64,000 nt of DNA, taken from the NCBI RefSeq assembly GCF_000722635.1, contig NZ_JOKH01000001.1, positions 1,215,110 to 1,279,109 on the forward strand. Reading direction: 5' to 3'. The position numbers were made by a program, and so were the translations under genes. This document shows, piece by piece, positions 1-64,000 of this stretch. Below the pieces are notes generated by a model. It saw only the letters and a program-made list of their open reading frames with translations. It was not told the origin of the DNA and did no database searches. The DNA comes from Endozoicomonas numazuensis (GTDB taxonomy: Bacteria; Pseudomonadota; Gammaproteobacteria; Pseudomonadales; Endozoicomonadaceae). The stretch's first letter is position 1, and each line of letters begins with the position of its first letter.

Positions 1-145
1 ATAGTAGCTGGCGAATGTCAGTGAAGGCCTGAACGGTACAGAGTGGTGAATAGTTTCTGTTATTCGATACACCGGACGCAGACAAATCCAGCAAACACTG
101 GAACTCATGCCAAGTGGTCACGGCGGAACCGGAGGCTGCGACGTT

Positions 146-1432
146 ATGAGGGCTGAGGTTGTGTCGGCATCACAGGATTACGAAAGCCCGGCAAGCGATA
201 CAGGCTTGATGGCACGTATCGCCCACCCCAATAATCTGAAGAAAGCCTTTCAGCGAGTAAAACGCAACAAAGGAGCGGCAGGCATTGACCGCATGACAGT
301 GGAAGACCTGTTCACGTATTTACAAGGGCATGGTCGTCAACTGAGGCAGTGTTTGAGCAGAGGGTTGTGGAAACCCACTCCAGTAAGAAGAGTTCTGATT
401 CCCAAGCCGGACGGAGGAGAGCGAAAGTTGGGTATACCAACAGCTCTTGATCGAATGGTGCAGCAGGCAATACAACAAGTATTGCAGGCAGAGTGGGAGC
501 CAAGGTTCTCGGCTTACAGCTACGGATTTGGGCCCTATAGGTCTGCACATCAGGCTATCAGTCAGGCTCAGTTGTATATGAAGGATGGTTACAACTGGGT
601 GGTGGATATTGATTTGTCGAAGTTTTTCGACCGGGTCAACCATGATCGACTGATGGCAAAGTTGGCAGAGCATATAGAGGACAAGGATGTATTGCGTTTG
701 ATTCGTCGATTCCTGAAGTCCGGAGTGATGGAAAACGGGCTGGTAAAACCGCAAGCGGAGGGTGTGCCACAGGGAGGTCCCCTGTCTCCTGTACTTTCAA
801 ACATAGTATTGGACGAACTTGACAGAACGCTCGAAAATCGAGGTCTGCGATTTGTTCGGTACGCTGACGACTGTCGTGTGTTTGTTAAAAGTAAGAAGGC
901 AGGGGAAAGGGTGATGGCCAGTCTGGTCAAGCTGATCGAGGGTAAAATGAAACTGAAAGTCAATCACACAAAGAGCGCGGTTGATCGGGCATGGAAGCGC
1001 CCCTTTCTGGGGTACAGTTTTACCCGAGACGGCAGGAAAACCCTTGCGACAAAGAGTGGCAAGCGCTTCAAGGATAAAATCAGACAGCTAACCCGAAAGG
1101 GAGGTCGATCCCTTGAGCAGAGGCTGGAAGGACTCAACAGGTACTTGCAGGGATGGAAGAACTACTTCCGAGAAGTAGAAACCCGCACAGAGTTTGAACA
1201 CTTTGACTGTTGGATAAGAAGGCGGTTGCGAAGTCTGCTCTGGTATCAATGGAAGAGAAGCCCAAAGCGGTACAAGGAACTGCGAAAGCAGGGAATCAGT
1301 GACAAACTGACAAGGCAAACGGTAGCTTCAGGAAAAGGACATTGGCGAGTGAGCCGGAGTCCTGCGTTACACATGGCGCTACCCAATAGTTGGTTTGATA
1401 AGTTAGGTTTAATCAGATTGTTGGCCGCTTAA
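146..1432 (+). CDS. ltrA: Group II intron reverse transcriptase/maturase (428 aa)
   Basis: This intron-encoded protein helps the intron RNA fold and splice, and copies it into DNA during retrohoming. The reverse transcriptase motifs run in order: the NKGAAGIDRMT motif near the N-terminus, DIDLSKFFDRVNHD, VPQGGPLSPVLSNI, and the catalytic YADD in RFVRYADDC. A maturase X domain follows (PFLGYSF through LQGWKNYFR), and no HNH endonuclease is seen. I start at ATG 146 because GGAGG lies at 131-135 with good spacing. An in-frame ATG at 107 would add 13 residues but has no such site. The gene looks intact and possibly mobile. Confidence 0.93.
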   Translation: MRAEVVSASQDYESPASDTGLMARIAHPNNLKKAFQRVKRNKGAAGIDRMTVEDLFTYLQGHGRQLRQCLSRGLWKPTPVRRVLIPKPDGGERKLGIPTALDRMVQQAIQQVLQAEWEPRFSAYSYGFGPYRSAHQAISQAQLYMKDGYNWVVDIDLSKFFDRVNHDRLMAKLAEHIEDKDVLRLIRRFLKSGVMENGLVKPQAEGVPQGGPLSPVLSNIVLDELDRTLENRGLRFVRYADDCRVFVKSKKAGERVMASLVKLIEGKMKLKVNHTKSAVDRAWKRPFLGYSFTRDGRKTLATKSGKRFKDKIRQLTRKGGRSLEQRLEGLNRYLQGWKNYFREVETRTEFEHFDCWIRRRLRSLLWYQWKRSPKRYKELRKQGISDKLTRQTVASGKGHWRVSRSPALHMALPNSWFDKLGLIRLLAA

Positions 1433-1440
1433 CTGGCCGA

Positions 1441-1513
1441 AACGCCCAGTACGGACCCGTATGCTGTGGTGTTGTGGGAGGAGCGTAGCCGTGAGGCTAC
1501 GCCCTATCCCGAT
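1441..1513 (+). ncRNA. Group II intron domains V and VI
   Basis: AACGCC at 1441-1446 pairs with GGTGTT at 1468-1473 and CAGTAC pairs with GTATGCTG across a bulge, forming the catalytic domain V hairpin. Domain VI follows: GGGAGGAGCGTAGCC pairs with GGCTACGCCCTATCCC around a GTGA loop, with an A in CCTATCCC placed to be the branch-point. The intron ends with GAT at 1511-1513. An apparent coding start at 1466 lies inside domain V and cannot be the start of the sulfatase protein. Confidence 0.8.
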
Positions 1514-2935
1514 TTTTATACCCATAACCATGCCGATCATATTCTTGGTGGAAGAGGTTTTGTGCCTGATGGGGATATTGATGTTTATGCCCATGAAAGC
1601 ACCGACAGCTACATCAACCGTGTGATCAATAAGCTGCGCCCCATCATCACAGACAGAAGCAGTCGTATGTTTGGCAACCAGCTGGTTAAAGGGGATCTGG
1701 GTCTTGTTAATGCCGGTATCGGCCCTGTGCTGAATGCCGGACATGGTGGTGGGACACCAACCCTGATTCGTCCCAACAAAACTTTTTCTGAAACCCTGAA
1801 AGTGACTGTCTCAGGCGTTAAGATCCGTTTGATCCATGCTCCTGGGGAAACCAACGACCAGCTGTTTGTCTATCTTCCGGATAAGCAGGTTGTTATGCCC
1901 GGAGACAACATCTACAAGGCTTTTCCCAACCTCTACACTATTCGCGGCACACTTTATCGAGATCCGGTCGCCTGGGCTAAAAGTCTGGATAAGATGCGCG
2001 ACCTCAATCCTCAATACCTGGTACCCAGTCATACCCGTCCTATCTCGGGACGTAATGAAGTGGCTGGTGTTTTAACTGCTTACCGGGATGCCATTCAGTT
2101 CGTTCATGACCAGACACTCAGGGGGATGAACAAGGGCATGACTGAAGATCAGCTGGTGGAGTCTGTGAAACTGCCAGAACAGCTGGTTGAGCATCCTTAT
2201 CTTCAGGAGTTTTACGGGTCCGTTGAGTGGTCTGTCCGCAGCATATTCAATGGCTATCTTGGTTGGTTTGACGGAGATGCAGCGACCCTTTCCAGAGCAA
2301 CAGAAGAAGAGAGAGGTAAGGGAATGCTGGATCTTCTGGGAGAGGAAAAGTTGTTGAGTGCTGCCCGTGAAGCGATAGACAGAGATCAGAATCGCTGGGC
2401 GCTGGAACTGGTCAACTATCAGCTGTTTGTTGAGCCCGATCATACAGAGGCAAAAGCTTTGAAAGCAGAGGCGATGCGCAACATTGCCCATGCCACCATC
2501 AACCCAAATGGTCGGAACTATTACCTTTCCCAGGCTCAGGAGCTTGAAGGGAGTTCACCAGAAGTAAAAGAGCTGGATGAAGCGACTTTGGAACTCCTGA
2601 AAACCTTTCCTGCTTCCAACTTTGTAGAAGCTATGACCGTGGCTCTGGATACCGAGAAAAGTCAGGGTATTGATAAACGATTGTCGTTTGATTTCACCGA
2701 TGTGAATGAACAGTTCACCCTGCATGTTCGCAATAGTATCGCCGAGTTCAAACAGGAAGATGATCCTGATGCAGAGATTCGCATTGCTGTCACCAAAGGT
2801 GACTGGATAGAGCTGGTCACTGGTAAGAAAGGCTTTGCTGGATCTCTGGCAAAAGGCGACTTGTCTGTGGAGGGAGGAGTCACCAGCCTGCCGTCACTGA
2901 TTGGCTTTCTGTCGATGTTTGATCCGGTGAAATAA
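1514..2935 (+). CDS. Alkyl sulfatase (BDS1/SdsA1-like), 3' exon of an intron-interrupted gene
   Basis: This MBL-fold enzyme hydrolyses primary alkyl sulfate esters to alcohol and sulfate. The exon opens with FYTHNHADH, the zinc-binding HxHxDH motif. It continues with RLIHAPGETNDQ, MPGDNIY, NLYTIRGT (substrate region), VPSHTRP, a helical dimerisation domain, and a C-terminal SCP2-like domain ending in LPSLIGFLSMFDPVK. About 473 residues are encoded here. Family members are about 630-660 aa, so some 160 N-terminal residues, normally with a signal peptide, should lie beyond the window. The full protein requires intron splicing. A DUF1302/DUF1329 pair and an alcohol dehydrogenase lie downstream, consistent with alkyl sulfate use. 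Confidence 0.85.
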   Translation, partial: FYTHNHADHILGGRGFVPDGDIDVYAHESTDSYINRVINKLRPIITDRSSRMFGNQLVKGDLGLVNAGIGPVLNAGHGGGTPTLIRPNKTFSETLKVTVSGVKIRLIHAPGETNDQLFVYLPDKQVVMPGDNIYKAFPNLYTIRGTLYRDPVAWAKSLDKMRDLNPQYLVPSHTRPISGRNEVAGVLTAYRDAIQFVHDQTLRGMNKGMTEDQLVESVKLPEQLVEHPYLQEFYGSVEWSVRSIFNGYLGWFDGDAATLSRATEEERGKGMLDLLGEEKLLSAAREAIDRDQNRWALELVNYQLFVEPDHTEAKALKAEAMRNIAHATINPNGRNYYLSQAQELEGSSPEVKELDEATLELLKTFPASNFVEAMTVALDTEKSQGIDKRLSFDFTDVNEQFTLHVRNSIAEFKQEDDPDAEIRIAVTKGDWIELVTGKKGFAGSLAKGDLSVEGGVTSLPSLIGFLSMFDPVK

Positions 2936-2970
2936 CGATTTCGGGAGAGAAACCGAGTCTGAGAGCGAGG

Positions 2971-2990
2971 GCAAAGGTCATCACCTTTGC
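2971..2990 (+). terminator. Perfect stem-loop after the alkyl sulfatase
   Basis: GCAAAGGT and ACCTTTGC form an 8-bp stem with a CATC loop in the 113-base gap before the DUF1302 gene. There is no T-run, so it may be an attenuating or RNA-stabilising hairpin and not a full intrinsic terminator. Confidence 0.35.
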
Positions 2991-3048
2991 TTGGACAATG
3001 TGAAGAAGAATCACCCAGAAAACAATAACTAGAATAAGCGGGATTCGT

Positions 3049-4938
3049 GTGAATAGATTATTTCCTGACTTCAAAGTGAACAGGCTTGCTTTGTCTGTGT
3101 CCGTTCTTTCCATCTCCTGTCTGTCATCAGGTATCACTCAGGCCAAATTATTTGAGTGGTTCGATGGTGAGGTGACCGGTTCAATCAATACGACTGTCAG
3201 TGCCGGAGTGAGTATCAGCACAGCCAATGCTGACAGTCATCTGTATTCCTATAATGCTGGCTCAGATCCACAGGGCAAGGCGGGGTCAGGAGCGGGTCCC
3301 AATGCGGACAATGGTCGCCTCAATTTTAAAAAAGGTGATGTGATTTCCAACCCCTATAAAGGGCTGACCGAATTGTCACTGGAGTATCAGAATGTGGGCT
3401 TCAAAGGCAGTGTGAAGTACTGGTACGACCATATTCTGGAAACTAAAAATGGTCGTTACACTAACTTTGATGACGACGGTTTCCATGATCTGGCCAAGTT
3501 CAAGGGAATAGAATTACTGGAAGCTTATGGTTGGGCAGAGCTGGATGTGGCAGAAAAACCTCTCGATGTCAGAGTGGGCAAGCAAGTTCTGAACTGGGGT
3601 GAAAGCACCTTTATGCAGAACGGCATTAATGCCATAAATCCGCTGGATGCTGCTGCTTTTAATCGACCCGGGGTTGAGCTAAAAGAAGGTCTTCTTCCCG
3701 TTGAACTGGTATACGGAAGTTTGGGGGTCAGCAACAATCTGACGCTGGAAGCTTTTTATCAGTTCAAGTGGCGTCCTACGGTCATGGACGGTTGTGGAAC
3801 TTTCTTTGCCACCACGGATGCTATCCAGCCTGGTTGTAGTCCCATTTATACCTCTCCCGTTCTTCCTGAAAACAATCAGCTGCATGGCGGTGGAGTTATA
3901 CCGGCAGGATCTCACACCACAATCCAGCGAGCAGCGGACCAAGTGCCAGGTGATAGTGGGCAATGGGGTGTATCTCTGAAGTATTTTGCAGAAAACCTGA
4001 ACAGTACTGAGTTTGGTTTTTACTTCATGAATTACCACAGTCGTTTGCCCTATCTGAATGCGATCGCGGCTAATCCTGCTAACAGGGCTTTTGGTTCACC
4101 CACCGACTCTGCCGACTTCTTTACGGGTCAGGTTCATCCGACCTTTGGGTCTGTGTTTATTGAAGGTGCTCAGTACAGTGCGGTTTACCCGGAAGATATC
4201 CGCTTGTATGGCATCAGCTTCAATACCAGTTTTGACAGTGGCTGGTCCATGAGTGGAGAGATTTCCCATCGCCCTAATCTGCCTATCCAAATCAATGTTA
4301 ACGACATTCTGACCACTTCTCTAGGGCAGGGAACAAGCCCATATGAACAATCCGTTCTTAATGGTTTGGGACCAGAGGATTACGGCAAGGAGCTGCAAGG
4401 CTACGTGCGTAAGCCGGTGACTCAGGCGCAGTTAACATTGACCAATTCTTTTCCACAGGTTTTGGGTGCTTCAGAGTTGATGGTAGTGGGCGAAGCTGCC
4501 TGGGTTCATGTAGCGGATCTGGAGAGTAAGGATGATATCCGCTACGGACGCATCGCTGCGTTGGGCCCCGGAACACCCGTGAGTGGTGGAGAGTGCTCTG
4601 CATTGCCACAAGTTACAGAAAAGTTTTGTACCAATGAGGGCTTTACCACCCGAAACAGTTGGGGCTACCGGCTAGCTGCCGCACTCTCTTACAGCAATAT
4701 CTTTCCGGTAGTAACTCTACATCCTGGTCTGTCCTTCAGGCATGACGTCAGTGGCTATGGACCGCAGCCTGTGACCAGCCTCTCAGAAGGTCAGATGTCT
4801 GTTAGTGCTTCATTGAAAGCCCGCTATTTGGACAAGTTCGAGGCCACAGTGGCTTACACCAATAATTTCGGGGATGACAAATACAGCATCATCAATGACC
4901 GGGATTTTCTGTCATTGAGTATCAGCAGCAGCTTCTGA
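3049..4938 (+). CDS. DUF1302 family outer-membrane protein (629 aa)
   Basis: The start is GTG at 3049. A signal peptide covers about the first 33 residues (hydrophobic core LSVSVLSISCLSSG, likely cut after ITQA). The mature part has the DUF1302 opening (LFEWFDGEVTGSINTTVSAG), the GKQVLNWGES motif, and alternating strands ending in an aromatic C-terminus (SLSISSSF), as in outer-membrane beta-barrels. Family members are usually next to a DUF1329 gene, as here. No biochemical function is firmly established. Roles in hydrophobic substrate uptake or export are proposed from gene neighbourhoods. Position after an alkyl sulfatase suggests handling of long-chain alkyl compounds, which is inference. 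Confidence 0.85.
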   Translation: MNRLFPDFKVNRLALSVSVLSISCLSSGITQAKLFEWFDGEVTGSINTTVSAGVSISTANADSHLYSYNAGSDPQGKAGSGAGPNADNGRLNFKKGDVISNPYKGLTELSLEYQNVGFKGSVKYWYDHILETKNGRYTNFDDDGFHDLAKFKGIELLEAYGWAELDVAEKPLDVRVGKQVLNWGESTFMQNGINAINPLDAAAFNRPGVELKEGLLPVELVYGSLGVSNNLTLEAFYQFKWRPTVMDGCGTFFATTDAIQPGCSPIYTSPVLPENNQLHGGGVIPAGSHTTIQRAADQVPGDSGQWGVSLKYFAENLNSTEFGFYFMNYHSRLPYLNAIAANPANRAFGSPTDSADFFTGQVHPTFGSVFIEGAQYSAVYPEDIRLYGISFNTSFDSGWSMSGEISHRPNLPIQINVNDILTTSLGQGTSPYEQSVLNGLGPEDYGKELQGYVRKPVTQAQLTLTNSFPQVLGASELMVVGEAAWVHVADLESKDDIRYGRIAALGPGTPVSGGECSALPQVTEKFCTNEGFTTRNSWGYRLAAALSYSNIFPVVTLHPGLSFRHDVSGYGPQPVTSLSEGQMSVSASLKARYLDKFEATVAYTNNFGDDKYSIINDRDFLSLSISSSF

Positions 4939-5097
4939 TTGAACAATATACAGCCATGAGCGGGAAATGCGGCTCACCCTGAAACATGAAAATGGCTACA
5001 GGGGCTGATAGAGCTGCATTTCATAATAAATAGCTTAACCGCTTCGTACGACAGAGGCCTGATCTGTCGTTGTTGTCAAAATGATTACGGAAAAAAA

Positions 5098-6456
5098 ATG
5101 ATAAAAGAAATTCGTAACATAAAAGCCGTAGCCCTGGGACTGCTTATGGTCAGCCCAGTTTTACTGGCCAAGGTGGATCTACAAACAGCCGCTCAACTGG
5201 GGAAAAGTCTTACACCCATTGGTGCAGAGAAAAATGCCAGCAGTAATGGTCTGATTCCTGAGTGGACAGGAGGTCTGCCCGTTGACCAGGGTGTGATGAA
5301 CAAGAAAGGAGAGATTGAAGATCCATTTACCACCGATAAACCAGTACTGACGATCACTCATCAAAATGCAGAGCAGTACAAGGATCGATTGAGCAAGGGG
5401 CAGCTGGCGACTCTGAAACGGTATCCGGACACTTATAAAATGGTGATTTACCCCACCCGAAGAACAGCTGCTTATCCACAAGACGTTTATCGGGAAACTA
5501 TAGCCAATGCAACTCAGGTTGAAAGTGCCTCAGGAGGGAATGGACTGAGCCACTACCGTTTTGGGGTGCCTTTTCCGATTCCACACAATGGTAAGGAAGT
5601 GATCTGGAATCATATCACCCGATATCGCAGTTCCGGTGTGGCGATTAAATCCAGCCAGGTCATGGTAAGACCGGGTGGGCAGTTCATGGAAGTCACCAAT
5701 GATACCGAGTTGGTTTATGCCCAGGGGATTAAAGAATTTCATGCAGAAGACAATATTCTGTACTTGTACAAATCGAAAGTAATGTCTCCAAGCCGTCAGG
5801 CAGGAGAAGTTTTACTGGTTCATGAGTCTCTGGACCAGGTGGCTGAACCCAGAAAGGCATGGAAATATCTACCTGGACAGCGCCGTGTAAGAAGGGCTCC
5901 TATTGTTGCTTATGATAATCCCGGTCGGAACTCTGATAATGGCAGGACCGCTGATGATTTGGATATGTTCAATGGAGCCATGGATCGTTATGAGTGGAAG
6001 CTCATTGGCAAGAAAGCCATCTACATTCCCTACAACAGCTATCGTCTCTATGACAAGTCTGCCTCTATAAAAGACATTGCAACACCGGGTCATCTCAACC
6101 CTGATAGGATTCGTTATGAGCTGCATCGTGTCTGGGTTGTAGAAGCAACCCTGAAAGAAGGGCAAAGACACGTTTATGCCAAGCGCACTTTCTATATCGA
6201 TGAAGACACCTGGCAGATTTCAGTCGCGGATCTTTATGACAATCGCGGTGAGTTTTGGCGTCTTTCTCAGTCCTATCACTTGCAGTACAACCCTGACAGT
6301 GTGCCCTGGGTAGCCGGTGATTCTATCTATGACCTGATTTCCGGTCGCTATGTAGCATCCGGTTTAACCAATAGTTTCAGTGAGCCTGTTCGTTTTAATC
6401 TGGCTTCCAGTAAAGCTGATTTTACCCCGCCAGCCATTCGTCGCTGGGGACGATAA
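5098..6456 (+). CDS. DUF1329 domain-containing exported protein (452 aa)
   Basis: A signal peptide of about 24 residues ends at LLAKVD. The family's opening block follows (LGKSLTPIGAEKNASSNG, then IPEWTGGLP), as do the conserved PTRRTAAYPQDVY and RRVRRAPIVAYDNP segments. DUF1329 proteins resemble LolA/LolB-like lipoprotein-sorting folds and are thought to act in the periplasm or outer membrane. The family is almost always paired with DUF1302, and the two are 159 bp apart here on the same strand. The specific ligand is unknown. Confidence 0.85.
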   Translation: MIKEIRNIKAVALGLLMVSPVLLAKVDLQTAAQLGKSLTPIGAEKNASSNGLIPEWTGGLPVDQGVMNKKGEIEDPFTTDKPVLTITHQNAEQYKDRLSKGQLATLKRYPDTYKMVIYPTRRTAAYPQDVYRETIANATQVESASGGNGLSHYRFGVPFPIPHNGKEVIWNHITRYRSSGVAIKSSQVMVRPGGQFMEVTNDTELVYAQGIKEFHAEDNILYLYKSKVMSPSRQAGEVLLVHESLDQVAEPRKAWKYLPGQRRVRRAPIVAYDNPGRNSDNGRTADDLDMFNGAMDRYEWKLIGKKAIYIPYNSYRLYDKSASIKDIATPGHLNPDRIRYELHRVWVVEATLKEGQRHVYAKRTFYIDEDTWQISVADLYDNRGEFWRLSQSYHLQYNPDSVPWVAGDSIYDLISGRYVASGLTNSFSEPVRFNLASSKADFTPPAIRRWGR

Positions 6457-6518
6457 GCCGGAATGGTTTTGGTTGTAACGTTTGTTGTTTAAACAAGACT
6501 CGATAAAGAGATAGGCGT

Positions 6519-8393
6519 ATGAAAAAACTGCTGCTGACGGGGTTGGCTTTGGGGATAGTAGGTGTTGGGACATTAACTCTGATGAAAAGTCCCAGACAAT
6601 ATCAGGAAGTTACTGCAAACAGTTGGAAGCCGGATGGTCCTCGAAAGGTTGTTCCTGAACATCCAGTGCTGGGCATTAACGACACTTTTCGATCATTACA
6701 CGGTTCAACACGAAACTCGGATGAGGTACTGACTGCTGTCTCTCCAGAGGTTGAGCTGGATTGGTTGGTTGAGGAAAACATGTTCATCACAGAAGGTCCT
6801 TCTATTGATCGGCAGGGCAACCTTTATTTCAGCCCTGTCACTCCTATTGGTGAAGAGGTCGTGTTGGTTTCGCTGGATGGCCAGACCGGTGAACGACGTT
6901 GGGCAATTGATGGTTACAGCCAGGGAGGTGGAACACCGTTGGTACTGGAAGACCCCGATCGACCGGGTGAGCAGATCATCTATCTGACACTGTATGAAAG
7001 AGCTTTGGCTGTCAAAACGACAGGTGAGGTGATTTGGGATGTCAGCACGGGTTTTAAGAAAACCGTTGATTCAGTGACAGGTTATGAGAACAGTCATAAC
7101 TTTGGCGCCAGTTACTTACCCCAGGCAGACGCTATTGTCAGTGTGGTCATGGACGGTGCTTTAATGATGCTGGATCGAGAAACGGGTCAAAACATTTTGA
7201 AGGAGTCGTTTACGGTTCCAGGGGCTCCTGCCAAGTCTGCTGAGGCACTGAATTTGCCTGACTGGATCAAGAACAGGGCAGATAAAGCTCTGGCTGAGAA
7301 GGTGGGTGAAGATCCTGAACACGGAGGTCGGTTTAGCCGGGTGGCAGATATTGTTTCGGGTGGCGGGGTGATAGTGGCAAATTATTTTTCCATCGATCCA
7401 GCTACAGGAAGAATGTTTATTGCTGCCACAGCCCCTGACTCTGAAGACGGTCATCAGGACGGTTTCTCTGAGAATGGAGCAGTTTATGCTCTGGATACTG
7501 TTAATGACGGTGGTAGCTGGCAGGTGGAGATCGCAGCTAAGGCCTATTTTGATGGCGGGACGGGGTCTACTCCAGCGCTGAGTGCTGACGGCCAGAAAAT
7601 GTATACCTCGGATGAGAAGGGAAACATTCTGGCTTATGACCGGGATCTGAATTTAATTTGGAAGCATCCGGTTGGAGAGCAGATCATCGCTTCTATATCA
7701 GTTGCATCAGAAAATAATGAGTTGTTTGTCAGTACAGCCAGCAGTCTTCACAAAGTATACGATTGTGGTCGTTTTGCTGAAGCAGGTTGGTCAGCCAGTC
7801 TTGATATGTATCCTGAAGCTTTTGGCAGTCAGAATCTCAACTTGCTTACAGCAACTATTGCAGCGAACGGCATCGCCATGATGGCTGGCAATGGCTTCCT
7901 GACAGAAAAAGGGCAGCCTATGCCATTGACCTCGGGTGTGGGTCTGCTGGATCGGGAGACTGGAGAAGTGAAAGGGTATACCCGTGGTGTGGAGGAGTCA
8001 GTGGCAACAACGATCACAGGCCCTGATGGCAGCTTTTATGTGGCTCACTCTCCAGTTCGAAGAGCTGTGACAAGGGCTTTGTTAGGACCTGCTGTCGATG
8101 AACTTATTGGCGGTATTGCACGTTATAAACCTGTTGATAAATATAAATTTGGTCGAGAGATTCTGTGTTCAGCCGCATTGCGTACTGATAATGCCATAAA
8201 GTATCTGGAAGAAGCGCCGGACTCGGCAAGGGAAGACTTGAAACATACCCGTGTTTTGCTCAGACAAGCTATGAAAATGGATGAATCTCTGGTATTAGAA
8301 GAGTTGCAAGAGCTCTTTGATGGTCAGTTACCAGATCAGAAACATCAACTGAAGGCTGTTGCAGATCACTTAAGAGCGTCTTGCAGTACCTGA
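6519..8393 (+). CDS. PQQ-binding-like beta-propeller protein (624 aa)
   Basis: The N-terminus MKKLLLTGLALGIVGVGTLT is an uncleaved anchor or signal peptide. The rest shows repeated propeller blades: GNLYFSPVT, LVSLDGQTGERRW, ALAVKTTGEVIWDV, DGALMMLDRETG, KMYTSDEKGNILAYDRD. This is the pattern of quinoprotein-like and YncE-like propellers. I see no quinoprotein dehydrogenase catalytic residues with confidence, so it may be a scaffold or electron-transfer partner. It lies 62 bp after the DUF1329 gene and 48 bp before the GMC dehydrogenase, so it probably belongs to the same transcription unit. Confidence 0.7.
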   Translation: MKKLLLTGLALGIVGVGTLTLMKSPRQYQEVTANSWKPDGPRKVVPEHPVLGINDTFRSLHGSTRNSDEVLTAVSPEVELDWLVEENMFITEGPSIDRQGNLYFSPVTPIGEEVVLVSLDGQTGERRWAIDGYSQGGGTPLVLEDPDRPGEQIIYLTLYERALAVKTTGEVIWDVSTGFKKTVDSVTGYENSHNFGASYLPQADAIVSVVMDGALMMLDRETGQNILKESFTVPGAPAKSAEALNLPDWIKNRADKALAEKVGEDPEHGGRFSRVADIVSGGGVIVANYFSIDPATGRMFIAATAPDSEDGHQDGFSENGAVYALDTVNDGGSWQVEIAAKAYFDGGTGSTPALSADGQKMYTSDEKGNILAYDRDLNLIWKHPVGEQIIASISVASENNELFVSTASSLHKVYDCGRFAEAGWSASLDMYPEAFGSQNLNLLTATIAANGIAMMAGNGFLTEKGQPMPLTSGVGLLDRETGEVKGYTRGVEESVATTITGPDGSFYVAHSPVRRAVTRALLGPAVDELIGGIARYKPVDKYKFGREILCSAALRTDNAIKYLEEAPDSAREDLKHTRVLLRQAMKMDESLVLEELQELFDGQLPDQKHQLKAVADHLRASCST

Positions 8394-8441
8394 CATAACA
8401 GCTATGAGCTGAATAAATATAAAAATAACAAAGTGACTTAT

Positions 8442-10097
8442 ATGACAGAGTTCGACTACATCATTGTGGGAGGTGGCTCTGCGGGCTGCGTCCTGGCCAA
8501 CCGCCTGTCTGAGAATCCTGAACATAATGTCTGCCTGGTAGAAGCAGGAGGCAGTGACAAGTCTCCATTGATTTACACGCCTGCCGGATCGGCAATCACT
8601 GTACCTCATGGCATGCATAACTGGCAGCTAAACGCCCTGGCTCAGTCCACTATGAATAACCGGGATATTTATTGTCCCCGGGGTAAAACCTTGGGGGGCA
8701 GTAGTTCCATCAATGCCATGCTCTATATCCGGGGCCAAAAGCAGGATTATGATCAATGGGCAGATCTGGGTAATGAAGGCTGGTCTTTTGATGAAGTGTT
8801 GCCCTATTTTCGCAAAGCACAGAATCAGGAAAGAGGGGCCTCGGATTTTCATGGTGTGGGTGGTCCGCTGAATGTTGCTGATCCCAGAAGTCAGCACTGT
8901 TTAAGTGAGGCTTTTATCAAAGGGGCTGTGGAAACCGGTGAAAAAGAGAACCCAGATTTTAACGGTGCTGAGCAAGAAGGCGTTGGCTGGTATCAGGTCA
9001 CTCAAAAAGGAGGTCAGAGGTGTAGCTCAGCGGCTGCTTATCTGCACCCTGTTATGGATAGGCCTAATCTGACGGTCATGACGGGCAGTCATACTGCCAG
9101 GGTTCTTTTGAACGGTAAAAAGGCAATTGGGATTGAAATTGTTCGGGGTGTAGCCCGAAGAAAGCTCTTCGCCCGAAAAGAGGTCATCCTTTCTGCCGGC
9201 GCTTTCGGTTCTCCCCAGGTTATGCTGCTTTCTGGTATTGGTGCCAGGGATAAACTGGAACCTCACAAGATTGAATGTTTACATGAACTGTCTGGAGTGG
9301 GCGAAAATCTTCAGGAGCACCCAGATGTTCTGGTGGTCGCCAATGATAAAACAGCGTCATCAGTGGCTTTTGCCAGACCTCTTGGAGTGGCCAGAGGTAT
9401 CAGGGATGTTGTGAAATACATGTGTAAAAAAGAAGGCTTTCTGACCAGCAGTCTTGCAGAGTCCGGAGGATTTATAAAATCCTCACCGGAAGTGGAAAGA
9501 CCTGATCTGCAACTTCATTTCATTCCTGCGGCCATGGAAGATCATGGTCGGAAGCTCTCAAGAAATCTCCAGTACGGGTTTACGATTCATGTCTGTGTCC
9601 TGCGACCTGAGAGCCGTGGTCGTGTATTTCTGCAAAGTGCATTGCCCACGGATGATCCCGGTATTGAACTGAACCTTCTGGCAAAACAGGCTGATATGGA
9701 CTGCCTGATCCGGGGGGTAAAGAAAGTAAGGAAGATTATCCAGTCGTCTGAACTATCTCGATATGCAGGAGAGGAGTACCTGCCAGGAGCAAATGTCGAG
9801 GGGGATGACAGTCTTGAGTCTTATATAAGAAATAATGCCAATCACATCTATCACCCAGTTGGCACCTGCAAGATGGGCGTGGGAGAGTTAGCGGTGGTCG
9901 ACACACGACTGAGAGTGCATGGGCTGGATGGGTTGAGAGTGGTGGACGCTTCTATCATGCCAACCCTGATTAGTGGAAACACTAATGCGCCGGCGATTAT
10001 GATTGCTGAGAAAGCCGCTGATATGATTCTTGCTGACCAAGGGCTAAAAAAAGTTCAAGATTCAGCCGTTTTTATGACAGAAGAGATTGCTGTCTGA
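8442..10097 (+). CDS. GMC-family FAD alcohol dehydrogenase (choline dehydrogenase/AlkJ-like, 551 aa)
   Basis: This flavoprotein oxidises primary alcohols to aldehydes. The FAD-binding Rossmann motif (IVGGGSAGCVLANRLSE) is near the N-terminus, followed by the GMC signature region GKTLGGSSSINAMLY, the second signature AGAFGSPQVMLLSGIG, and the C-terminal catalytic block NHIYHPVGTCKMG (active-site His) and ISGNTNAPAIMIAEKAAD. I chose ATG 8442; an in-frame GTG at 8433 would add three residues. Position after an alkyl sulfatase suggests the substrate is the long-chain alcohol it releases, as with AlkJ. That substrate assignment is inference. Confidence 0.88.
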   Translation: MTEFDYIIVGGGSAGCVLANRLSENPEHNVCLVEAGGSDKSPLIYTPAGSAITVPHGMHNWQLNALAQSTMNNRDIYCPRGKTLGGSSSINAMLYIRGQKQDYDQWADLGNEGWSFDEVLPYFRKAQNQERGASDFHGVGGPLNVADPRSQHCLSEAFIKGAVETGEKENPDFNGAEQEGVGWYQVTQKGGQRCSSAAAYLHPVMDRPNLTVMTGSHTARVLLNGKKAIGIEIVRGVARRKLFARKEVILSAGAFGSPQVMLLSGIGARDKLEPHKIECLHELSGVGENLQEHPDVLVVANDKTASSVAFARPLGVARGIRDVVKYMCKKEGFLTSSLAESGGFIKSSPEVERPDLQLHFIPAAMEDHGRKLSRNLQYGFTIHVCVLRPESRGRVFLQSALPTDDPGIELNLLAKQADMDCLIRGVKKVRKIIQSSELSRYAGEEYLPGANVEGDDSLESYIRNNANHIYHPVGTCKMGVGELAVVDTRLRVHGLDGLRVVDASIMPTLISGNTNAPAIMIAEKAADMILADQGLKKVQDSAVFMTEEIAV

Positions 10098-10111
10098 GAT
10101 TTCAATCAATA

Positions 10112-10146
10112 CCTTATACTCCAGACTCTATGTCTGGTGCATAAGG
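10112..10146 (+). terminator. Two-part hairpin after the GMC dehydrogenase
   Basis: CCTTAT pairs with ATAAGG and the inner CCAGAC pairs with GTCTGG around a TCTAT loop. It starts 15 bases after the stop codon. No T-run follows, so termination strength is uncertain. Confidence 0.45.
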
Positions 10147-10458
10147 AAAAACAATGCATTTTGATGAGTGACACGGATGGCACTTATCAAAACACAGCAT
10201 TTTTCTTCCCTGTCAATTTGATTAGTAGATCGTAAATTGAACGGTTTTATTTATTATAAAATACAGCGGTATCAGATCCTGTAGCCATTTTCATGTGTCA
10301 GGATTAGCCGCATTTCCAGCTCATGGCTGCTTATACCCAAATAAGAAGCAATACGGGTTTAAAAAAGTCAGACCCTAAAAAGGAGAGACTTTCCGGCCCC
10401 CAGTATCTGCGGCTTTAATTAAAAAGACGCATCCCGTTCCAAACCATTATCAGACGTA

Positions 10459-10497
10459 TGTCACCCGTTTTCTTTGACAAGGCAAAGTCGGGTGACA
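10459..10497. terminator. Hairpin downstream of the cold-shock gene
   Basis: TGTCACCCG pairs with CGGGTGACA, with an inner CTTTG/CAAAG stem. It lies 38 bp past the end of the minus-strand cold-shock gene. It lacks a clear T-run in either direction. Confidence 0.4.
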
Positions 10498-10534
10498 TTA
10501 TCCCTTAGCTCAGACACTAGACTGACATTAACTG

Positions 10535-10831
10535 TCAGGCTGGCAGGGATTCTTCCTGGGAGGTTTGTGTGCTTTGGCCTGCGCCTTCTCCACCACCAGG
10601 AATGACACGAGTGGCTATTAGCCCTTTGGGTCCCTGGCCAATTTCAAATTGCACAAGCTGTCCGGCTTTTAGGGTTTTGAAACCGTCCATTTCAATAACG
10701 GAGTAATGTATGAGTACGTCTTGATTTTCAGTGGCTTCTTGGGCTTGGATGAACCCATATCCCTTGGGATTGTTAAACCACTTCACTGTACCTTCCAGCA
10801 TAGCTTCCATTTCCTTCTTGGTCGCTTCCAT
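10535..10831 (-). CDS. Cold-shock domain protein (98 aa)
   Basis: This is a single cold-shock domain, a nucleic-acid-binding OB fold. The opening EGTVKWFNNPKGYGFIQA carries the RNP1-type KGYGFI motif, and DVLIHYSVIE stands at the RNP2 position, where VFVH is usual. The domain is followed by a Gly/Gln/Ser-rich tail (GGGEGAGQSTQTSQEES) longer than in CspA. About ten charged residues precede the domain if ATG 10831 is used, which has AGGA about 11 bases upstream. A start at residue 11 would give a more standard CspD-like length. It probably acts as an RNA chaperone. Confidence 0.88.
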   Translation of the reverse strand: MEATKKEMEAMLEGTVKWFNNPKGYGFIQAQEATENQDVLIHYSVIEMDGFKTLKAGQLVQFEIGQGPKGLIATRVIPGGGEGAGQSTQTSQEESLPA

Positions 10832-11108
10832 ACAGCGCGATTCCTACATTGTTTACATTGAAGGAACTGCCGGGAAACTGCAACCCTTGTTGTTTTATTT
10901 TTAGTCACATTTTTTATTCTGTGTCGTCCGTGTCACAGAGCTCTTTCTTGGTGATGTCTTCTCGGCTTGAAAGTTCTCATGCCAATAGTACAGCCTACAT
11001 TTCCATATAGAGCTAAACCTATTATAAGACCATCTTGCCGCGAGATAACAGCCTATTTTTATTTTCGGGAATAGTTACCACACTATTTTTGTGAATTAAT
11101 TTTATTGC

Positions 11109-12041
11109 TCACGATTTCTGGGGTTTATTGGGTTTTTCAGGAGGGCCTTTTATAGTGGGTAACTCTTTGATCCAGGACCATTCAATCCAGGAACCGTCGT
11201 AATTTCTTATCTTTTTGTATCCAAGTATTTCTGTAAGAACAAATAAGGTGTGGGCTGAACGGACGCCTGACTGACAATACAGAATAATTTCTTTATCAGG
11301 AGTGATACCCGCTGTGTGAAACAAACGACTTAATTGCTCTCTGTCGAGAAATCCATTGGCATTAACGGTCAGTTTGTATTCAAACCAGAGACTGCCGGGT
11401 ATTCGTCCACGACGATGAGCTCCTGATTTTCTGGTGAGTCCGGAGTATTCATTCAGGTCTCTGACATCGACAAGAATGGCATTTTCTTTTTTCTGTATGG
11501 ACTTGACCTGCTCCAGCTCAGCAAGCCATTGTGGATGGGGTTCACCGGTAAACTGGTAATTAGAACGTTTGGGGGGGTTGGGGGATTTAAAGTTAAGTTT
11601 TTTCTTCTGCTTTTCCCAGGCCGTCAAACCACCATTCAGGATAGAGACCTGATCATGACCATAGAGCTTGAGTAACCACCAGAGACGGGCTGCATCCATA
11701 CCCTGTTGGTCATCATAAAGGATTATCTCAGTTGTCGAGGTAGCGCCCAGTCGGCTTAATAGTCGAGACAGCTTCTGTTCGCTGGCTCTCATTCCAGAGT
11801 ATGGGTAATCATTTTCATCGGCCTGAAAAGCAGGGCGCCAGACGTTATGAGCACCCGGTACGTGCCCCAGCATATAACTAACCCTGGGACGTACATCCAG
11901 AATTAGCAGGTTGGCAGGGTGCCGGATTCTGTTTTCAAGGTCATTAATGCTGACCAGAGCACTGGAGTGTACTGAGCCTGACATTAAAACAGACAACAGT
12001 ATAAGTAAAAGAGACAGTGCTTTCTTCTGAGCTGAACACAT
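11109..12041 (-). CDS. Exported rhodanese-type sulfurtransferase, two domains (310 aa)
   Basis: Two tandem rhodanese domains follow a signal peptide (KKALSLLLILLSVLMSGSVHS). The N-terminal domain (LLILDVRPRVSYMLGHVPGA) lacks a catalytic Cys and has YDDQQGMDAARLWW. The C-terminal domain has the active loop CQSGVRSAH, so one cysteine is expected to carry the persulfide, as in thiosulfate or 3-mercaptopyruvate sulfurtransferases. I start at ATG 12041 because it places the signal peptide at the N-terminus. An upstream ATG at 12149 would overlap the preceding gene by about 90 bp. It lies 17 bp after the SelD-type flavoprotein gene, with which it is probably co-transcribed. Confidence 0.8.
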   Translation of the reverse strand: MCSAQKKALSLLLILLSVLMSGSVHSSALVSINDLENRIRHPANLLILDVRPRVSYMLGHVPGAHNVWRPAFQADENDYPYSGMRASEQKLSRLLSRLGATSTTEIILYDDQQGMDAARLWWLLKLYGHDQVSILNGGLTAWEKQKKKLNFKSPNPPKRSNYQFTGEPHPQWLAELEQVKSIQKKENAILVDVRDLNEYSGLTRKSGAHRRGRIPGSLWFEYKLTVNANGFLDREQLSRLFHTAGITPDKEIILYCQSGVRSAHTLFVLTEILGYKKIRNYDGSWIEWSWIKELPTIKGPPEKPNKPQKS

Positions 12042-12058
12042 CCCGAAAAAGTACGGTT

Positions 12059-13204
12059 TTAGTCGGTTCCATTGAGTTTTATAGAACCCGGTTCTGGCAG
12101 AGGAAACTGTGCCATAAAGCGTCGATCGATCCAGTCTTTCCACAGCCATACCAAACGTCCCCTGGCTCTGAACCAGCCTCTTGATGCAATTGCCTGATCA
12201 CCCGCACAGCTTAGCAGAGAAAGAAATCTGCTTTGGGGGCAGAAGGGTTCTAACGGTTTTTCTTCCAGCATGAGATTGATATTTCTAAACAGGGCTGGAG
12301 CCTGTCGTACCGCATACACTCCGGATTTAGCCAGCCTGGAGTGAGTGAGCTCGGCGATATCTCCACAGGCGAAAACATTGTCATGGCTGATAGATTGCAG
12401 CATTGGATTTACCTGGATAAAGCCCTGTGGACTGGTGGCCAGTTGGCTTTCAGAGGGCCAGGTGGCTGGAGTGGCCGGTGTGGCAAGTATCAGGGCATCA
12501 TAGTGCAGGCTTTCGTTCTGGTCGCTGAATAGGGTGTTATCTTTAACGGCGTTAACCCGAAAATTATTGTGGATGGCTATTTTTTTTCGTTCAATTTCCT
12601 CTGCCGCCATTTTCTGAACTTCGACAGGGTGGCCAGCCAGAATGCCGCGAGCAGTGACAATATGTACTTTCAGTTGGGGAAAGCACCGAAAACGGTGATG
12701 GAGAGCCATGGCAACTTCAACACCTGCTGCTCCGGCGCCAATAATGAATAGATTGAAACGATCGTTCCTTTTTATCTGCTCAGGCAATGGTTGATTCAAC
12801 CAGGATAGAAAAGGTCGGATAGGTTTTATACTGATACAGTCTGTTGCCTCAATCACCCGTGACTGGGTTGAACCCGTATTAATAGAGAGAATGTCATAAT
12901 GGAGCCGGTCGCCATTCTCAAACACCAGCTCATTCGCATCCGTATCCACATTGGACAGAGTTGCTTTAATGAATGTGCATTTTGATTGTTTTGCCAGGGA
13001 CTCCAGATCAATATGAGATTGCTCGGCCGTATATTGACCCGAAATAACACCTGGAAGCATGCCTGAATAAGGTGTGTAACGACTGGCCGAAACCAATATG
13101 AAATGAGCGGGAGGTACTTTTGCCTGCTGAAGTTTTTTCAAAAACAGTGCATGAGTGTGACCACCTCCCGCTAATACGACCGTGGGCTGAATCTTGTTGC
13201 TCAT
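12059..13204 (-). CDS. Pyridine nucleotide-disulfide oxidoreductase of the SelD-associated family (381 aa)
   Basis: This FAD/NAD(P)-binding protein is of the type found fused to or near selenophosphate synthetase. The FAD motif VVLAGGGHTHALFL is at residues 9-22 and the NAD(P) motif LFIIGAGAAGVEVAMALHHR is near residue 153. The C-terminal FAD-contact motif NVFACGDIAEL is near residue 285, and SRYTPYSGMLPGVISGQY is characteristic of this family. It has no SelD domain of its own and no selD gene is in the window. With the rhodanese just downstream, a role in sulfur or selenium redox chemistry is plausible but unproven. NDH-2-like activity is an alternative. Confidence 0.75.
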   Translation of the reverse strand: MSNKIQPTVVLAGGGHTHALFLKKLQQAKVPPAHFILVSASRYTPYSGMLPGVISGQYTAEQSHIDLESLAKQSKCTFIKATLSNVDTDANELVFENGDRLHYDILSINTGSTQSRVIEATDCISIKPIRPFLSWLNQPLPEQIKRNDRFNLFIIGAGAAGVEVAMALHHRFRCFPQLKVHIVTARGILAGHPVEVQKMAAEEIERKKIAIHNNFRVNAVKDNTLFSDQNESLHYDALILATPATPATWPSESQLATSPQGFIQVNPMLQSISHDNVFACGDIAELTHSRLAKSGVYAVRQAPALFRNINLMLEEKPLEPFCPQSRFLSLLSCAGDQAIASRGWFRARGRLVWLWKDWIDRRFMAQFPLPEPGSIKLNGTD

Positions 13205-13687
13205 AACAGTGTCTCAATCATGGGGTTACCGTTTTAAAACCATCAGATCTTGAAATATTAAACCGTAAAAAATTCTAAGCTTATGCCATTGTTATATTCG
13301 ATGAGTTTGCGCATACATGCGGATCATTCTAACTCTTTAAAAAAGAACAAACGTTTGATCTGTTTATTCTCCTGTATTCAGGTTAGCAATCAATAATTTA
13401 TTTTATCGTTAGCTACTCCGACGGAGCTTTAAAAATACGGACATTTATTAACATCCGTAAAATCTTTAGGAAGATGTCATAGTCTAAACTGTCATAACTT
13501 TAGAGCACGGTTAAATTTGCAATATTAAGGAATAGATACCCAGCTAATCGAAGGAATAACAGTGCTGTTTCGAGATAAAAACAAAAAACTTTTCATTGGC
13601 ATGACTCTCTACTATGGAAAAATTTTTAGCTTTGCTCATGTTCATAGTAGAGGTTGATGCAAAATATTTTCTTAGCTCATAGCTGTT
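13205..13687. other. 483-bp divergent intergenic region
   Basis: I see no gene. The region is A/T-rich and must hold the promoters of the minus-strand flavoprotein gene and the plus-strand permease. A 10-bp inverted repeat, CTCTACTATG (13607-13616) and CATAGTAGAG (13643-13652), lies 35 bp before the permease start and could fold in its 5' leader. There is also a short CTCCG-A-CGGAG palindrome near 13428. Confidence 0.5.
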
Positions 13688-15025
13688 ATGACAGAGGGTG
13701 TGCCTTTGGTGTCTGGAAAGTTATCCCTGTTACCGCTGACCATGCTGGTAACTGGAAATATGATGGGTGCCGGTATCTTTCTGTTGCCATCATCTCTGGC
13801 CAGTTATGGTTCGATCACTCTTCTGGGCTGGATTGTTACGGTTATCGGCTCTGTGTTTTTATCCCTGGTTTTTGTTCGTCTGGGAGCTGACTGCAAGCAG
13901 GGGGCTGGTCTCTATGCATTTACTCAAGCGGGACTGGGACGTTATGTAGGTTCGCAGGTTGTTTATGGTTACTGGGCCGCTACCTGGATTGGCAACATCG
14001 CAGTAGCACTCAGTGGGGTGGGGTACCTCAGCTATTTTTTTCCGGTACTCAATGGTCCCTGGGAAACTACATTTGCTGCCATTGGTGTGATCTGGATCCT
14101 CAGTCTTATTAATCTAACGGATATCCGTCTTATTGGTCGGCTCCAGATCGTGACGACTTGTTGCATGCTGGTTCCCGTTGTCATAGTTAGTACTTTGGGC
14201 TGGAGTCAGTTTGAGGCTGATAATATCACCCGTGCTTTTAATGTTACCGGGCAGCCAAGTCGTCATGTGCTGTCTGAATCAGTCACATTAACTTTGTGGT
14301 CCTTCATTGGTTTGGAGTCGGCCTGTAACCTTGCCGGACATGCCAGAAATCCAAGATGGGATGTGCCCTGTGCCACGTTGTTAGGGACATTACTCGCTGC
14401 ACTTTTCTACATACTCAGTACGACCGCTATGATGGGTGTCGTACCTAATGAAGTCTTGCAAAGCAGCGCTGCTCCTTTCTCTGTAACTGCCCGTTATCTT
14501 CTGGGGGACTGGGCTGGTGAAATGGTCAGTGTCATGGCCGTCATTGCCTGTTTCGGCAGTTTGAATGGCTGGATTCTCATGCATTCTCAGGTCGCTCGGG
14601 CGGCGTCTTCAGACGGATTATTACCCAGAGCTTTCGGGGTCTTGAATCGTTATGGCTCACCCTGGAAAGGACTGTTGATTACAGGCATTTTAATGTCAGC
14701 ATTAATTTTGCTTACAGTCGAACCCACAATACAAAAGCATTTTGAGTTTATTGTATTCATTGCTGTTTATATTATGTTGTTGGCCTATTTTTGCGCCTGT
14801 TTGTCTTGTTTTCAGATTCAGCGAAGAAAACCCGGGGGGCTTTCGGCAGGCTGGTTCATGGTTATTCTGGTATCGGCCTGTTATTGTCTTCTGGGTATTA
14901 ATGGTGCGGGATATACGGTGTTCTTCTATGGTACTGTGCTGCTCATTCTTGGGAGCTCAATCTACTGGTACCAGCATCGGGGCAATAAAAAGCCGGATCC
15001 CCTGAAGGACCCGGCTCATGGTTAA
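13688..15025 (+). CDS. APC-family amino acid/polyamine permease (445 aa)
   Basis: This is a 12-helix secondary transporter related to the AdiC/CadB/PotE antiporters. The first helix carries GNMMGAGIFLLPSSLA, the conserved substrate-binding loop of the APA group. The helix 6 region reads LTLWSFIGLESACNLAG, as in AdiC-type antiporters. The substrate cannot be fixed from the sequence, and no decarboxylase gene that would mark it as arginine, lysine or ornithine specific lies next to it. The last 30 bp of the reading frame overlap the transcription terminator of the convergent spoVR-like gene. Confidence 0.82.
   Translation: MTEGVPLVSGKLSLLPLTMLVTGNMMGAGIFLLPSSLASYGSITLLGWIVTVIGSVFLSLVFVRLGADCKQGAGLYAFTQAGLGRYVGSQVVYGYWAATWIGNIAVALSGVGYLSYFFPVLNGPWETTFAAIGVIWILSLINLTDIRLIGRLQIVTTCCMLVPVVIVSTLGWSQFEADNITRAFNVTGQPSRHVLSESVTLTLWSFIGLESACNLAGHARNPRWDVPCATLLGTLLAALFYILSTTAMMGVVPNEVLQSSAAPFSVTARYLLGDWAGEMVSVMAVIACFGSLNGWILMHSQVARAASSDGLLPRAFGVLNRYGSPWKGLLITGILMSALILLTVEPTIQKHFEFIVFIAVYIMLLAYFCACLSCFQIQRRKPGGLSAGWFMVILVSACYCLLGINGAGYTVFFYGTVLLILGSSIYWYQHRGNKKPDPLKDPAHG
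14987..15017 (-). terminator. Intrinsic terminator of the prkA-yeaH-spoVR operon, inside the permease 3' end
   Basis: On the minus strand AGCCGGGTCC pairs with GGATCCGGCT and is followed at once by TTTTTATT. It lies about 43 bp downstream of the spoVR-like stop codon but within the coding sequence of the convergent permease gene. Confidence 0.75.
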
Positions 15026-15059
15026 AAACGATAGTCGGAAGCTCACTGCATTATGCTTA

Positions 15060-16682
15060 TCAAGCGGCTTCCGTCTCTTCTGTTTCCTGCTTGGGTAAAC
15101 CGTAAATAGTTTTGACTCCACCCCACTGATCAACAGACTCCATATGGACATCAAAACCCCACAATCTGTGGATATGTTTGATGATTTCACGAGTACTGTC
15201 AGATTCCAGTGGGCGATCCTGGTGCATGAAATGACGCAACGTAATGGAGCGATCACCTCGGGTGTTCACACTGTAAACCTGAATATTAGGCTCACGATTG
15301 CCCAGGTTGTATTGAGCGGCTAACGATTCTCTGACCTTTCGGTATCCTGTGTCATCATGGATAGCACTTACTTCCAGGAAAGGGTTGTTTTGATTATCGT
15401 CGATGCAGAACAGTTTCAGGTCTCTCATCACCTTGGGTGAAAGATATTGCATGATGAAACTTTCATCTTTGAAGTTCTGCATAGCAAAATGCACGGCTTC
15501 CAACCAGTCTGAGCCGGCCAGATCCGGAAACCAGCGGTGATCTTCTTCCGTTGGGTTTTCACAAATGCGACGAATATCCTGGAACATGGCAAAGCCCAGA
15601 GCGTATGGGTTTATGCCGCTGTATCGGGGATCATCAAAATCGGGCTGGAATACCACATTGGAGTGTGAGTGCAAGAACTCCATGATGAAGCCTTCAGTAA
15701 TATGACCTTCGTTGTACATCTCGTGCATCAGGTGGTAGTGCCAGAAGGTAGCCCAACCTTCGTTCATGACCTGGGTTTGACGCTGTGGATAGAAATACTG
15801 GGCCACTTTGCGAACGATCCGAATCAGTTCGCGCTGCCAGGTATCCAGCAGAGGCGCGTTTTTCTCTATGAAGTAGAGAATATTTTCTTCTGGATCTCTT
15901 GGGTAGCGTTCAGTCTGTTTGACCTCACTCTCTTCACGAAGAGGAATGGTCCGCCACAAGTCGTTCAAATTGCGTTGGATGTACTCTTCGCGCTCCTTGG
16001 CCCGGGCTTGTTCCTCTTCCGGAGAAATAGGGCGAGGTCGCTCATAGCGATTCACTCCCTGATTCATCAGGGCATGGGCCGCGTCCAGCAGCTCTTCAAC
16101 GGCATCAACACCGTACTTTTCTTCGCACTGAGCAATGTAGTTCTTGGCGAATAACAGATAATCGATAATGGAATCTGCATCAGTCCACTGCTTGAACAGG
16201 TAGTTACCTTTGAAGAAAGAGTTGTGGCCGTAGCAAGCGTGAGCAATAACCAGTGCCTGCATAGGCATGGTGTTTTCTTCCATCAGATAAGCAATACAGG
16301 GATTGGAATTAATCACTATCTCATAGGCAAGACCCATCTGACCGCGCTGATAACTTTTCTGATTACTCAGAAACTGTTTACCGAAGCTCCAGTGGTTGTA
16401 CATCAGAGGCATGCCGACTGAAGCATAGGCATCCAGCATTTGTTCAGAACTGATAACCTCTATCTGGTTAGGATAAGTGTCCAGCTTGTAGCGATCTGCC
16501 AGCTTTGCCAGTTCTCTGTCGTATTCCTGAAGAAGTTCAAAGGTCCACTCGGAGCCTTTGGATATAGGCTCTGCACGACGGCTGGAAGGTTTTTCCATCT
16601 CGTCGGTGTGGATCTGTGATTCGGGAGAAGGCCCTGCTTTATGCTGATGGGCTTCCTGTTCATGGCGTTCCATATCAGGCAT
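15060..16682 (-). CDS. SpoVR family protein (YcgB-like, 540 aa)
   Basis: It matches the SpoVR/YcgB family throughout: EWTFELLQEYDRELAKLADRY near the start, PLMYNHWSFGKQF, AHACYGHNSFFKGNYLF, MNEGWATFWHYHLMHEMYNE, and ALGFAMFQDIRRI. The HxxxH and WATFWHY segments look like metal or active-site positions, but the activity is unknown. I start at ATG 16682, which overlaps the upstream yeaH-like stop by 8 bp; a start at 16760 would run deep into that gene. It is the third gene of a PrkA-YeaH-SpoVR operon, widely linked to stationary phase and starvation in gammaproteobacteria. Confidence 0.93.
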   Translation of the reverse strand: MPDMERHEQEAHQHKAGPSPESQIHTDEMEKPSSRRAEPISKGSEWTFELLQEYDRELAKLADRYKLDTYPNQIEVISSEQMLDAYASVGMPLMYNHWSFGKQFLSNQKSYQRGQMGLAYEIVINSNPCIAYLMEENTMPMQALVIAHACYGHNSFFKGNYLFKQWTDADSIIDYLLFAKNYIAQCEEKYGVDAVEELLDAAHALMNQGVNRYERPRPISPEEEQARAKEREEYIQRNLNDLWRTIPLREESEVKQTERYPRDPEENILYFIEKNAPLLDTWQRELIRIVRKVAQYFYPQRQTQVMNEGWATFWHYHLMHEMYNEGHITEGFIMEFLHSHSNVVFQPDFDDPRYSGINPYALGFAMFQDIRRICENPTEEDHRWFPDLAGSDWLEAVHFAMQNFKDESFIMQYLSPKVMRDLKLFCIDDNQNNPFLEVSAIHDDTGYRKVRESLAAQYNLGNREPNIQVYSVNTRGDRSITLRHFMHQDRPLESDSTREIIKHIHRLWGFDVHMESVDQWGGVKTIYGLPKQETEETEAA

Positions 16683-17958
16683 TTTGACCCTCCTTCTTTT
16701 CGAACAGTTTGCGGAAGACCGGGAAGATCTCTCCCGCATTTCGAATCTGCTGCATAGCAAAGTGACCAGCGTGATTCTTTTCGATCATTTTGTATTCATG
16801 CCACAGGTTCTGATGGTGACGATCAGTGATTTCTACATAGGAGTAGTACTGAGTCAGCGGCAGCAGTTTGTCGATAATAATATTGCGACATTTGGTGGAG
16901 TCTGCTTCCCAGTTATCACCATCGGATGCCTGGGCTACATAGATGTTCCACTCGTTTGGTGAATACCTTTCTGTAATGATGTCATCAGTCAGTGTCAGAG
17001 CAGATGATACAACGGTGCCGCCGGTTTCTCTGGCATAGAAAAAGTCGTGTTCGTTGCACTCACGGGCTTCACTGTGATGACGAATGAATACGACTTCGAT
17101 CTTTTCGTAGTTGCGCTCCAGAAACAGATAAAGCAACAGGAAAAAGCGTTTGGCAATGTCCTTGATTTCCCGGGTCATGGAACCCGAAACATCCATGACA
17201 CAGAACATGACGGCCTTGCTGGAAGGCTGCGGCACTTTTACCATGTTATTGAATTTAAGATCAAATTCGTCAATAAACGGCAGTCGCTTGAGTTTTTTGT
17301 TCAGTGTCGCAATCTGATCCTTGAGTGCTTGTCTTAACGTTTCATCGTTGGTTTCGGGGCTCACTTCCATTTCACGCAGCTGTCGCTTTAATGCGCGAAT
17401 CTCTTTTCTTTCCTTGCCAGAAAGAGCAATCCGACGGGCATGGGCGGCTTTCAAAGAGCGAACTACGTTCAGCCTGTCAGGAGAGCCTGCAGTCGTGTAA
17501 CCGGCTCTTTTCAGTTTAAAGTCGGTAGAATCCTTTAGCTCTTTGCGAAGCAGGTTGGGTAGTTCCAGATCTTCAAAAAGGTATTCCAGAAACTCTTCGC
17601 GATTGATGGAGAAAATGAAATCATCTTCACCAGAACCACTGTTACTGGCTTCGCCTTCACCGCTACCCTGACCACCGCCACCTTCCGGACGCTGGAAACG
17701 GTCACCGGTAGTGAATTCTTTATTGCCCGGATGAACCTGTTCTACCCGGCCACCCTGACCGTGGTGAAAAACCGGCTCTGACAAATCTTTCTTGGGAATG
17801 CTGATATCACTGCCACTATCAACGTCGGTAATGGAACGTTGATCAACAGCATCCTGTACTGCCTCTTTTACCAGACCTTTATAGCGCCTCAGGAAACGCT
17901 GACGGTTGACCGTGCTTTTCTTTTTCGCGTTGAGGCGTCGGTCAATTATTATGCTCAT
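16675..17958 (-). CDS. YeaH/YhbH family protein (DUF444, 427 aa)
   Basis: The N-terminus (MSIIIDRRLNAKKKSTVNRQ) is the family signature, followed by a Gly-rich acidic linker (GGGGQGSGEGEASNSGSGED). The second half is a von Willebrand A-like domain with a MIDAS-type motif, CVMDVSGSMT, and later VFIRHHSEARE and GGTVVSSALTL. The family always travels with PrkA and SpoVR, as here. YeaG/PrkA and YeaH act together in sustained nitrogen starvation in E. coli. The molecular role is unsettled; a von Willebrand A domain suggests assembly with the AAA+ kinase. Confidence 0.93.
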   Translation of the reverse strand: MSIIIDRRLNAKKKSTVNRQRFLRRYKGLVKEAVQDAVDQRSITDVDSGSDISIPKKDLSEPVFHHGQGGRVEQVHPGNKEFTTGDRFQRPEGGGGQGSGEGEASNSGSGEDDFIFSINREEFLEYLFEDLELPNLLRKELKDSTDFKLKRAGYTTAGSPDRLNVVRSLKAAHARRIALSGKERKEIRALKRQLREMEVSPETNDETLRQALKDQIATLNKKLKRLPFIDEFDLKFNNMVKVPQPSSKAVMFCVMDVSGSMTREIKDIAKRFFLLLYLFLERNYEKIEVVFIRHHSEARECNEHDFFYARETGGTVVSSALTLTDDIITERYSPNEWNIYVAQASDGDNWEADSTKCRNIIIDKLLPLTQYYSYVEITDRHHQNLWHEYKMIEKNHAGHFAMQQIRNAGEIFPVFRKLFEKKEGQNA

Positions 17959-18236
17959 AGGACGCTCTCCTTGGGTACTGTTCCATAGGCCTGGTGATTG
18001 TTATATCCAGGACTACTATTAGCTCAGGGTTGTTTTGCTACTGCCATGGCAATGTCGTTTGTTTGAAAATAAATATTTTTTCTAATAAACGACATACTTC
18101 TACAATGGTGGCTTGTCAGATAAAACAAGATGCAGAAGCGCCCGCAAAGGCGCCGTGGTGGTTGATCATAAATCGCCGCCAAACTGTAAGAGTTGGCGAC
18201 GTTTCTCATCAGTGTCTTTATAAGCAGCTAAAGGCT

Positions 18237-20159
18237 TTACTGAGACTTACGAACCCGGATGTACCATTCGGAAAGCAGACGAACCTGTTTTTCGGTGTAT
18301 CCGTACTCAACCATGCGCTTAACAAAGTCAGCATGCTTGCGTTGATCTTCGTTCGAACCTTTTGCGTTGAAGGAGATCACTGGCAGCAGGTCTTCGGTGT
18401 TCGAGAACATCTTCTTCTCGATCACTGCACGCATTTTCTCATAGCTCAACCAGCTTGGGTTTTTACCTTCGTGGTTAGCACGGGCACGCAATACAAAGTT
18501 AACCACTTCGTTACGGAAGTCTTTCGGGTTAGCGATGCCAGCAGGCTTTTCGATTTTCTCCAGCTCATCATTCAGGGCGCCCCGATCCAGAATGTGACCT
18601 GTGTCAGGATCACGGAACTCCTGATCCTGAATCCAGAAATCTGCGTAAGTGATGTAACGGTCAAAGATGTTCTGACCGTAATCGGAGTAAGACTCAAGGT
18701 ACGCGGTCTGAATTTCCTTGCCCAGGAACTCAACATATTTAGGTGTCAGGTATTCCTTGATGAAGCGCATGTAGCGGTCGGTCACTTCATCCGGGAACTG
18801 CTGCTGTTCAATCTGTTGTTCCAGTACGTACATCAGGTGAACTGGGTTAGCGGCAACTTCGGTAGAATCGAAGTTGAAGACCTTGGACAGAATCTTGAAT
18901 GCGAAACGGGTAGAAAGACCGTCCATGCCTTCATCAACGCCTGCAGCATCTTTATATTCCTGCAAAGGCTTGGCATTGGGATCGGTATCTTTCAGGTTTT
19001 CACCGTTGTAGACACGCATTTTGGAGAAAACAGAAGAGTTATCTGGCTCTTTGATGCGGGACAGAACGGAGAACTGGGCCAGCATTTTCAGGGTGTCTGG
19101 TGCGCAAGGCGCATTTTTCAAAGAACTGTGTTCCAGCAGTTTTTCGTAGATCCCTACTTCTTCATTGATACGTGTGCAGTAAGGCACCTTAACGATGTTG
19201 ACACGGTCAATGAACGCTTCGTTGGTTTTGTTGTTACGGAAGGTCTGCCACTCGGATTCGTTGGAGTGAGCGAGCAGGATGCCCTCAAAAGGAATGGCAC
19301 CCATACCTTCAGTAGAGTTGTAATTACCTTCCTGTGTGGCTGTCAGCAGAGGGTGCAGCACCTTCACAGGGGCTTTGAACATCTCTACAAACTCCATCAC
19401 ACCTTGGTTGGCGCGGCACAGAGCACCGGAGAAGCTGTAAGCATCCGGATCATCCTGGGAGAACTCTTCCAGCTGACGAATGTCGACCTTGCCTACCAGG
19501 CTGGAAATATCCTGGTTGTTTTCATCACCCGGCTCAGTCTTGGCAATTGCCACCTGATTTAAACGACTTGGGTAGACTTTAACAACACGGAATTTCGAAA
19601 TATCACCACCGAATTCATGCAGGCGTTTAACTGCCCAGGGTGACATGATGTATTTCAGATAACGACCGGGAATTTTGTATTCCTCAGTCAGGATTTTTCC
19701 ATCTTCTTCTGGGTTAAATAATCCCAGTGGAGATTCAAAGACCGGTGATCCCTTGATAGCGTAAAAAGGTTTAACTTCCATCAGGGCTTTCAGGCGCTCA
19801 GCCAGAGATGACTTACCGCCACCTACCGGACCCAGCAGATACAAGATCTGTTTCTTTTCTTCCAGACCCTGGGCAGCATGCTTGAAGTAAGAAACAATCT
19901 GTTCGATCGCTTCTTCCATGCCATAGAATTCTTCAAATGCAGGATAACGCTTGATCAGCTTATTGGAAAAGATACGGCTCTGTCGTGGATCACGGGACGT
20001 ATCAATAATTTCTGGTTCGCCAATGGCTGACAGCATTCTCTCTGCCGCATTGGCATAGGCACCAGGGTCGGTTTTGCAAAGATCCAGGTACTCCTGCAGG
20101 CTCATCTCCTCTTGTTGAGTCGATTCGTACCTTTCCTGGTAATGAGAAAAAATAGACAT
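18237..20159 (-). CDS. prkA: PrkA-type serine protein kinase (YeaG, 640 aa)
   Basis: The N-terminal AAA+ domain has a Walker A motif, LLGPVGGGKSSLAERLK, near residue 110. The PrkA signature segments include GIYEKLLEHSSLKNAPCAPD and the C-terminal kinase-like part with KNPSWLSYEKMRAVIEKKMF. The length of 640 aa is typical of the family. It is the first gene of the prkA-yeaH-spoVR operon, separated from yeaH by 278 bp with no gene. In E. coli the homologue is induced by RpoS and by nitrogen limitation. I looked for a sigma-54 promoter upstream and did not find a convincing one. Confidence 0.95.
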   Translation of the reverse strand: MSIFSHYQERYESTQQEEMSLQEYLDLCKTDPGAYANAAERMLSAIGEPEIIDTSRDPRQSRIFSNKLIKRYPAFEEFYGMEEAIEQIVSYFKHAAQGLEEKKQILYLLGPVGGGKSSLAERLKALMEVKPFYAIKGSPVFESPLGLFNPEEDGKILTEEYKIPGRYLKYIMSPWAVKRLHEFGGDISKFRVVKVYPSRLNQVAIAKTEPGDENNQDISSLVGKVDIRQLEEFSQDDPDAYSFSGALCRANQGVMEFVEMFKAPVKVLHPLLTATQEGNYNSTEGMGAIPFEGILLAHSNESEWQTFRNNKTNEAFIDRVNIVKVPYCTRINEEVGIYEKLLEHSSLKNAPCAPDTLKMLAQFSVLSRIKEPDNSSVFSKMRVYNGENLKDTDPNAKPLQEYKDAAGVDEGMDGLSTRFAFKILSKVFNFDSTEVAANPVHLMYVLEQQIEQQQFPDEVTDRYMRFIKEYLTPKYVEFLGKEIQTAYLESYSDYGQNIFDRYITYADFWIQDQEFRDPDTGHILDRGALNDELEKIEKPAGIANPKDFRNEVVNFVLRARANHEGKNPSWLSYEKMRAVIEKKMFSNTEDLLPVISFNAKGSNEDQRKHADFVKRMVEYGYTEKQVRLLSEWYIRVRKSQ

Positions 20160-20713
20160 ATCAGGCTCCCCCTCGCCATGACCTCCATGATCATTGGCGT
20201 ACTAATATTTTTGTTTATCTGGGCACTGTATTGTTGTAGCTGCGAATAACACGACACTGTTAGTGTACAGGTGCTCTGTTTGTGTTCGTCACAATTAACG
20301 TTATAGAGATTATCCGTATAAATGTCTACAGCTTTCAGGACTTTTTATTAAATAGGAAGGTATGATTAACTTATTGATATAAAAGGAAAAAATGATATTT
20401 TTGGAAAGGTTAATCTACCCATCTTAAAGAGGTTTTAAGACAGTCACCAGTGAAAAATTTTGAACGTTGACTTAGCTAGACATGAGAGTTGCTTTCTTCT
20501 CTGATACTGGGGGTATTAAGTTATATTTTTAATTCTATTGCTTTAATTTGCTCGGGTGGTATTAAATTAATATGTGGGAGGTTTGATATATATCCAGTAG
20601 TTCAGGTGATATCTGTCCTATTAGCTATTGGATTATTTCTTTATAAACTGAAAAATTATTCAGAGTAGAAATACAGTAATTGACTTTTACTTACATGTAT
20701 CTCGAAAACCAAC
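20160..20713. other. 554-bp A/T-rich gap upstream of prkA
   Basis: No gene is supported. It should contain the prkA promoter (minus strand) and the end of the hicAB transcript. It is markedly more A/T-rich than its flanks. A short open frame ending at about 20668 could encode a hydrophobic tail (VISVLLAIGLFLYKLKNYSE) but has no convincing start codon or ribosome site. Confidence 0.5.
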
Positions 20714-21046
20714 CTAAATTCTTGATGCCTGTGATAAAGCTTTTGAAATCCACTGATTAATACTTTGTCCACTAACCTGAGCAGCAATTGCGATTGAAGC
20801 ATGCAGCTCGGGTGGGATGCGTAGCATCAACTTGCCAGAGTAAGGCTTCTGAGGCTCTTTTCCGATAGCTGAACAGGTTTCGAGGTAGTCATCTACTGCT
20901 TCATGAAAAGCATTTTTTAAATCGGCAACAGACTCACCATGAAAGCCAATTCGGTCTTTTATACCGGCGATATGTCCGATGAAGCATTCGTCATCATCAC
21001 TGTACTCAATGCTGGCTGCGTAGCCTTTATAAATCATCGTATTCAT
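20714..21046 (-). CDS. hicB: HicB-family antitoxin (110 aa)
   Basis: The N-terminal half is a degenerate RNase H-like HicB fold (YKGYAASIEYSDDDECFIGHIAG, then FHGESVADLKNAFHEAVDDYLE). The C-terminal half is a ribbon-helix-helix DNA-binding segment (GKLMLRIPPELHASIAIAAQ, then SGQSINQWISKAL). This is the usual design of an antitoxin that binds HicA and represses its own promoter. Its ATG overlaps the stop codon of hicA in an ATGA, so the two genes are translationally coupled in the usual toxin-first order. The antitoxin appears intact although the toxin gene is frameshifted. Confidence 0.9.
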   Translation of the reverse strand: MNTMIYKGYAASIEYSDDDECFIGHIAGIKDRIGFHGESVADLKNAFHEAVDDYLETCSAIGKEPQKPYSGKLMLRIPPELHASIAIAAQVSGQSINQWISKALSQASRI

Positions 21047-21296
21047 GGTTTAACTCCAATCCTTATCAGAAAGTCTCTTGCATCTTTCACCTGATACGGC
21101 TTTGCCTCTTTTTTGGGATGGGGTCTGTGGAAAGTGCCAATTCCCCCATGTTTGTGAAACCTGACACGAGAACCTCGTCCCTCTATAATTTCAGCTCCTA
21201 CAGCGGTCAAAAGTGCTTCTATAGCCTTCCATTCCAGCTGTTTTGGAACTGATCGTTGAATATTGCTACAAGCGTTTTCCGGTGTTTTGCGTTCAT
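21043..21296 (-). pseudogene. hicA: HicA toxin gene with a one-base deletion
   Basis: The C-terminal part is a typical HicA mRNA interferase: LEWKAIEALLTAVGAEI, EGRGSRVRF, the catalytic-His region KHGGIGTFHRPHP, then YQVKDARDFLIRIGVKP. The family N-terminus MNAKHRKTLVAIFND is present from ATG 21296 but in another frame. Restoring one C after the GAT codon (near 21250) makes a continuous 84-residue HicA reading IFND-PVPKQLEW. The span is 254 bases, one short of a whole number of codons. An open frame running from 21387 joins the C-terminus to an unrelated N-terminus and is probably not the native protein. A real inactivating mutation and a sequencing error are both possible. Confidence 0.8.
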
Positions 21297-21499
21297 ATAT
21301 GATATTGTAATAGATGATATCATATGTTGGTATCACTCCAAAGACTGCTTTATTGGGATAATCACGCAAAAGTGAGCCTGAAAGCATGTATTTAGATTTG
21401 ATGATACTGTGCGAGTTGTTGCTCTATGCAGAAGTTTTACAGAGCGCTTATCAATGATATAGAGTCCTCAACAAAGGCAAGAAGGAGTAGTGGCGCTAA

Positions 21500-21889
21500 A
21501 AAAGGAGGGGGCGTACCTCACTGAGTGGTTGGCTGCTGCTGGCTGAAGCGTTTTATCTCACTCCTGAAGGCCACGAAATGGTTTTGAGCAGTCGGGTGGG
21601 GCAACCTTTATGGACGTTCTTTGAATGGGATCGTTCTATACCACTTGGAGAGATTGCGGAGAAAGATAAACAGTGGGATCAGGTGCCACTGTCACGCTAT
21701 TTCAGGCATTTAAAAGCCGATGCTCCTGCTTATCAATCAGTACAGCACTCTCAATCTGAAAGCGTCATGCTTAAGTCAATTGTTGAGATTATTAATGACT
21801 GTACGCATCCTGATCCAGGCAAAAGGCCAGAAGCTTCGAAGGTGGTCGAGAGATTGAGGTCTGTTCGACAAAGTCCATCAATAGAATGA
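21500..21889 (+). pseudogene. Remnant of a Ser/Thr protein kinase C-lobe
   Basis: The frame is open from 21500 and has an internal ATG at 21578. The residues LSGWLLLAEAFYLTPEG, then PLWTFFEWDR, then IVEIINDCTHPDPGKRPEAS and KVVERLR resemble the end of a kinase-like fold. The CTHPDPGKRP segment matches the conserved C-DPxxRP element of kinase subdomain XI. No ATP-binding lobe, HRD or DFG motif is found upstream, so only the last part remains. It lies beside hicAB, consistent with a small region of accessory genes. A short independent gene of unknown function cannot be excluded. Confidence 0.4.
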
Positions 21890-22072
21890 ATAAGAACGTT
21901 TATCAAAGATAAAAAAATGGCGGACTATAGGGGGGGCCGCCGTAATGGTTATGCTCGCCGAATCAGAAGTTAACTGACTCGCATGCAGTCTAGTTTGCAG
22001 AACCTGAACAGAGAGTGAACACTGTCGTTCAGTAGCCTAGTCTTAATTAATCTTTACCTGCCCCGGACGCTT

Positions 22073-22969
22073 TTATGACACATCGGGTTTTGATTGGAAC
22101 AGCGAGAAGCCCTTGCTTCGGGACACTTGGTTTTTCAACTTGAACCGATCGTAATGCCAGATCCACAGCTCCGGATTTTCCCTGATTACCTGCTCCATTC
22201 TATGCATCAGCTGTTGCAGGTCGTGCTGGGCATCTTGTTTCTTATTCCCTGAGTGGGTCAGTGGTACTGGCTCAAAATGCAATTGCCATTGGTTATCTTC
22301 CAGAGTGCAATAGTGAAAGAGGACCGGTGCTTTCAATAAATGGGCCGTCATGATGCCACTGGCAGGTGCTCGGGTTTCCTGGCCAAAAAATGTCACTGGC
22401 ATTTCTCTTGAGCGGAGGTCGCTGTATAAGAATACGGCTTTCTTTTGCTTCAGTGCCTGAAGGACGGCAGTAGGATCTCCTTTTACGATGGGGTCAATGC
22501 CGGCCTGTTGAAGGAGCCCTTTACCAAGGCTGTGAACCAGGGGGGAATGTTTTCCTGAACCAATCAGGGTGGTGGCGGGCAAACCGAGCTGTGAGAGTGC
22601 CATCGTTCCCAGGTCGGGTGGTCCCATATGGAGTGATATGATGACAATACCCTTGTCTTCAGAAAAAGCCTGATCAAGAACATTCTGATGATGCAGCTGG
22701 TAGGCCACTTTATTCAGTACCGGGAGAGTGAGTACATAATTAACAGTATGGCGGGCAGACTGGCGTAAGATCTCTTGCAGTCTTTTTTCGGATACAGGAT
22801 GAATAGCTTGCTGCAGTGATGCTCTGGCTATATGACTTTTTTTGACTCGCAAGCCATAAGAAAGTATCAAGCCAATAGCTGAATAGACAGCCAAGGGTAG
22901 TCGAGTGAACAGCCCGATTAAAAGGTTTGTGGCTGAGTCCTTCCAGCTGAGCTTCATGATCATAGCCAT
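22073..22969 (-). CDS. LpxL/LpxM-type lipid A acyltransferase (298 aa)
   Basis: This inner-membrane acyltransferase of the lysophospholipid acyltransferase family should add a secondary acyl chain to lipid A. The catalytic HX4D motif is seen in IISLHMGPPDLG. Later conserved segments include SDLRSREMPVTFFGQETRAP, ASGIMTAHLLKAP, and the C-terminal ENPELWIWHYDRFK, a strong family signature. One N-terminal membrane segment is near residues 14-38. It cannot be assigned to LpxL or LpxM from the sequence alone. It stands alone between the kinase remnant and a divergent TauE gene. Confidence 0.85.
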   Translation of the reverse strand: MAMIMKLSWKDSATNLLIGLFTRLPLAVYSAIGLILSYGLRVKKSHIARASLQQAIHPVSEKRLQEILRQSARHTVNYVLTLPVLNKVAYQLHHQNVLDQAFSEDKGIVIISLHMGPPDLGTMALSQLGLPATTLIGSGKHSPLVHSLGKGLLQQAGIDPIVKGDPTAVLQALKQKKAVFLYSDLRSREMPVTFFGQETRAPASGIMTAHLLKAPVLFHYCTLEDNQWQLHFEPVPLTHSGNKKQDAQHDLQQLMHRMEQVIRENPELWIWHYDRFKLKNQVSRSKGFSLFQSKPDVS

Positions 22970-23327
22970 TTTAATTATTGTTATATAAAAAATTGTAAAG
23001 GATAAGAATAGGAGAAGGAATGGCTACTGGCAGACCCATTGGTCAATATTCGTATTCAGTTTTTGATATTGTGTAACGATCTGGATTCAGGGAAGATGCT
23101 GCGATGTGGTCTTCAAAGTAGTCCAGGATAGGGCAGATAGAGGGGTTTTCTGAAAGAGATGAACTTAATAGGCATTTTTTGGTCAATTAACTTGTTGATT
23201 TCATTTAAAATAAGGATTGGTGTTCATCTCTTCAGGAGGTGTTGCCCTGATTATATATGATGGACTCAGGCACGGAGAATCATGACAGGATTTCCGGTCT
23301 GTGGCTGCTTAGCTGGATTGCTGTTTA
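22970..23327. other. 358-bp divergent intergenic region
   Basis: Promoters for the minus-strand acyltransferase and the plus-strand TauE gene must lie here. An AGGAGG at 23234-23239 is followed by a short frame, ATG 23257 to TAA 23328 (23 residues). That frame ends in TAATG overlapping the TauE start, so it could be a leader peptide. The spacing from the AGGAGG (17 bases) is too long to be convincing. Confidence 0.35.
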
Positions 23328-24116
23328 ATGATTTTTCTTTCTTATCTTTTGCTCGGTGCTCTTGCCGGTACACTGGCTGGTCTATTCGGGATTGGTGGCG
23401 GTCTGGTCATTGTCCCTGTACTGGTTTTCAGTTTTAAATTGCAGGGGTTGTCCCCTGAAATTCTGACCCATCTGGCTGTGGGTACCTCTCTTGCCACTAT
23501 TGTTATTACCTCACTCAGTTCCATTCGTGCCCATCATTCCAAGGGGGCGGTTCAGTGGCCTGTATTCAGTGTTTTGACGGTAGGTATTTTGCTGGGCTCC
23601 TGGCTAGGGGTTTACACGGCAATACAAATGTCTGGACCAATGTTGCAGAAAGCGATCGGTATTTTTGCCCTGGCGGTTGCTGCGAAAATGTGGTTTGGCT
23701 TCAAACCTTCTGAGAGCAGTAAGGTACCTGGCCGACCCGTGCTGATAGCGGCGGGTGGAGTGATAGGCTGGGCTTCCAGTATTTTTGGTATAGGCGGCGG
23801 AACGCTGTCGGTTCCTTTTTTACGTAAATGTAACCTCTCAATGGGTCAGGCTGTGGCTACTTCAGCCGCATGTGGCTTGCCTATTGCGGTTATGGGCGCT
23901 GCAGCCAATATGTTTTTGGGCAGAGAGAATGAACTGTTGCCGGCAATGAGTACCGGTTATGTTTACTGGCCTGCCTTTCTGGGCATTGTCTTGACCAGTA
24001 TGTTATTTGCCCGTTTTGGCGCGCAGCTGGCCCATAAACTTTCCTCCGAGAAGCTGCAGAAACTGTTTGCCTTACTGCTTTTGGTTGTAGGCTGTGAGTT
24101 TCTCTTTTCTATGTAA
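23328..24116 (+). CDS. TauE/SafE family sulfite exporter-like permease (262 aa)
   Basis: This membrane protein has two homologous halves, each starting with the family glycine motif: GLFGIGGGLVIVPVL near residue 18 and SIFGIGGGTLSVPFL near residue 152. About eight transmembrane helices are expected. TauE/SafE proteins export sulfite, sulfoacetate or related sulfur anions, or organic acids, but the substrate of this one cannot be read from the sequence. It is followed by a strong hairpin at 24134, which separates it from lgt-thyA. Confidence 0.85.
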   Translation: MIFLSYLLLGALAGTLAGLFGIGGGLVIVPVLVFSFKLQGLSPEILTHLAVGTSLATIVITSLSSIRAHHSKGAVQWPVFSVLTVGILLGSWLGVYTAIQMSGPMLQKAIGIFALAVAAKMWFGFKPSESSKVPGRPVLIAAGGVIGWASSIFGIGGGTLSVPFLRKCNLSMGQAVATSAACGLPIAVMGAAANMFLGRENELLPAMSTGYVYWPAFLGIVLTSMLFARFGAQLAHKLSSEKLQKLFALLLLVVGCEFLFSM

Positions 24117-24133
24117 TGCAATGCAAAGAATCC

Positions 24134-24158
24134 AGCCAGCTTCTGATTGAAGCTGGCT
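24134..24158 (+). terminator. 10-bp perfect hairpin after the TauE gene
   Basis: AGCCAGCTTC pairs fully with GAAGCTGGCT around TGATT, 17 bp past the stop codon. The downstream run is CATTCCTG, so it is not a classical T-rich terminator. Confidence 0.55.
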
Positions 24159-24270
24159 CATTCCTGTATCCTGCTGATACACTGATCTATCAAATATTCA
24201 TGAGCACTTTCTTGTAACCAATGAGAACAGTGTGTGTTAGTTAACCTCGAGAAAAATCTGGAATCCTCCT

Positions 24271-25161
24271 GTGATCCCATATCCTCTAATTGATCCCGTT
24301 GCGATCAGTCTTGGTCCTCTCAAAGTTCATTGGTACGGTCTTATGTATCTGGTGGGTTTTGCCGGTGGCTGGTGGCTGGCCGTCCAGAGAGCTAAAAAAT
24401 CCAATGGCTTGTGGAACCCCGAGCAGATCGGAGACCTCTTGTTCTACGTGGCTGTCGGGGTCATAGTCGGTGGGCGCATGGGCTATGTGCTGTTCTATAA
24501 CTTTGACTACTTCCTGCAAAATCCGCTCTGGCTGTTCAGCATTTGGGAAGGAGGCATGTCTTTTCATGGTGGGCTGCTGGGAGTGCTGCTGGCTGTTTTC
24601 CTCTATGGCCGCAAGATCGACAAGAATTTCTTCCAAATGACGGACTTTATCGCTCCGGTTGTACCACTGGGGTTGGGTATGGGGCGTTTGGGTAACTTTA
24701 TTGGTGGCGAGTTGTGGGGACGGGTATCGGATGTCCCATGGGCTATGGTTTTCCCCACCGACCCCTCGCAAATGCCAAGGCATCCATCACAGCTTTACCA
24801 GTTTGTTATTGAGGGGATTATTCTGTTTGGAGTGCTTTGGTGGTTCTCAGCTAAGCCTCGTCCCCGTATGGCGGTGTCCGGATTATTCCTGTTGATTTAT
24901 GGTGTGGGTCGGTTCTGTGTGGAGTTTGTCAGGCAGCCTGACGAACAGCTGGGCTTTATTGCTTTTGACTGGCTGACAATGGGGCAGTTATTGACGGTAC
25001 CCATGATTCTTCTGGGTTTGGGTCTTATGATGGTAGCCTATAAAAAGTGTCCATTGGTGAATGGACTAAATCAGGATGACCTGTCCTGGCTGAAAAAGCA
25101 TGCCCCCAAGCCTGGCAAGAAAACCGCCATGAGCAGCAACAAAAAAGGATCAAAGTCATGA
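24271..25161 (+). CDS. lgt: Prolipoprotein diacylglyceryl transferase (296 aa)
   Basis: This inner-membrane enzyme transfers diacylglycerol from phosphatidylglycerol to the lipobox cysteine of prolipoproteins. The start is GTG at 24271. [14 protein letters not shown] is the conserved N-terminal segment, [11 protein letters not shown] holds the essential His, and [14 protein letters not shown] is the Lgt signature. Seven membrane helices are expected. The C-terminus has a basic tail ([22 protein letters not shown]). Its last bases overlap the thyA start codon in ATGA, the usual gammaproteobacterial lgt-thyA arrangement. Confidence 0.96.
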
Positions 25162-25991
25162 AACAGTATCTGGATCTCCTGCGTCATGTGAAAGAACAGG
25201 GCACTTTCAAATCTGATCGCACAGGCACTGGTACATACAGTGTGTTTGGTTATCAGATGCGCTTTGATCTATCGGAAGGTTTCCCATTGGTGACCACTAA
25301 AAAGTGTCACCTGCGCTCAATTATTCACGAGCTACTCTGGTTCCTGAAGGGCGACACTAATATTGACTACCTGAAAGAAAACGGTGTCAGAATCTGGGAC
25401 GAATGGGCAACGGACGAAGGTGATCTGGGTCCTGTTTACGGTAAGCAGTGGCGTAGCTGGGAAGGTGCGAACGGTGAAACGTTTGATCAGATTCAGTGGT
25501 TACTGGATGAAATCAAAACCAATCCCGACTCCAGAAGACTGGTGATCAGTGCCTGGAATCCGAGTGTGCTGCCCGATGTGAAGTTCAGTCCTAAAGAGAA
25601 TGCCGCTATGGGTAAGCAGGCTTTGCCTCCCTGCCATTGTCTTTTCCAGTTCTATGTTCTGGATGGCAAGCTTTCCTGCCAGCTTTACCAGCGCAGTGCG
25701 GATATTTTCCTGGGTGTGCCTTTTAACATTGCTTCTTATGCACTGTTAACCATGATGATTGCCCAGGTGTGTGATCTGGAGTTGGGAGATTTTGTTCACA
25801 CCTTTGGTGACGCGCATCTTTACTCCAATCATCTGGAACAGGCCGAAGAACAATTGACTCGAAAGCCGTTCCCTTCACCCACCATGAAGCTGAATACTGC
25901 GATCAAAGATTTGTTTGAATTTACCATTGATGATTTTGAGCTGGTGGATTATCAGGCTCATCCTCATATCAAGGCGGCTGTTTCTGTTTAA
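25158..25991 (+). CDS. thyA: Thymidylate synthase (277 aa)
   Basis: It converts dUMP to dTMP with methylene-tetrahydrofolate. The catalytic Cys is in [29 protein letters not shown] precedes it, and [21 protein letters not shown] forms the folate and dUMP site. It is slightly longer than E. coli ThyA (264 aa) because of a short insertion before the active site ([13 protein letters not shown]). It is coupled to lgt by a 4-base overlap and followed by a hairpin at 26002. Confidence 0.97.
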
Positions 25992-26001
25992 GGCCGTTTA
26001 T

Positions 26002-26043
26002 TGAAGTTACGCATCTTTGTTTGTTCTCAGCTGCGTAACTTCA
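26002..26043 (+). terminator. 11-bp perfect inverted repeat after thyA
   Basis: TGAAGTTACGC pairs with GCGTAACTTCA across a 20-base loop, starting 10 bp after the thyA stop. There is no T-run. Confidence 0.45.
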
Positions 26044-26168
26044 GTAATTCATTGGAATTCGCCATGATCATGGCAGTTTTTTGTAGATACATACAACAAT
26101 ACCAATAATGGCTACAACAGTAATTGTTGATGCGGTCACACCTACAATTGATGGAAACGGCTTACGAC

Positions 26169-26277
26169 TAAGGAATAGTCCGTAAATAACTTCCTTATTT
26201 GACCACCACCCTTCGGCAGGCTCAGGGTAAACGGAGTTCATGTTTTAATCGGGAAGTTATTTCAAGACAAATCCTAA
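26169..26277. repeat. Dispersed palindromic repeat, family A copy 1
   Basis: It begins TAAGGAATAGTCCG and ends AAGACAAATCCTAA. Its ends form an imperfect terminal inverted repeat of about 25 bp, and it holds part of a CTTCGACAGGCTC arm (here CTTCGGCAGGCTC). Copies 2 and 3 are at 52269 and 59868. This copy lacks one internal arm. It sits between the convergent thyA and 26381 genes; nothing else is seen in that 389-bp gap besides the hairpin at 26002. Confidence 0.75.
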
Positions 26278-26380
26278 GCTTTTATTCTGCCTGCTACAGA
26301 TGATTGGGATAGAGCTGAGTGTTTTCAAAAGTGTGGACAAAATCAGAATAGCTCTGAATTTTGCTGCCTACGACAGAAAG

Positions 26381-27271
26381 TTACTCTCCATCGTCATAGG
26401 GAGATTCAACCTGAATTGAATGCAGAATAGAGTATGTTTCAGTATCTGCCTGGGTTCTCAGACCTGTGTATTCAACATAAACTTCTGATTGTGATATCGC
26501 TGCATCTTCGGCATAGCGGCAGATGGCTTCATTGTACGTGAACAGTTGTACAACATTTGGAGCTTCTACCTCGTAAGTTTCATAAGTCAGAACGGTTTTG
26601 ACTTCATAATCATTCTGATAAACATTGTATTCCAGAGCGGGTTTGTAGACTTGCCTTTGTTTCTGAATTCGGGCCATGCCCCCAAGATGGAGGTAGACGG
26701 TACATTTGTGATCAAGGATCACTTGTCCCCAGCGAGCCACATGAAGAATTAATCCAAATGTTTGCCATTGGCCAAAAATTTTTGAGTTCTCTATGGCTGG
26801 ATTTGAATCAATGCCATTTGGGAATTGAGTGAATGAAGGGGTTTTTGAAAAACTGCTTTCAACGGGTCTGGCCTCAATAACACGGTAGCGACTATTAGTA
26901 GCCATGGAGTTATACCAGAAAGGGTATTTGTACTTGATGACGACAGGAGTGCTTGAAACCCTCAGTTTGTCCCAGAGGTAGCGGTATTCAGGTTGAACTG
27001 AAACATCATAGGCTTCAGCAGGATAGCTTTTCGCAGTGTAGGCACCCTCTCCAAGTTGGACTTCGAGCTCTCCCGATTCCCAGATAAAGCCGCTTTCCCA
27101 ACCTTTTGAAGAAACGGTTCCCACCATAAAGCCGGTGCCCCACCAACCTTCTTCGTCAGATTGTACCTGTGCAGAGGGTAGTTCAGGTTGCAGAGGAGGA
27201 ACGGGCTCAGACCAGACAGATATACAGAAAACAGAGATCAGCAGGCCGAAGATCCATTGAGGCCCTTTCAT
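26381..27271 (-). CDS. Exported protein of unknown function (296 aa)
   Basis: I do not recognise this protein. A signal peptide (WIFGLLISVFCISVWSEP) is clear, followed by a Pro-rich linker and a mature part with many Trp, Tyr and charged residues (EEGWWGTGFMVGT, WESGFIWESGELEVQLGEG). Alternating strand-like segments suggest a beta-rich domain. There are no membrane helices after the signal and only two cysteines, near residues 200 and 245. It is monocistronic, with an M20 peptidase gene downstream. Confidence 0.6.
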   Translation of the reverse strand: MKGPQWIFGLLISVFCISVWSEPVPPLQPELPSAQVQSDEEGWWGTGFMVGTVSSKGWESGFIWESGELEVQLGEGAYTAKSYPAEAYDVSVQPEYRYLWDKLRVSSTPVVIKYKYPFWYNSMATNSRYRVIEARPVESSFSKTPSFTQFPNGIDSNPAIENSKIFGQWQTFGLILHVARWGQVILDHKCTVYLHLGGMARIQKQRQVYKPALEYNVYQNDYEVKTVLTYETYEVEAPNVVQLFTYNEAICRYAEDAAISQSEVYVEYTGLRTQADTETYSILHSIQVESPYDDGE

Positions 27272-27394
27272 AATGGTGTCCTTACCAAAGAGTGAAGTTA
27301 TACGATTCAGATTAGCAGTATGTCTGGAGAAGCGTCAGCGGTGTAGAAATGATAGCAAGTCAGGAAAGCATAATGCTTTCCTGACAGGAGATGA

Positions 27395-28537
27395 TCAAAT
27401 AGGTTTTTCTGCCAGGTTGATAATGACGTTGCGTAGAAGTTGCAGGCGAGGCTCAATAGAATCCAGTTGAAGGAATTCGTTTCGGCTGTGCATACCTGCA
27501 CCAATTGGTCCAAGGCCATCAACAGTCGGTATGCCCAGTGCGCCTGTGTAGTTGGCATCTGAGCCTCCGCCAACAGCCATCCAGGTAACAGGCAGGCCCA
27601 TTTGTTCACCGCTCTCTTCGATCACAGCCATCAATTTTTCACTTTTCTCGTTGGGAGTAAAAGCAGGTTTGTGGGCAATGCGATTGAGCTTAATCCTCAT
27701 ACCTTCCAGAAAGGGCCTTTCAGCCATTTCATTGATCAGCTGTTCAATACCGTCATAATCGTCGTTGTTCCAGAAGCGGATATCCAGAACAGCTTTGGCA
27801 AAGTCTGGCACTACGTTGCTGGTGGTGCCTCCTTCTATAGTGCCGAAATTCAGGGTTGTGCCGGTTTCAAAATTGGTTTCCTGATTCAGACGATTCACCC
27901 ATTGAGCAAACTCGGTAATGGCTGATATGCCTTTCTGAGGTTCATTGCCAGCATGGGCCGCTTTACCGTGGAATTCAATGTCATAAACGGCCAGACCTTT
28001 TCTGGCTTTTACCAGAGAGCCATCTACACGAGCCGCTTCGGCAACCAGAACGCAGCGACTTTTCAAGGCTACACTCTTGATCCAGTCCGCAGAATAGGTG
28101 GAGCCGGTTTCTTCATCCGGGTTCATGCAGACACAAATACTCAGGCGGTCCAGAATATCTTCAGGCAGGTTTTTCAGGGTTAGAAAAATGTTCAGCAGGC
28201 CGGATTTCATATCGGCTACACCAGGTCCATAGGCTTTTTCCGTATCCCGGGTGAAAGACCATTCTGATACAGTACCCTGTGGAAATACTGTGTCCATATG
28301 GCCAACCAGCATGATGTCGTATTCCTGGGCATCTGGCTTATTGGTTACCTGAAGTCCGGGTCCTACTGATTCACCGAAGGATTGTCTGGCAACATGCCAG
28401 CCGATGGCTTCGTACTTGCCGGTCATTATGTCGGCGATGGCAGCGACGCCAGAGGGCGTGTTGGTTCCACAGTCAATATTGATCAGTGCTTGCAATTCTT
28501 CCAGATAGGAATCAAGGCTGAAAGTTTCTTTAGACAT
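27395..28537 (-). CDS. M20-family metallopeptidase, glutamate carboxypeptidase-like (380 aa)
   Basis: This zinc-dependent exo- or dipeptidase resembles carboxypeptidase G2. Metal-site motifs are VGHMDTVFP (His-Asp), GPGVADMKSG (bridging Asp), NPDEETGS (catalytic Glu and zinc Glu) and the C-terminal GAGMHSRNEF (zinc His). A dimerisation domain with FHGKAAHAGNEPQKG lies between. I chose ATG 28537, preceded by GAGG; an upstream start at 28597 adds 20 residues that look unrelated to the family. The exact substrate is unknown. Confidence 0.85.
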   Translation of the reverse strand: MSKETFSLDSYLEELQALINIDCGTNTPSGVAAIADIMTGKYEAIGWHVARQSFGESVGPGLQVTNKPDAQEYDIMLVGHMDTVFPQGTVSEWSFTRDTEKAYGPGVADMKSGLLNIFLTLKNLPEDILDRLSICVCMNPDEETGSTYSADWIKSVALKSRCVLVAEAARVDGSLVKARKGLAVYDIEFHGKAAHAGNEPQKGISAITEFAQWVNRLNQETNFETGTTLNFGTIEGGTTSNVVPDFAKAVLDIRFWNNDDYDGIEQLINEMAERPFLEGMRIKLNRIAHKPAFTPNEKSEKLMAVIEESGEQMGLPVTWMAVGGGSDANYTGALGIPTVDGLGPIGAGMHSRNEFLQLDSIEPRLQLLRNVIINLAEKPI

Positions 28538-28832
28538 GGCTTTTGGCCTCATAGGCAGAAACGAGTTTTTGAAAATCATTTCATTCCTACAGGGCAAGAA
28601 ATGATTTTTTCGCTTATGGCTGTTCTAGGAACCTGATGTCAGCAGGTTGGCAAGGTAAAGCGACAGTGTGCTTCGGTATTGCATTTATTTAACTTCTTAA
28701 TAGTATGTTTTGCAGCCGTGCAAAAATATCCTGATAATTACAGGCCGAATCAGTAAAATTACTCACATGTTAATAATGTGGGCCGGCCAATATCAGAACC
28801 GGAGCACGTTAATAGGAGAGATAGAAGAACTC

Positions 28833-29600
28833 ATGAAGTTGTATGCCAGACAGCAGGGGGAAGGTGAGCACCTGATCAGTGTGCACGGACTATTCGGATC
28901 GCAGGAGAATCTGGGCGCTATCAATCGTCAATTGGCAGAGAAGTTCAGGGTTCATGGTCTGGATGTTCGAAATCATGGCCGTTCTCCTCATGATGCTGCA
29001 ATGGACTATTCCGTTATGGCGGAGGATATCGTCGAGTACCTTGATGAACAGCAGATTGAAAAAGCGCATTTGCTTGGGCATTCCATGGGCGGAAAAGTAG
29101 TGATGGAGGTGGCGCTGGCGTATCCCGATCGAGTGGAGAGATTGGCGGTCATGGATATAGCGCCGGTTCATTACAAAGTACGACGCCACGATGATGTGTT
29201 TTCCGGTTTGTTTGCGGTGGACCTGGAGAATATGCAAAAAAGAGGAGACGCTGACCAGGCTCTGCGCCAACATGTAGAGGAGCTGGCAGTTCGATCATTT
29301 CTGCTAAAAAACCTTTATCGAAATGAGGCGGGCAGCTACAGCTGGCGAATGAATCTGGATGCTATTCATCATCATTATCTGAATATTCTTGCCGGGCCCT
29401 CTGCAAAAGGCTCTTTTGAGGGAGATGTGCTGTTCCTGAAAGGAGGTCACTCAGATTACATTCTGGCAGAACACAGGGAAGAGGTGCTTAAACATTTTCC
29501 CAATGCGTCTATGAGAGAAATAGCGGATACCGGTCATTGGCTGCATGCTGAAAAGCCAGAGCTGGTTGCCCGTACTCTGATGCGTTTTCTGGAGTCCTGA
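28833..29600 (+). CDS. Alpha/beta-hydrolase, YbfF-type esterase (255 aa)
   Basis: The nucleophile elbow is GHSMGGK near residue 91, the oxyanion region is ISVHGLFGSQENLG, and the likely catalytic His is in IADTGHWLHAEKPE. The layout matches the YbfF family of small acyl-CoA esterases. I start at ATG 28833, after AGGAG at 28814, because the domain begins there; an in-frame ATG at 28710 would add a 41-residue leader without family character. A bidirectional terminator follows at 29611. Confidence 0.83.
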   Translation: MKLYARQQGEGEHLISVHGLFGSQENLGAINRQLAEKFRVHGLDVRNHGRSPHDAAMDYSVMAEDIVEYLDEQQIEKAHLLGHSMGGKVVMEVALAYPDRVERLAVMDIAPVHYKVRRHDDVFSGLFAVDLENMQKRGDADQALRQHVEELAVRSFLLKNLYRNEAGSYSWRMNLDAIHHHYLNILAGPSAKGSFEGDVLFLKGGHSDYILAEHREEVLKHFPNASMREIADTGHWLHAEKPELVARTLMRFLES

Positions 29601-29610
29601 GATTCAATGA

Positions 29611-29638
29611 AAAAAGCCGCCTTGAGTGGGCGGCTTTC
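29611..29638. terminator. Bidirectional terminator between convergent genes
   Basis: GCCGCC pairs with GGCGGC around a short loop, flanked by A-run and T-run: AAAAAAGCCGCC upstream and GGCGGCTTT downstream. It serves the esterase on the plus strand and the small charged-protein gene on the minus strand. Confidence 0.8.
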
Positions 29639-29647
29639 ACATTAATT

Positions 29648-29902
29648 TCAATGTCGAGGTTGTTGACTCTCAACGTCATCCAATTGACCCGTGTCATCGT
29701 CATCATCAAAGTCATCATAGGAACCGGCGAGATTATGGCGCAGGGATCTTTTATCCCAATAATCATTGATACCCTGGCGTATTGATTTGTTTTTTCTTTC
29801 CTTGCAGCGTTCCTTAGCGGTTTGTCTCTTCCTGTATTCCTGGCCTGAATCCCAGAAAGACTCATCCTGGTCATCGTACTGCATTGACCTTACCCTGGAC
29901 AT
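29648..29902 (-). CDS. Small highly charged protein of unknown function (84 aa)
   Basis: I do not recognise it. The middle is very basic (EYRKRQTAKERCKERKNKS) and the tail is acidic (DDFDDDDDTGQLDD). It has no signal peptide or membrane helix. I start at ATG 29902, with GGAAG upstream; an in-frame ATG at 29938 would add 12 residues. The clean terminator right after the stop codon supports a real gene. The charge pattern recalls the PA3496-type small proteins of pseudomonads, but I cannot confirm this. Confidence 0.5.
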   Translation of the reverse strand: MSRVRSMQYDDQDESFWDSGQEYRKRQTAKERCKERKNKSIRQGINDYWDKRSLRHNLAGSYDDFDDDDDTGQLDDVESQQPRH

Positions 29903-29992
29903 ATCCTTACTTCCTTTTTTACTGCTCCTATCTCTCAATCTAGGAAAAAGTAGCCAAGGTTTTAATAAGAAATATTCATATGAACGAGGGTA

Positions 29993-30787
29993 TCAATAGC
30001 CGTTTGCGGCGAGGTCCAGTTCCAGGGAGTAGCCTTCCAGACGAATCACCCGGGTGTTGACACTGCCGTCAGGCATAAGTTCAAGCTCTCTGTAGCCAGG
30101 CCGGCGGTCATCCAGCATGAAATTGTCGCATTTAGGCTTGAACTGAACACAGGTGGAAGGGGTTGAGAGAAACCGGACATTTTGAATGAATTGATCTCGT
30201 TCCTGATGGATATGACCATTCAGTACCACTCGGACATTAGGGTATGGCTTGATCACGTTCATAAACTGTTCGGCATTCTTCAGGCTGATATTGTCCAGCC
30301 ACTGGCTCTCAATAGAGTAGGCTGGGTGGTGGAAGGCGACCAGAGTATGCTTGTCAGGGTTTTGGGAAAGATGCTGAGACAAGAGCTGGAGCTCTTTGCT
30401 CGACAAAAAACCCGGGATCTGCCCTGGAATCTGGGAGTTCATCATAATAATTTGCCAGGAGCCCAGATCCAGATAGGGGTTCATGGCCTCAGGGCTGACT
30501 TGATGCATCAGGGTCAGAACGTCATGGTTTCCACAGGTCCAGAGATAAGGTTTATCACTGGTATCCAGAAGTGTTTTCAAGCTCTGATAGGATTCCAGGC
30601 TGTCGTCTTGGGTAAGGTCACCGGTAACCAGGATAGCGTCCGGGTTAAAGGATGAAGACTGAATCTGCTCCCAGACAGCCTGAAGGCTCTGGTTGGTGTC
30701 TGCTCCCATCAGTCTGCCATCACGAGAGCCGAACAGATGAGTATCTGTTAACTGGATGATACGTGTTCCGGTCATAAGCTGGCTCAT
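29993..30787 (-). CDS. cpdA: 3',5'-cyclic AMP phosphodiesterase (264 aa)
   Basis: It hydrolyses cAMP to AMP and so limits CRP signalling. Metallophosphoesterase motifs are in order: IQLTDTHLFG (DxH), LVTGDLTQDD (GDx), WTCGNHD (GNHD), LVAFHHPAY (GH-type His), VVLNGHIHQE (GHxH). The length fits CpdA/Icc. Its neighbour upstream is a yqiB-like gene, matching the conserved E. coli order yqiB-cpdA. Confidence 0.92.
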   Translation of the reverse strand: MSQLMTGTRIIQLTDTHLFGSRDGRLMGADTNQSLQAVWEQIQSSSFNPDAILVTGDLTQDDSLESYQSLKTLLDTSDKPYLWTCGNHDVLTLMHQVSPEAMNPYLDLGSWQIIMMNSQIPGQIPGFLSSKELQLLSQHLSQNPDKHTLVAFHHPAYSIESQWLDNISLKNAEQFMNVIKPYPNVRVVLNGHIHQERDQFIQNVRFLSTPSTCVQFKPKCDNFMLDDRRPGYRELELMPDGSVNTRVIRLEGYSLELDLAANGY

Positions 30788-30872
30788 AATTCGTTACTGA
30801 TGCAGCGAAGGCTTTCCATGATTTTATCAGGGAGATGGGAATAAAACAGTGAAACTTCGCACGTTTTCCGGT

Positions 30873-31352
30873 TCATACTTGGATGTTTTGATTAAAACCA
30901 TGACTGAGACAAAAGTTTAACCATTCACTGAAAAGCTGATTCAGTTGCTCTTTTTCATCAGGTAGTAGCATTTTTTCATTAGGGTAGGGGTAGATAGCCT
31001 TGAAGTGCCGGTCTTGATTGACGCTAATGATCTCAGCCATTCTAACATCCAGATAGATCCGAATTCTGAACTCGGGGAGTTTCAGCCATTCACCCCAGGC
31101 TGCATCCAGATCGACTTGCAGAACCGTTGTAAAAGGCGCACGTTCCAATACCTGAAACAATGCACGACCCTCCTGGCCAGCGAAATAAAATGATAGAGCA
31201 ACATTGTCGTTGCTCTCCAGATCGGGAAGCAGATGCATGAGTTTGTGAAAATTCCTTTCACACAAGCTCTGTTGTTTGATCAGGTTGGCTTTATAGCGAG
31301 CCTTGTCAGTCTTAGAGTCCATAATCTCAATCATAGTGCATGGCCTTGTCAT
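30873..31352 (-). CDS. yqiB: DUF1249 family protein (YqiB-like, 159 aa)
   Basis: This is a conserved gammaproteobacterial family of unknown function. Matching segments include SLCERNFHKLMHLLPD, ERAPFTTVLQVDLD and FRIRIYLDVRMAEIISV. The start at 31352 forms an ATGA overlap with the upstream cupin gene, which argues for it; in-frame ATGs at 31334 and 31322 are alternatives. It is next to cpdA, as in E. coli. Confidence 0.85.
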   Translation of the reverse strand: MTRPCTMIEIMDSKTDKARYKANLIKQQSLCERNFHKLMHLLPDLESNDNVALSFYFAGQEGRALFQVLERAPFTTVLQVDLDAAWGEWLKLPEFRIRIYLDVRMAEIISVNQDRHFKAIYPYPNEKMLLPDEKEQLNQLFSEWLNFCLSHGFNQNIQV

Positions 31353-31999
31353 AGAGGAAGATGGCCAGACTTTATTAAAAGAATGGTGTCGTCATTTACT
31401 GGCTGCAGATCATAATCGCAGTGGGGGGTGCGTATCCATGTATTGACAGGCCAATCTTCGGAATGGGTTGAAAGTTTTCCTGAAACAATAAGGAGTTCTA
31501 CACCTCCTGGTTTGTTTCGAAGATAAGGAGTTTCGCCCGCAGGAATGCTCAGAAGAGAGGTTCTCTTACTCTCAAATTGATGGAGAGAGACTTCTGTTAT
31601 TTTATCTGAGGCTTCTTTTTCAAGAGATTCGAAAATATTGATTCGAACGGTTTGCCTGTCTGCAGGATCAAACTGACAGAGCTTTACAAAAATAATGCAA
31701 CCATCCTTGCTGAACGGAGCATGATGACTCCCTGGAGGGTTTCTGATGTAGGTGCCCGAGCCAAAGTCTCCCGTTTCATCAGAGAAAATCCCTGAGAGTA
31801 CTAAAATTTCTTCGCCAGTGGGGTGTGGATGCTCAGGAAAACTGGCTCCTGCAACGTATTGGACAATGCTGGTTGCATGTCCGGACTCTTTGTCTTCACG
31901 GGCCAGTTGTTTGCGGAATACTGTGCTGGCTGGACTGGGCTGCCACTCTTGTTTCTCGGTTTGAATGATAATGGATTCTTGAAAGTTCATGTTCAGCAT
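31349..31999 (-). CDS. ChrR-like double-cupin protein (216 aa)
   Basis: Two cupin folds are seen. The first has the metal-site HPHPTGEEILVLSG (His, His and Glu), preceded by VAGASFPEH, and the second has AGETPYLRNKPGGVELLIVSG. This resembles the C-terminal cupin region of ChrR anti-sigma factors but lacks the N-terminal zinc anti-sigma domain, and no ECF sigma gene is beside it. It overlaps the yqiB start by 4 bases, so the cupin, yqiB and cpdA probably form one operon. The role is unknown. Confidence 0.75.
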   Translation of the reverse strand: MLNMNFQESIIIQTEKQEWQPSPASTVFRKQLAREDKESGHATSIVQYVAGASFPEHPHPTGEEILVLSGIFSDETGDFGSGTYIRNPPGSHHAPFSKDGCIIFVKLCQFDPADRQTVRINIFESLEKEASDKITEVSLHQFESKRTSLLSIPAGETPYLRNKPGGVELLIVSGKLSTHSEDWPVNTWIRTPHCDYDLQPVNDDTILLIKSGHLPL

Positions 32000-32144
32000 G
32001 AAACAGTACCTGCCTAATTAAAAGACTGTGGTTGATAATTCGGTGCCGGAATGTTGATCGGGCTGTTGTTGAGGTCGTGACTGTGAAGAATTAAGTTAAA
32101 ATCTTCACAAACCCGGTTTATTGCTTTTGACGACAGGTAAACTA

Positions 32145-32306
32145 GGAGCCTGACCGAGAATAGGCAGGTCGGCCTAAAATCCAGAAAGAACGGCCCATTT
32201 TTCCGATAAATTTGATTGAATAGGCCCACTATTCGCACAAATTTATCGAAAAAATGGCCTCGTTCTACTGAATTTTATTCTTGACCACTATTCTCGGTCA
32301 GGCTCC
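32145..32306. mobile_element. 162-bp TA-flanked inverted-repeat element (MITE candidate)
   Basis: The terminal inverted repeats begin GGAGCCTGACCGAGAATAG and end CTATTCTCGGTCAGGCTCC, perfect over at least 19 bp. TA lies directly outside each end (32143-32144 and 32307-32308), which looks like a duplicated TA inside a CTAG target. The interior is also an imperfect palindrome (CCATTTTTCCGATAAATTTG against CAAATTTATCGAAAAAATGG), so the whole element can fold as one long hairpin. It encodes no protein. A TA target is typical of IS630/Tc1-type transposases. It lies in the 399-bp divergent gap between the cupin gene and tolC, about 92 bp before tolC. Confidence 0.8.
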
Positions 32307-32398
32307 TAGTGTAAATTCACCCGGTTGCGCTTGAGTTACAGCAGTTATACTCACATCATTGTTCGGCTTTCGGGCCCATTTTTCAAGGAACTGGAGAT

Positions 32399-33799
32399 AT
32401 GCCACGAACTTTTCGTAAAGGCTTTTTGCTGGCAGCCCTGGCCGGCTCAATACTGTCTGCCCAAGCGGCTGAGACAGAGTACAACTTACTCGATGTTTAT
32501 AATCTGGCGTTGAAAAATGATGCCCAACTGGCTGCGGCTCGGGCTGACATGATGGCAACCCAGGAAGGCAGTACCCAGGCGCGTGCGCTCTTATTGCCTA
32601 ACCTCTCCCTGTCCGGGGGCACACAGTATAACAAGACAAAAACTGAAACGACTGCGGATGACGTAAAGGACAGCTATAACTCCAATACTTGGGGAGCGTC
32701 CCTTAATCAACCGCTATTTAATCTGGCCAGCTGGTTTGGCTACGATTCTGCCAAATTTCAGAGTGCTCAAGCTGAAGCTACCTTTGGATACGAGCAGCAA
32801 AACCTGATCCTCAGAGTTTCAGAAGCTTACTTTAATGTGCTGAGAGCGGAAGACAGCCTGATCACGGACGTTGCTGAAGAAAAGGCTGTTAAGCAGCAGC
32901 TGGATCAGGCTCGTGAACGTTATAATGTTGGTCTTATCGCGGAGACTGATGTCCTCGAAGCCAGGGCACGCTATGACGATTCTCGAGTGGCCAGAATTGA
33001 TGGGGAAAATAATCTCTCAGTTGCTTATGAATCATTGAGAACAATCACTGATCAGGATATTCAGGACATTGGCAAGCTGAAAAAAACCATGCCGGTCAGT
33101 GCTCCTGCACCTGCCAATTCTGATGAGTGGGTGAACAACGCTATCAAGAACAACCTGCAGCTTGAGTCAGCGCGTGAAAGCCTGAAGGCTTCAGAGAGCA
33201 ACATAAAGGTTCAGAAGTCAGGGCATGCCCCAACAGTCGATGCTTTTGCCACTTATACCTATAACTCAAGCAATGGTGATCACTCTAGAGGTCTGCCATC
33301 TTCCAATGGCGCTTTGACTACCGGAGACGGTGACCAGACGGTAGTAGGCGTCAAGTTCACACTGCCTCTGTTTGCTGGTGGTGGAACCAGCTCCAAGGTA
33401 CGTCAAGCCACTTACCAGATGGAGTCTGTGCAGCAGAATTACGACAAGGCCTTGCGTGAGATAAACTCTGGAACCCGCAACCTGTTTCGTACGGTTAACT
33501 CTGATGTTTCCCGTGTAGAAGCCCGGTGTCAGGGTATTGTTTCTTCTGAAAGTGCTCTGAAAGCCACTCAAAGTGGTTATGAAGTGGGTACTCGCAACAT
33601 TACAGACGTTCTGGATGCACAGAAGACTTTGTTTGCGGCGCAGCGTGATTATCTGAATGCTCGTTATGATTTCATTGTGAATACTCTGAAACTGAAGCAG
33701 ACAGCAGGGACTCTGAACCCTGAAGATCTTTCTGAACTGAACAGCTGGATTGTTTCTTCAGAAGAGATATCCATTCCTGCCCAGTGTCGAGCAGACTGA
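32399..33799 (+). CDS. tolC: TolC-family outer-membrane channel (466 aa)
   Basis: This is the outer-membrane exit duct for tripartite efflux and type I secretion. A signal peptide ends about residue 23 (LLAALAGSILSAQAAE). The protein has the two homologous halves of TolC: YNLLDVYNLALKNDAQLAAA with DVLEARARYDDSRVARIDGEN, and later VDAFATYTYN with VGTRNITDVLDAQKTLFAAQ and DYLNARYDFIVNTLKLKQTAGTL. An SD-like GGAG is at the right spacing. A bidirectional terminator at 33823 follows. The inverted-repeat element at 32145 lies in its promoter region. Confidence 0.92.
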   Translation: MPRTFRKGFLLAALAGSILSAQAAETEYNLLDVYNLALKNDAQLAAARADMMATQEGSTQARALLLPNLSLSGGTQYNKTKTETTADDVKDSYNSNTWGASLNQPLFNLASWFGYDSAKFQSAQAEATFGYEQQNLILRVSEAYFNVLRAEDSLITDVAEEKAVKQQLDQARERYNVGLIAETDVLEARARYDDSRVARIDGENNLSVAYESLRTITDQDIQDIGKLKKTMPVSAPAPANSDEWVNNAIKNNLQLESARESLKASESNIKVQKSGHAPTVDAFATYTYNSSNGDHSRGLPSSNGALTTGDGDQTVVGVKFTLPLFAGGGTSSKVRQATYQMESVQQNYDKALREINSGTRNLFRTVNSDVSRVEARCQGIVSSESALKATQSGYEVGTRNITDVLDAQKTLFAAQRDYLNARYDFIVNTLKLKQTAGTLNPEDLSELNSWIVSSEEISIPAQCRAD

Positions 33800-33822
33800 G
33801 TGACTAAACAGTCATAAGGTAG

Positions 33823-33856
33823 AAAAAAATAGCGCTGACATCGGCGCTATTTTTTT
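33823..33856. terminator. Bidirectional terminator between tolC and waaA
   Basis: ATAGCGC pairs with GCGCTAT around TGACATCG, preceded by AAAAAAA and followed by TTTTTTT. It can stop transcription from both convergent genes. Confidence 0.93.
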
Positions 33857-33870
33857 ATATGGCGTTATTC

Positions 33871-35160
33871 TCAGTGAAGACGATCAATAGTTTCTGTTAC
33901 CAGCTTAAGAAGCTTTTGCAGTGCTCCTTTATTGCCTTCAACAAAAGCCTGTGCCTGGCTGCCCATCTTTTTTCTGGCCGCATCGTCTGCCAGAAGCTCT
34001 GTAACAGCGGCTGCCAGCTGCTCTGAGTTTTGTATAGTCCTCATGCCTCCAGCGTCTTCCAACTGCTGACTGATATCAGTGAAGTTGTAAACGCTGGGGC
34101 CTGATAAAACCGGAACTCCCAGTGCAGCGGGCTCCAGCATGTTATGGCCTCCATTCTTAATCAGGCTGCCCCCAACAAAGGCAATGTCTGATGTTGCATA
34201 GAGCTTCATTAACTCACCCATGGTATCGCCAATAATCACCTGAGTGTCGGGTGACGTTTCTGTGGCCTGACTGTGCCTGATGGTGTTGAGTCCCTGGCTT
34301 TTAGACAATTCAAAAACACTATTGAAGCGCTCGGGGTGTCTGGGAACGAGAAGCAACAAGGTGTCTGGTCGTTTCTTGAGTATTGTTTTAAAGGCATCCA
34401 GAACCGGTTTGTCTTCACCATCGTGGGTACTGGCGGCAATCAGAATTTGGGCTTTATGACCTAACCCTGATTCCCAGGAGGATTTCAGCAGAGCTGCGCT
34501 TTTATTGATTTCATCATCTACTGATAAGTCAAATTTAACGCTGCCGGTAATGGTCAGGTGCTCGTTGGGTAAGCCCAGTTGCCTGAACCTTTCTCCATCG
34601 TTTTCATTCTGACAGGCAACCTGATGAATATTTTGCATCATTTTCCGGGTCAGGGACCCCAATTTTGCGTAACCCCGGGAGGACTTTTCTGACAATCTGG
34701 CATTCACAATTACAACAGGAATATTTCTGGCTTTGCAGGCTGCAATGGTATTGGGCCAAAGCTCTGTTTCCATCATCAGAGCCATTTGTGGATGAATCCG
34801 GTTTAAAAACCGGTTTTGCACATCAGGTAAATCATAGGGGCAGTACACATGATAAACGCTGTCACCATAAATCTTTCTAACACGCTCTGAGCCGGTTGGA
34901 GTCATGGTCGTGATAACAAACTGGTGATTAGGGTAATGACCCATCAAGGCTTTAACCATGGGGGCGCTGGCTATCGCTTCACCCACAGAGACCGAGTGGA
35001 TCCAGATGACCGGCTTGTCTTGGGGCAGTTTCTGGATAAACCCAAAACGTTCTCCCCATCGAAGACGGTAGGCAGGGGATTTTCTAGCGCGCAGAACCAG
35101 CTTGATTAAGACAGCAGGTATTGCCATGTACAATAATATTGAATATAAAATTCGACTCAT
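33871..35160 (-). CDS. waaA: 3-deoxy-D-manno-octulosonic acid transferase (429 aa)
   Basis: This membrane-anchored glycosyltransferase adds Kdo to lipid A precursor. An N-terminal membrane segment (MSRILYSILLYMAIPAVLIK) is followed by the family block YRLRWGERFGFI and PVIWIHSVSVGEAIAS. FVITTMTPTGSERV and LMMETELWPNTIAACK follow, and the C-terminal domain has NILEPAALGVP-like NMLEPAALGVPVLSGPSVYNF. I start at ATG 35160 so the anchor is N-terminal; an in-frame ATG at 35373 would add 71 residues overlapping the divergent gene. It ends at a shared terminator with tolC. Confidence 0.93.
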   Translation of the reverse strand: MSRILYSILLYMAIPAVLIKLVLRARKSPAYRLRWGERFGFIQKLPQDKPVIWIHSVSVGEAIASAPMVKALMGHYPNHQFVITTMTPTGSERVRKIYGDSVYHVYCPYDLPDVQNRFLNRIHPQMALMMETELWPNTIAACKARNIPVVIVNARLSEKSSRGYAKLGSLTRKMMQNIHQVACQNENDGERFRQLGLPNEHLTITGSVKFDLSVDDEINKSAALLKSSWESGLGHKAQILIAASTHDGEDKPVLDAFKTILKKRPDTLLLLVPRHPERFNSVFELSKSQGLNTIRHSQATETSPDTQVIIGDTMGELMKLYATSDIAFVGGSLIKNGGHNMLEPAALGVPVLSGPSVYNFTDISQQLEDAGGMRTIQNSEQLAAAVTELLADDAARKKMGSQAQAFVEGNKGALQKLLKLVTETIDRLH

Positions 35161-35247
35161 GCTAGGGCTGGATTCGTTGGGAGTTGCGGTATCAGCTATG
35201 TTAACAGATAGACCCTGACCCGAAACAGATTTATGGATTGAATCTTC

Positions 35248-35967
35248 ATGGCTTTCAAAATCGAGAAAACCCGGATCTATCAGAAGCTGCTGACTATTGG
35301 TCAGTCGTCTCCATTGGTCTGGTTTCAAGGGAGAAAGCTGGTAAAGCTTAGGAGTACTGTCACCCGAAGACAAACTTTTTCTCAGCGGCTGAAACGAAGC
35401 AGTGTGATACGTAAACTGGGAAGAAAGTTGCAGTGGGTAAAGCCCCGTCTATTCAAAGCTTTAGGCTTGGTCGCCAGAAAAAGAAAGGCTATTGACCGAA
35501 GAAGTCGACAGCATCTCAAAGATACCCTGGTGGCAGCAATAAGACAGAAGACGGATGAGTTTATTCAGGCTGTTTTTAAGCTGCGAGAGTGCACTGGTAA
35601 AGGGTCGGAGTTGAATGGAAAATCAAACTCTCTGGAAGATTTTGTGAGTGAGGTGGGCCGTCATTGGCAAGATGCCTCGAAAACCCCGCAATTTATTGCT
35701 TATCTTCAACAGCAGCTTCGTGACCCGGCCAGTAAAATTAACCGACTGGAGGCTTCACTCAAAGAATGCTTTGAGCTCATGATGGCTCAAAGGGATATTA
35801 ACCCTAATCAAATGATGACACTCACCTCAGCTAGAGCCTTACTGTCAGAGCTTGCTTATCAGACTTTCAGCGATAGAAGTGCCTTCGATCACTGGTGCCA
35901 GGCATCCAGAGAATCCGATAAAGAAATGATGCTGGAAATCAATAAAGCGCTTGCATCTCTCTACTAA
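35248..35967 (+). CDS. Basic protein of unknown function (239 aa)
   Basis: I do not recognise it. The first 90 residues are strongly basic (LVKLRSTVTRRQTFSQRLKR, LVARKRKAIDRRSRQ); the rest is helical and more neutral, with two cysteines (ECFELMM, HWCQASRE). There is no signal peptide or membrane helix. It is divergent from waaA and 71 bp before the cob genes, but nothing links it to B12. A nucleic-acid-binding or host-directed protein would be a guess. Confidence 0.55.
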   Translation: MAFKIEKTRIYQKLLTIGQSSPLVWFQGRKLVKLRSTVTRRQTFSQRLKRSSVIRKLGRKLQWVKPRLFKALGLVARKRKAIDRRSRQHLKDTLVAAIRQKTDEFIQAVFKLRECTGKGSELNGKSNSLEDFVSEVGRHWQDASKTPQFIAYLQQQLRDPASKINRLEASLKECFELMMAQRDINPNQMMTLTSARALLSELAYQTFSDRSAFDHWCQASRESDKEMMLEINKALASLY

Positions 35968-36038
35968 TCAGCAACACACTACCACCCCTTTTTCAGCTTC
36001 TGAAATATTGTATTCCTCTGAACAATCCAGGAGTTCTT

Positions 36039-36674
36039 TTGACTGAAGTTTTGATCACAAAAGTTGATCTTCTACGTCATGGTCTTCCAGAAAAAAATGA
36101 CTGTCTGCTGGGACGCTCCGATTTACCTCTGTCAAATTTGGGCTGGCAACAGCTACATAAGGCAACGGAGGAACTGGAAGGGTACGACTTGATCGTTAGC
36201 TCTGGACTGAGGCGATGTCAGGCTTTTGCAAAAACTTATGCCGCCGAAAAAAAACTGCCTCTTACTATTGAGAGTGATTGGCAGGAGATGAATTTTGGTG
36301 TTTGGGATGGCCACTCTTATGAGTGGTTGCATCATCATAATGCTTCAGAGTTATCAAATTTCTGGCGTGATCCCTGGACGCATACACCACCTGAGGGGGA
36401 AAGCCTGTCTCATTTCTACAACAGGGTACAGTCGGCTTGGGAAAAGTTGTTGGAACATAGAGCGGGTAGCAAGATCCTTCTTGTTTGCCATTCAGGTGTA
36501 ATACGCATGTTGCTGTCATTAATTTTAGGAATGGATATTAGCAAAAGTCTGGCCATGTCCCGGTTGCATATTCCTTATGCCAGTCTGACACGTATTGAGG
36601 TATACCGCGACGAGCAAGGGAAGCAGTGGCCAAGGGTAATGTTCGTGAATGGTCGTGAGGAAAATTATGGATAA
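36039..36674 (+). CDS. cobC: Alpha-ribazole phosphatase / histidine phosphatase (211 aa)
   Basis: A branch-1 histidine phosphatase. The catalytic motif is LLRHGLPEKN; GRSDLPLSNLGWQQL, SGLRRCQAFA and the second His in VCHSGVIRML complete the site. In B12 synthesis CobC removes the phosphate of alpha-ribazole-5'-phosphate or of the cobalamin-phosphate. The start is TTG at 36039, with AGGAG at 36029-36033. Its end overlaps cobS by 8 bases, tying it to the cob operon. Confidence 0.85.
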   Translation: MTEVLITKVDLLRHGLPEKNDCLLGRSDLPLSNLGWQQLHKATEELEGYDLIVSSGLRRCQAFAKTYAAEKKLPLTIESDWQEMNFGVWDGHSYEWLHHHNASELSNFWRDPWTHTPPEGESLSHFYNRVQSAWEKLLEHRAGSKILLVCHSGVIRMLLSLILGMDISKSLAMSRLHIPYASLTRIEVYRDEQGKQWPRVMFVNGREENYG

Positions 36675-37494
36675 GGATAATACTCTTTCTTGTAATACTA
36701 ATTTAGTTGCTCATGGCAGAGCCTTAACTTTGGCGATTACTTTTTTTACCCGGTTTCCAACCTGGCAATTAAAGCAGATCAAAGACGATGATATGGGGCG
36801 GGCGTTACTTTACTTGCCAATGGCGGGGTTGATTCTGGGCCTTTTTGCCGTGTCCGTTGGGTGGTTGCTTGAACTGGTTCTTATGAGCTGGCATGGCTCA
36901 TTATCAATGGTTCATACCATCCTGATCGGATTTATTACCTTTACGGTATTAACACTTGCCAGTGGTGGTTTACATCTCGATGGGCTTGCTGATTGTGCTG
37001 ATGCGTGGGTAGGCGGTATGGGTGACAGAGACCGCACACTGGAAATCATGAAAGACCCTACCTGTGGGCCAATGGCGGTCTTTATATTGGTCGTTCTGCT
37101 CTTATTGAAAGCGGCTGCAGTAGTTTCTCTGGTTATGATGTCTGGGTGGTTAGTGCTCATATTGATTCCTGTTCTAAGTCGTTCGGCGGGTATGGCTCTG
37201 TTTATCTTTTCTGATTATGTACGACCGAAAGGGCTTGGGCAGGCTTTTGCTGATTATTCAGGGAGAGCCCAGTGTAAATTTGTGCTGTTTTTGAGCCTGT
37301 GCATACCTTTACTGGCGGCTGGAAATACATTGTGGCTTCCAGCTCTGATTTCACTCGCTTTCTGGGTCTGGCTAAAAAGAGAAAGTACTCAGCGGATTGG
37401 TGGCTTTACAGGAGATGTCGCTGGCGCTGTGATTGAATTATTAGAGGCATGTCTGCTGGTAACTGCTGCATTATTTTTTCAATCTTCTGGCTGA
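36667..37494 (+). CDS. cobS: Adenosylcobinamide-GDP ribazoletransferase (275 aa)
   Basis: This membrane enzyme joins GDP-activated cobinamide to alpha-ribazole, the last step of nucleotide loop assembly. Family motifs are [24 protein letters not shown] and [20 protein letters not shown], followed by several membrane helices. I start at ATG 36667 (GAGG 6 bases upstream); a start at 36649 adds six residues. It overlaps cobC by 8 bases and is 37 bp before cobQ. Confidence 0.95.
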
Positions 37495-37531
37495 TACACT
37501 TCTGCCAAACAGTAACAGGAATCTATGTAGT

Positions 37532-39040
37532 ATGAGCATTCACAGGCGCATTGCACCCAGAGCCATCATGGTACAAGGGACGACCTCTGATGCTGGAAAA
37601 AGTGTCATTTGTGCCGGACTCTGTCGTTTACTTAGTCGTAGGGGGATTTCGGTAGCCCCCTTCAAGCCTCAAAACATGGCGCTGAATAGTGCTGTGACGG
37701 TAGACAATGGGGAAATTGGCAGGGCACAAGCAGTACAAGCTCAAGCCAGTGGTCTTGAGCCTCACTCTGATATGAATCCAGTACTACTTAAACCTAATAC
37801 TGATATTGGTGCTCAGGTCATTGTTCATGGCAAGGCTCTGAGAGATATGGATGCGGTAACCTATCACGATTATAAACCCAAGGTCATGGATGCCATTATG
37901 GAATCCTACGACAGACTTCAGAGCCAATATCAGGCGGTGGTTATTGAAGGGGCAGGGAGTCCGGCCGAGATCAATCTTCGTGAAAATGATGTCGCTAATA
38001 TGGGTTTTGCGGAAAAAGCAGACTGCCCTGTCATCATAGTGGCCGACATTGATCGTGGAGGAGTGTTTGCCCATCTCTTCGGTACACTGGCTCTTCTTTC
38101 GGAATCAGAGCAGCAGCGTGTTAAAGGTTTTGTCATCAATCGCTTCAGGGGTGACATCAAACTGTTGGAGTCAGGGCTAGAATGGTTGGAAGAAAAGACA
38201 GGTAAGCCCGTTTTAGGCGTTTTACCTTATCTACATGGTCTGCATCTGGAAGCAGAAGACGCTATTGAAGAACAGCAATTGAATGACTCAGGTACACAGA
38301 CCTTAAAGGTCGTTGTACCGGTTCTCTCTCGAATGAGTAACCATACTGATTTTGATGCTCTCAGATTAAACCCTTCCGTCGACGTAACATTTGTGCGTCA
38401 GGGGACACGTCTTCCCTCTTGTGATTTGATTGTATTGCCCGGAAGTAAGAGTACTCGCTCAGATCTGGAGTTTATTCGGGACAATCAGTGGGATCAGGAT
38501 GTCTTTCGTCACCTTCGTTTTGGTGGAAAAGTGATGGGGATATGTGGGGGATACCAGATGCTGGGTCGCTTTGTTCATGATCCTGATGGTGTCGAAGGCC
38601 CTTCAGGCAGTAGCCAGGGCTTCGACCTTCTGGACCTGGAAACTACGTTGGAGCCTGAAAAGCAGCTAAGACGAGTAGAGGGGGTTTTGAAACTGCCTGG
38701 ACAGGAGCAGGTGGGTATCACCGGTTATGAGATTCATGCTGGAAACACTAAAGGCCAGGCACTGGAAAATTCGATTGTTTCTTTAGAAGAACATAACGAT
38801 GGGGCTATATCAGAAGATGGACAAATATTGGGAAGCTACCTTCATGGGATATTTGATCACCCTGATGCCTGTAAAAGTATTTTGGAATGGGCTGGGTTAG
38901 AACAGGTGATAGTGTCTGACTACAACTCAATTCGTGAGGAAGGTATAGATCGAATGGCTGATGCTATTGAAGACTCGATGGATATGAGTCGAATAATGGG
39001 CGTAATGTTTGAAGTGGGTTCTGAGGTTGCCGAACTCTAA
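37532..39040 (+). CDS. cobQ: Cobyric acid synthase (502 aa)
   Basis: It amidates side chains of adenosylcobyrinic acid a,c-diamide using glutamine and ATP. The N-terminal dethiobiotin-synthetase-like domain has the P-loop [13 protein letters not shown] near residue 12, with [22 protein letters not shown] following. The C-terminal glutamine amidotransferase domain has the catalytic Cys in [11 protein letters not shown] and the His in [11 protein letters not shown]. Length is standard. It is followed by a 126-bp gap, then cobT. Confidence 0.96.
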
Positions 39041-39166
39041 GTCAAGTACCTGTCATTCTGCCTGCAAGCAGTCAGAGCTCCTGTAAAGGTGAGCAGATGA
39101 TGTCTCCATTTTCTGCTCATATCCGTTTCGTATTATTTTCTCTTACTTTTTCAATGGATACTAACT

Positions 39167-40210
39167 ATGACCAGTGTCATGAACTTTGATATTCATCGTG
39201 TGAATCGCGAAACTCAGAAAGATATTCAGAATATTATCAACAATAAGACAAAACCACCCGGAGCATTAGGCCAGCTGGAGCAACTTGCCTTACAGGTTGC
39301 GCTGATTCAGAGCTCTATCCACATAGAGGTCACTAAGCCTACTGCACTAGTCTTTGCCTCAGACCATGGTATAGCTGAACGTGGTGTCAGTATTGCTTCC
39401 AGTGATGTGACAACTCAAATGGTGTCTAACTTTCTGGCAGGAGGGGCTGCAATCAACTGCTTCTGTGAGTCTGTGGATATGGAACTGAAAGTAATTGACG
39501 CTGGTATGAAGAAGAAGCTGGTAAATGAACCAAATTTGATCAATCAGAGTTTAGGGCAGGGGACGTCAGATTTTAGCCTGACTCAGGCTATGTCTGTGGC
39601 AACGGCAGAAAAAGGTATAGGGCTGGGTGCCAGCCAGGTTCAGGCGTTGATCAATCAGGGCTGCAACACGGTAGCATTGGGTGAAATGGGGATCGGGAAT
39701 ACCTCTGCAGCAGCAGCCATGATGTGTGCCTTGCTCAAGCTGCCAGTAGAACAATGTGTTGGGCGAGGTACTGGTATTGATGATCAGCAGTTGCAAACAA
39801 AACGACAACTTATCGCCAATTCACTGGAGCTGCATAAAGGTTCTATCGAGACGCCACTAGGCATTCTTGCTGCAGTCGGTGGTTTTGAAATTGCCCAGAT
39901 GACTGGAGGAATACTTCAGGGGGCTCAGGAAAAAATAATCGTTTTGATCGATGGTTTTATTGCCTCTATAGCGGCTTTACTGGCCGTTAGAATGTACCCT
40001 GAAGCAAGAGATTATCTGGTGTTCTGTCATCAATCCGATGAGCTGGGCCACGAATCCGTTTTAGCTGAACTGGATGCTACTCCATTGCTGAATCTGGGGA
40101 TGAGACTAGGAGAAGGTACGGGTGCGGCTCTGGCTCTGCCACTGGTGAGGGCATCCTGTAAATTCTTTAATGATATGGCCAGCTTTGCTGAAGCTGGTGT
40201 AACGGTATAG
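39167..40210 (+). CDS. cobT: Nicotinate-nucleotide--dimethylbenzimidazole phosphoribosyltransferase (347 aa)
   Basis: It makes alpha-ribazole-5'-phosphate from nicotinate mononucleotide and the lower ligand base. Conserved blocks are IINNKTKPPGALGQLE, VFASDHGIAERGVS, LGEMGIGNTSAAAAM (phosphate binding), and the C-terminal LNLGMRLGEGTGAALALPL, in which the Glu is the catalytic base. The start at 39167 has a weak ribosome site. cobU begins 12 bp after its stop codon. Confidence 0.96.
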   Translation: MTSVMNFDIHRVNRETQKDIQNIINNKTKPPGALGQLEQLALQVALIQSSIHIEVTKPTALVFASDHGIAERGVSIASSDVTTQMVSNFLAGGAAINCFCESVDMELKVIDAGMKKKLVNEPNLINQSLGQGTSDFSLTQAMSVATAEKGIGLGASQVQALINQGCNTVALGEMGIGNTSAAAAMMCALLKLPVEQCVGRGTGIDDQQLQTKRQLIANSLELHKGSIETPLGILAAVGGFEIAQMTGGILQGAQEKIIVLIDGFIASIAALLAVRMYPEARDYLVFCHQSDELGHESVLAELDATPLLNLGMRLGEGTGAALALPLVRASCKFFNDMASFAEAGVTV

Positions 40211-40221
40211 GGAATATTTCC

Positions 40222-40740
40222 ATGATTGAATTCATATTGGGAGGAGCCCGATCAGGCAAGAGTCGTTTAGCTGAGAAAAAGGCTCAGGAATCAGGTCTGG
40301 AGGTTATTTATATTGCTACTGCTACAGACGGTGATGAAGAAATGTCGGAGCGGATATCGCACCACCGTCGTCAGCGCCCAGAATACTGGCAACTGGTTGA
40401 AGAGCCTCTGGCATTAGGCAGTGTTCTTCGGGAATACGCTCGTGAGGATCGCTGTATACTCGTGGATTGTCTTACGCTCTGGATGACTAATCTACTGTGT
40501 CATAGCGATGAAGAATTATTTGCTAGAGAACGAGCGTGCTTTTTGGAAGGGCTTACCACCTTGGAAGGTAAGATCATTCTGGTGTCGAATGAAGTGGGAA
40601 TGGGTATTGTGCCAATGGGAGAGCTGACTAGGCGCTTCTGTGATGAGTCGGGAAGGCTTCATCAGGATGTTGCAGCACTTTCCCAGACCGTAATTCTGAC
40701 TGTGGCAGGGCTTCCTCATATATTGAAAGACCATGCCTGA
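40222..40740 (+). CDS. cobU: Adenosylcobinamide kinase / guanylyltransferase (172 aa)
   Basis: It phosphorylates cobinamide and activates it with GTP. The P-loop FILGGARSGKSRLAEKKAQ is at the very start, RISHHRRQRP contains the guanylylated His region, and VSNEVGMGIVPMGELTRRFCD is the family signature. Its length fits. It is 12 bp after cobT. Confidence 0.95.
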   Translation: MIEFILGGARSGKSRLAEKKAQESGLEVIYIATATDGDEEMSERISHHRRQRPEYWQLVEEPLALGSVLREYAREDRCILVDCLTLWMTNLLCHSDEELFARERACFLEGLTTLEGKIILVSNEVGMGIVPMGELTRRFCDESGRLHQDVAALSQTVILTVAGLPHILKDHA

Positions 40741-40892
40741 CTGATCACTCAGGTATGGTCTAGAAAACTACTGGCTGAGGTCATGAGGCTCATAGTCAGA
40801 GCTACTCTTTAACATTTCTATGCTGCTTGGTTCGCAACAAAAAAATTGTAGGGCACTAAAGCGGTATTTTTATTGTAACAAGGTTAACTAAT

Positions 40893-41483
40893 ATGACTGA
40901 AGAACGAAAAGGCTACCGCCTGACCAAAATCTACACCCGTACTGGTGATAAAGGTACGACACGTATTGGAGGAGGACAGGTTCTCTCCAAGAGTGACCTG
41001 AGAATTGAAGCGATAGGCACTGTTGATGAACTGAACAGCTGGATGGGGATGATGCTGAATGTTCTGAAGCCCAGTGGTGACTTGACAGAAGAGCAGCTCA
41101 ATCAGGTGGCTGATATTCAGCATAGGCTGTTTGATGTGGGCGGAGAGCTGGCTATGCCGGGGTATCAGATCATCCGTGATGATCATACGACCGACCTGGA
41201 GACATTGATTGATGAGTTAAATGAACCATTACCACCTTTGAAAAACTTTACGCTACCAGGTGGTGGTACTACAGCCAGTCATTGCCACGTCGCTCGCACA
41301 GTTTCCAGAAGAGCAGAGAGAGCCGTGATCCGTTTGAGAGAAACCGGAGTTGAAATTAACAGCCCGTTATTGACTTACCTGAATCGTTTGTCTGATCTGA
41401 TGTACGTTCTCTGTCGTCATTGTGCCCGTAAGAATGAAGGTGAGGTGCTTTGGGTGGCATCTCCAACTAAGAAAAATGAGTGA
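40893..41483 (+). CDS. Cob(I)alamin adenosyltransferase, PduO type (196 aa)
   Basis: It adds the adenosyl group to the corrin cobalt. The ATP-binding N-terminal motif is IYTRTGDKGTTRIGGGQVLSK. The middle helix has AIGTVDELNSWMG and the C-terminal helix SRRAERAVIRLRE. These are the canonical PduO/MMAB residues. It lies 152 bp after cobU and just upstream of the B12 riboswitch. A diverged relative lies past btuB at 45066. Confidence 0.93.
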   Translation: MTEERKGYRLTKIYTRTGDKGTTRIGGGQVLSKSDLRIEAIGTVDELNSWMGMMLNVLKPSGDLTEEQLNQVADIQHRLFDVGGELAMPGYQIIRDDHTTDLETLIDELNEPLPPLKNFTLPGGGTTASHCHVARTVSRRAERAVIRLRETGVEINSPLLTYLNRLSDLMYVLCRHCARKNEGEVLWVASPTKKNE

Positions 41484-41597
41484 TTATCTGTGCTCTCTCT
41501 GATAAGCCGGTTTTAATGATGATTTAAAAATAAAGTTCAGTTAATATGCCTGCCTCTTTACAAAGGTTCTACAGAATAAGCTGCACCAGTATGAATC

Positions 41598-41760
41598 TGT
41601 AGGTCTGGTAAATTTGATCTGCCAGACAGGGAACGGGGTTTAAAACCCGGCTGTGCCCGCAACTGTGACGGAGGAGTGCTTCTCTACAGCACCACTGAAC
41701 TTAACCGGTTTGGGAAGGTGGAGAAGTCACGATGACACCGGAGCCAGGAGACCTGCCTTA
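41598..41760 (+). promoter_or_regulatory. Cobalamin riboswitch
   Basis: All core elements are present in order: an AGGTCTGG arm pairing with CCAGAC, AGGGAAC, GGGTTTAAAACCC, GCCCGCAACTGTGACGG, CACCACTGAAC, TTTGGGAAGG, and the B12 box AGCCAGGAGACCTGCC at 41742-41757. It controls the btuF-btuB transcript that begins about 320 bp later. The exact start of the P1 stem is uncertain by several bases. Confidence 0.93.
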
Positions 41761-41789
41761 TGTAATGCAACCAAAGGAGTTTGACAGAG

Positions 41790-41918
41790 ATATACCCATT
41801 ACCATTGAAATTTTGAGTTTGCTGGCTGCAATGCTTCACCGCAATCAACCGCAGGGCGAGATTAATGGAGCCTTTCAGGTTTACCGTTTACTCAAATTTC
41901 CAATATCAACGGGTATAA
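41790..41918. repeat. Inverted-repeat element between riboswitch aptamer and btuF
   Basis: The left end ATATACCCATTACCATTGAA is mirrored on the right by TTTCCAATATCAACGGGTATAA, an imperfect terminal inverted repeat of about 27 bp. The ends resemble those of the family B repeat at 56608, which also starts ATATACCCAT. No coding function is seen. It separates the aptamer from the rest of the btu leader. Confidence 0.55.
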
Positions 41919-41950
41919 ATGGGAGGCATGAATTTCATGTATGACCATTT

Positions 41951-42050
41951 TATCTTTGTCTGCCTCCAAACCGGGCGGGTTACCTGGCGGTTGGGAAAAT
42001 CTAATGATTCTCTCTACAGCTGGGTAAACCTAGCCTGCCGTCTACTGCCC
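41951..42050 (+). promoter_or_regulatory. Distal btu leader with B12-element-like features
   Basis: CGGTTGGGAA at 41988-41997 and AGCTGGGTAAACC with CCTGCC at 42034-42039 echo the riboswitch's CGGTTTGGGAAGG and AGCCAGGAGACCTGCC. Spacing from GGGAA to CCTGCC is 41 bases here and 40 in the riboswitch. It could be a degenerate second copy of the 3' half or part of the expression platform. Neither is proven. Confidence 0.25.
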
Positions 42051-42079
42051 TGAGAAATATTACTTATCTCAGGAAATAC

Positions 42080-43003
42080 ATGAAACACTTTTCCCTCTTT
42101 TTGTTTGCACTGCTCTCATACTGTAGTTCGACTTATGCACAGCAAGTCTGTGTTACAGATGATAAGTCACGACAGGTATGTCTTGAAGAACCTTTGAAAC
42201 GCATTATTAGCCTGTCACCTGGTAGTACTGAACTGATCTATGCGTCAGGTGCTGGCTCCAGGGTTATTGCTGCTGATGATCACAGCGACTACCCGCCTGA
42301 AGTGAAAAGTGTTGAGCATATCGGCGGCTTTCCTAATATCAACATAGAAGCTATTGCTGCATTAAAGCCCGATGCAGTGATTGCATGGGCTGGTGGTAAC
42401 AATCCCAAGGCAACAGCCAAACTGGAATCCATTGGCATTAGGGTTTTCTATATTGACCCCATCTCTTTCAAGGATATTTCGTCTGTTTTACGCCGTTTAG
42501 GTCTTTTTTTCGGCACCGAAAAGGTTGCAAACAAAGCGGCAGATGACGTTGATAAACGTTATCAGTCTATCAAGCTGCAATACCAACCCCAGAAACCTGT
42601 CACCGTATTCTATGAAGTCTGGAGCAAGCCTCTGATGACTACCAGTAGAGAGTTGATCATCGGGCAGGTGATCGAAGTGTGTGGAGGGAAAAATATCTTT
42701 GCAGACGCTGTCGGTCGAGTGCCAAAGGTCAGCATGGAGTCTCTGCTGGGGATGAACCCCGAGGTTATTGTCAGCTCAGATAATCTGAAAGATGGAAAGA
42801 CCATCGAGCAGCGCTGGGCGAAATGGAAAAATCTGAAGGCGGTCAAGGAAGGTCATCTGTTTACCATCAATGGAAATCTGATCTCAAGGCCGACGCCAAG
42901 GGCACTGGACGCGGCTGTCATTCTCTGTCAACAACTCGAAAGCGTTAGAAAAGAAAGCCTAGTCAAAGCTTCAAAAACGCTAAAAAACACACATAAGGAA
43001 TAA
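42080..43003 (+). CDS. btuF: Cobalamin-binding periplasmic protein of a B12 ABC importer (307 aa)
   Basis: The signal peptide runs to about residue 20 (LFALLSYCSSTYAQQ). The helical-backbone-type binding-protein fold opens with RIISLSPGSTELIYASGAGSR, with HIGGFPNINIEAIAALKPD following. It resembles BtuF. The btuC and btuD permease and ATPase genes are not in this window. Start ATG has AGGAAATAC just upstream. It lies under the B12 riboswitch and is followed 4 bp later by btuB. Confidence 0.88.
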   Translation: MKHFSLFLFALLSYCSSTYAQQVCVTDDKSRQVCLEEPLKRIISLSPGSTELIYASGAGSRVIAADDHSDYPPEVKSVEHIGGFPNINIEAIAALKPDAVIAWAGGNNPKATAKLESIGIRVFYIDPISFKDISSVLRRLGLFFGTEKVANKAADDVDKRYQSIKLQYQPQKPVTVFYEVWSKPLMTTSRELIIGQVIEVCGGKNIFADAVGRVPKVSMESLLGMNPEVIVSSDNLKDGKTIEQRWAKWKNLKAVKEGHLFTINGNLISRPTPRALDAAVILCQQLESVRKESLVKASKTLKNTHKE

Positions 43004-43007
43004 TCAC

Positions 43008-44861
43008 ATGTCTCATAAGCTGCATATTGCAGTTGCACTGGCAACTGCAAGTCTGGCGGGTACAATTCAGGCTAATGAAGCTACTGAATTGGAAGAGGTG
43101 GTAGTAACCGCTTCAAGAACCGCGCAGTCCGTTGATGAAGCTCTGGCACCCGTTACTGTTATTACCCGAGAAGATATTGAGCGGAGCCAGGCGACGAGTG
43201 TACCAGAGTTATTGAGCAAAACACCCAGCATGCAGATTTCAACTTATGGTGGGGCGGGGAGTCTTCCAAATGTATATCTGCGTGGAACAAGTACTCCTCA
43301 AACTCTGGTGTTGATTGATGGAATGAAAGTCAATGCTCCCAGCAGTGGTAGTGCCCCTTTGCAGTATATTGATCCTAGCCAGATTGAGCGTATTGAAATC
43401 GTTCGCGGTCCGCGTTCTAGTCTTTATGGAGCCGATGCCATTGGTGGTGTTATTCAAATTTTTACCCGAAAAGGGACTCAGAAGCCTAAGCTGAGCCTCA
43501 AAGTTGGAACAGGGTCGAGAAATACAGGTGAGTATGGCATCAATTTCAGTGGTAGCAGTACTGATGTTCGATACAATCTGGGAGCCAACCTTTATGAGAC
43601 AGGGGGGTATGATAATACTCTGGAATTGAAGGATGGAGATGGCGATAAAGATGCCTACAGAAACAAATCTGTGTTTGGTAGCGTATCAAAGCATTTTTCT
43701 AACGGTCTGGAAGTAGGGGGAGCATTCTCACATGCCGAAGGTAAGTCTGAGTATGATAATAATTACCCTGCTGTGGACTATACAACACAACCTTATAATA
43801 TTTTCCGTATAGCCAATGCGAGTGTCTATACCTCTATTCCAGTAACAGAAGCATGGTCTACAAGGGTCGATGCAGGTTATATGGAAGAGTTATCAAGAGG
43901 TAATGTCATCGATAATAGTACAGGTGAGTCATCCGACGATTATTTTTCGAATAACAAGCGTTACTCTATCAGCTGGAAAAATGATATCGCATGGCACGAG
44001 TCTCAATATTTGATAGCTGGCGTGGATTACAGCAAGGATCAGTATGATGGAAGTACTGACTACAAAGATGACTCCAGAGATAATACCGGTGTCTTTGTTC
44101 AAAATACATCATATCTTGGTAACAGTGATCTGGAGCTCAGTTTAAGAAATGATAAAAATGAAGCCTATGGTTCGAATACAACAGGAGGAGCCTCCCTGGG
44201 CTATGACATCGCTAGCGAGTTGAGACTAATCCTCTCTTATGGAAAGGCATTCAGAGCACCCACACTGTCAGATCTTTATTATCCATTTGGAGGCAACTCA
44301 AAGCTTAAACCAGAAAAGTCTGAGAACTATGAAGCAGCTTTGAAAGGTAAGCTGGCAGATTACAACTGGGGACTCTCAGCTTTCCAAAATAACATGGATG
44401 ACATGATTATCTATGACACTAATGTGAATCAATCACAAAATGTTGAAAAAGCAAGAATCAGAGGTGTTGAATTTACCATTCAAACCCAGACCCTTGGCTG
44501 GGATTTAAATTCCAGCCTTTCTCTTCTTGATCCAGAGAATCGTACTGCTACAGATAAAGGTAAAGTACTGATTTACAGAGCTAAGCAACTCTTCAGATTG
44601 GATGTGGATAAGCAGTTTAATCGACTCGGCTTGGGAGCTACATTCAGGGCGCAAGGAAAGTCTTATAAAGATGCAGCGAATCAAGTCGAGGTTGCAGGCT
44701 TTGGTACTGTGGATTTGAGAATGAGTGTTGATGTGGCCCCTGAGTTAAAAGCTGGTCTGAAAGTTGTCAACCTGTTTGATAAGGAGTATCAGGCAGTATA
44801 TGGCTACCGAGGAGAGCCTTCAGGTGTGTTTGTTACTTTTACATGGACACCCGAAATATAA
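43008..44861 (+). CDS. btuB: TonB-dependent vitamin B12 receptor (617 aa)
   Basis: An outer-membrane importer driven by TonB. Signal peptide to about residue 22 (ALATASLAGTIQANEA), TonB box-like EEVVVTASR, plug domain with DIERSQATSVPELLSKTPSM and IEIVRGPRSSLYGADAIGG, then a beta-barrel of 22 strands. It ends GVFVTFTWTPEI, where most such barrels end in an aromatic residue. It is co-transcribed with btuF and regulated by the riboswitch. A terminator-like hairpin follows. Confidence 0.93.
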   Translation: MSHKLHIAVALATASLAGTIQANEATELEEVVVTASRTAQSVDEALAPVTVITREDIERSQATSVPELLSKTPSMQISTYGGAGSLPNVYLRGTSTPQTLVLIDGMKVNAPSSGSAPLQYIDPSQIERIEIVRGPRSSLYGADAIGGVIQIFTRKGTQKPKLSLKVGTGSRNTGEYGINFSGSSTDVRYNLGANLYETGGYDNTLELKDGDGDKDAYRNKSVFGSVSKHFSNGLEVGGAFSHAEGKSEYDNNYPAVDYTTQPYNIFRIANASVYTSIPVTEAWSTRVDAGYMEELSRGNVIDNSTGESSDDYFSNNKRYSISWKNDIAWHESQYLIAGVDYSKDQYDGSTDYKDDSRDNTGVFVQNTSYLGNSDLELSLRNDKNEAYGSNTTGGASLGYDIASELRLILSYGKAFRAPTLSDLYYPFGGNSKLKPEKSENYEAALKGKLADYNWGLSAFQNNMDDMIIYDTNVNQSQNVEKARIRGVEFTIQTQTLGWDLNSSLSLLDPENRTATDKGKVLIYRAKQLFRLDVDKQFNRLGLGATFRAQGKSYKDAANQVEVAGFGTVDLRMSVDVAPELKAGLKVVNLFDKEYQAVYGYRGEPSGVFVTFTWTPEI

Positions 44862-44880
44862 AGAGGCTTTAGGTTCTGCT

Positions 44881-44921
44881 CCTGTGCTTTAAACTCATTT
44901 TCACAGGGCTCTGTTTTTTTT
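44881..44921 (+). terminator. Terminator after btuB
   Basis: CCTGTG pairs with CACAGG across an A/T-rich loop, followed by GCTCTG and a run of eight T. It is 20 bp past the btuB stop codon. Confidence 0.65.
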
Positions 44922-44936
44922 CAAAAATTGAACGAT

Positions 44937-44962
44937 CATTCCCACGGTTCTCCGTGGGAATG
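44937..44962. repeat. REP-like palindrome
   Basis: ATTCCCACGG pairs with CCGTGGGAAT around TTCT. Palindromes of this type are common extragenic repeats in gammaproteobacteria. Only one copy is seen here, just after the btuB terminator. Confidence 0.5.
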
Positions 44963-45065
44963 CATACACCGAATTACTAATCCATATGTGTTCACACGCA
45001 GGAGCATGGGAGCCAACATTTCTCGATGTCCTAGACTCTGTGAGAACTAATATTAAGGTTTACTC

Positions 45066-45638
45066 ATGACCCTTAAAAAATCCAAGGATATCAGAGAACT
45101 CTGTTATCCCTTTATCTACGAATCTTCACCTCTTTGTGATCATGAAATCATTACCGATGAAATGTGCACGACGCTGGGTGGGGCTATCTATGAGCTGGAA
45201 GGCGATGAACGCTTTCAGGACATTTATGATTTTTTGTCTCTGTTGCAACCCAAGATTTTCAATCTGAACGCTTCTATTCGAGGTAAGCAGGCAATATTCG
45301 AGAAAGATATCGAATGGTTGGCGGGCTACTTTGATCGTTACCAGGAAGAGATTGCAGGTCGTATTAAAGGGTTTGTGTTACCCAGAGGGCCAAGACCGGT
45401 CCAGCTGCTTCACTCTTGCCGTTCACAGGCCAAAAAAGCGATTAGAGCTATGGTTGCTGTGGATGCTAAAGGAATAGAAGTACCTGATGAACTGCACCGG
45501 TTTGCCAATATGCTTTGCAATCTATTCTTCCGTTTGACGGTGGTTATCAATGGTAGGCTGGGGATAAAAGAACCGGAATATGTCAGTAAAAGCTATCAAT
45601 CCCGGCCTCCTTCAAAGCGGCATTATGAGAAAAACTAG
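45066..45638 (+). CDS. Divergent cobalamin adenosyltransferase-like protein (190 aa)
   Basis: I recognise only a similarity. The C-terminal part (FVLPRGPRPVQLLHSCRSQA, then KKAIRAM, then VPDELHRFANMLCNLFFRLT) aligns with the last two helices of the PduO-type adenosyltransferase encoded at 40893. The N-terminal ATP motif YTRTGDKGTT is replaced by unrelated sequence (YPFIYESSPLCDHEIITDEM), and the SRRAER arginines are not kept. So it probably lacks adenosyltransferase activity or uses another substrate. It sits directly after btuB and its terminator, which supports a B12-related role such as binding or delivery. That is inference. Confidence 0.6.
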   Translation: MTLKKSKDIRELCYPFIYESSPLCDHEIITDEMCTTLGGAIYELEGDERFQDIYDFLSLLQPKIFNLNASIRGKQAIFEKDIEWLAGYFDRYQEEIAGRIKGFVLPRGPRPVQLLHSCRSQAKKAIRAMVAVDAKGIEVPDELHRFANMLCNLFFRLTVVINGRLGIKEPEYVSKSYQSRPPSKRHYEKN

Positions 45639-45710
45639 TTGTTTTTTAGCGTAAATGAGACTTAGGATAGAAATATGGTTCTAAAATAAAAATAAAAAAT
45701 GGAGACCATA

Positions 45711-46196
45711 ATGAGAAAGGGACTTTCTTCTCAATCCTTGGTGTGTAGTGTCTTGAAGTTCGTAGCTTTGTCCTGTCTGGTGTTCAGTTTCAATAGTTTT
45801 GCTGAGTTTGAATGTACCGTAAATAAAGAAGGCCGTTTTGATAATGCAGTCTCTGATCACCTTGATTTGTCTTTAGATATCACGAACCGGGATGACTCTA
45901 CCATTGCAATGCTGACGATTACGGACCGGGTTAAGGATGAAGTCTTTCTGGTGTTGATTAAGCCAGAATTCAACCAGCAGAAACAATTAATGAACTGTAA
46001 TAAAAGTGGGCAATACGGCTATTTAACCTACCAATGGCAAGGGCACCAGTCCATACCTGAAGGTATGAATGGAAGAATTGAATTGGCTTTTTCTCCAGAT
46101 CAGGATCATTTCATTGGTACTGTGACTCTTTTCCGTGTCAAGAAAAAAGGAAAGTACATTTCCAATGTTGCTTTCGTAAAGAAAGGCTTTTATTGA
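45711..46196 (+). CDS. Exported protein of unknown function (161 aa)
   Basis: I do not recognise it. A signal peptide is clear (VLKFVALSCLVFSFNSFAEF). The mature part has two cysteines (FECTVN, QLMNCNKSG) that could form a disulfide, and beta-type segments (HLDLSLDITNRDDSTIAMLT, DEVFLVLIK). I start at ATG 45711, which has GGAGA upstream. It is 109 bp before the CNNM gene. Confidence 0.55.
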   Translation: MRKGLSSQSLVCSVLKFVALSCLVFSFNSFAEFECTVNKEGRFDNAVSDHLDLSLDITNRDDSTIAMLTITDRVKDEVFLVLIKPEFNQQKQLMNCNKSGQYGYLTYQWQGHQSIPEGMNGRIELAFSPDQDHFIGTVTLFRVKKKGKYISNVAFVKKGFY

Positions 46197-46305
46197 ATAC
46201 TTCTATTTAAAGTTAAGCCATGCGTCATAAAAGCTTAATTTAAACTTATGGGTGAGGTGACCGATAAAAGAGTATTCCCACTGATGAAAAAATGGAGGAG
46301 CAAGA

Positions 46306-47250
46306 ATGCTTCTGGTTGTTGCTGTCGCCTGTCTGATTGTTGCCGTTACAGCCATTCTCTCGATTATTGAATCTGCCATCATATATGTTGATGACCTCAG
46401 ACTGGCAACTATTCTCAGAAACAAGCCCGTAAACAAAGCTGATATCAAGTATGTCATCAAACATAAGGAAGCTCATTTATCTTCTATGGTGATGCTGATC
46501 ACTTTTATCAGTATTGCCGGTAGCTCTCTGATTGGCGCTATTGCCGCAAGGCATTTTAATGATGCTGGCCTGGCTGTATTTACGGCCTTGTTAACCTACT
46601 GCATGTTGGTGTTTGCCAAAATTCTGCCCAAACTTTTTGCCGTTCAAATGGCTGAGTCGGTACTTAATCGTTCTGCTCGTTCTGTTCGTGTTATCTGTTT
46701 TGTACTTCGACCATTATTGAAGATGACATTGGTCTGGGTCAGGTTGTTCAGAATAGAAAACGCTCAAGAACCCAGTCGTGATGAGCTCAAGGGCATCATC
46801 CGTCATTTCAATAAGTCCGGTGTTATTGAACGCGAAGAGCGTAAAATGGCAGAGTTAGCGTTAAAAATGAATCAGAAGACTCTGGCAGCCCTGACAATAG
46901 AAGACGGGCCAATGGTTTGGCTCCCCTCTGATTCCAAAGTGCAGGACATCCAGGCGTTTATCTGCAAGCACTCTTATAAACGTTACCTGGTTGTGAATGC
47001 TGGTGAAGTAGTGGGTATTGTTCTGTACCGCCATATTACTAGCTGTCTGGTTAATGGCAGCTCAGAAAAAACCGTTGGAGAGTTGGCGAAGCAGGTTATT
47101 TTCCTGGAGGAAGGTAATACCCTGCTGGATGCCGTTAAGGCCTTTGACCAGGCTCGGTCTTCGGTAGCACTTCTGGCAGGACAAAATCCTGAACAGACTC
47201 GTATGGTGACGGCTAAGCAGGTCTATCAAGCTATCTTGCAGGCTTCTTGA
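46306..47250 (+). CDS. CNNM/CorC-family membrane protein with CBS domains (314 aa)
   Basis: The N-terminal DUF21/CNNM domain has membrane helices (LLVVAVACLIVAVTAILS, SSMVMLITFISIAGSSLIG, MLVFAKILPKLFAVQMAE) with the conserved KxxP-type FAKILPKLFA segment. The cytoplasmic part is a CBS pair (LTIEDGPMVWLPSDSKVQDI). Related proteins are proposed Mg2+ or Co2+ efflux or resistance factors. It lacks the C-terminal CorC/HlyC transporter-associated domain and is shorter than most. Its ion is unknown. Confidence 0.78.
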   Translation: MLLVVAVACLIVAVTAILSIIESAIIYVDDLRLATILRNKPVNKADIKYVIKHKEAHLSSMVMLITFISIAGSSLIGAIAARHFNDAGLAVFTALLTYCMLVFAKILPKLFAVQMAESVLNRSARSVRVICFVLRPLLKMTLVWVRLFRIENAQEPSRDELKGIIRHFNKSGVIEREERKMAELALKMNQKTLAALTIEDGPMVWLPSDSKVQDIQAFICKHSYKRYLVVNAGEVVGIVLYRHITSCLVNGSSEKTVGELAKQVIFLEEGNTLLDAVKAFDQARSSVALLAGQNPEQTRMVTAKQVYQAILQAS

Positions 47251-47603
47251 AAGCCTGCATACCAACCCGGAAAATTCATAAAGCCGCTCCAGTCAGGACT
47301 TTATGAGATTTCCAGACTAACCCGTTGTTTTCGAGTATCTGGACGGCGGCTTTTTCCATCCTTCTGCGTCCCAGCTCTGGTTCTGGCGAAGGCAACGCGC
47401 TCGGCGTTTTGCCTTGAAGGATGATAAAATCCACTCGCCAGAATCTACGAAAGCAACTGGCCAGATCCTTATCAGTGCTTTTCAGGCAATAAACCCTCTA
47501 AATGTAAAGTAAATGACACTTTGGTAGTGTTTTATTTTTATTCCTTTTTTCTGAAACCATTTAATTTGTCATGTCGTATATCCAGTCATAAGGACGATTA
47601 CTT
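47251..47603. other. 353-bp gap with three hairpins
   Basis: No gene is seen. CATAAAG..CTTTATG forms a stem at 47276-47304, and AAGCCGCTCCAG pairs with CTGGACGGCGGCTTTTT at 47280-47354, which looks like the terminator of the CNNM gene. AAGGCAA pairs with TTGCCTT around a CGC/GCG stem at 47389-47417. The part from 47500 is A/T-rich and probably holds the promoter of the next gene cluster. Confidence 0.55.
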
Positions 47604-47627
47604 TTGAATGTTAAAGAGGCAAAACAA

Positions 47628-48101
47628 ATGACCAGGCCGATCCGTTTTTCTTTCCCTGTGAGCCTATGGGCCAGGCTTATCATGATGCTGACACTGGTGT
47701 TCTCGGTGCAGGTTATGGCAGAAGATGAAGTTTATACCGGTTTTTTTAGCGACAAGGCTGTTAGCGGCTATGACCCGGTGGCTTACTTCACTGAAGGTAA
47801 GCCCGTAAAAGGTTCAGATAAGTTCACTACCCGTTATAAAGAGGCTACCTGGTACTTCAACAGTGCAGAGCATAAAAAACTGTTTCTGGATAACCCCGAA
47901 AAATATGCACCTCAATACGGTGGCTATTGTGCCTGGGCAGTAGCTAAAGGCGATACGGCCAGTGCTGACCCTCATCAATGGACCATTGAAGATGGCAAGC
48001 TCTATATGAATTACAATGCCTCCATTCAGAAAGAATGGGCCAAAGATAAAGTGAATCTTATTAAAGATGCTGATAACAACTGGCCCAACGTCCTGAAGTA
48101 A
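47628..48101 (+). CDS. Exported YHS domain protein (157 aa)
   Basis: A signal peptide (LIMMLTLVFSVQVMAEDE) is followed by a YHS fold: GYDPVAYFTEGKPVKGSD, then YKEATWYFNSAEHKKLFLDN, then PEKYAPQYGGYCAWAVAKGD. The family is thought to bind metals, often copper-related, or to sense them. I start at ATG 47628; an upstream TTG at 47604 adds eight residues. It is 87 bp before the DoxX-like gene. Confidence 0.8.
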   Translation: MTRPIRFSFPVSLWARLIMMLTLVFSVQVMAEDEVYTGFFSDKAVSGYDPVAYFTEGKPVKGSDKFTTRYKEATWYFNSAEHKKLFLDNPEKYAPQYGGYCAWAVAKGDTASADPHQWTIEDGKLYMNYNASIQKEWAKDKVNLIKDADNNWPNVLK

Positions 48102-48188
48102 AAAACCTGATAATAATTTACTAGTAAATTGTTCTCACGACACTGGTTGGTTAGAGTTCGCGCTAACCGGTGTCTGGAAACCTTGATC

Positions 48189-48707
48189 ATGAAAAAACAA
48201 ATCATACAAGTATTCAGCTGGTTAACCACACTCTGGATCGTCAAAGTCTTTCTATCGTCATTGCCTTACAAATTCACTGGCCATCCCGATACCCAGCATA
48301 TCTTCGGAACGATTGGTCAATGGATGCAGGGAGTGCTTGGTCAGTCAATTGGAGAGTGGTTTATCCAATATGGTGCTTATGCGGTAGGTACGTCCGAGCT
48401 ACTTATATCAATACTTCTGCTGTCGCCTGTTGCTTTATTTGTCAAGAATAAAGTCGCTGGATCTTCAGGGAGAATGACTCAGAGCCTCATTCATTGTGTT
48501 GGAGGCTTTGCGGCATCAGGAGTGATGCTGGGCGCAGTGTTCTTCCATCTAGCTACACCTTTGGGTATTGAAGTTCTGCACCAGGGACAGAGTGACGGTG
48601 GTTCCCTGTTTTATGCTGCCGTATCCATTTTGGTATTGGGTCTGGTGATGGCCGTTGCGAACTTCTCACTGCTGAATGAAGAAAGGCAGGCGAGAGCCGC
48701 CCTATAA
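48189..48707 (+). CDS. DoxX-like membrane protein (172 aa)
   Basis: Four membrane helices: FSWLTTLWIVKVFLSSLPYK, WFIQYGAYAVGTSELLISIL, CVGGFAASGVMLGAVFFHLA, and AAVSILVLGLVMAVANFSLL. LPYKFTGHPDTQHIF is the conserved loop of the DoxX/MauE-like group. I start at ATG 48189. Function unknown; related proteins take part in membrane redox or thiosulfate metabolism. It is 35 bp before the first ATP-grasp gene. Confidence 0.6.
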   Translation: MKKQIIQVFSWLTTLWIVKVFLSSLPYKFTGHPDTQHIFGTIGQWMQGVLGQSIGEWFIQYGAYAVGTSELLISILLLSPVALFVKNKVAGSSGRMTQSLIHCVGGFAASGVMLGAVFFHLATPLGIEVLHQGQSDGGSLFYAAVSILVLGLVMAVANFSLLNEERQARAAL

Positions 48708-48742
48708 CGCCTTCAGGACAGCTACATTAGGATGTGGTCATT

Positions 48743-49597
48743 ATGATTATTCGTTCATTACTGGTTCTGGGGTTTATCTGGCAGGCCTTAAAACAAAGAG
48801 TGAAGCCCTGGCAGTTTTTTCAATTGAATGCTGACTACTTCAATGATGATAAGGGGCTCTATTCCAAACTTGATATGGATCAGTCGATTCCCAGGCGGTG
48901 GCGTTTAAAGCAATACCTGGATACCGATGACATAAGGCCAGAGCATTACCCGGTTTTTCTGAAACCAGAGTGGGGGCAAAACTCTGCCGGTGTCATAAGA
49001 ATCGATAATGAGATTCAGCTGGAAGCCGCAAGAGCGAATCGCAGTCAGGAAAGTGTGCCCTATTTAATACAGGAGAGTGCGCAGGAGAAAAGAGAGTTTG
49101 AGGTGTTCGTGATTCGTTCTCTGGATTCAACAAACGGCTTTAAAACACTGTCTGTGACACAAGTGATGAATACCAGTAATGACTCACATCCAGTGAATGG
49201 CATCTACAACAGGGAAACTTTTTATCTGGATAAAACCTCTGAACTGAGCAAGGAGCAAATGGACACACTTGGCGGGCATCTGAGTCAGGCAGGAAACTTC
49301 CGAATAGCTCGTTATGGTATCAGAGCAGACAATATTGAAGCGCTGGCCCAAGGGACGTTCAAAATATTTGAAGTTAACCTGTTCCTCCCCATGCCCCTGG
49401 TGCTGTTAAGCAAAAATCTTGGAACGCTCGAAAAGTTGAAGTGGGTAGTAGGGCTGACCCGTCAGTTAGCAGAAGTGACCGGTGAAATCCCTTCAACCCA
49501 GAAACGGAAGTCCATTTTTTTCAGAAAGTTGTTAGTTCTCAACCGACTGAATTTAAAGAAACTGTCAGCCAAGCCAGAAGAGGAGATGGTACTGTGA
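48743..49597 (+). CDS. ATP-grasp domain protein 1 (284 aa)
   Basis: This looks like an ATP-dependent carboxylate-amine ligase. The Lys of YPVFLKPEWGQNSAGVIRID and the glycine-rich loop after it sit in the usual ATP-binding place. REFEVFVIRS matches the second strand, and ARYGIRADNIEALAQGTFKI with FEVNLFLPMPL the metal-binding Asp/Glu-Asn pair. An N-terminal hydrophobic stretch (MIIRSLLVLGFIWQALKQ) suggests a membrane anchor. The next gene starts 4 bases before its stop codon (GTGA), so translation is coupled. The substrate is unknown. Confidence 0.65.
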   Translation: MIIRSLLVLGFIWQALKQRVKPWQFFQLNADYFNDDKGLYSKLDMDQSIPRRWRLKQYLDTDDIRPEHYPVFLKPEWGQNSAGVIRIDNEIQLEAARANRSQESVPYLIQESAQEKREFEVFVIRSLDSTNGFKTLSVTQVMNTSNDSHPVNGIYNRETFYLDKTSELSKEQMDTLGGHLSQAGNFRIARYGIRADNIEALAQGTFKIFEVNLFLPMPLVLLSKNLGTLEKLKWVVGLTRQLAEVTGEIPSTQKRKSIFFRKLLVLNRLNLKKLSAKPEEEMVL

Positions 49598-50502
49598 AGT
49601 TCATTAAGAAAGCGGTCTACAGTTTCATCAGTCAGAAGTTCATGAATGGCTGCACTCAGTACAACTCACTGGAAGTACGCAAGAGTTGTCGCTCAAAAGC
49701 TCAGGCAAGGTCCGCCTTCAGCAATAATGATATTCCTCATGCCCAGGGTGAAATCTTCATCAATCCATTGAATGCCATTCGTTTTGCCAAACAGCATGGC
49801 TTTCCTCTGGTGGTTAAGCCCAATGTAGGGGGCTTTTCAAGAGGCAGTTATTTTCCTATTCGTAACTTTCGGGAATTATGGAAAGCGGCTCTGCTGGCCA
49901 AAATCTGGTGGCCATCCAGTGTGGTAGAGGAGTATCTTGAAGGTAAAAACTACCGGGTACTGGTCGCCAATGGAAAAGTAGTATCAGTGATTCAGCGCTT
50001 TGCGCCATTTGTAACTGGCAATGGCCAGGAATCGATTAGCTCCCTCATTGATCAGGAAAACGCTATTCGTAAAGAAATGGGGCTGTTGGACTGCATGTAT
50101 CCTCTTCAGAAAAGTGAGCAGACCCAAAAGTATTTGGCGAAACAGGGGTATGACTTGAGCTCAGTGCCAGCAGAGCGAGAGCAGGTAAAATTGTTTCATA
50201 GGATTGCTCTGGCACCCGGTGGTGTGATTGAAACCATCCCGGTTAATAAGGTGGCTAAAGAGAATATACGGTTGATGGAAAAGGTGCTGGATACCTTTGA
50301 TGCCAATATTCTCGGTATCGATGTCATCCTGGAAAAAGGTATAGAGCACAGTCATGAAGATCAGAAATGTATTCTTCTGGAAGTGAATTCCCGTCCCTAC
50401 GTGAAAATGCACGACTACCCCCGATATGGCAAAAAAGAAGATATCTCCGGGGTGTTTGAAGAGCTGGACAAACTCCAGGTCGCCCAGGCTGATATTTTCT
50501 GA
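49594..50502 (+). CDS. ATP-grasp ligase 2, cyanophycin synthetase-like (302 aa)
   Basis: It resembles the ATP-grasp half of cyanophycin synthetase and glutathione synthetase-type ligases: GFPLVVKPNVGGFSRGS (ATP Lys and glycine loop), VVEEYLEGKNYRVLVANGKV, FVTGNGQESISSLIDQEN, and the C-terminal ILGIDVILEKG with LLEVNSRPYVKMHDYPRYG. That C-terminal block is the signature of cyanophycin-type ligases acting on amino acids. It lacks the Mur-ligase half of CphA. The start is GTG 49594, overlapping the first ATP-grasp gene. The likely chemistry is peptide or amide bond formation; the substrate is unknown. Confidence 0.75.
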   Translation: MKFIKKAVYSFISQKFMNGCTQYNSLEVRKSCRSKAQARSAFSNNDIPHAQGEIFINPLNAIRFAKQHGFPLVVKPNVGGFSRGSYFPIRNFRELWKAALLAKIWWPSSVVEEYLEGKNYRVLVANGKVVSVIQRFAPFVTGNGQESISSLIDQENAIRKEMGLLDCMYPLQKSEQTQKYLAKQGYDLSSVPAEREQVKLFHRIALAPGGVIETIPVNKVAKENIRLMEKVLDTFDANILGIDVILEKGIEHSHEDQKCILLEVNSRPYVKMHDYPRYGKKEDISGVFEELDKLQVAQADIF

Positions 50503-50518
50503 GGCGGGAGCGATAGCA

Positions 50519-51748
50519 GTGCATTACTTTTTTCAGTTCTCAGGTATTCATGCATTTCTGGTCGGGTTGTTGCCATTCTTCCTGCCGACTTTGTTGTGGC
50601 AACAGGGTTATTCACTGACCGAAATCGCAGTGTTTATTGCCCTGTCCGGCATTGCTTACTTCTTTACCCTGATGGTTTGGGAGTACCTGAGATCTGGAAA
50701 AGGCCGCATCTGGGTGGTAAGGGCCTCGTTTTTGACAGAGGTGTTGCTGGTTGCCGGATTATTTTTCTTTCAACAGCTAGCAGACAATGGACTCACCGGT
50801 CTCCTGCTGCTGGCCATTCTGAATGGCGTTTATGGTTGCTTTTACTGGATGGCGCAACGACTGTTGTTCAAGTCTATCAGCCATAGCCGGAATTCAGGTC
50901 AACACTTTGGCAACTTCCAGATATTAGTCGCAGTGATGCTTAAAGTGGGCATTGTAGCGGGGGCTTTTCTCTTAGAGCAGGCCAGTTACACAATTCTGTT
51001 TGTTATTAGCGCACTGATATCTGCGGCAGGTATGGCTCAAACTTATAGAAGCAAGGTGGCTGTCGAAATCAACGCAGCGTTTTCTGCCCCTGTTGTCCGC
51101 TTTTCAGAAGTTCTTCGGTTTCGTGATGGCTTCGGTTCTCGTGGAGTTTTTTTTGCGGACGGCCTGTTTCTGTTCCTGGAAAGTTATTTCTGGACCCTCT
51201 CGCTCTATTTTATCAACAGAGAAAGTCTGCTTGAGCTGGGAGGGATGATGGTGGTTCTGGCGATTGCCGTCGCTGCTCTGTTCAAACTGGTACAGACATT
51301 TATTGACCGCACGGTGGCTATACGACTTTTTCGGGTGGCCATTATTCTCTATGCATTCAGCTGGCTGCTGAGGGGCCTCGTGGATGAAGCTCACTCAACT
51401 CAATTTCAGTATGCCGTCATTCTGGTGGTCGCTTTCCTGACCAGCCTGTTTCGACTGGCATTTAACAAAGTGTTCTTTGATCGTGCCGATAAAACGACTA
51501 CTCATGCCTACCTTTTGCTGAAGAGTTATTGCTCGCAATTAGGTGTGGCTGTTTTGTTCGGTGTTACAGCTTTGCTTCTGAATTCTGGGCAGCCTCCTTT
51601 AGAAGCACTTCAGACTGTGTATTTTGTTTCATCGATTCTGGTTTTGATTTATTTCCGCTATAGCTGGCAGACCCGGTCTTCGACAGTCAGAGCGGGCAAA
51701 AGAATAAAAGCAATTGAAGCGAAAGGGGATTCGTATCATGCATGCTGA
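50519..51748 (+). CDS. MFS-type transporter (409 aa)
   Basis: A 12-helix transporter (IHAFLVGLLPFFLPTLLWQQ, IALSGIAYFFTLMVWEYL, LLLLAILNGVYGCFYWMAQ). I start at GTG 50519, which has GGGAG at 50506 and is 16 bp after the previous stop; an upstream ATG at 50426 would overlap the ATP-grasp gene by 77 bp. Its place after two ligases suggests it exports their product. The DinB-like gene starts within its last codons. Confidence 0.7.
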   Translation: MHYFFQFSGIHAFLVGLLPFFLPTLLWQQGYSLTEIAVFIALSGIAYFFTLMVWEYLRSGKGRIWVVRASFLTEVLLVAGLFFFQQLADNGLTGLLLLAILNGVYGCFYWMAQRLLFKSISHSRNSGQHFGNFQILVAVMLKVGIVAGAFLLEQASYTILFVISALISAAGMAQTYRSKVAVEINAAFSAPVVRFSEVLRFRDGFGSRGVFFADGLFLFLESYFWTLSLYFINRESLLELGGMMVVLAIAVAALFKLVQTFIDRTVAIRLFRVAIILYAFSWLLRGLVDEAHSTQFQYAVILVVAFLTSLFRLAFNKVFFDRADKTTTHAYLLLKSYCSQLGVAVLFGVTALLLNSGQPPLEALQTVYFVSSILVLIYFRYSWQTRSSTVRAGKRIKAIEAKGDSYHAC

Positions 51749-52271
51749 TTTTGAATTGATACTTGAGGGTAATCAGGAAGCGGTTGAGCAGTTAATGGGT
51801 TTTGTTTCAGGCCTGAGTTCAGAGGACTATCGGTTCAGAGACTCAGAGCTGTTTCAAAGTACAATAGGTCAGCATCTGCGTCATGTTCTGGATCTATATG
51901 AGGCTATCCGATCACCTGCAGTAGAGGGGGCGGTGGACTATGACCTCAGACGTCGAGGCTTGTTGCTGGAGCATGAAAAGAATGCCGGCCTGGCCGAGTT
52001 GAAGGATTTACAGCAATGGCTTCAGGCATTGAAAGCCGATGATCTGGCGGTTGAGGTCGAGATGAAAACAGAAGTTCTCTTGTCAGAAAACAGCAGTGTG
52101 AGATTGAAATCGAGTCTGGCAAGAGAGTTGATTTTTGCCAGTAGTCATTTGACCCATCATCTGGCGCTGATGGCCACAATAGCAAAAGTAGCGGGCAACA
52201 ACATCGACCCATCCGTGGGTATGGCGCCCGCTACTTCCAGTTTTACCAGAAGTCAGACGGTTGTTTCCTAA
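51738..52271 (+). CDS. DinB-like domain protein (177 aa)
   Basis: A four-helix bundle of the DinB/YfiT kind, which often binds metal through three His. Candidates are STIGQHLRHVLDLYEAI and the C-terminal SSHLTHHLALM. Some relatives are thiol-dependent transferases. It starts (ATG 51738) 11 bases before the MFS stop codon, so it is translationally coupled. Its stop codon TAA lies at the first bases of the repeat at 52269. Confidence 0.6.
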   Translation: MHADFELILEGNQEAVEQLMGFVSGLSSEDYRFRDSELFQSTIGQHLRHVLDLYEAIRSPAVEGAVDYDLRRRGLLLEHEKNAGLAELKDLQQWLQALKADDLAVEVEMKTEVLLSENSSVRLKSSLARELIFASSHLTHHLALMATIAKVAGNNIDPSVGMAPATSSFTRSQTVVS

Positions 52272-52368
52272 GGAATAGTCCGGAAATCATTTTTTATAGG
52301 ACCAAACTCCGCTCGGGGTGAACGGAGGCCAAGATTCAATAGGAAGTTTATTTCGAGGTAAATCTTAA
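52269..52368. repeat. Dispersed palindromic repeat, family A copy 2
   Basis: It starts TAAGGAATAGTCCGGAAAT and ends GAGGTAAATCTTAA. The left TAA is the stop codon of the DinB-like gene and the right TTA is the stop codon of the minus-strand rsuA gene. It fills nearly the whole space between these convergent genes. Confidence 0.75.
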
Positions 52369-53066
52369 ACGGAATTAACTTCGTCTTCAGTCAGGTAGCG
52401 CCATTCACCCGCTTCCAGAGATGGGTCGAGAGTAATAGACCCAATCTTTTCCCGGTGAAGGGCAACCACATGGTTACCCAGTGCGGCAAACATGCGCTTG
52501 ACCTGATGGTATCTACCTTCATGAATAGTCAGCAATACTTCCTGGTCTGAAAGAAACTCGAGTTGTGCCGGGCGGGTCAACTTTTTCTCCCCTTTCAGCT
52601 GGATGCCTTCTGCAAATAGCTCGACTGCAGTCTTATCCAGAGGTGAATCAAGCTCTACACGATAGCGTTTTCCGCACTCTTTTCCGGGAGACGTTATTCT
52701 ATGAGACCACTGACCATCGTCAGTAACCAGCACCAGCCCGGTGGTATCGACATCCAGTCGTCCTGCAATCCTCAGGCGATCTGACTTGACCACATCCAGC
52801 AGCTCTATGATGGATGGGTACATTTCGGCCCTTGTTCCTGCGAGCGTTGAACAAAGAGTATCCGCAGGTTTGTTAAGCATCAGGTAGCGAAACCCAACCA
52901 GAGAGAGTTTTTCGCCATCCAACAGAACTTCAGAGTCAGAGGCTATCTTTTGGGCTGGATTTTTGATGGTGGTGCCATCAACACTGACCGACCCGGTTTT
53001 CAGAAGTCTTTTGGCTTCTGACCGAGTCAGTTCCGTACTTTCACAAAGAAATTTATCGAGTCTCAC
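52365..53066 (-). CDS. rsuA: 16S rRNA pseudouridine(516) synthase (233 aa)
   Basis: It makes pseudouridine 516 in 16S rRNA. The S4-like N-terminus is RLDKFLCESTELTRSEAKRL, the catalytic Asp is in IAGRLDVDTTGLVLVTDDG, and EGRYHQVKRMFAALGNHV is the C-terminal signature. I start at GTG 53066, because the family begins with RLDKFL and the longer 53153 start runs into the upstream gene. It overlaps the DUF2057 gene by 14 bases. Confidence 0.9.
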   Translation of the reverse strand: MRLDKFLCESTELTRSEAKRLLKTGSVSVDGTTIKNPAQKIASDSEVLLDGEKLSLVGFRYLMLNKPADTLCSTLAGTRAEMYPSIIELLDVVKSDRLRIAGRLDVDTTGLVLVTDDGQWSHRITSPGKECGKRYRVELDSPLDKTAVELFAEGIQLKGEKKLTRPAQLEFLSDQEVLLTIHEGRYHQVKRMFAALGNHVVALHREKIGSITLDPSLEAGEWRYLTEDEVNSV

Positions 53067-53859
53067 GGGTAACCTGTTCCTGAGCCCAGTTGATAAAAGC
53101 CTTTTGAGTTGCCGGATCGGCTTTTTCAAACCAGTAGCGCAGCATACTGGCACTCATATTGGCATCACCCTCTTTATTGGCAGCAGAGCCATAGATTTTT
53201 TCATTCTGGGAAGCATTGGCAAAGCCTGTGTTTTGTTCTGCGAATACACCCATGCCCGAGAACTCACTGGCCGCAGCTGGACTGTCAGTACGATTAAATT
53301 TTTGAACATCTGCCGCATAGTTACGACCAAACTGAATACCTTTGGTTGGCAGAGTGGCGAACTCAAAGGGAACAGATTCTCCCTTGGCATTCATCAGCGT
53401 AATCTTGCTGGTAGGGTTACTGTTGATGGATTCAGCCTGACGCATGTTTTTTAACTTTGGAGCATCAATACTGTATCTCTGACCGGCAATGGGGTGGAAT
53501 GTCAGAATAAAAGGTTTGGAGGTAAAACGGTTTCTGTCGCCGCCATCAGTGACCACGTCAGACAGTTGGAAAACAACCTGGTGGCGTTCATCGGAAAGCG
53601 TGATGGGCTTGTTGGCTTCAACGGTAAAGTCGAGGTCCTTGGCATTAGTACCATCAAGAACCAGTAATTCGGATTTTACGGGCAGCTTCAGAGTGGCATG
53701 TTTGGTTTTGGTTTCTGCTGCCCAGGCCGAAGTGATCATGAAAAGGCTGAGCGTGGCCACCAGGAGTTTATTCAGCCATGAGCGATTATTCAGCCATGAG
53801 CAATTATTCTGTCCTGAGCGATAAAAGCGTCGGGAAAAATCATTCAAGTGAGAACGCAT
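53053..53859 (-). CDS. DUF2057 family exported protein (YccT-like, 268 aa)
   Basis: The signal peptide is KLLVATLSLFMITSAWAAE. The DUF2057 domain reads HATLKLPVKSELLVLDGTNA, DLDFTVEANKPITLSDERHQ and VVFQLSDVVTDGG. It ends in a helical YWFEKADPATQKAFINWAQE. Function unknown; E. coli YccT is linked to curli regulation. I start at ATG 53859 with AAGGGG upstream. The N-terminal leader, before the signal core, holds a direct repeat (NNCSWLNNRSWLNK) encoded by 18-base tandem units. Confidence 0.78.
   Translation of the reverse strand: MRSHLNDFSRRFYRSGQNNCSWLNNRSWLNKLLVATLSLFMITSAWAAETKTKHATLKLPVKSELLVLDGTNAKDLDFTVEANKPITLSDERHQVVFQLSDVVTDGGDRNRFTSKPFILTFHPIAGQRYSIDAPKLKNMRQAESINSNPTSKITLMNAKGESVPFEFATLPTKGIQFGRNYAADVQKFNRTDSPAAASEFSGMGVFAEQNTGFANASQNEKIYGSAANKEGDANMSASMLRYWFEKADPATQKAFINWAQEQVTRETR
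53770..53823 (-). repeat. Three 18-bp tandem units in the DUF2057 leader
   Basis: Units at 53770-53787, 53788-53805 and 53806-53823 are near identical, with the plus-strand unit ATTCAGCCATGAGCGATT. The third has diverged. The period is a whole number of codons, so the frame is kept. Confidence 0.7.
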
Positions 53860-53964
53860 AGTTGTCCCCTTATTACAACTTATAAAAATGAGGGTAAGAG
53901 GCTGCACAACATGCCGGACTCAGGGGGTAAAAGCAAGTGGCATAAGGGATGTTGTCAACAGGTA

Positions 53965-54077
53965 GTAGAAAGCTGTCATGTGCAGTTGTTGTCACCCCGG
54001 TCACCTGCTAATCGCAGGCTCACGGGGTTTCGCTCACTTAACACCTGGTGGCATCTTGAAATCCAACGGGCATAGGA
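53965..54077. repeat. Structured repeat, family B copy 1 (degenerate left end)
   Basis: It shares with the 56608 copy the block GGCTCACGGGGTTTCGCTCAC, the CCTGC-taatc-GCAGG hairpin and the end GGCATCTTGAAATCCAACGGG. Stem bases change in pairs relative to the other copy: CCTGC/GCAGG here and CCTAC/GTAGG there. The left terminal repeat is not well preserved. Confidence 0.65.
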
Positions 54078-54124
54078 ATGGAGTTTTCCTTCCAGCATGT
54101 AACCTTTCTCAGCCTTGAGACCGA

Positions 54125-54817
54125 TCAGGCAGGACTGAGCTCAAGCACGGAGTGTCCCCAGTCATCCTGCCAAATATCGGCTTTTTTGACGGACAGTGGC
54201 TGTTTAAAGTCAGGACCGTTAATCACCAGAGAATGAAAGTCGCCTTCTTCTCCGGTAGGGCAGATGCCTTTAGCTTCAATCTCATCTGCCAGCGATGGTG
54301 TCAGGATCTGTCCCAGAAAACTCTGATCCAGAGACTCATTCTTGACGCTGACAATCATAGTTTCCTGACCTGCTGAGAACATATCTTTCAGCAGCTGTTT
54401 GCGGTCATAGTGCCAGAGTGGGTAGCAAGTCTGTATGGCGGTCTCTTCCAGAATACGGTCGTACCAATCTTTGTGGGCATCCAGATCGATGTCGCCAAAA
54501 GCCAGGTGGCTGACAGAATACTCATCGATAGCCGTTGCCAGTGCCTTTTTTAAACCCTGTTCATAACCACCGAACCCGGCAGAACCAAAAATAATAGGGG
54601 TTCCCAGACAATCAGCCTGAGCTTGTAAAACATCCTGGTGCAGTCCATGGGCACTGGTTCTTTGTTCACCTTCCTTGAGCATGGTCAGAAGGCAAGCTGG
54701 TTTTGCACCGCTTTGACTGGAAACCCATCGAGCAAAGCAACCGTCTTTGCCGCCACTCCAGGAAGAGGCAAAAAAAGCCCCTGAAGAGGGCAGGGTAGCT
54801 TGGGGAGAAATATTCAT
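54125..54817 (-). CDS. Dph6-related ATP pyrophosphatase (230 aa)
   Basis: It belongs to the N-type ATP pyrophosphatase group that includes diphthine-ammonia ligase. The PP-loop motif is SWSGGKDGCFARW, and LTMLKEGEQRTSAHGLHQDV and HLAFGDIDLDAHKDWYDRIL follow. C-terminally, EGDFHSLVINGPDF is the family signature. Bacteria have no diphthamide, so another amide-forming or ATP-hydrolysing role is likely. It is 1 base from pxpA (overlap at 54817), so it is the last gene of the pxp operon. Confidence 0.8.
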   Translation of the reverse strand: MNISPQATLPSSGAFFASSWSGGKDGCFARWVSSQSGAKPACLLTMLKEGEQRTSAHGLHQDVLQAQADCLGTPIIFGSAGFGGYEQGLKKALATAIDEYSVSHLAFGDIDLDAHKDWYDRILEETAIQTCYPLWHYDRKQLLKDMFSAGQETMIVSVKNESLDQSFLGQILTPSLADEIEAKGICPTGEEGDFHSLVINGPDFKQPLSVKKADIWQDDWGHSVLELSPA

Positions 54818-55596
54818 TACTGCGCCTGAATCGTTTGAATCGTGATGCCCTGAGCCTGAAGAAAACGTTCACAGCCACGGACGAAGTCCAGAGCCCAGGG
54901 ACCGTCACCGTGAATACAGAGTGTGTCTGCCTGGATAGCAATTATCTGGCCATCCAGTGAGGTCACTTGGTTGTGCAAAACCATGTCCCTGATCTGTTCC
55001 AGGGACTTTTGCTTGTCTTCAAGCATTGCTCCGGTCTGGTCCCTGGGAGTGAGCTGGCCATTACTCTGATAGCTGCGGTCGGCAAAGACTTCGCTGGCTG
55101 TTCTCAGGCCAATAGTCTCGGCCTGGGATATAAGACAGCTACCAGCTAACCCATAGAGAATCAGTTCAGGATTAAATTGGTAGACTGCTTCCGCAATGGC
55201 TTTGGCAAGGTCTGGGTCTCGGGCTGCCATATTGTACAGAGCGCCGTGAGGTTTTACATGGTGCAGTTGACTGCCTTCGGCTGTTACAAAGGCACTCAAT
55301 GCGCCTATTTGATAGAGCGTCAGAGTGTAGGCTTCTTCCGGGCTTATGTTTATATTTCTGCGACCAAACCCCTGAAGGTCTGGTAATCCGGGATGGGCAC
55401 CGACAGCGACATGGTGCTCCAAAGCCAGCTTTACCGTCTTGGCCATGATGTTCGGGTCACCGGCATGAAAGCCACAGGCAATATTGGCCGAACTGATATA
55501 CGGCATGATTCCGGCATCGTTGCCCATGACATACTGGCCAAAACTTTCACCCATGTCGCAGTTCAGATCCAGTGTCGGTGCTTTATCTGTGTTCAT
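54817..55596 (-). CDS. pxpA: 5-oxoprolinase subunit A, LamB/YcsF family (259 aa)
   Basis: With PxpB and PxpC it hydrolyses 5-oxoproline to glutamate using ATP. Family segments are [66 protein letters not shown] and the C-terminal [15 protein letters not shown]. It follows pxpC by 3 bases. Confidence 0.93.
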
Positions 55597-55599
55597 TTT

Positions 55600-56589
55600 T
55601 TAGCTCACGGCTGTTTGGATACGGTTCCAGTAATGTTTCGCGGCAATGGCCAGGCGATTCAGGCTGATTCTCTGTTCTATCAGCTCTCGCTGTGCTTCTT
55701 CAACACTGACTTCCTGAAAAGTCAGGGTGTCGGTTGGTTTTAACTGGGCGACTCTGGGCAGATCTGCAGAAATAATATTCCCGATTTTGGGGTAACCGCC
55801 CGTGGGTTGGCAATCACTCATCAGAATAATGGGTTGACCATCAGGGGGGATCTGAATGCTGCCGACGGTGGTTCCCTCTGTGATCAGATTTCCAGAGTGA
55901 CTGCTTTCGATCTTTTGTCCGGACAGGCGATAGCCCATGCGATCGGAGTCGGATCGAACGGAGTAGTTCTGATTTTGGAACGTTTTCAGACTCTGATTAG
56001 AAAACCATGAGGCTTGCGGGCCAGAGATATATCGAATGGGCTGAACGTGTTCATGCACTTCAAGAAACGAGATAAATTCATGGCCCAAAGCAATATCAGG
56101 TTTGAAACTTTCCTTTGTTGACCCAGCGTTAAAGCTAAGCTGATCGTTCTCTTTGAGAGCTCTTCCTTCATAACCTCCTATGCCAGCTCTCAGGTATGTA
56201 CTGCAGCTGCCCAAAACTTTATTGACCTGAAATCCATCTTTAATGGCCAGATAGCCACGACAACCCTTTCTCAGGCTGGAGACCTTCAGCGTTTGTCCCG
56301 CTTTAATGGTGGTGACGCAGTGCGTGGAAATAGGATGATTATCTATTGTGGCATTAGCACTACCGCCACTGAGGCAGACAACAGCAGACTTGTGAAATTC
56401 CAGAATGGGTCCAGTGAGTGTGAATTCCAGTACAGGAGAACTCTCAGGATTACCCAGTATCAAGTTGGCTACTCTGACTGCCAGTGTGTCCATGGCTCCG
56501 CTGGTTGAAAAGCCCAGATTGCGAACACCGTACCTCCCCAGATCCTGAACGGTGGTTAGCATGCCGGGGTCTTTGATAGTCAGGCTCAT
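55600..56589 (-). CDS. pxpC: 5-oxoprolinase subunit C, biotin-dependent carboxyltransferase family (329 aa)
   Basis: The KipA-type domain reads MLTTVQDLGRYGVRNLGFST, FTLTGPILEFHKSAVVCLSG, SDRMGYRLSGQKI, and LITEGTTVGSIQIPPDGQPI plus ILMSDCQPTGGYPKIG. It works with PxpB. It ends 3 bp before pxpA. The upstream gap to pxpB (56590-56695) holds most of a family B repeat. Confidence 0.93.
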   Translation of the reverse strand: MSLTIKDPGMLTTVQDLGRYGVRNLGFSTSGAMDTLAVRVANLILGNPESSPVLEFTLTGPILEFHKSAVVCLSGGSANATIDNHPISTHCVTTIKAGQTLKVSSLRKGCRGYLAIKDGFQVNKVLGSCSTYLRAGIGGYEGRALKENDQLSFNAGSTKESFKPDIALGHEFISFLEVHEHVQPIRYISGPQASWFSNQSLKTFQNQNYSVRSDSDRMGYRLSGQKIESSHSGNLITEGTTVGSIQIPPDGQPIILMSDCQPTGGYPKIGNIISADLPRVAQLKPTDTLTFQEVSVEEAQRELIEQRISLNRLAIAAKHYWNRIQTAVS

Positions 56590-56607
56590 CTTTTCCTCTC
56601 TATGGAG

Positions 56608-56737
56608 ATATACCCATCGCCTTTCAAGATGCTACGTTGTTGCCAGCGTTCGCTCACCCTGATCACCTACTACTTGTAGGCTCACAGGGCTTCGCTCACT
56701 TGTCGCCTAGTAGCATCTTGAAATCCAGTGGGTATAT
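56608..56737. repeat. Structured repeat, family B copy 2
   Basis: Terminal inverted repeat: ATATACCCATCGCCTTTCAA on the left, GAAATCCAGTGGGTATAT on the right. The interior folds as CCTAC-tactt-GTAGG inside a CCCTG/CAGGG stem. On its minus strand it encodes the final residues of PxpB (about 13) and the stop codon. Confidence 0.8.
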
Positions 56738-57430
56738 GTGTCCCATTTCCTGATGTTCCTCAAAGGAAATGGTTTTAAATCGTATTCTGTCTCCCGGCTT
56801 AATCAGGGTAGGGGAGTCACTACCGAAGTCCACCAGAGGAACGGGTGTATGTCCAATCAGCTGCCACCCTCCCGGAGTAGAAAGGGGATAGATACCCGTT
56901 TGCTCTCCGGCGATACCCACTGAGCCTTCAGGTATCTTGAGACGTGGGTTATCAAGCCTGGGTGTGGCTAGCTTTTTATTCATACCGCCCAGAAAGGGAA
57001 AGCCGGGAGCAAAGCCCAGGAAGTAAACGTCATAGATTGCTGAGGTGTGAAGATTAATCACTTCTTCTGGGCTTAGATGACAGTGTCTGGCTACTTGCTC
57101 CAGATCCGGAGCCCATTCATTTTCATAACAGACAGGAATCTCAATAAGATTGCCTGGTTTTGTCTCACTCACCTTGATTGATTGCAGGGTGTTGAGAATT
57201 TTTTCTTTTAATATTTCATAAGGTGTCCCAGATAGAATTTGGCAGGGATCGTAATAGACGGTCAAGGTTGTGTAGGCCGGAACCATCTCAATCACTTCAG
57301 CGTATTCTGCTTTAAGGAGTTGTTTTGCGGCGGCATGAACAATCTGATTTGTCTTCGGACTGATTTGGTCACCAAAGCTAAGCAGCAGGGCAGAGTCACC
57401 CAAAGGAGTGCACTGGCATGGGTGGTTCAT
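56696..57430 (-). CDS. pxpB: 5-oxoprolinase subunit B, KipI-like (244 aa)
   Basis: Cyclophilin-like KipI domain: PLGDSALLLSFGDQISPKTN, MVPAYTTLTVYYDP, YFLGFAPGFPFLGGMNKKLA, TPRLDNPRLKIPEGSVGIAG and the signature GWQLIGHTPVPLVDF. First gene of the pxpB-pxpC-pxpA-dph6-like set. Its last about 13 residues (IYPLDFKMLLGDK) are encoded by the family B repeat at 56608, so the native C-terminus may have been extended by the insertion. Confidence 0.92.
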   Translation of the reverse strand: MNHPCQCTPLGDSALLLSFGDQISPKTNQIVHAAAKQLLKAEYAEVIEMVPAYTTLTVYYDPCQILSGTPYEILKEKILNTLQSIKVSETKPGNLIEIPVCYENEWAPDLEQVARHCHLSPEEVINLHTSAIYDVYFLGFAPGFPFLGGMNKKLATPRLDNPRLKIPEGSVGIAGEQTGIYPLSTPGGWQLIGHTPVPLVDFGSDSPTLIKPGDRIRFKTISFEEHQEMGHIYPLDFKMLLGDK

Positions 57431-57770
57431 ATTCTTGTCGTATTTGTAAGGTTATTGATCGATTCTAACACATGGGCAGGCTATGAAACTGATACTGGTT
57501 TGGTTTTTGGCTCAGATGGAGATTACTCTCCTCTGGCACAACGGGAGGTTGTGTTTTTATAGCAGCAGACAAGTCTGGTGGGCTTGTTTCCTTTCTTCCT
57601 ACTGAATCCATATCTTGGTTCTCGAGCAAAAATCAGCTGTCAGGTCATAGGAGTTTGACCCTTGCGATGGACGAAAGTTCAAGGGGTGCCGCCGCTATTG
57701 GTGTCTGGCGGGTATGAGGCGTATACTGCAGTGATTCTAATTCCCTGTCTTACTCTCTGACCCACTCTAT
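57431..57770. other. 340-bp divergent region between pxpB and the FAD oxidoreductase
   Basis: No gene is supported. Both neighbours must have promoters here. A candidate sigma-70 promoter for the plus-strand gene is listed at 57698. I see no operator palindrome. Confidence 0.45.
57698..57727 (+). promoter_or_regulatory. Candidate sigma-70 promoter of the FAD oxidoreductase gene
   Basis: TTGGTG at 57698 and TATACT at 57722 are separated by 18 bp, and lie 43 bp before the ATG. The -35 match is partial. Confidence 0.35.
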
Positions 57771-58988
57771 ATGACCCAGACCATAGAAACAGATGTTGTC
57801 GTGATTGGCGGAGGCATTGCCGGTCTCTGGCTGTTCAATACTCTCAATAAACAAGGCTATAAGGCTCTTCTTCTGGAAAATGCTGCCCTTGGTGGTGGTC
57901 AGACTATCAAGTCCCAGGGAATAGTCCATGGCGGGACCAAGTACACTCTGACCGGTACGTTAACCAAGGCTGCAGAGTGCATAGCTGGCATGCCAGACCG
58001 CTGGCGCCGAGCCCTCAAGGGTGAGGACGAGGTGGATTTGTCCGGTGCAGATATTCTCTCTCAGTCACAGTATCTCTGGTCTCCCGGAGATGTTGGCTCC
58101 AGGCTTACGACATTTTTTGCCAGTAAGGCACTGCGTGGCCGGGTGGAACAGCTGAAGAAGCCAGAAGCGTTTCCTGATATTTTTCGCCACGAAGGGTTCA
58201 GAGGCAAAATCTATCAGCTTAATGAGGTGGTGCTGGACATCCAAACGGTCGTAAAAGCACTGGTAAATGGCCTTGAAAACCGGATTCTTAAAGTAGACTG
58301 GTCAGAAAGTACTCGTATTGTAACCGATGACAATAAGGTCGAGTTTATTGAACATAAAGTCGGGGACAAAACGTTTCACATCAAAGCGCGCAAGTTTGTG
58401 ACGACGGCCGGTGAAGGCACTGAAAGTTTGATGAAGTTGTGGGGGCTTTCCCAGCCTGAGATGCAGAGAAGACCTTTGCACATGGTTATGGTTCGCCATC
58501 GTCACCCTGAACCACTCTTTGCTCACTGCCTCGGCACCAAGCCTGTCCCAAGAATGACGATAACCAGCCATCCTGATGGAGAAGGTAACTGGATTTGGTA
58601 TCTGGGAGGCGAAATTGCCGAAGACGGGATGGAGCGTACTCCGGAAGAACAGATTCGGGTTGCCCGCAGAGATCTGGTGGCGCTATTACCCTGGGTCAAT
58701 CTGGATGAGGCGCAGTGGGCCACACTGTTTGTTAACCGAGCCGAACCCAGGCAGACCAAACTCTTGAGGCCTGACGCTGCATTCATTCATGAGACAGGGA
58801 ACGGCATTATTTCCTGGCCAACCAAGCTGGCTCTGGCTCCTAACCTTTCGGATGAAGTCATGAAGGTGTTGAACAGAGAGCAATTATCACCTTCAGGTAA
58901 TGAGGGCTTTGCTCTTCCAGACGAAGTGGAGCATCCTGAAATCTGTCAACCATTCTGGAGTGAGGCGTTTACCGATCAACATGACTGA
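57771..58988 (+). CDS. FAD-dependent oxidoreductase, DAO/glycerol-3-phosphate dehydrogenase-like fold (405 aa)
   Basis: The FAD-binding motif is VVVIGGGIAGLWLFNTLNKQ. ALGGGQTIKSQGIVHGGTKY is a characteristic second motif, and FVTTAGEGTESLMK is a dehydrogenase-like FAD contact. The rest is a substrate domain that I cannot assign. The last codons overlap the aldo-keto reductase start (8 bases), so the two enzymes probably act in one pathway, perhaps consecutive oxidation and reduction of one sugar or polyol-like compound. That link is inference. Confidence 0.75.
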   Translation: MTQTIETDVVVIGGGIAGLWLFNTLNKQGYKALLLENAALGGGQTIKSQGIVHGGTKYTLTGTLTKAAECIAGMPDRWRRALKGEDEVDLSGADILSQSQYLWSPGDVGSRLTTFFASKALRGRVEQLKKPEAFPDIFRHEGFRGKIYQLNEVVLDIQTVVKALVNGLENRILKVDWSESTRIVTDDNKVEFIEHKVGDKTFHIKARKFVTTAGEGTESLMKLWGLSQPEMQRRPLHMVMVRHRHPEPLFAHCLGTKPVPRMTITSHPDGEGNWIWYLGGEIAEDGMERTPEEQIRVARRDLVALLPWVNLDEAQWATLFVNRAEPRQTKLLRPDAAFIHETGNGIISWPTKLALAPNLSDEVMKVLNREQLSPSGNEGFALPDEVEHPEICQPFWSEAFTDQHD

Positions 58989-59850
58989 TTACAGGCTTGA
59001 AAGCAGGGTTATTGCCGGGACTGATATTCGGGTTTCTCCCATTGGCTTTGGAACCGTAAAGCTGGGTAGAGATCAAGGTGTAAAGTACCCCTCTGGATTC
59101 AAGATTCCAGATGATCGGGAAGCGGTGAGTTTACTGAAACTGGCTCAGTCTCTTGGCATAAATCTTCTGGACACTGCTCCAGCCTATGGCACCAGTGAAG
59201 AACGTTTGGGGCCTTTGTTAAAGGGGCAACGAGAGGACTGGGTTATCTGCAGTAAAGTGGGTGAAGAGTTCGAGAACGGTGAATCTCATTTCAATTTCAC
59301 TCCAGAGCATATTCGTTTCAGTATTGAGAGAAGTTTGAAGCGGCTGAATACTGATCGCATAGAAATGGTGCTGGTTCACTCCAATGGCGATGACGTCCAT
59401 ATCATTGAGCAGTATGGTTGTCTGGAAGTGCTGGAAGACCTGAAGAAAGAAGGCAAGATTCTGGCTTCGGGCATGTCAACCAAAACGGTTGAGGGTGGCA
59501 TTATGGCGCTGGAGAGATCGGATATTGCCATGGTGACATACAATCTTAAGGAGCAGGCTGAAAAGCCGGTATTGGATTTTGCACTGGAGAACGGTAAGGG
59601 CATTTTGATCAAGAAAGCCCTGGCCAGCGGTCATGCCTGTCTGGAAGGTGAAGATCCTGTTGGCAGCCATGAGCGAAAAGTGTCACCTGCAGTTAGACGA
59701 AAGAGCAGTGACAATCTGGTAAAGAGCAGTATGGAATTGGTTTTCTCTCATCCTGCTACTTCAGCGGCGGTGATTGGCACCATTAATCCCAAGCATTTGA
59801 AGAGCAATGCTGAGACCTGTGCAAGAGTGATCAAAGCACAGCAGAGCTGA
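58981..59850 (+). CDS. Aldo-keto reductase (289 aa)
   Basis: A TIM-barrel NADPH oxidoreductase. The catalytic tetrad is visible: Asp and Tyr in LLDTAPAYGTSEERLG, Lys in VICSKVGEEF, His in VLVHSNGDD. VIGTINPKHLKSNAE near the C-terminus is the coenzyme-binding loop. I start at ATG 58981; a longer frame from 58900 overlaps the upstream gene too far. Its product lies just before a family A repeat (59868). Confidence 0.88.
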   Translation: MTDYRLESRVIAGTDIRVSPIGFGTVKLGRDQGVKYPSGFKIPDDREAVSLLKLAQSLGINLLDTAPAYGTSEERLGPLLKGQREDWVICSKVGEEFENGESHFNFTPEHIRFSIERSLKRLNTDRIEMVLVHSNGDDVHIIEQYGCLEVLEDLKKEGKILASGMSTKTVEGGIMALERSDIAMVTYNLKEQAEKPVLDFALENGKGILIKKALASGHACLEGEDPVGSHERKVSPAVRRKSSDNLVKSSMELVFSHPATSAAVIGTINPKHLKSNAETCARVIKAQQS

Positions 59851-59867
59851 GTCTCTGACGGTTCAGT

Positions 59868-60013
59868 TAAGGAATAGTCCGGAAATAATTTCTTATTTGA
59901 CCAAACCCCGTTCGGGCTGAGCCTGTCGAAGCCCAGAGCCACCCCCCTTCGACAGGCTCAAGGTGAACGGAGTTCATGTTTTAATCGGGAAGTTATTTCA
60001 AGACAAATCCTAA
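59868..60013. repeat. Dispersed palindromic repeat, family A copy 3 (most complete)
   Basis: 146 bp from TAAGGAATAGTCC to AATCCTAA, with 25-bp imperfect terminal inverted repeats (19 of 25 matching) and a perfect internal 13-bp pair, GAGCCTGTCGAAG (59919-59931) and CTTCGACAGGCTC (59947-59959). Its right end merges with the AAGGAG that serves as ribosome site of the gene starting at 60024. Confidence 0.82.
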
Positions 60014-60023
60014 GGAGAGCAGA

Positions 60024-60848
60024 GTGAAACTGACTCATCATCGTCTAATGGTTTCCGATCTGGATCAGTCCCTGTCCTTCTACTGTCAGAAGTTAGGGAT
60101 GAACCTTGAGTCTCGAAGACTGGAGAGTGATTCTGAACATTGCTTTCTGGCTTACCCACACACTCAGGGAGCTCTGTTAGAGCTGGTATACTGCCAGGGA
60201 GTAAAGCCTGAGGTAGCTCCTCAGCCCAGCCGAACAGAGGGATATTGGAAATTTTCAATCTCCGTTGTTGATTTACAAAAAGCCAGACAGCATTTGATCG
60301 ATTCGGGAGTGTCTTCTGTCGGTGACTGTTTTGAAGTGCCTGATGTAGCCTTTCTCTGTCATCTTCAGGATCCTGATGGTTATTGTATAGAGCTGATCCA
60401 GCAGACTTTTAAGAAAAATACACCCGCTTTGCTGAATGATATAAAGACATCTGTCTGGCATTCAGCGTGCTTAAACCTGTCTACCTTAAGAAGTCGTGAT
60501 ATAGGTGCGAGCCTTTCTTTTTATGAGCAAATAGGTTTGCGTTTGGTCTCAAGGCAGTCGGTTGCGGATCGTAATATGACGCTTTATTTTTTGACAGGGG
60601 ACGAAGAGAAAGCGCCTCTGGAAGATATCGATGCTATCGAGATTCGGGAGTGGCTTTGGCAAAGGCCTTATACTTTGCTGGAGTTGCAGCATATTCACGG
60701 TACTGAGACTCAAGAAGGGTTTCATTATCGGACAGGTATTGAGACAGGCTTTCTTGGTTTAACGCTTGTTTCGAATGAGTATGAGAAAGGCAAAATCCTG
60801 AATGACCCGGATGGCTACATCGTTAAGATTTTGTCCTCCGACTCTTAA
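60024..60848 (+). CDS. Two-domain VOC-superfamily protein (274 aa)
   Basis: Two glyoxalase-like VOC modules. The first has HHRLMVSDLDQSLSFYCQKL, ALLELVYCQG and DPDGYCIELIQQ, the second ACLNLSTLRSRDIGASLSFY, LLELQHIHGT and DPDGYIVKIL, in the lactoylglutathione lyase pattern. The start is GTG 60024, with AAGGAG at 60012 partly supplied by the family A repeat. Its stop codon directly abuts the stop of the convergent gene at 60849. The substrate is unknown; glyoxalase I activity is possible. Confidence 0.72.
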   Translation: MKLTHHRLMVSDLDQSLSFYCQKLGMNLESRRLESDSEHCFLAYPHTQGALLELVYCQGVKPEVAPQPSRTEGYWKFSISVVDLQKARQHLIDSGVSSVGDCFEVPDVAFLCHLQDPDGYCIELIQQTFKKNTPALLNDIKTSVWHSACLNLSTLRSRDIGASLSFYEQIGLRLVSRQSVADRNMTLYFLTGDEEKAPLEDIDAIEIREWLWQRPYTLLELQHIHGTETQEGFHYRTGIETGFLGLTLVSNEYEKGKILNDPDGYIVKILSSDS

Positions 60849-61784
60849 TCAGCCTGAATTGGTCTTGTTAAATCGATAAAAAAGATTCGGTTCACTCACT
60901 ATATAAATATTGCCTTTGTCGTCCATAGTAACACCTTCAGGTTGAGGGACGGACTCTTTCAGATTATGGGCATCAGTTCTTAGATCCATCTGACTGATGA
61001 TTTGACCATCGTGACTCAATGCTGTCAAACGCTTGGTTTCGTCACTCAATACCAGAAGGTGACCGCTCAGTTGATGGTAATGAAGACCGGAAAGGTCATC
61101 TTTCGAACGGCTTAGTGTACGATTTAGTGTGTCTGTCGTATTGATAATAATATTGTTACCCAGGCCGTTTTCATTAAAGCCTCTTACCTCGTACAGCATC
61201 ATCGGATCACGTTCTTTGACGACAAAAGCCTGATTGTTGAGTGGATTCCAGGCAATACCTTCAAACCCTTTGTTTTTCCCGGATTGAATACCTACCGTAA
61301 TCTGGGGTGTTTGCTCAAAGAAAATTTCATGGGTTGATGAGTCGATGGTTATCTGGTGAATACTTTGTCTCCGTTCGTCCACCACCAGAAACTGATTGCC
61401 TCCCATCCAGGTAATAGCTTCTACATCTTTGAAGCCATTCAGCACAATCGTTCTGATCAATAAACCTTCCGGGCTTAGTTCAACAATATGATTGAGGCCA
61501 TTAATGACGGCAAAGAGTGTTTGGCTGAGAGTGTTCCAGGTGATGCCGGAGAGGTTGTGAGTCACACCTGAGACTTCCAGAGCATCAATATCGACTTGAT
61601 AGTCATTTAGCCATAGGGTTTCTGCTGGAAGGCGTTGAGTGCTGGAAAGTTTGAACGGGTGCTGAGGGTTATATACAACGATCAGAGCCAGACAGGCTGG
61701 AATCAGAAGGGCTGTCAGCAGCAGGTGTTTGCTACGGAAATTCCTGAACCTTTTCCATGGGTTTTGTGAATAGATAGTATCCAT
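60849..61784 (-). CDS. SdiA-regulated-type beta-propeller protein (311 aa)
   Basis: An N-terminal membrane segment (LLLTALLIPACLALIVVYNP) is followed by a YjiK-like propeller: VSGVTHNLSGITWNTLSQTL, GFKDVEAITWMGGNQFLVVD, KNKGFEGIAWNPLNNQAFVV, and PQPEGVTMDDKGNIYIVSEP. It probably is anchored to the inner membrane and faces the periplasm. E. coli YjiK is of the same family. Function unknown. Confidence 0.78.
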   Translation of the reverse strand: MDTIYSQNPWKRFRNFRSKHLLLTALLIPACLALIVVYNPQHPFKLSSTQRLPAETLWLNDYQVDIDALEVSGVTHNLSGITWNTLSQTLFAVINGLNHIVELSPEGLLIRTIVLNGFKDVEAITWMGGNQFLVVDERRQSIHQITIDSSTHEIFFEQTPQITVGIQSGKNKGFEGIAWNPLNNQAFVVKERDPMMLYEVRGFNENGLGNNIIINTTDTLNRTLSRSKDDLSGLHYHQLSGHLLVLSDETKRLTALSHDGQIISQMDLRTDAHNLKESVPQPEGVTMDDKGNIYIVSEPNLFYRFNKTNSG

Positions 61785-61900
61785 AGCGGTTCACTTAATA
61801 GAGTTTTAGTCATTATTAAGTGTGGGGTGTGAAAGAAAGGTGAAGAGCATATGAAGGATTGATGACGTTGAAGCAGCCCATCAGGGATGGGCTTGAGAAG

Positions 61901-63268
61901 TTAATGAGAGGTTCCCACTTTGGTATAAGCCACATCTATTGCTTGATGAGGTGTTAGTGAGGAGTTGTTGACTATGGCTTCAGCAGCGTGCTGACACATG
62001 GATGCGTAAGCTTCAAAACTCCAGCCCTGGTCTTTATGGGCGGAAAACTCTTGGCCCAGAAGGTTTACTAAATCTGATGACTGGCTATAAGCCAGTAGAT
62101 CATTCAAGTAGTCTTTTAATGAGTTTGCTTCAGATGACAGCTCTGATTTCTTTTCTGTCAGAGCATTAAGGGAGGCTTCGAAAGGTATGGCGGGTGCGAC
62201 TCGAGCTGGACGATTTAAAGGTTTATTGGTCGTTTGAACAGCTTCTTCCTGAACAGGTCGGGACTGGCTAAGCGACTCACGTCTGCTGGAAATTTGCTCT
62301 TTACTGAAGGAGTCCCTTCTAACAGGCTCCATATGACTTCTTTTATCGATATCCTGTCGGTATTCAGGGCTCAGGAAGGGACCTTCTCCCTTAATGGCAT
62401 AATTGCGTTCAAGGCTTCTAAGATCTTCTGGAGTGGCTGCCAGAATTTCCTGGACTTCTTTCATTGTGCTCTCAAGCTTATCCCTTGCTTCTGGGGGGAG
62501 TTGAGGGTTAGCCAGGGCTTTTTCCACATCTTTCTTAATTTGGCGAGCCTGTTCAAAGCATTGGCAGGTAAGAATAGTTTGGGCTTGAGTGGTTGGGAAG
62601 AGGCTACCCGTTGTAGAATATCCTTGAGCATCAGGAAACTCTTCAACCAGACATTCGGTTAATGCTGGATAAGATTTTAACTGAGCTTTGATAGAGTCAG
62701 GAAAAAATGAAGAAGTGAGCTCCTCTCTTTGAGTTCTCAACTGATCCATGCTTTTATCCAGGCCTTCTCTGAAGGACTGACCATTATCCTGTGCGTGCTT
62801 CATGGGTTGATGAGCTTCGTATCGAGCACTCAGTACCATCATGGAAATACCGGCTTCTCGAAAGGCTTGTTGAACATGAGGTTTGGCCGCGGCCTTACCG
62901 GATTTTCTGGTGAGGTTTGCCAACAGGTCTTCAAGTTCGCTAGGGTTTTTGGCGTGTTGAGATACAACCTTTAAAACCGACGCTTGAGTGCTTTTTTTGC
63001 TGCTGGCTGCTTTCTGGAGTTCACCAAGGGCTGCTGTAAACTCTTTTACGGCTTTCTTTTCAGCGGCTTTTGCAGGATTGTTGACGCTTCGGGAGAAGAT
63101 GCTTTTTCTAGGCAGCTTTTTGCCTTTTCCCTGCTGAGGAACAGTATTTTCTATGGTAGATACTGAGGCTCCTTTATGACGTCCCTGAGTTTTATCGACT
63201 TTCTGTTGGCCATGCTCAGACCATGTTGAACTGATAGGAATCTTGCTGCCGCTACTGATAATACTCAT
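61901..63268 (-). CDS. Coiled-coil protein of unknown function, possible secreted effector (455 aa)
   Basis: I do not recognise it. The N-terminus is Ser-rich and polar (MSIISSGSKIPISSTWS), with no hydrophobic signal. The basic stretch KGKKLPRKSIFSRSVNN is followed by Lys/Ala-rich helices (KAAEKKAVKEFTAALGELQK) and a long helical middle. A basic, Ser-rich linker (RRDSFSKEQISSRRESLSQS) precedes the C-terminal part. That composition resembles type III effectors, but no secretion gene is in the window, so this is a hypothesis only. Confidence 0.55.
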   Translation of the reverse strand: MSIISSGSKIPISSTWSEHGQQKVDKTQGRHKGASVSTIENTVPQQGKGKKLPRKSIFSRSVNNPAKAAEKKAVKEFTAALGELQKAASSKKSTQASVLKVVSQHAKNPSELEDLLANLTRKSGKAAAKPHVQQAFREAGISMMVLSARYEAHQPMKHAQDNGQSFREGLDKSMDQLRTQREELTSSFFPDSIKAQLKSYPALTECLVEEFPDAQGYSTTGSLFPTTQAQTILTCQCFEQARQIKKDVEKALANPQLPPEARDKLESTMKEVQEILAATPEDLRSLERNYAIKGEGPFLSPEYRQDIDKRSHMEPVRRDSFSKEQISSRRESLSQSRPVQEEAVQTTNKPLNRPARVAPAIPFEASLNALTEKKSELSSEANSLKDYLNDLLAYSQSSDLVNLLGQEFSAHKDQGWSFEAYASMCQHAAEAIVNNSSLTPHQAIDVAYTKVGTSH

Positions 63269-63398
63269 TACTCTATCCCTGAACTTTGAGTGCTTTCAGG
63301 TAATTATAGAGGTCGTGTTCCTGATTTATGACGACCCTTGAGTTTTGCAGAAGACTCCTTCTAACTGTCGGAAATATGACAGTAATTCTGCTTCTTTT

Positions 63399-63767
63399 TT
63401 ACTCTGGGCTGTGGCAAACGGCCTCAAGGTTATGGCCATTGAGATCTATAACAAATGCGCCGTAGTAATCAGGGTGGTAGATTTCCCGGATGCCCGGCGC
63501 ACCGTTATCCACAGCACCTGCTGCTATAGCCAGTTGATAAAACTTATCCACAGCGGATCGATCAGGAGCGTTGAAGGCGAGATGCATTGGGTTTTGAGGC
63601 GTTTCGCCTTGTCCAAACCAGAGTTCTGGCTTTTTCTGAGCCCCGAGGCCTGCCCAGCCCTCAACTTCCATGACCCGTTCTATCCCTAAGGGAGTCAGGA
63701 CTTTGCAGTAGAATTCTTTACTTTGTTGGTAGTCGATGACGGAAAAGCCAATGTGGTCAATGATCAT
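63399..63767 (-). CDS. VOC-family glyoxalase-like protein (122 aa)
   Basis: A single VOC domain: IDHIGFSVIDYQQSKEFYCK, LGIERVMEVEGWAGLG, MHLAFNAPDRSAVDKFY and the C-terminal YGAFVIDLNGHNLEAVCH. The length is that of a one-domain glyoxalase/bleomycin-resistance protein that works as a dimer. Substrate unknown. Confidence 0.85.
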   Translation of the reverse strand: MIIDHIGFSVIDYQQSKEFYCKVLTPLGIERVMEVEGWAGLGAQKKPELWFGQGETPQNPMHLAFNAPDRSAVDKFYQLAIAAGAVDNGAPGIREIYHPDYYGAFVIDLNGHNLEAVCHSPE

Positions 63768-63834
63768 GCTGAGTTCCGGGAAAGTATGGTGGAAGCCAGC
63801 AGGATAAAACCCTGACTATTGCATGGAAAGAGGG

Positions 63835-63864
63835 AATGAGAGAAAGCCTGGACTTTCTCTCATT
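63835..63864. terminator. 12-bp perfect stem-loop between minus-strand genes
   Basis: AATGAGAGAAAG pairs with CTTTCTCTCATT around CCTGGA. It is 25 bp after the stop of the 63889 gene. No T-run is seen, so its efficiency is uncertain. Confidence 0.6.
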
Positions 63865-63888
63865 CAGGGGAAGGCATCAGGCTGCTTC

Positions 63889-64000
63889 TCAGGACGTTTT
63901 GTCTTTGCGGATTTTTTCAACAATAGCGGTTGTCGAGCAGTTATCCAGAAATGCCAGAACCTTAACCTCACCACCGTATTCGTAGACGATAGGAGCACCG
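63889..64000 (-). CDS. 3' end of an unidentified gene
   Basis: The last 36 codons read GAPIVYEYGGEVKVLAFLDN and then CSTTAIVEKIRKDKTS. I cannot assign the family from this fragment. The frame is open to the window edge on the minus strand. The hairpin after the stop supports a genuine gene end. Confidence 0.55.
   Translation of the reverse strand, partial: GAPIVYEYGGEVKVLAFLDNCSTTAIVEKIRKDKTS

What the first reader, a model, noticed from the sequence alone, without database searches (positions are those of the whole stretch)
47628..52271. Two ATP-grasp ligases, an exporter and a DinB-like enzyme: candidate undescribed biosynthesis system
Six genes on one strand, four of them tightly spaced or overlapping: YHS, DoxX-like, ATP-grasp 1, ATP-grasp 2 (cyanophycin synthetase-like C-terminus), MFS and DinB-like. 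Two ligases in series followed by a transporter suggest stepwise amide-bond assembly of a small peptide or amino-acid derivative that is exported, with DinB perhaps transferring a thiol. None of these is a standard operon I can name.
Basis: inference. Interest (0 to 1): 0.75.

Follow-up and report, generated by a model that had tools for sequence, protein, structure and literature searches.

The report
Taurine-linked double amide-ligase gene cluster
A small set of bacterial genes with two likely amide-bond-forming enzymes and a transporter recurs in marine bacteria, and in some relatives it sits next to enzymes expected to turn cysteine into hypotaurine, so it may build and export an undescribed taurine-type conjugate.

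Summary
The six genes are real. The core is AG1 (distantly D-Ala-D-Ala-ligase-like), AG2 (cyanophycin-synthetase/GshAB-like ATP-grasp) and an MFS protein. AG1 and full-length AG2 occur in the same 13 of 95 relatives; AG1 accompanies AG2 in 62 of 63 distinct loci, the other being cut by its contig end. YHS, a small membrane protein and DinB are optional (DinB 16 of 63). The clue comes from relatives: in one small-genome gammaproteobacterial family the cluster is DoxX-like, PLP decarboxylase, cysteine dioxygenase, AG1, AG2, VTT. That decarboxylase's best solved relative is human cysteine sulfinate decarboxylase; it is intact in 19 of 22 AG2+ and 0 of 61 AG2- genomes there, and three AG2- genomes carry broken cluster remnants. 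Three other AG+ genomes have a decarboxylase next to a dioxygenase-like gene on another contig. I infer ligases that join hypotaurine or taurine into an exported conjugate. Against this, no AG+ genome among the window's 95 relatives has a recognisable cysteine dioxygenase, so the amine would have to be imported there. Product, ligation order and transport direction are not shown. Ten paper searches found no description.

The parts
47628..48101 (+). YHS-domain protein, NCBIfam NF041384 (YHS domain-containing (seleno)protein), 157 aa; accessory
   Evidence: 168.6 bits against a cut-off of 70; YHS found in 34 of 63 loci, in some on the other strand
48189..48707 (+). small membrane protein called DoxX-like, 172 aa; accessory
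   Evidence: family in 43 of 63 loci; Pfam support for DoxX_2 in 1 of 7 members
48743..49597 (+). AG1, divergent ATP-grasp protein, 284 aa, nearest fold D-Ala-D-Ala ligase
   Evidence: Pfam Dala_Dala_lig_C in 13 of 23 family members, best E 4e-6; AlphaFold2 model pLDDT 84, Ddl structures best in Foldseek at query TM about 0.5; Lys and Glu-x-Asn kept in 61 of 61 rows
49594..50502 (+). AG2, ATP-grasp ligase related to the ATP-grasp domain of cyanophycin synthetase and GshAB, 302 aa
   Evidence: model pLDDT 77, best match 7wae TM 0.74; Lys75, Glu112, Asp243, Glu263, Asn265 in 61 of 61 rows
50519..51748 (+). MFS transporter, 409 aa (start corrected from 50426)
   Evidence: Pfam MFS_1 39.3 bits against 33.4; start by homology and upstream GGGAG; MFS in 40 of 63 loci, a VTT-domain protein instead in 21, neither in 2 of which one is a contig end
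51738..52271 (+). DinB-family protein, 177 aa; accessory
   Evidence: Pfam DinB 37.6 bits against 23; 16 of 63 loci; His of GQHxRH and HxxHH kept in the alignment of the 16

Best explanation
AG1, AG2 and the transporter form a two-step, ATP-dependent amide-ligase pathway for a small metabolite containing hypotaurine or taurine. In relatives with the full set, cysteine dioxygenase makes cysteine sulfinate, a cysteine-sulfinate-decarboxylase-like PLP enzyme makes hypotaurine, and AG1 and AG2 each activate a carboxylate as an acyl phosphate and join it to an amine, one of the amines being hypotaurine or taurine. The MFS protein (in other lineages a VTT-domain protein) moves the product across the inner membrane. 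In the window's organism the first two enzymes were not found and the amine would be taken up, plausibly from an animal host. Shown by computation: gene order and conservation, family assignments, kept catalytic residues, co-occurrence and partial joint decay. Inferred: identity of the amine, which ligase uses it, the other building blocks, export rather than import.
For: Conserved AG1-AG2 pair. DEC ends a few bases before AG1 in L068 and L104; DEC-CDO-AG1-AG2 in 16 of 22 loci of the family of G416. Families: Pyridoxal_deC and CDO_I; DEC of L105 best matches human CSAD, E 3e-71; CDO best matches mammalian cysteine dioxygenase, E 6e-6, with Arg60, His86, His88, His140, His155 and Tyr157 aligned to the same letters in L105. 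Specificity positions of DEC: W-S-C in 19 of 19 full-length cluster copies, against F-S-Y in CSAD and S-N-F in GAD (read; which positions matter is recalled). Intact cluster-type DEC in 19 of 22 AG2+ and 0 of 61 AG2- genomes of that family, CDO_I in 12 of 83, all AG2+. Remnants of DEC and DoxX-like in three AG2- genomes. DEC profile in 369 class genomes: 6 hits, 5 AG2+; leaving out the two that are in the query, 3 of 4 (p 4e-5), and in these three DEC lies on another contig than AG and beside a CDO-like gene.
Against: The window genome shows no CDO_I and no DEC at the cut-offs used, and 0 of the 13 AG+ genomes among 95 relatives has CDO_I; DEC-like genes (28-37% identity) are in 3 of 13 AG+ and 4 of 82 AG- relatives. 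DEC is in 21 of 63 AG2 loci only (19 full length). G882, G886 and G888 have AG2 without intact DEC. Decay is not strictly joint: G870 keeps open AG1 and CDO frames without AG2, G879 keeps DEC and CDO with broken AG1 and AG2. L068's DEC scores GAD1 and CSAD alike. Two of the three unlinked CDO-like proteins do not reach Pfam CDO_I. Tests are not corrected for relatedness. No substrate or product was tested.
Confidence: 0.5

Rival explanations
1. The ligases make an amide or dipeptide from other building blocks, and hypotaurine synthesis is only co-regulated or co-inherited with them, for example because both serve osmotic, oxidative or sulfide stress.
For: 42 of 63 AG2 loci have no DEC; CDO absent from all 13 AG+ relatives of the window; three AG2+ genomes of the G416 family lack intact DEC.
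Against: DEC and CDO are inside the ligase gene run in the G416 family, DEC abuts AG1 in two further lineages, and three other AG+ genomes have the pair on another contig.
Confidence: 0.22
2. The product is lipid-linked or an envelope modification: AG1, with its hydrophobic N-terminal helix, works at the membrane and the MFS or VTT protein flips the product.
For: AG1 starts with a hydrophobic helix (residues 2-17 in the model); MFS is replaced by a VTT-domain protein in 21 of 63 loci, a family with known lipid scramblases (recalled).
Against: No acyltransferase or lipid enzyme recurs in the cluster among the families found; both ligases resemble enzymes of soluble substrates.
Confidence: 0.12
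3. The decarboxylase makes beta-alanine or GABA (aspartate or glutamate decarboxylase), and the conjugate is a carnosine-like or GABA amide.
For: L068 and L104 have DEC without a CDO in the fetched stretch; L068's DEC scores GAD1 and CSAD alike; L174's best match is GADL1.
Against: CDO stands between DEC and AG1 in 16 of 22 loci of the G416 family and beside the three unlinked DECs; Ser, as in CSAD, at the middle specificity position in 19 of 19.
Confidence: 0.1
4. One reading: a small peptide with DinB as a thiol-transferring core enzyme.
For: DinB overlaps the MFS gene in the window and follows MFS in 16 of 63 loci.
Against: 47 of 63 loci, some of them on short contigs, show no DinB, including all 22 of the G416 family.
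Confidence: 0.03

Closest known systems
ATP-grasp domain of cyanophycin synthetase (CphA1/CphA2) and of GshAB
   Same: AG2 matches this domain over residues 34-284, fold TM 0.74, and keeps the Asp and Glu-x-Asn positions
   Different: AG2 is a 302 aa stand-alone protein without the rest of either enzyme; scores 157.6 of 850 and 100.6 of 425 bits
N-acetylglutaminylglutamine (NAGGN) synthetase
   Same: its C-terminal part aligns with AG2 (70.2 bits)
   Different: cut-off is 569 bits; AG2 covers only model positions 295-528 of 547
D-alanine-D-alanine ligase and L-amino acid ligases with an MFS exporter (bacilysin type, recalled)
   Same: AG1's nearest fold is Ddl; a ligase next to an MFS gene recalls dipeptide pathways
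   Different: AG1 is below the Dala_Dala_lig_C cut-off; two ligases in tandem; no Bac-type genes looked for or seen
Hypotaurine synthesis by cysteine dioxygenase and cysteine sulfinate decarboxylase
   Same: CDO_I and CSAD-like proteins in the clusters of relatives; a bacterial CSAD is known from Synechococcus sp. PCC 7335 (PMC8153620, passages)
   Different: here coupled to two ATP-grasp proteins and a transporter; absent from the window's own genome

Membership tests
ATP-grasp ligases (superfamily) | ATP-grasp fold with ATP-binding Lys and metal-binding Glu-x-Asn | tested here: met
   AG2: family hits and fold; AG1: weak family hits, Ddl fold at TM about 0.5; Lys and Glu-x-Asn in 61 of 61 rows of each. 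A further AG1 position that may correspond to the metal Asp is D in 33 and N in 28 rows
Amide ligase activity | ATP-dependent amide bond formation | not testable with these tools
   needs enzyme assay
Cyanophycin synthetase | full-length match to TIGR02068 (862 positions, cut-off 850 bits) | tested here: not met
   157.6 bits, model positions 211-464 only
Bifunctional glutathione synthetase GshAB | N-terminal glutamate-cysteine ligase part, cut-off 425 bits | tested here: not met
   100.6 bits, positions 488-744 of 756
NAGGN synthetase | full-length match to TIGR03103, cut-off 569 bits | tested here: not met
   70.2 bits
Hypotaurine pathway in relatives | cysteine dioxygenase gene | tested here: met
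   CDO_I over cut-off in 12 of 83 genomes of the G416 family; catalytic positions kept in L105, with Lys for Arg60 in L143
Hypotaurine pathway in relatives | decarboxylase specific for cysteine sulfinate | tested here: inconclusive
   best match CSAD for L105 but GAD1 and CSAD equal for L068; W-S-C at the three positions in 19 of 19, neither the CSAD nor the GAD set in full
Hypotaurine pathway in the window's genome | CDO and DEC present | tested here: not met
   no CDO_I at E 0.001, no DEC at E 1e-40
DinB/BstA-type thiol transferases | DinB fold family with conserved His pattern | tested here: met
   Pfam DinB, His pattern in the 16 aligned
DinB/BstA-type thiol transferases | thiol-transfer activity with a low-molecular-weight thiol | not testable with these tools
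   needs enzyme assay

The most novel reading that the evidence does not exclude
An undescribed class of exported hypotaurine or taurine conjugates made by a pair of stand-alone ATP-grasp ligases, spread through bacteria that live with marine animals, kept even in 1.0 Mb genomes of the size and base composition of clam symbionts, and acting as a sulfur, osmolyte or signal shuttle between symbiont and host.
Probability: 0.33. Interest if true: 0.88.

Novelty: new variant of a known kind. Interest (0 to 1): 0.72.

Why it matters
If right, it gives a first substrate to an uncharacterised ligase pair shared by Endozoicomonas relatives and a family of small-genome gammaproteobacteria, and ties taurine chemistry, abundant in marine animals, to a dedicated bacterial amide pathway. 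It turns 'two ligases and an exporter' into a test with purchasable substrates and a mass-spectrometry target: an amide that carries a sulfinate or sulfonate.

Tried and rejected
Rejected: cyanophycin, glutathione and NAGGN synthesis (scores far below cut-offs). DinB as core (16 of 63). AMP nucleosidase as a pathway part: found in 8 of 63 loci; the 7 that are in the tree fall in one branch and share other neighbours, so it looks like local synteny. Genes upstream of DoxX-like in the G416 family: four of them (354, 115, 202 and 104 aa) persist without stops in the three genomes with cluster remnants, so they look outside the unit. Rfam, promoter and terminator scans gave nothing.

Rows dropped before counting; 7 remote AG2 matches (24-27% identity, 6 genomes); 9 remote matches (E 1e-31 to 2e-35, open frames of 414-951 aa); 35 of 83 genomes matched at E 1e-20; those at 23-26% identity were not counted as cluster-type DEC, and broken copies (G870, G202, G867) not as intact; 9 of 72 loci as duplicates (AG2 at least 99.5% identical). 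L065 (no AG1 on the contig) and L152 (broken). L129 and L139 hold DEC remnants only; they are in the 21 DEC loci but not in the 19 full-length ones. One search's 22 AG2+ include G879, whose AG2 is broken; 1 of 28 loci (L074) is a short partial match and was dropped.

Papers: ten searches listed nothing that I could recognise from titles and abstract starts as a description of this gene set; I did not read the listed papers through, and subscription journals and preprints are mostly not held. Iyer et al. 2009 on ATP-grasp amidoligases (recalled) and Agnello et al. 2013 on decarboxylase specificity (seen only as a citation in PMC8153620) were not held, so an earlier prediction of this cluster cannot be excluded.
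Full report
What is there. The window lies in a 6.34 Mb genome. G006, listed as same genus, holds a contig of the same length (259,222) as the Endozoicomonas arenosclerae record of L048, so the genome is Endozoicomonas or very near it. AG2 is a stand-alone relative of the ATP-grasp domain of cyanophycin synthetase and GshAB. AG1 is a divergent ATP-grasp protein with Ddl as nearest fold, at a query TM-score of only about 0.5. Both keep the ATP-site Lys and Glu-x-Asn in 61 of 61 rows; a further AG1 position that may be the metal Asp is D in 33 and N in 28 rows.

A conserved unit. In 95 relatives, AG1 and full-length AG2 occur in the same 13 genomes, the window's included; 7 remote AG2 matches in 6 other genomes were set aside. 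The genome-collection scan gave 28 loci, 27 full length, among them Endozoicomonas, Parendozoicomonas, Neptunomonas, Amphritea, Psychromonas, Granulosicoccaceae MAGs, Candidatus Spongiihabitans and one Desulfobulbaceae MAG. In 369 class genomes 11 have full-length AG2; in 398 phylum genomes 2. Pooled with the other searches this made 72 loci, 63 distinct: AG1 in 62, DoxX-like 43, MFS 40, YHS 34, DEC 21, VTT 21, CDO 17, DinB 16. These 63 are not a random sample; 22 come from one family searched on purpose. AG1 sought by itself in 210 class genomes gave 4 hits, all of which hold AG2.

The substrate clue. In L068 and L104 a PLP decarboxylase gene ends a few bases before AG1. In the family of G416 the order is DoxX-like, DEC, CDO, AG1, AG2, VTT; DEC-CDO-AG1 is complete in 16 of its 22 loci. 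Pfam calls DEC Pyridoxal_deC and CDO cysteine dioxygenase type I. L105's DEC is closest among solved structures to human CSAD; its CDO is closest to mammalian cysteine dioxygenase, with metal and substrate positions kept and Ala at the cross-link Cys; among 17 CDOs L143 has Lys for Arg60. Dioxygenase plus decarboxylase is the established route to hypotaurine (recalled; a bacterial CSAD is mentioned in PMC8153620, passages). The four genomes of 1.02-1.03 Mb with 29.5-30.2% G+C around the locus resemble the clam symbiont Ca. Vesicomyosocius okutanii (1.02 Mb, 31.6%; PMC3202245, passages); I also recall its exact length as that of G865. That identification is inference.

Co-occurrence in that family. 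Of 83 genomes, 22 have AG2. Cluster-type DEC, at least 63% identical to L105's, is intact in 19, all AG2+; G882, G886 and G888 are AG2+ without it. CDO_I is in 12, all AG2+; the Pfam model misses CDOs that the cluster profile finds. Fisher 6e-16 and 7e-9, not corrected for relatedness. Three AG2- genomes hold broken DEC and DoxX-like pieces in the same place: G870 keeps open AG1 and CDO frames but no detectable AG2 or VTT; G202 and G867 show none of CDO, AG1, AG2, VTT. In G879 AG1 and AG2 are broken while DEC and CDO have no stops. The parts are lost largely, not strictly, together.

A test outside that family. With a three-row DEC profile and a cut-off of 1e-90 set before the run, 6 of 369 class genomes matched: G140, G282, G336, G350, G416, G431. 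The first five are among the 11 AG2+ of the same draw. G336 and G416 are in the query; of the other four, three are AG2+ (hypergeometric 4e-5; two assumed independent lineages are not proven). G431 is of G336's genus, 71% complete, with DEC cut by the contig end where AG1 would follow. In G140, G282 and G350 DEC lies on another contig than AG and beside a CDO-like gene; of these three CDO-like proteins one passes Pfam CDO_I, the other two were found by the cluster profile only. Best solved relatives of these DECs: CSAD for L172, GADL1 for L174. By eye, the three specificity positions read W-S-Y in L172 and L173 and F-S-Y, as in human CSAD, in L174.

Results against. In the window's own circle the link is missing: no CDO_I in any of the 13 AG+ relatives (the one hit over the cut-off is in an AG- genome), and DEC-like genes of 28-37% identity in 3 of 13 AG+ and 4 of 82 AG- genomes. 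The one looked at, in G028, has no CDO beside it. If the substrate is the same there, it must come from outside; taurine is reported as abundant in marine animals (PMC5511178, abstract start in the listing). A tree of joined AG1 and AG2 puts L104 beside the G416 family and L068 at the base of the MFS branch, which would fit DEC as an old partner lost towards the window, but both are long branches and the root is a midpoint; DEC changes at least 5 times, CDO 4, DinB 5, VTT 2.

How it most likely works. AG1 and AG2 carry out two ATP-dependent condensations, one using the amino group of hypotaurine or taurine, and the product leaves through MFS or a VTT protein. Candidatus Thioglobus autotrophicus grows on thiotaurine but not on taurine (PMC6509183, passages), which shows that such compounds matter in SUP05 bacteria but says nothing about these genes. 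YHS, the small membrane protein and DinB look accessory; a redox or thiol role is only suggested by their families.

Verdict.

Noticed in passing
window 54125-56589, - strand: Frames that look by eye like a Dph6-type ATP pyrophosphatase and 5-oxoprolinase subunits (LamB/YcsF and biotin-dependent carboxylase-like); seen only.
   Followed up: no
window 43008-44861, + strand: Frame that looks by eye like a TonB-dependent outer-membrane receptor.
   Followed up: no
L066, L067, L069, L072, L073, L099, L102 (and L065): In Granulosicoccaceae-type loci the MFS gene is followed by an AMP nucleosidase (over its NCBIfam cut-off in L067) and AG1 is preceded by a TIGR02281 aspartic protease in 7 of these 8.
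   Followed up: partly
L148, L149, L150: Genome-reduction remnants: broken DEC and DoxX-like pieces where relatives have the whole cluster, beside persisting upstream genes.
   Followed up: partly
L105 5569-6630 and homologues in the G416 family: A 353-354 aa gene, by eye anthranilate-phosphoribosyltransferase-like, sits upstream of the DoxX-like gene and persists where the cluster has decayed.
   Followed up: partly
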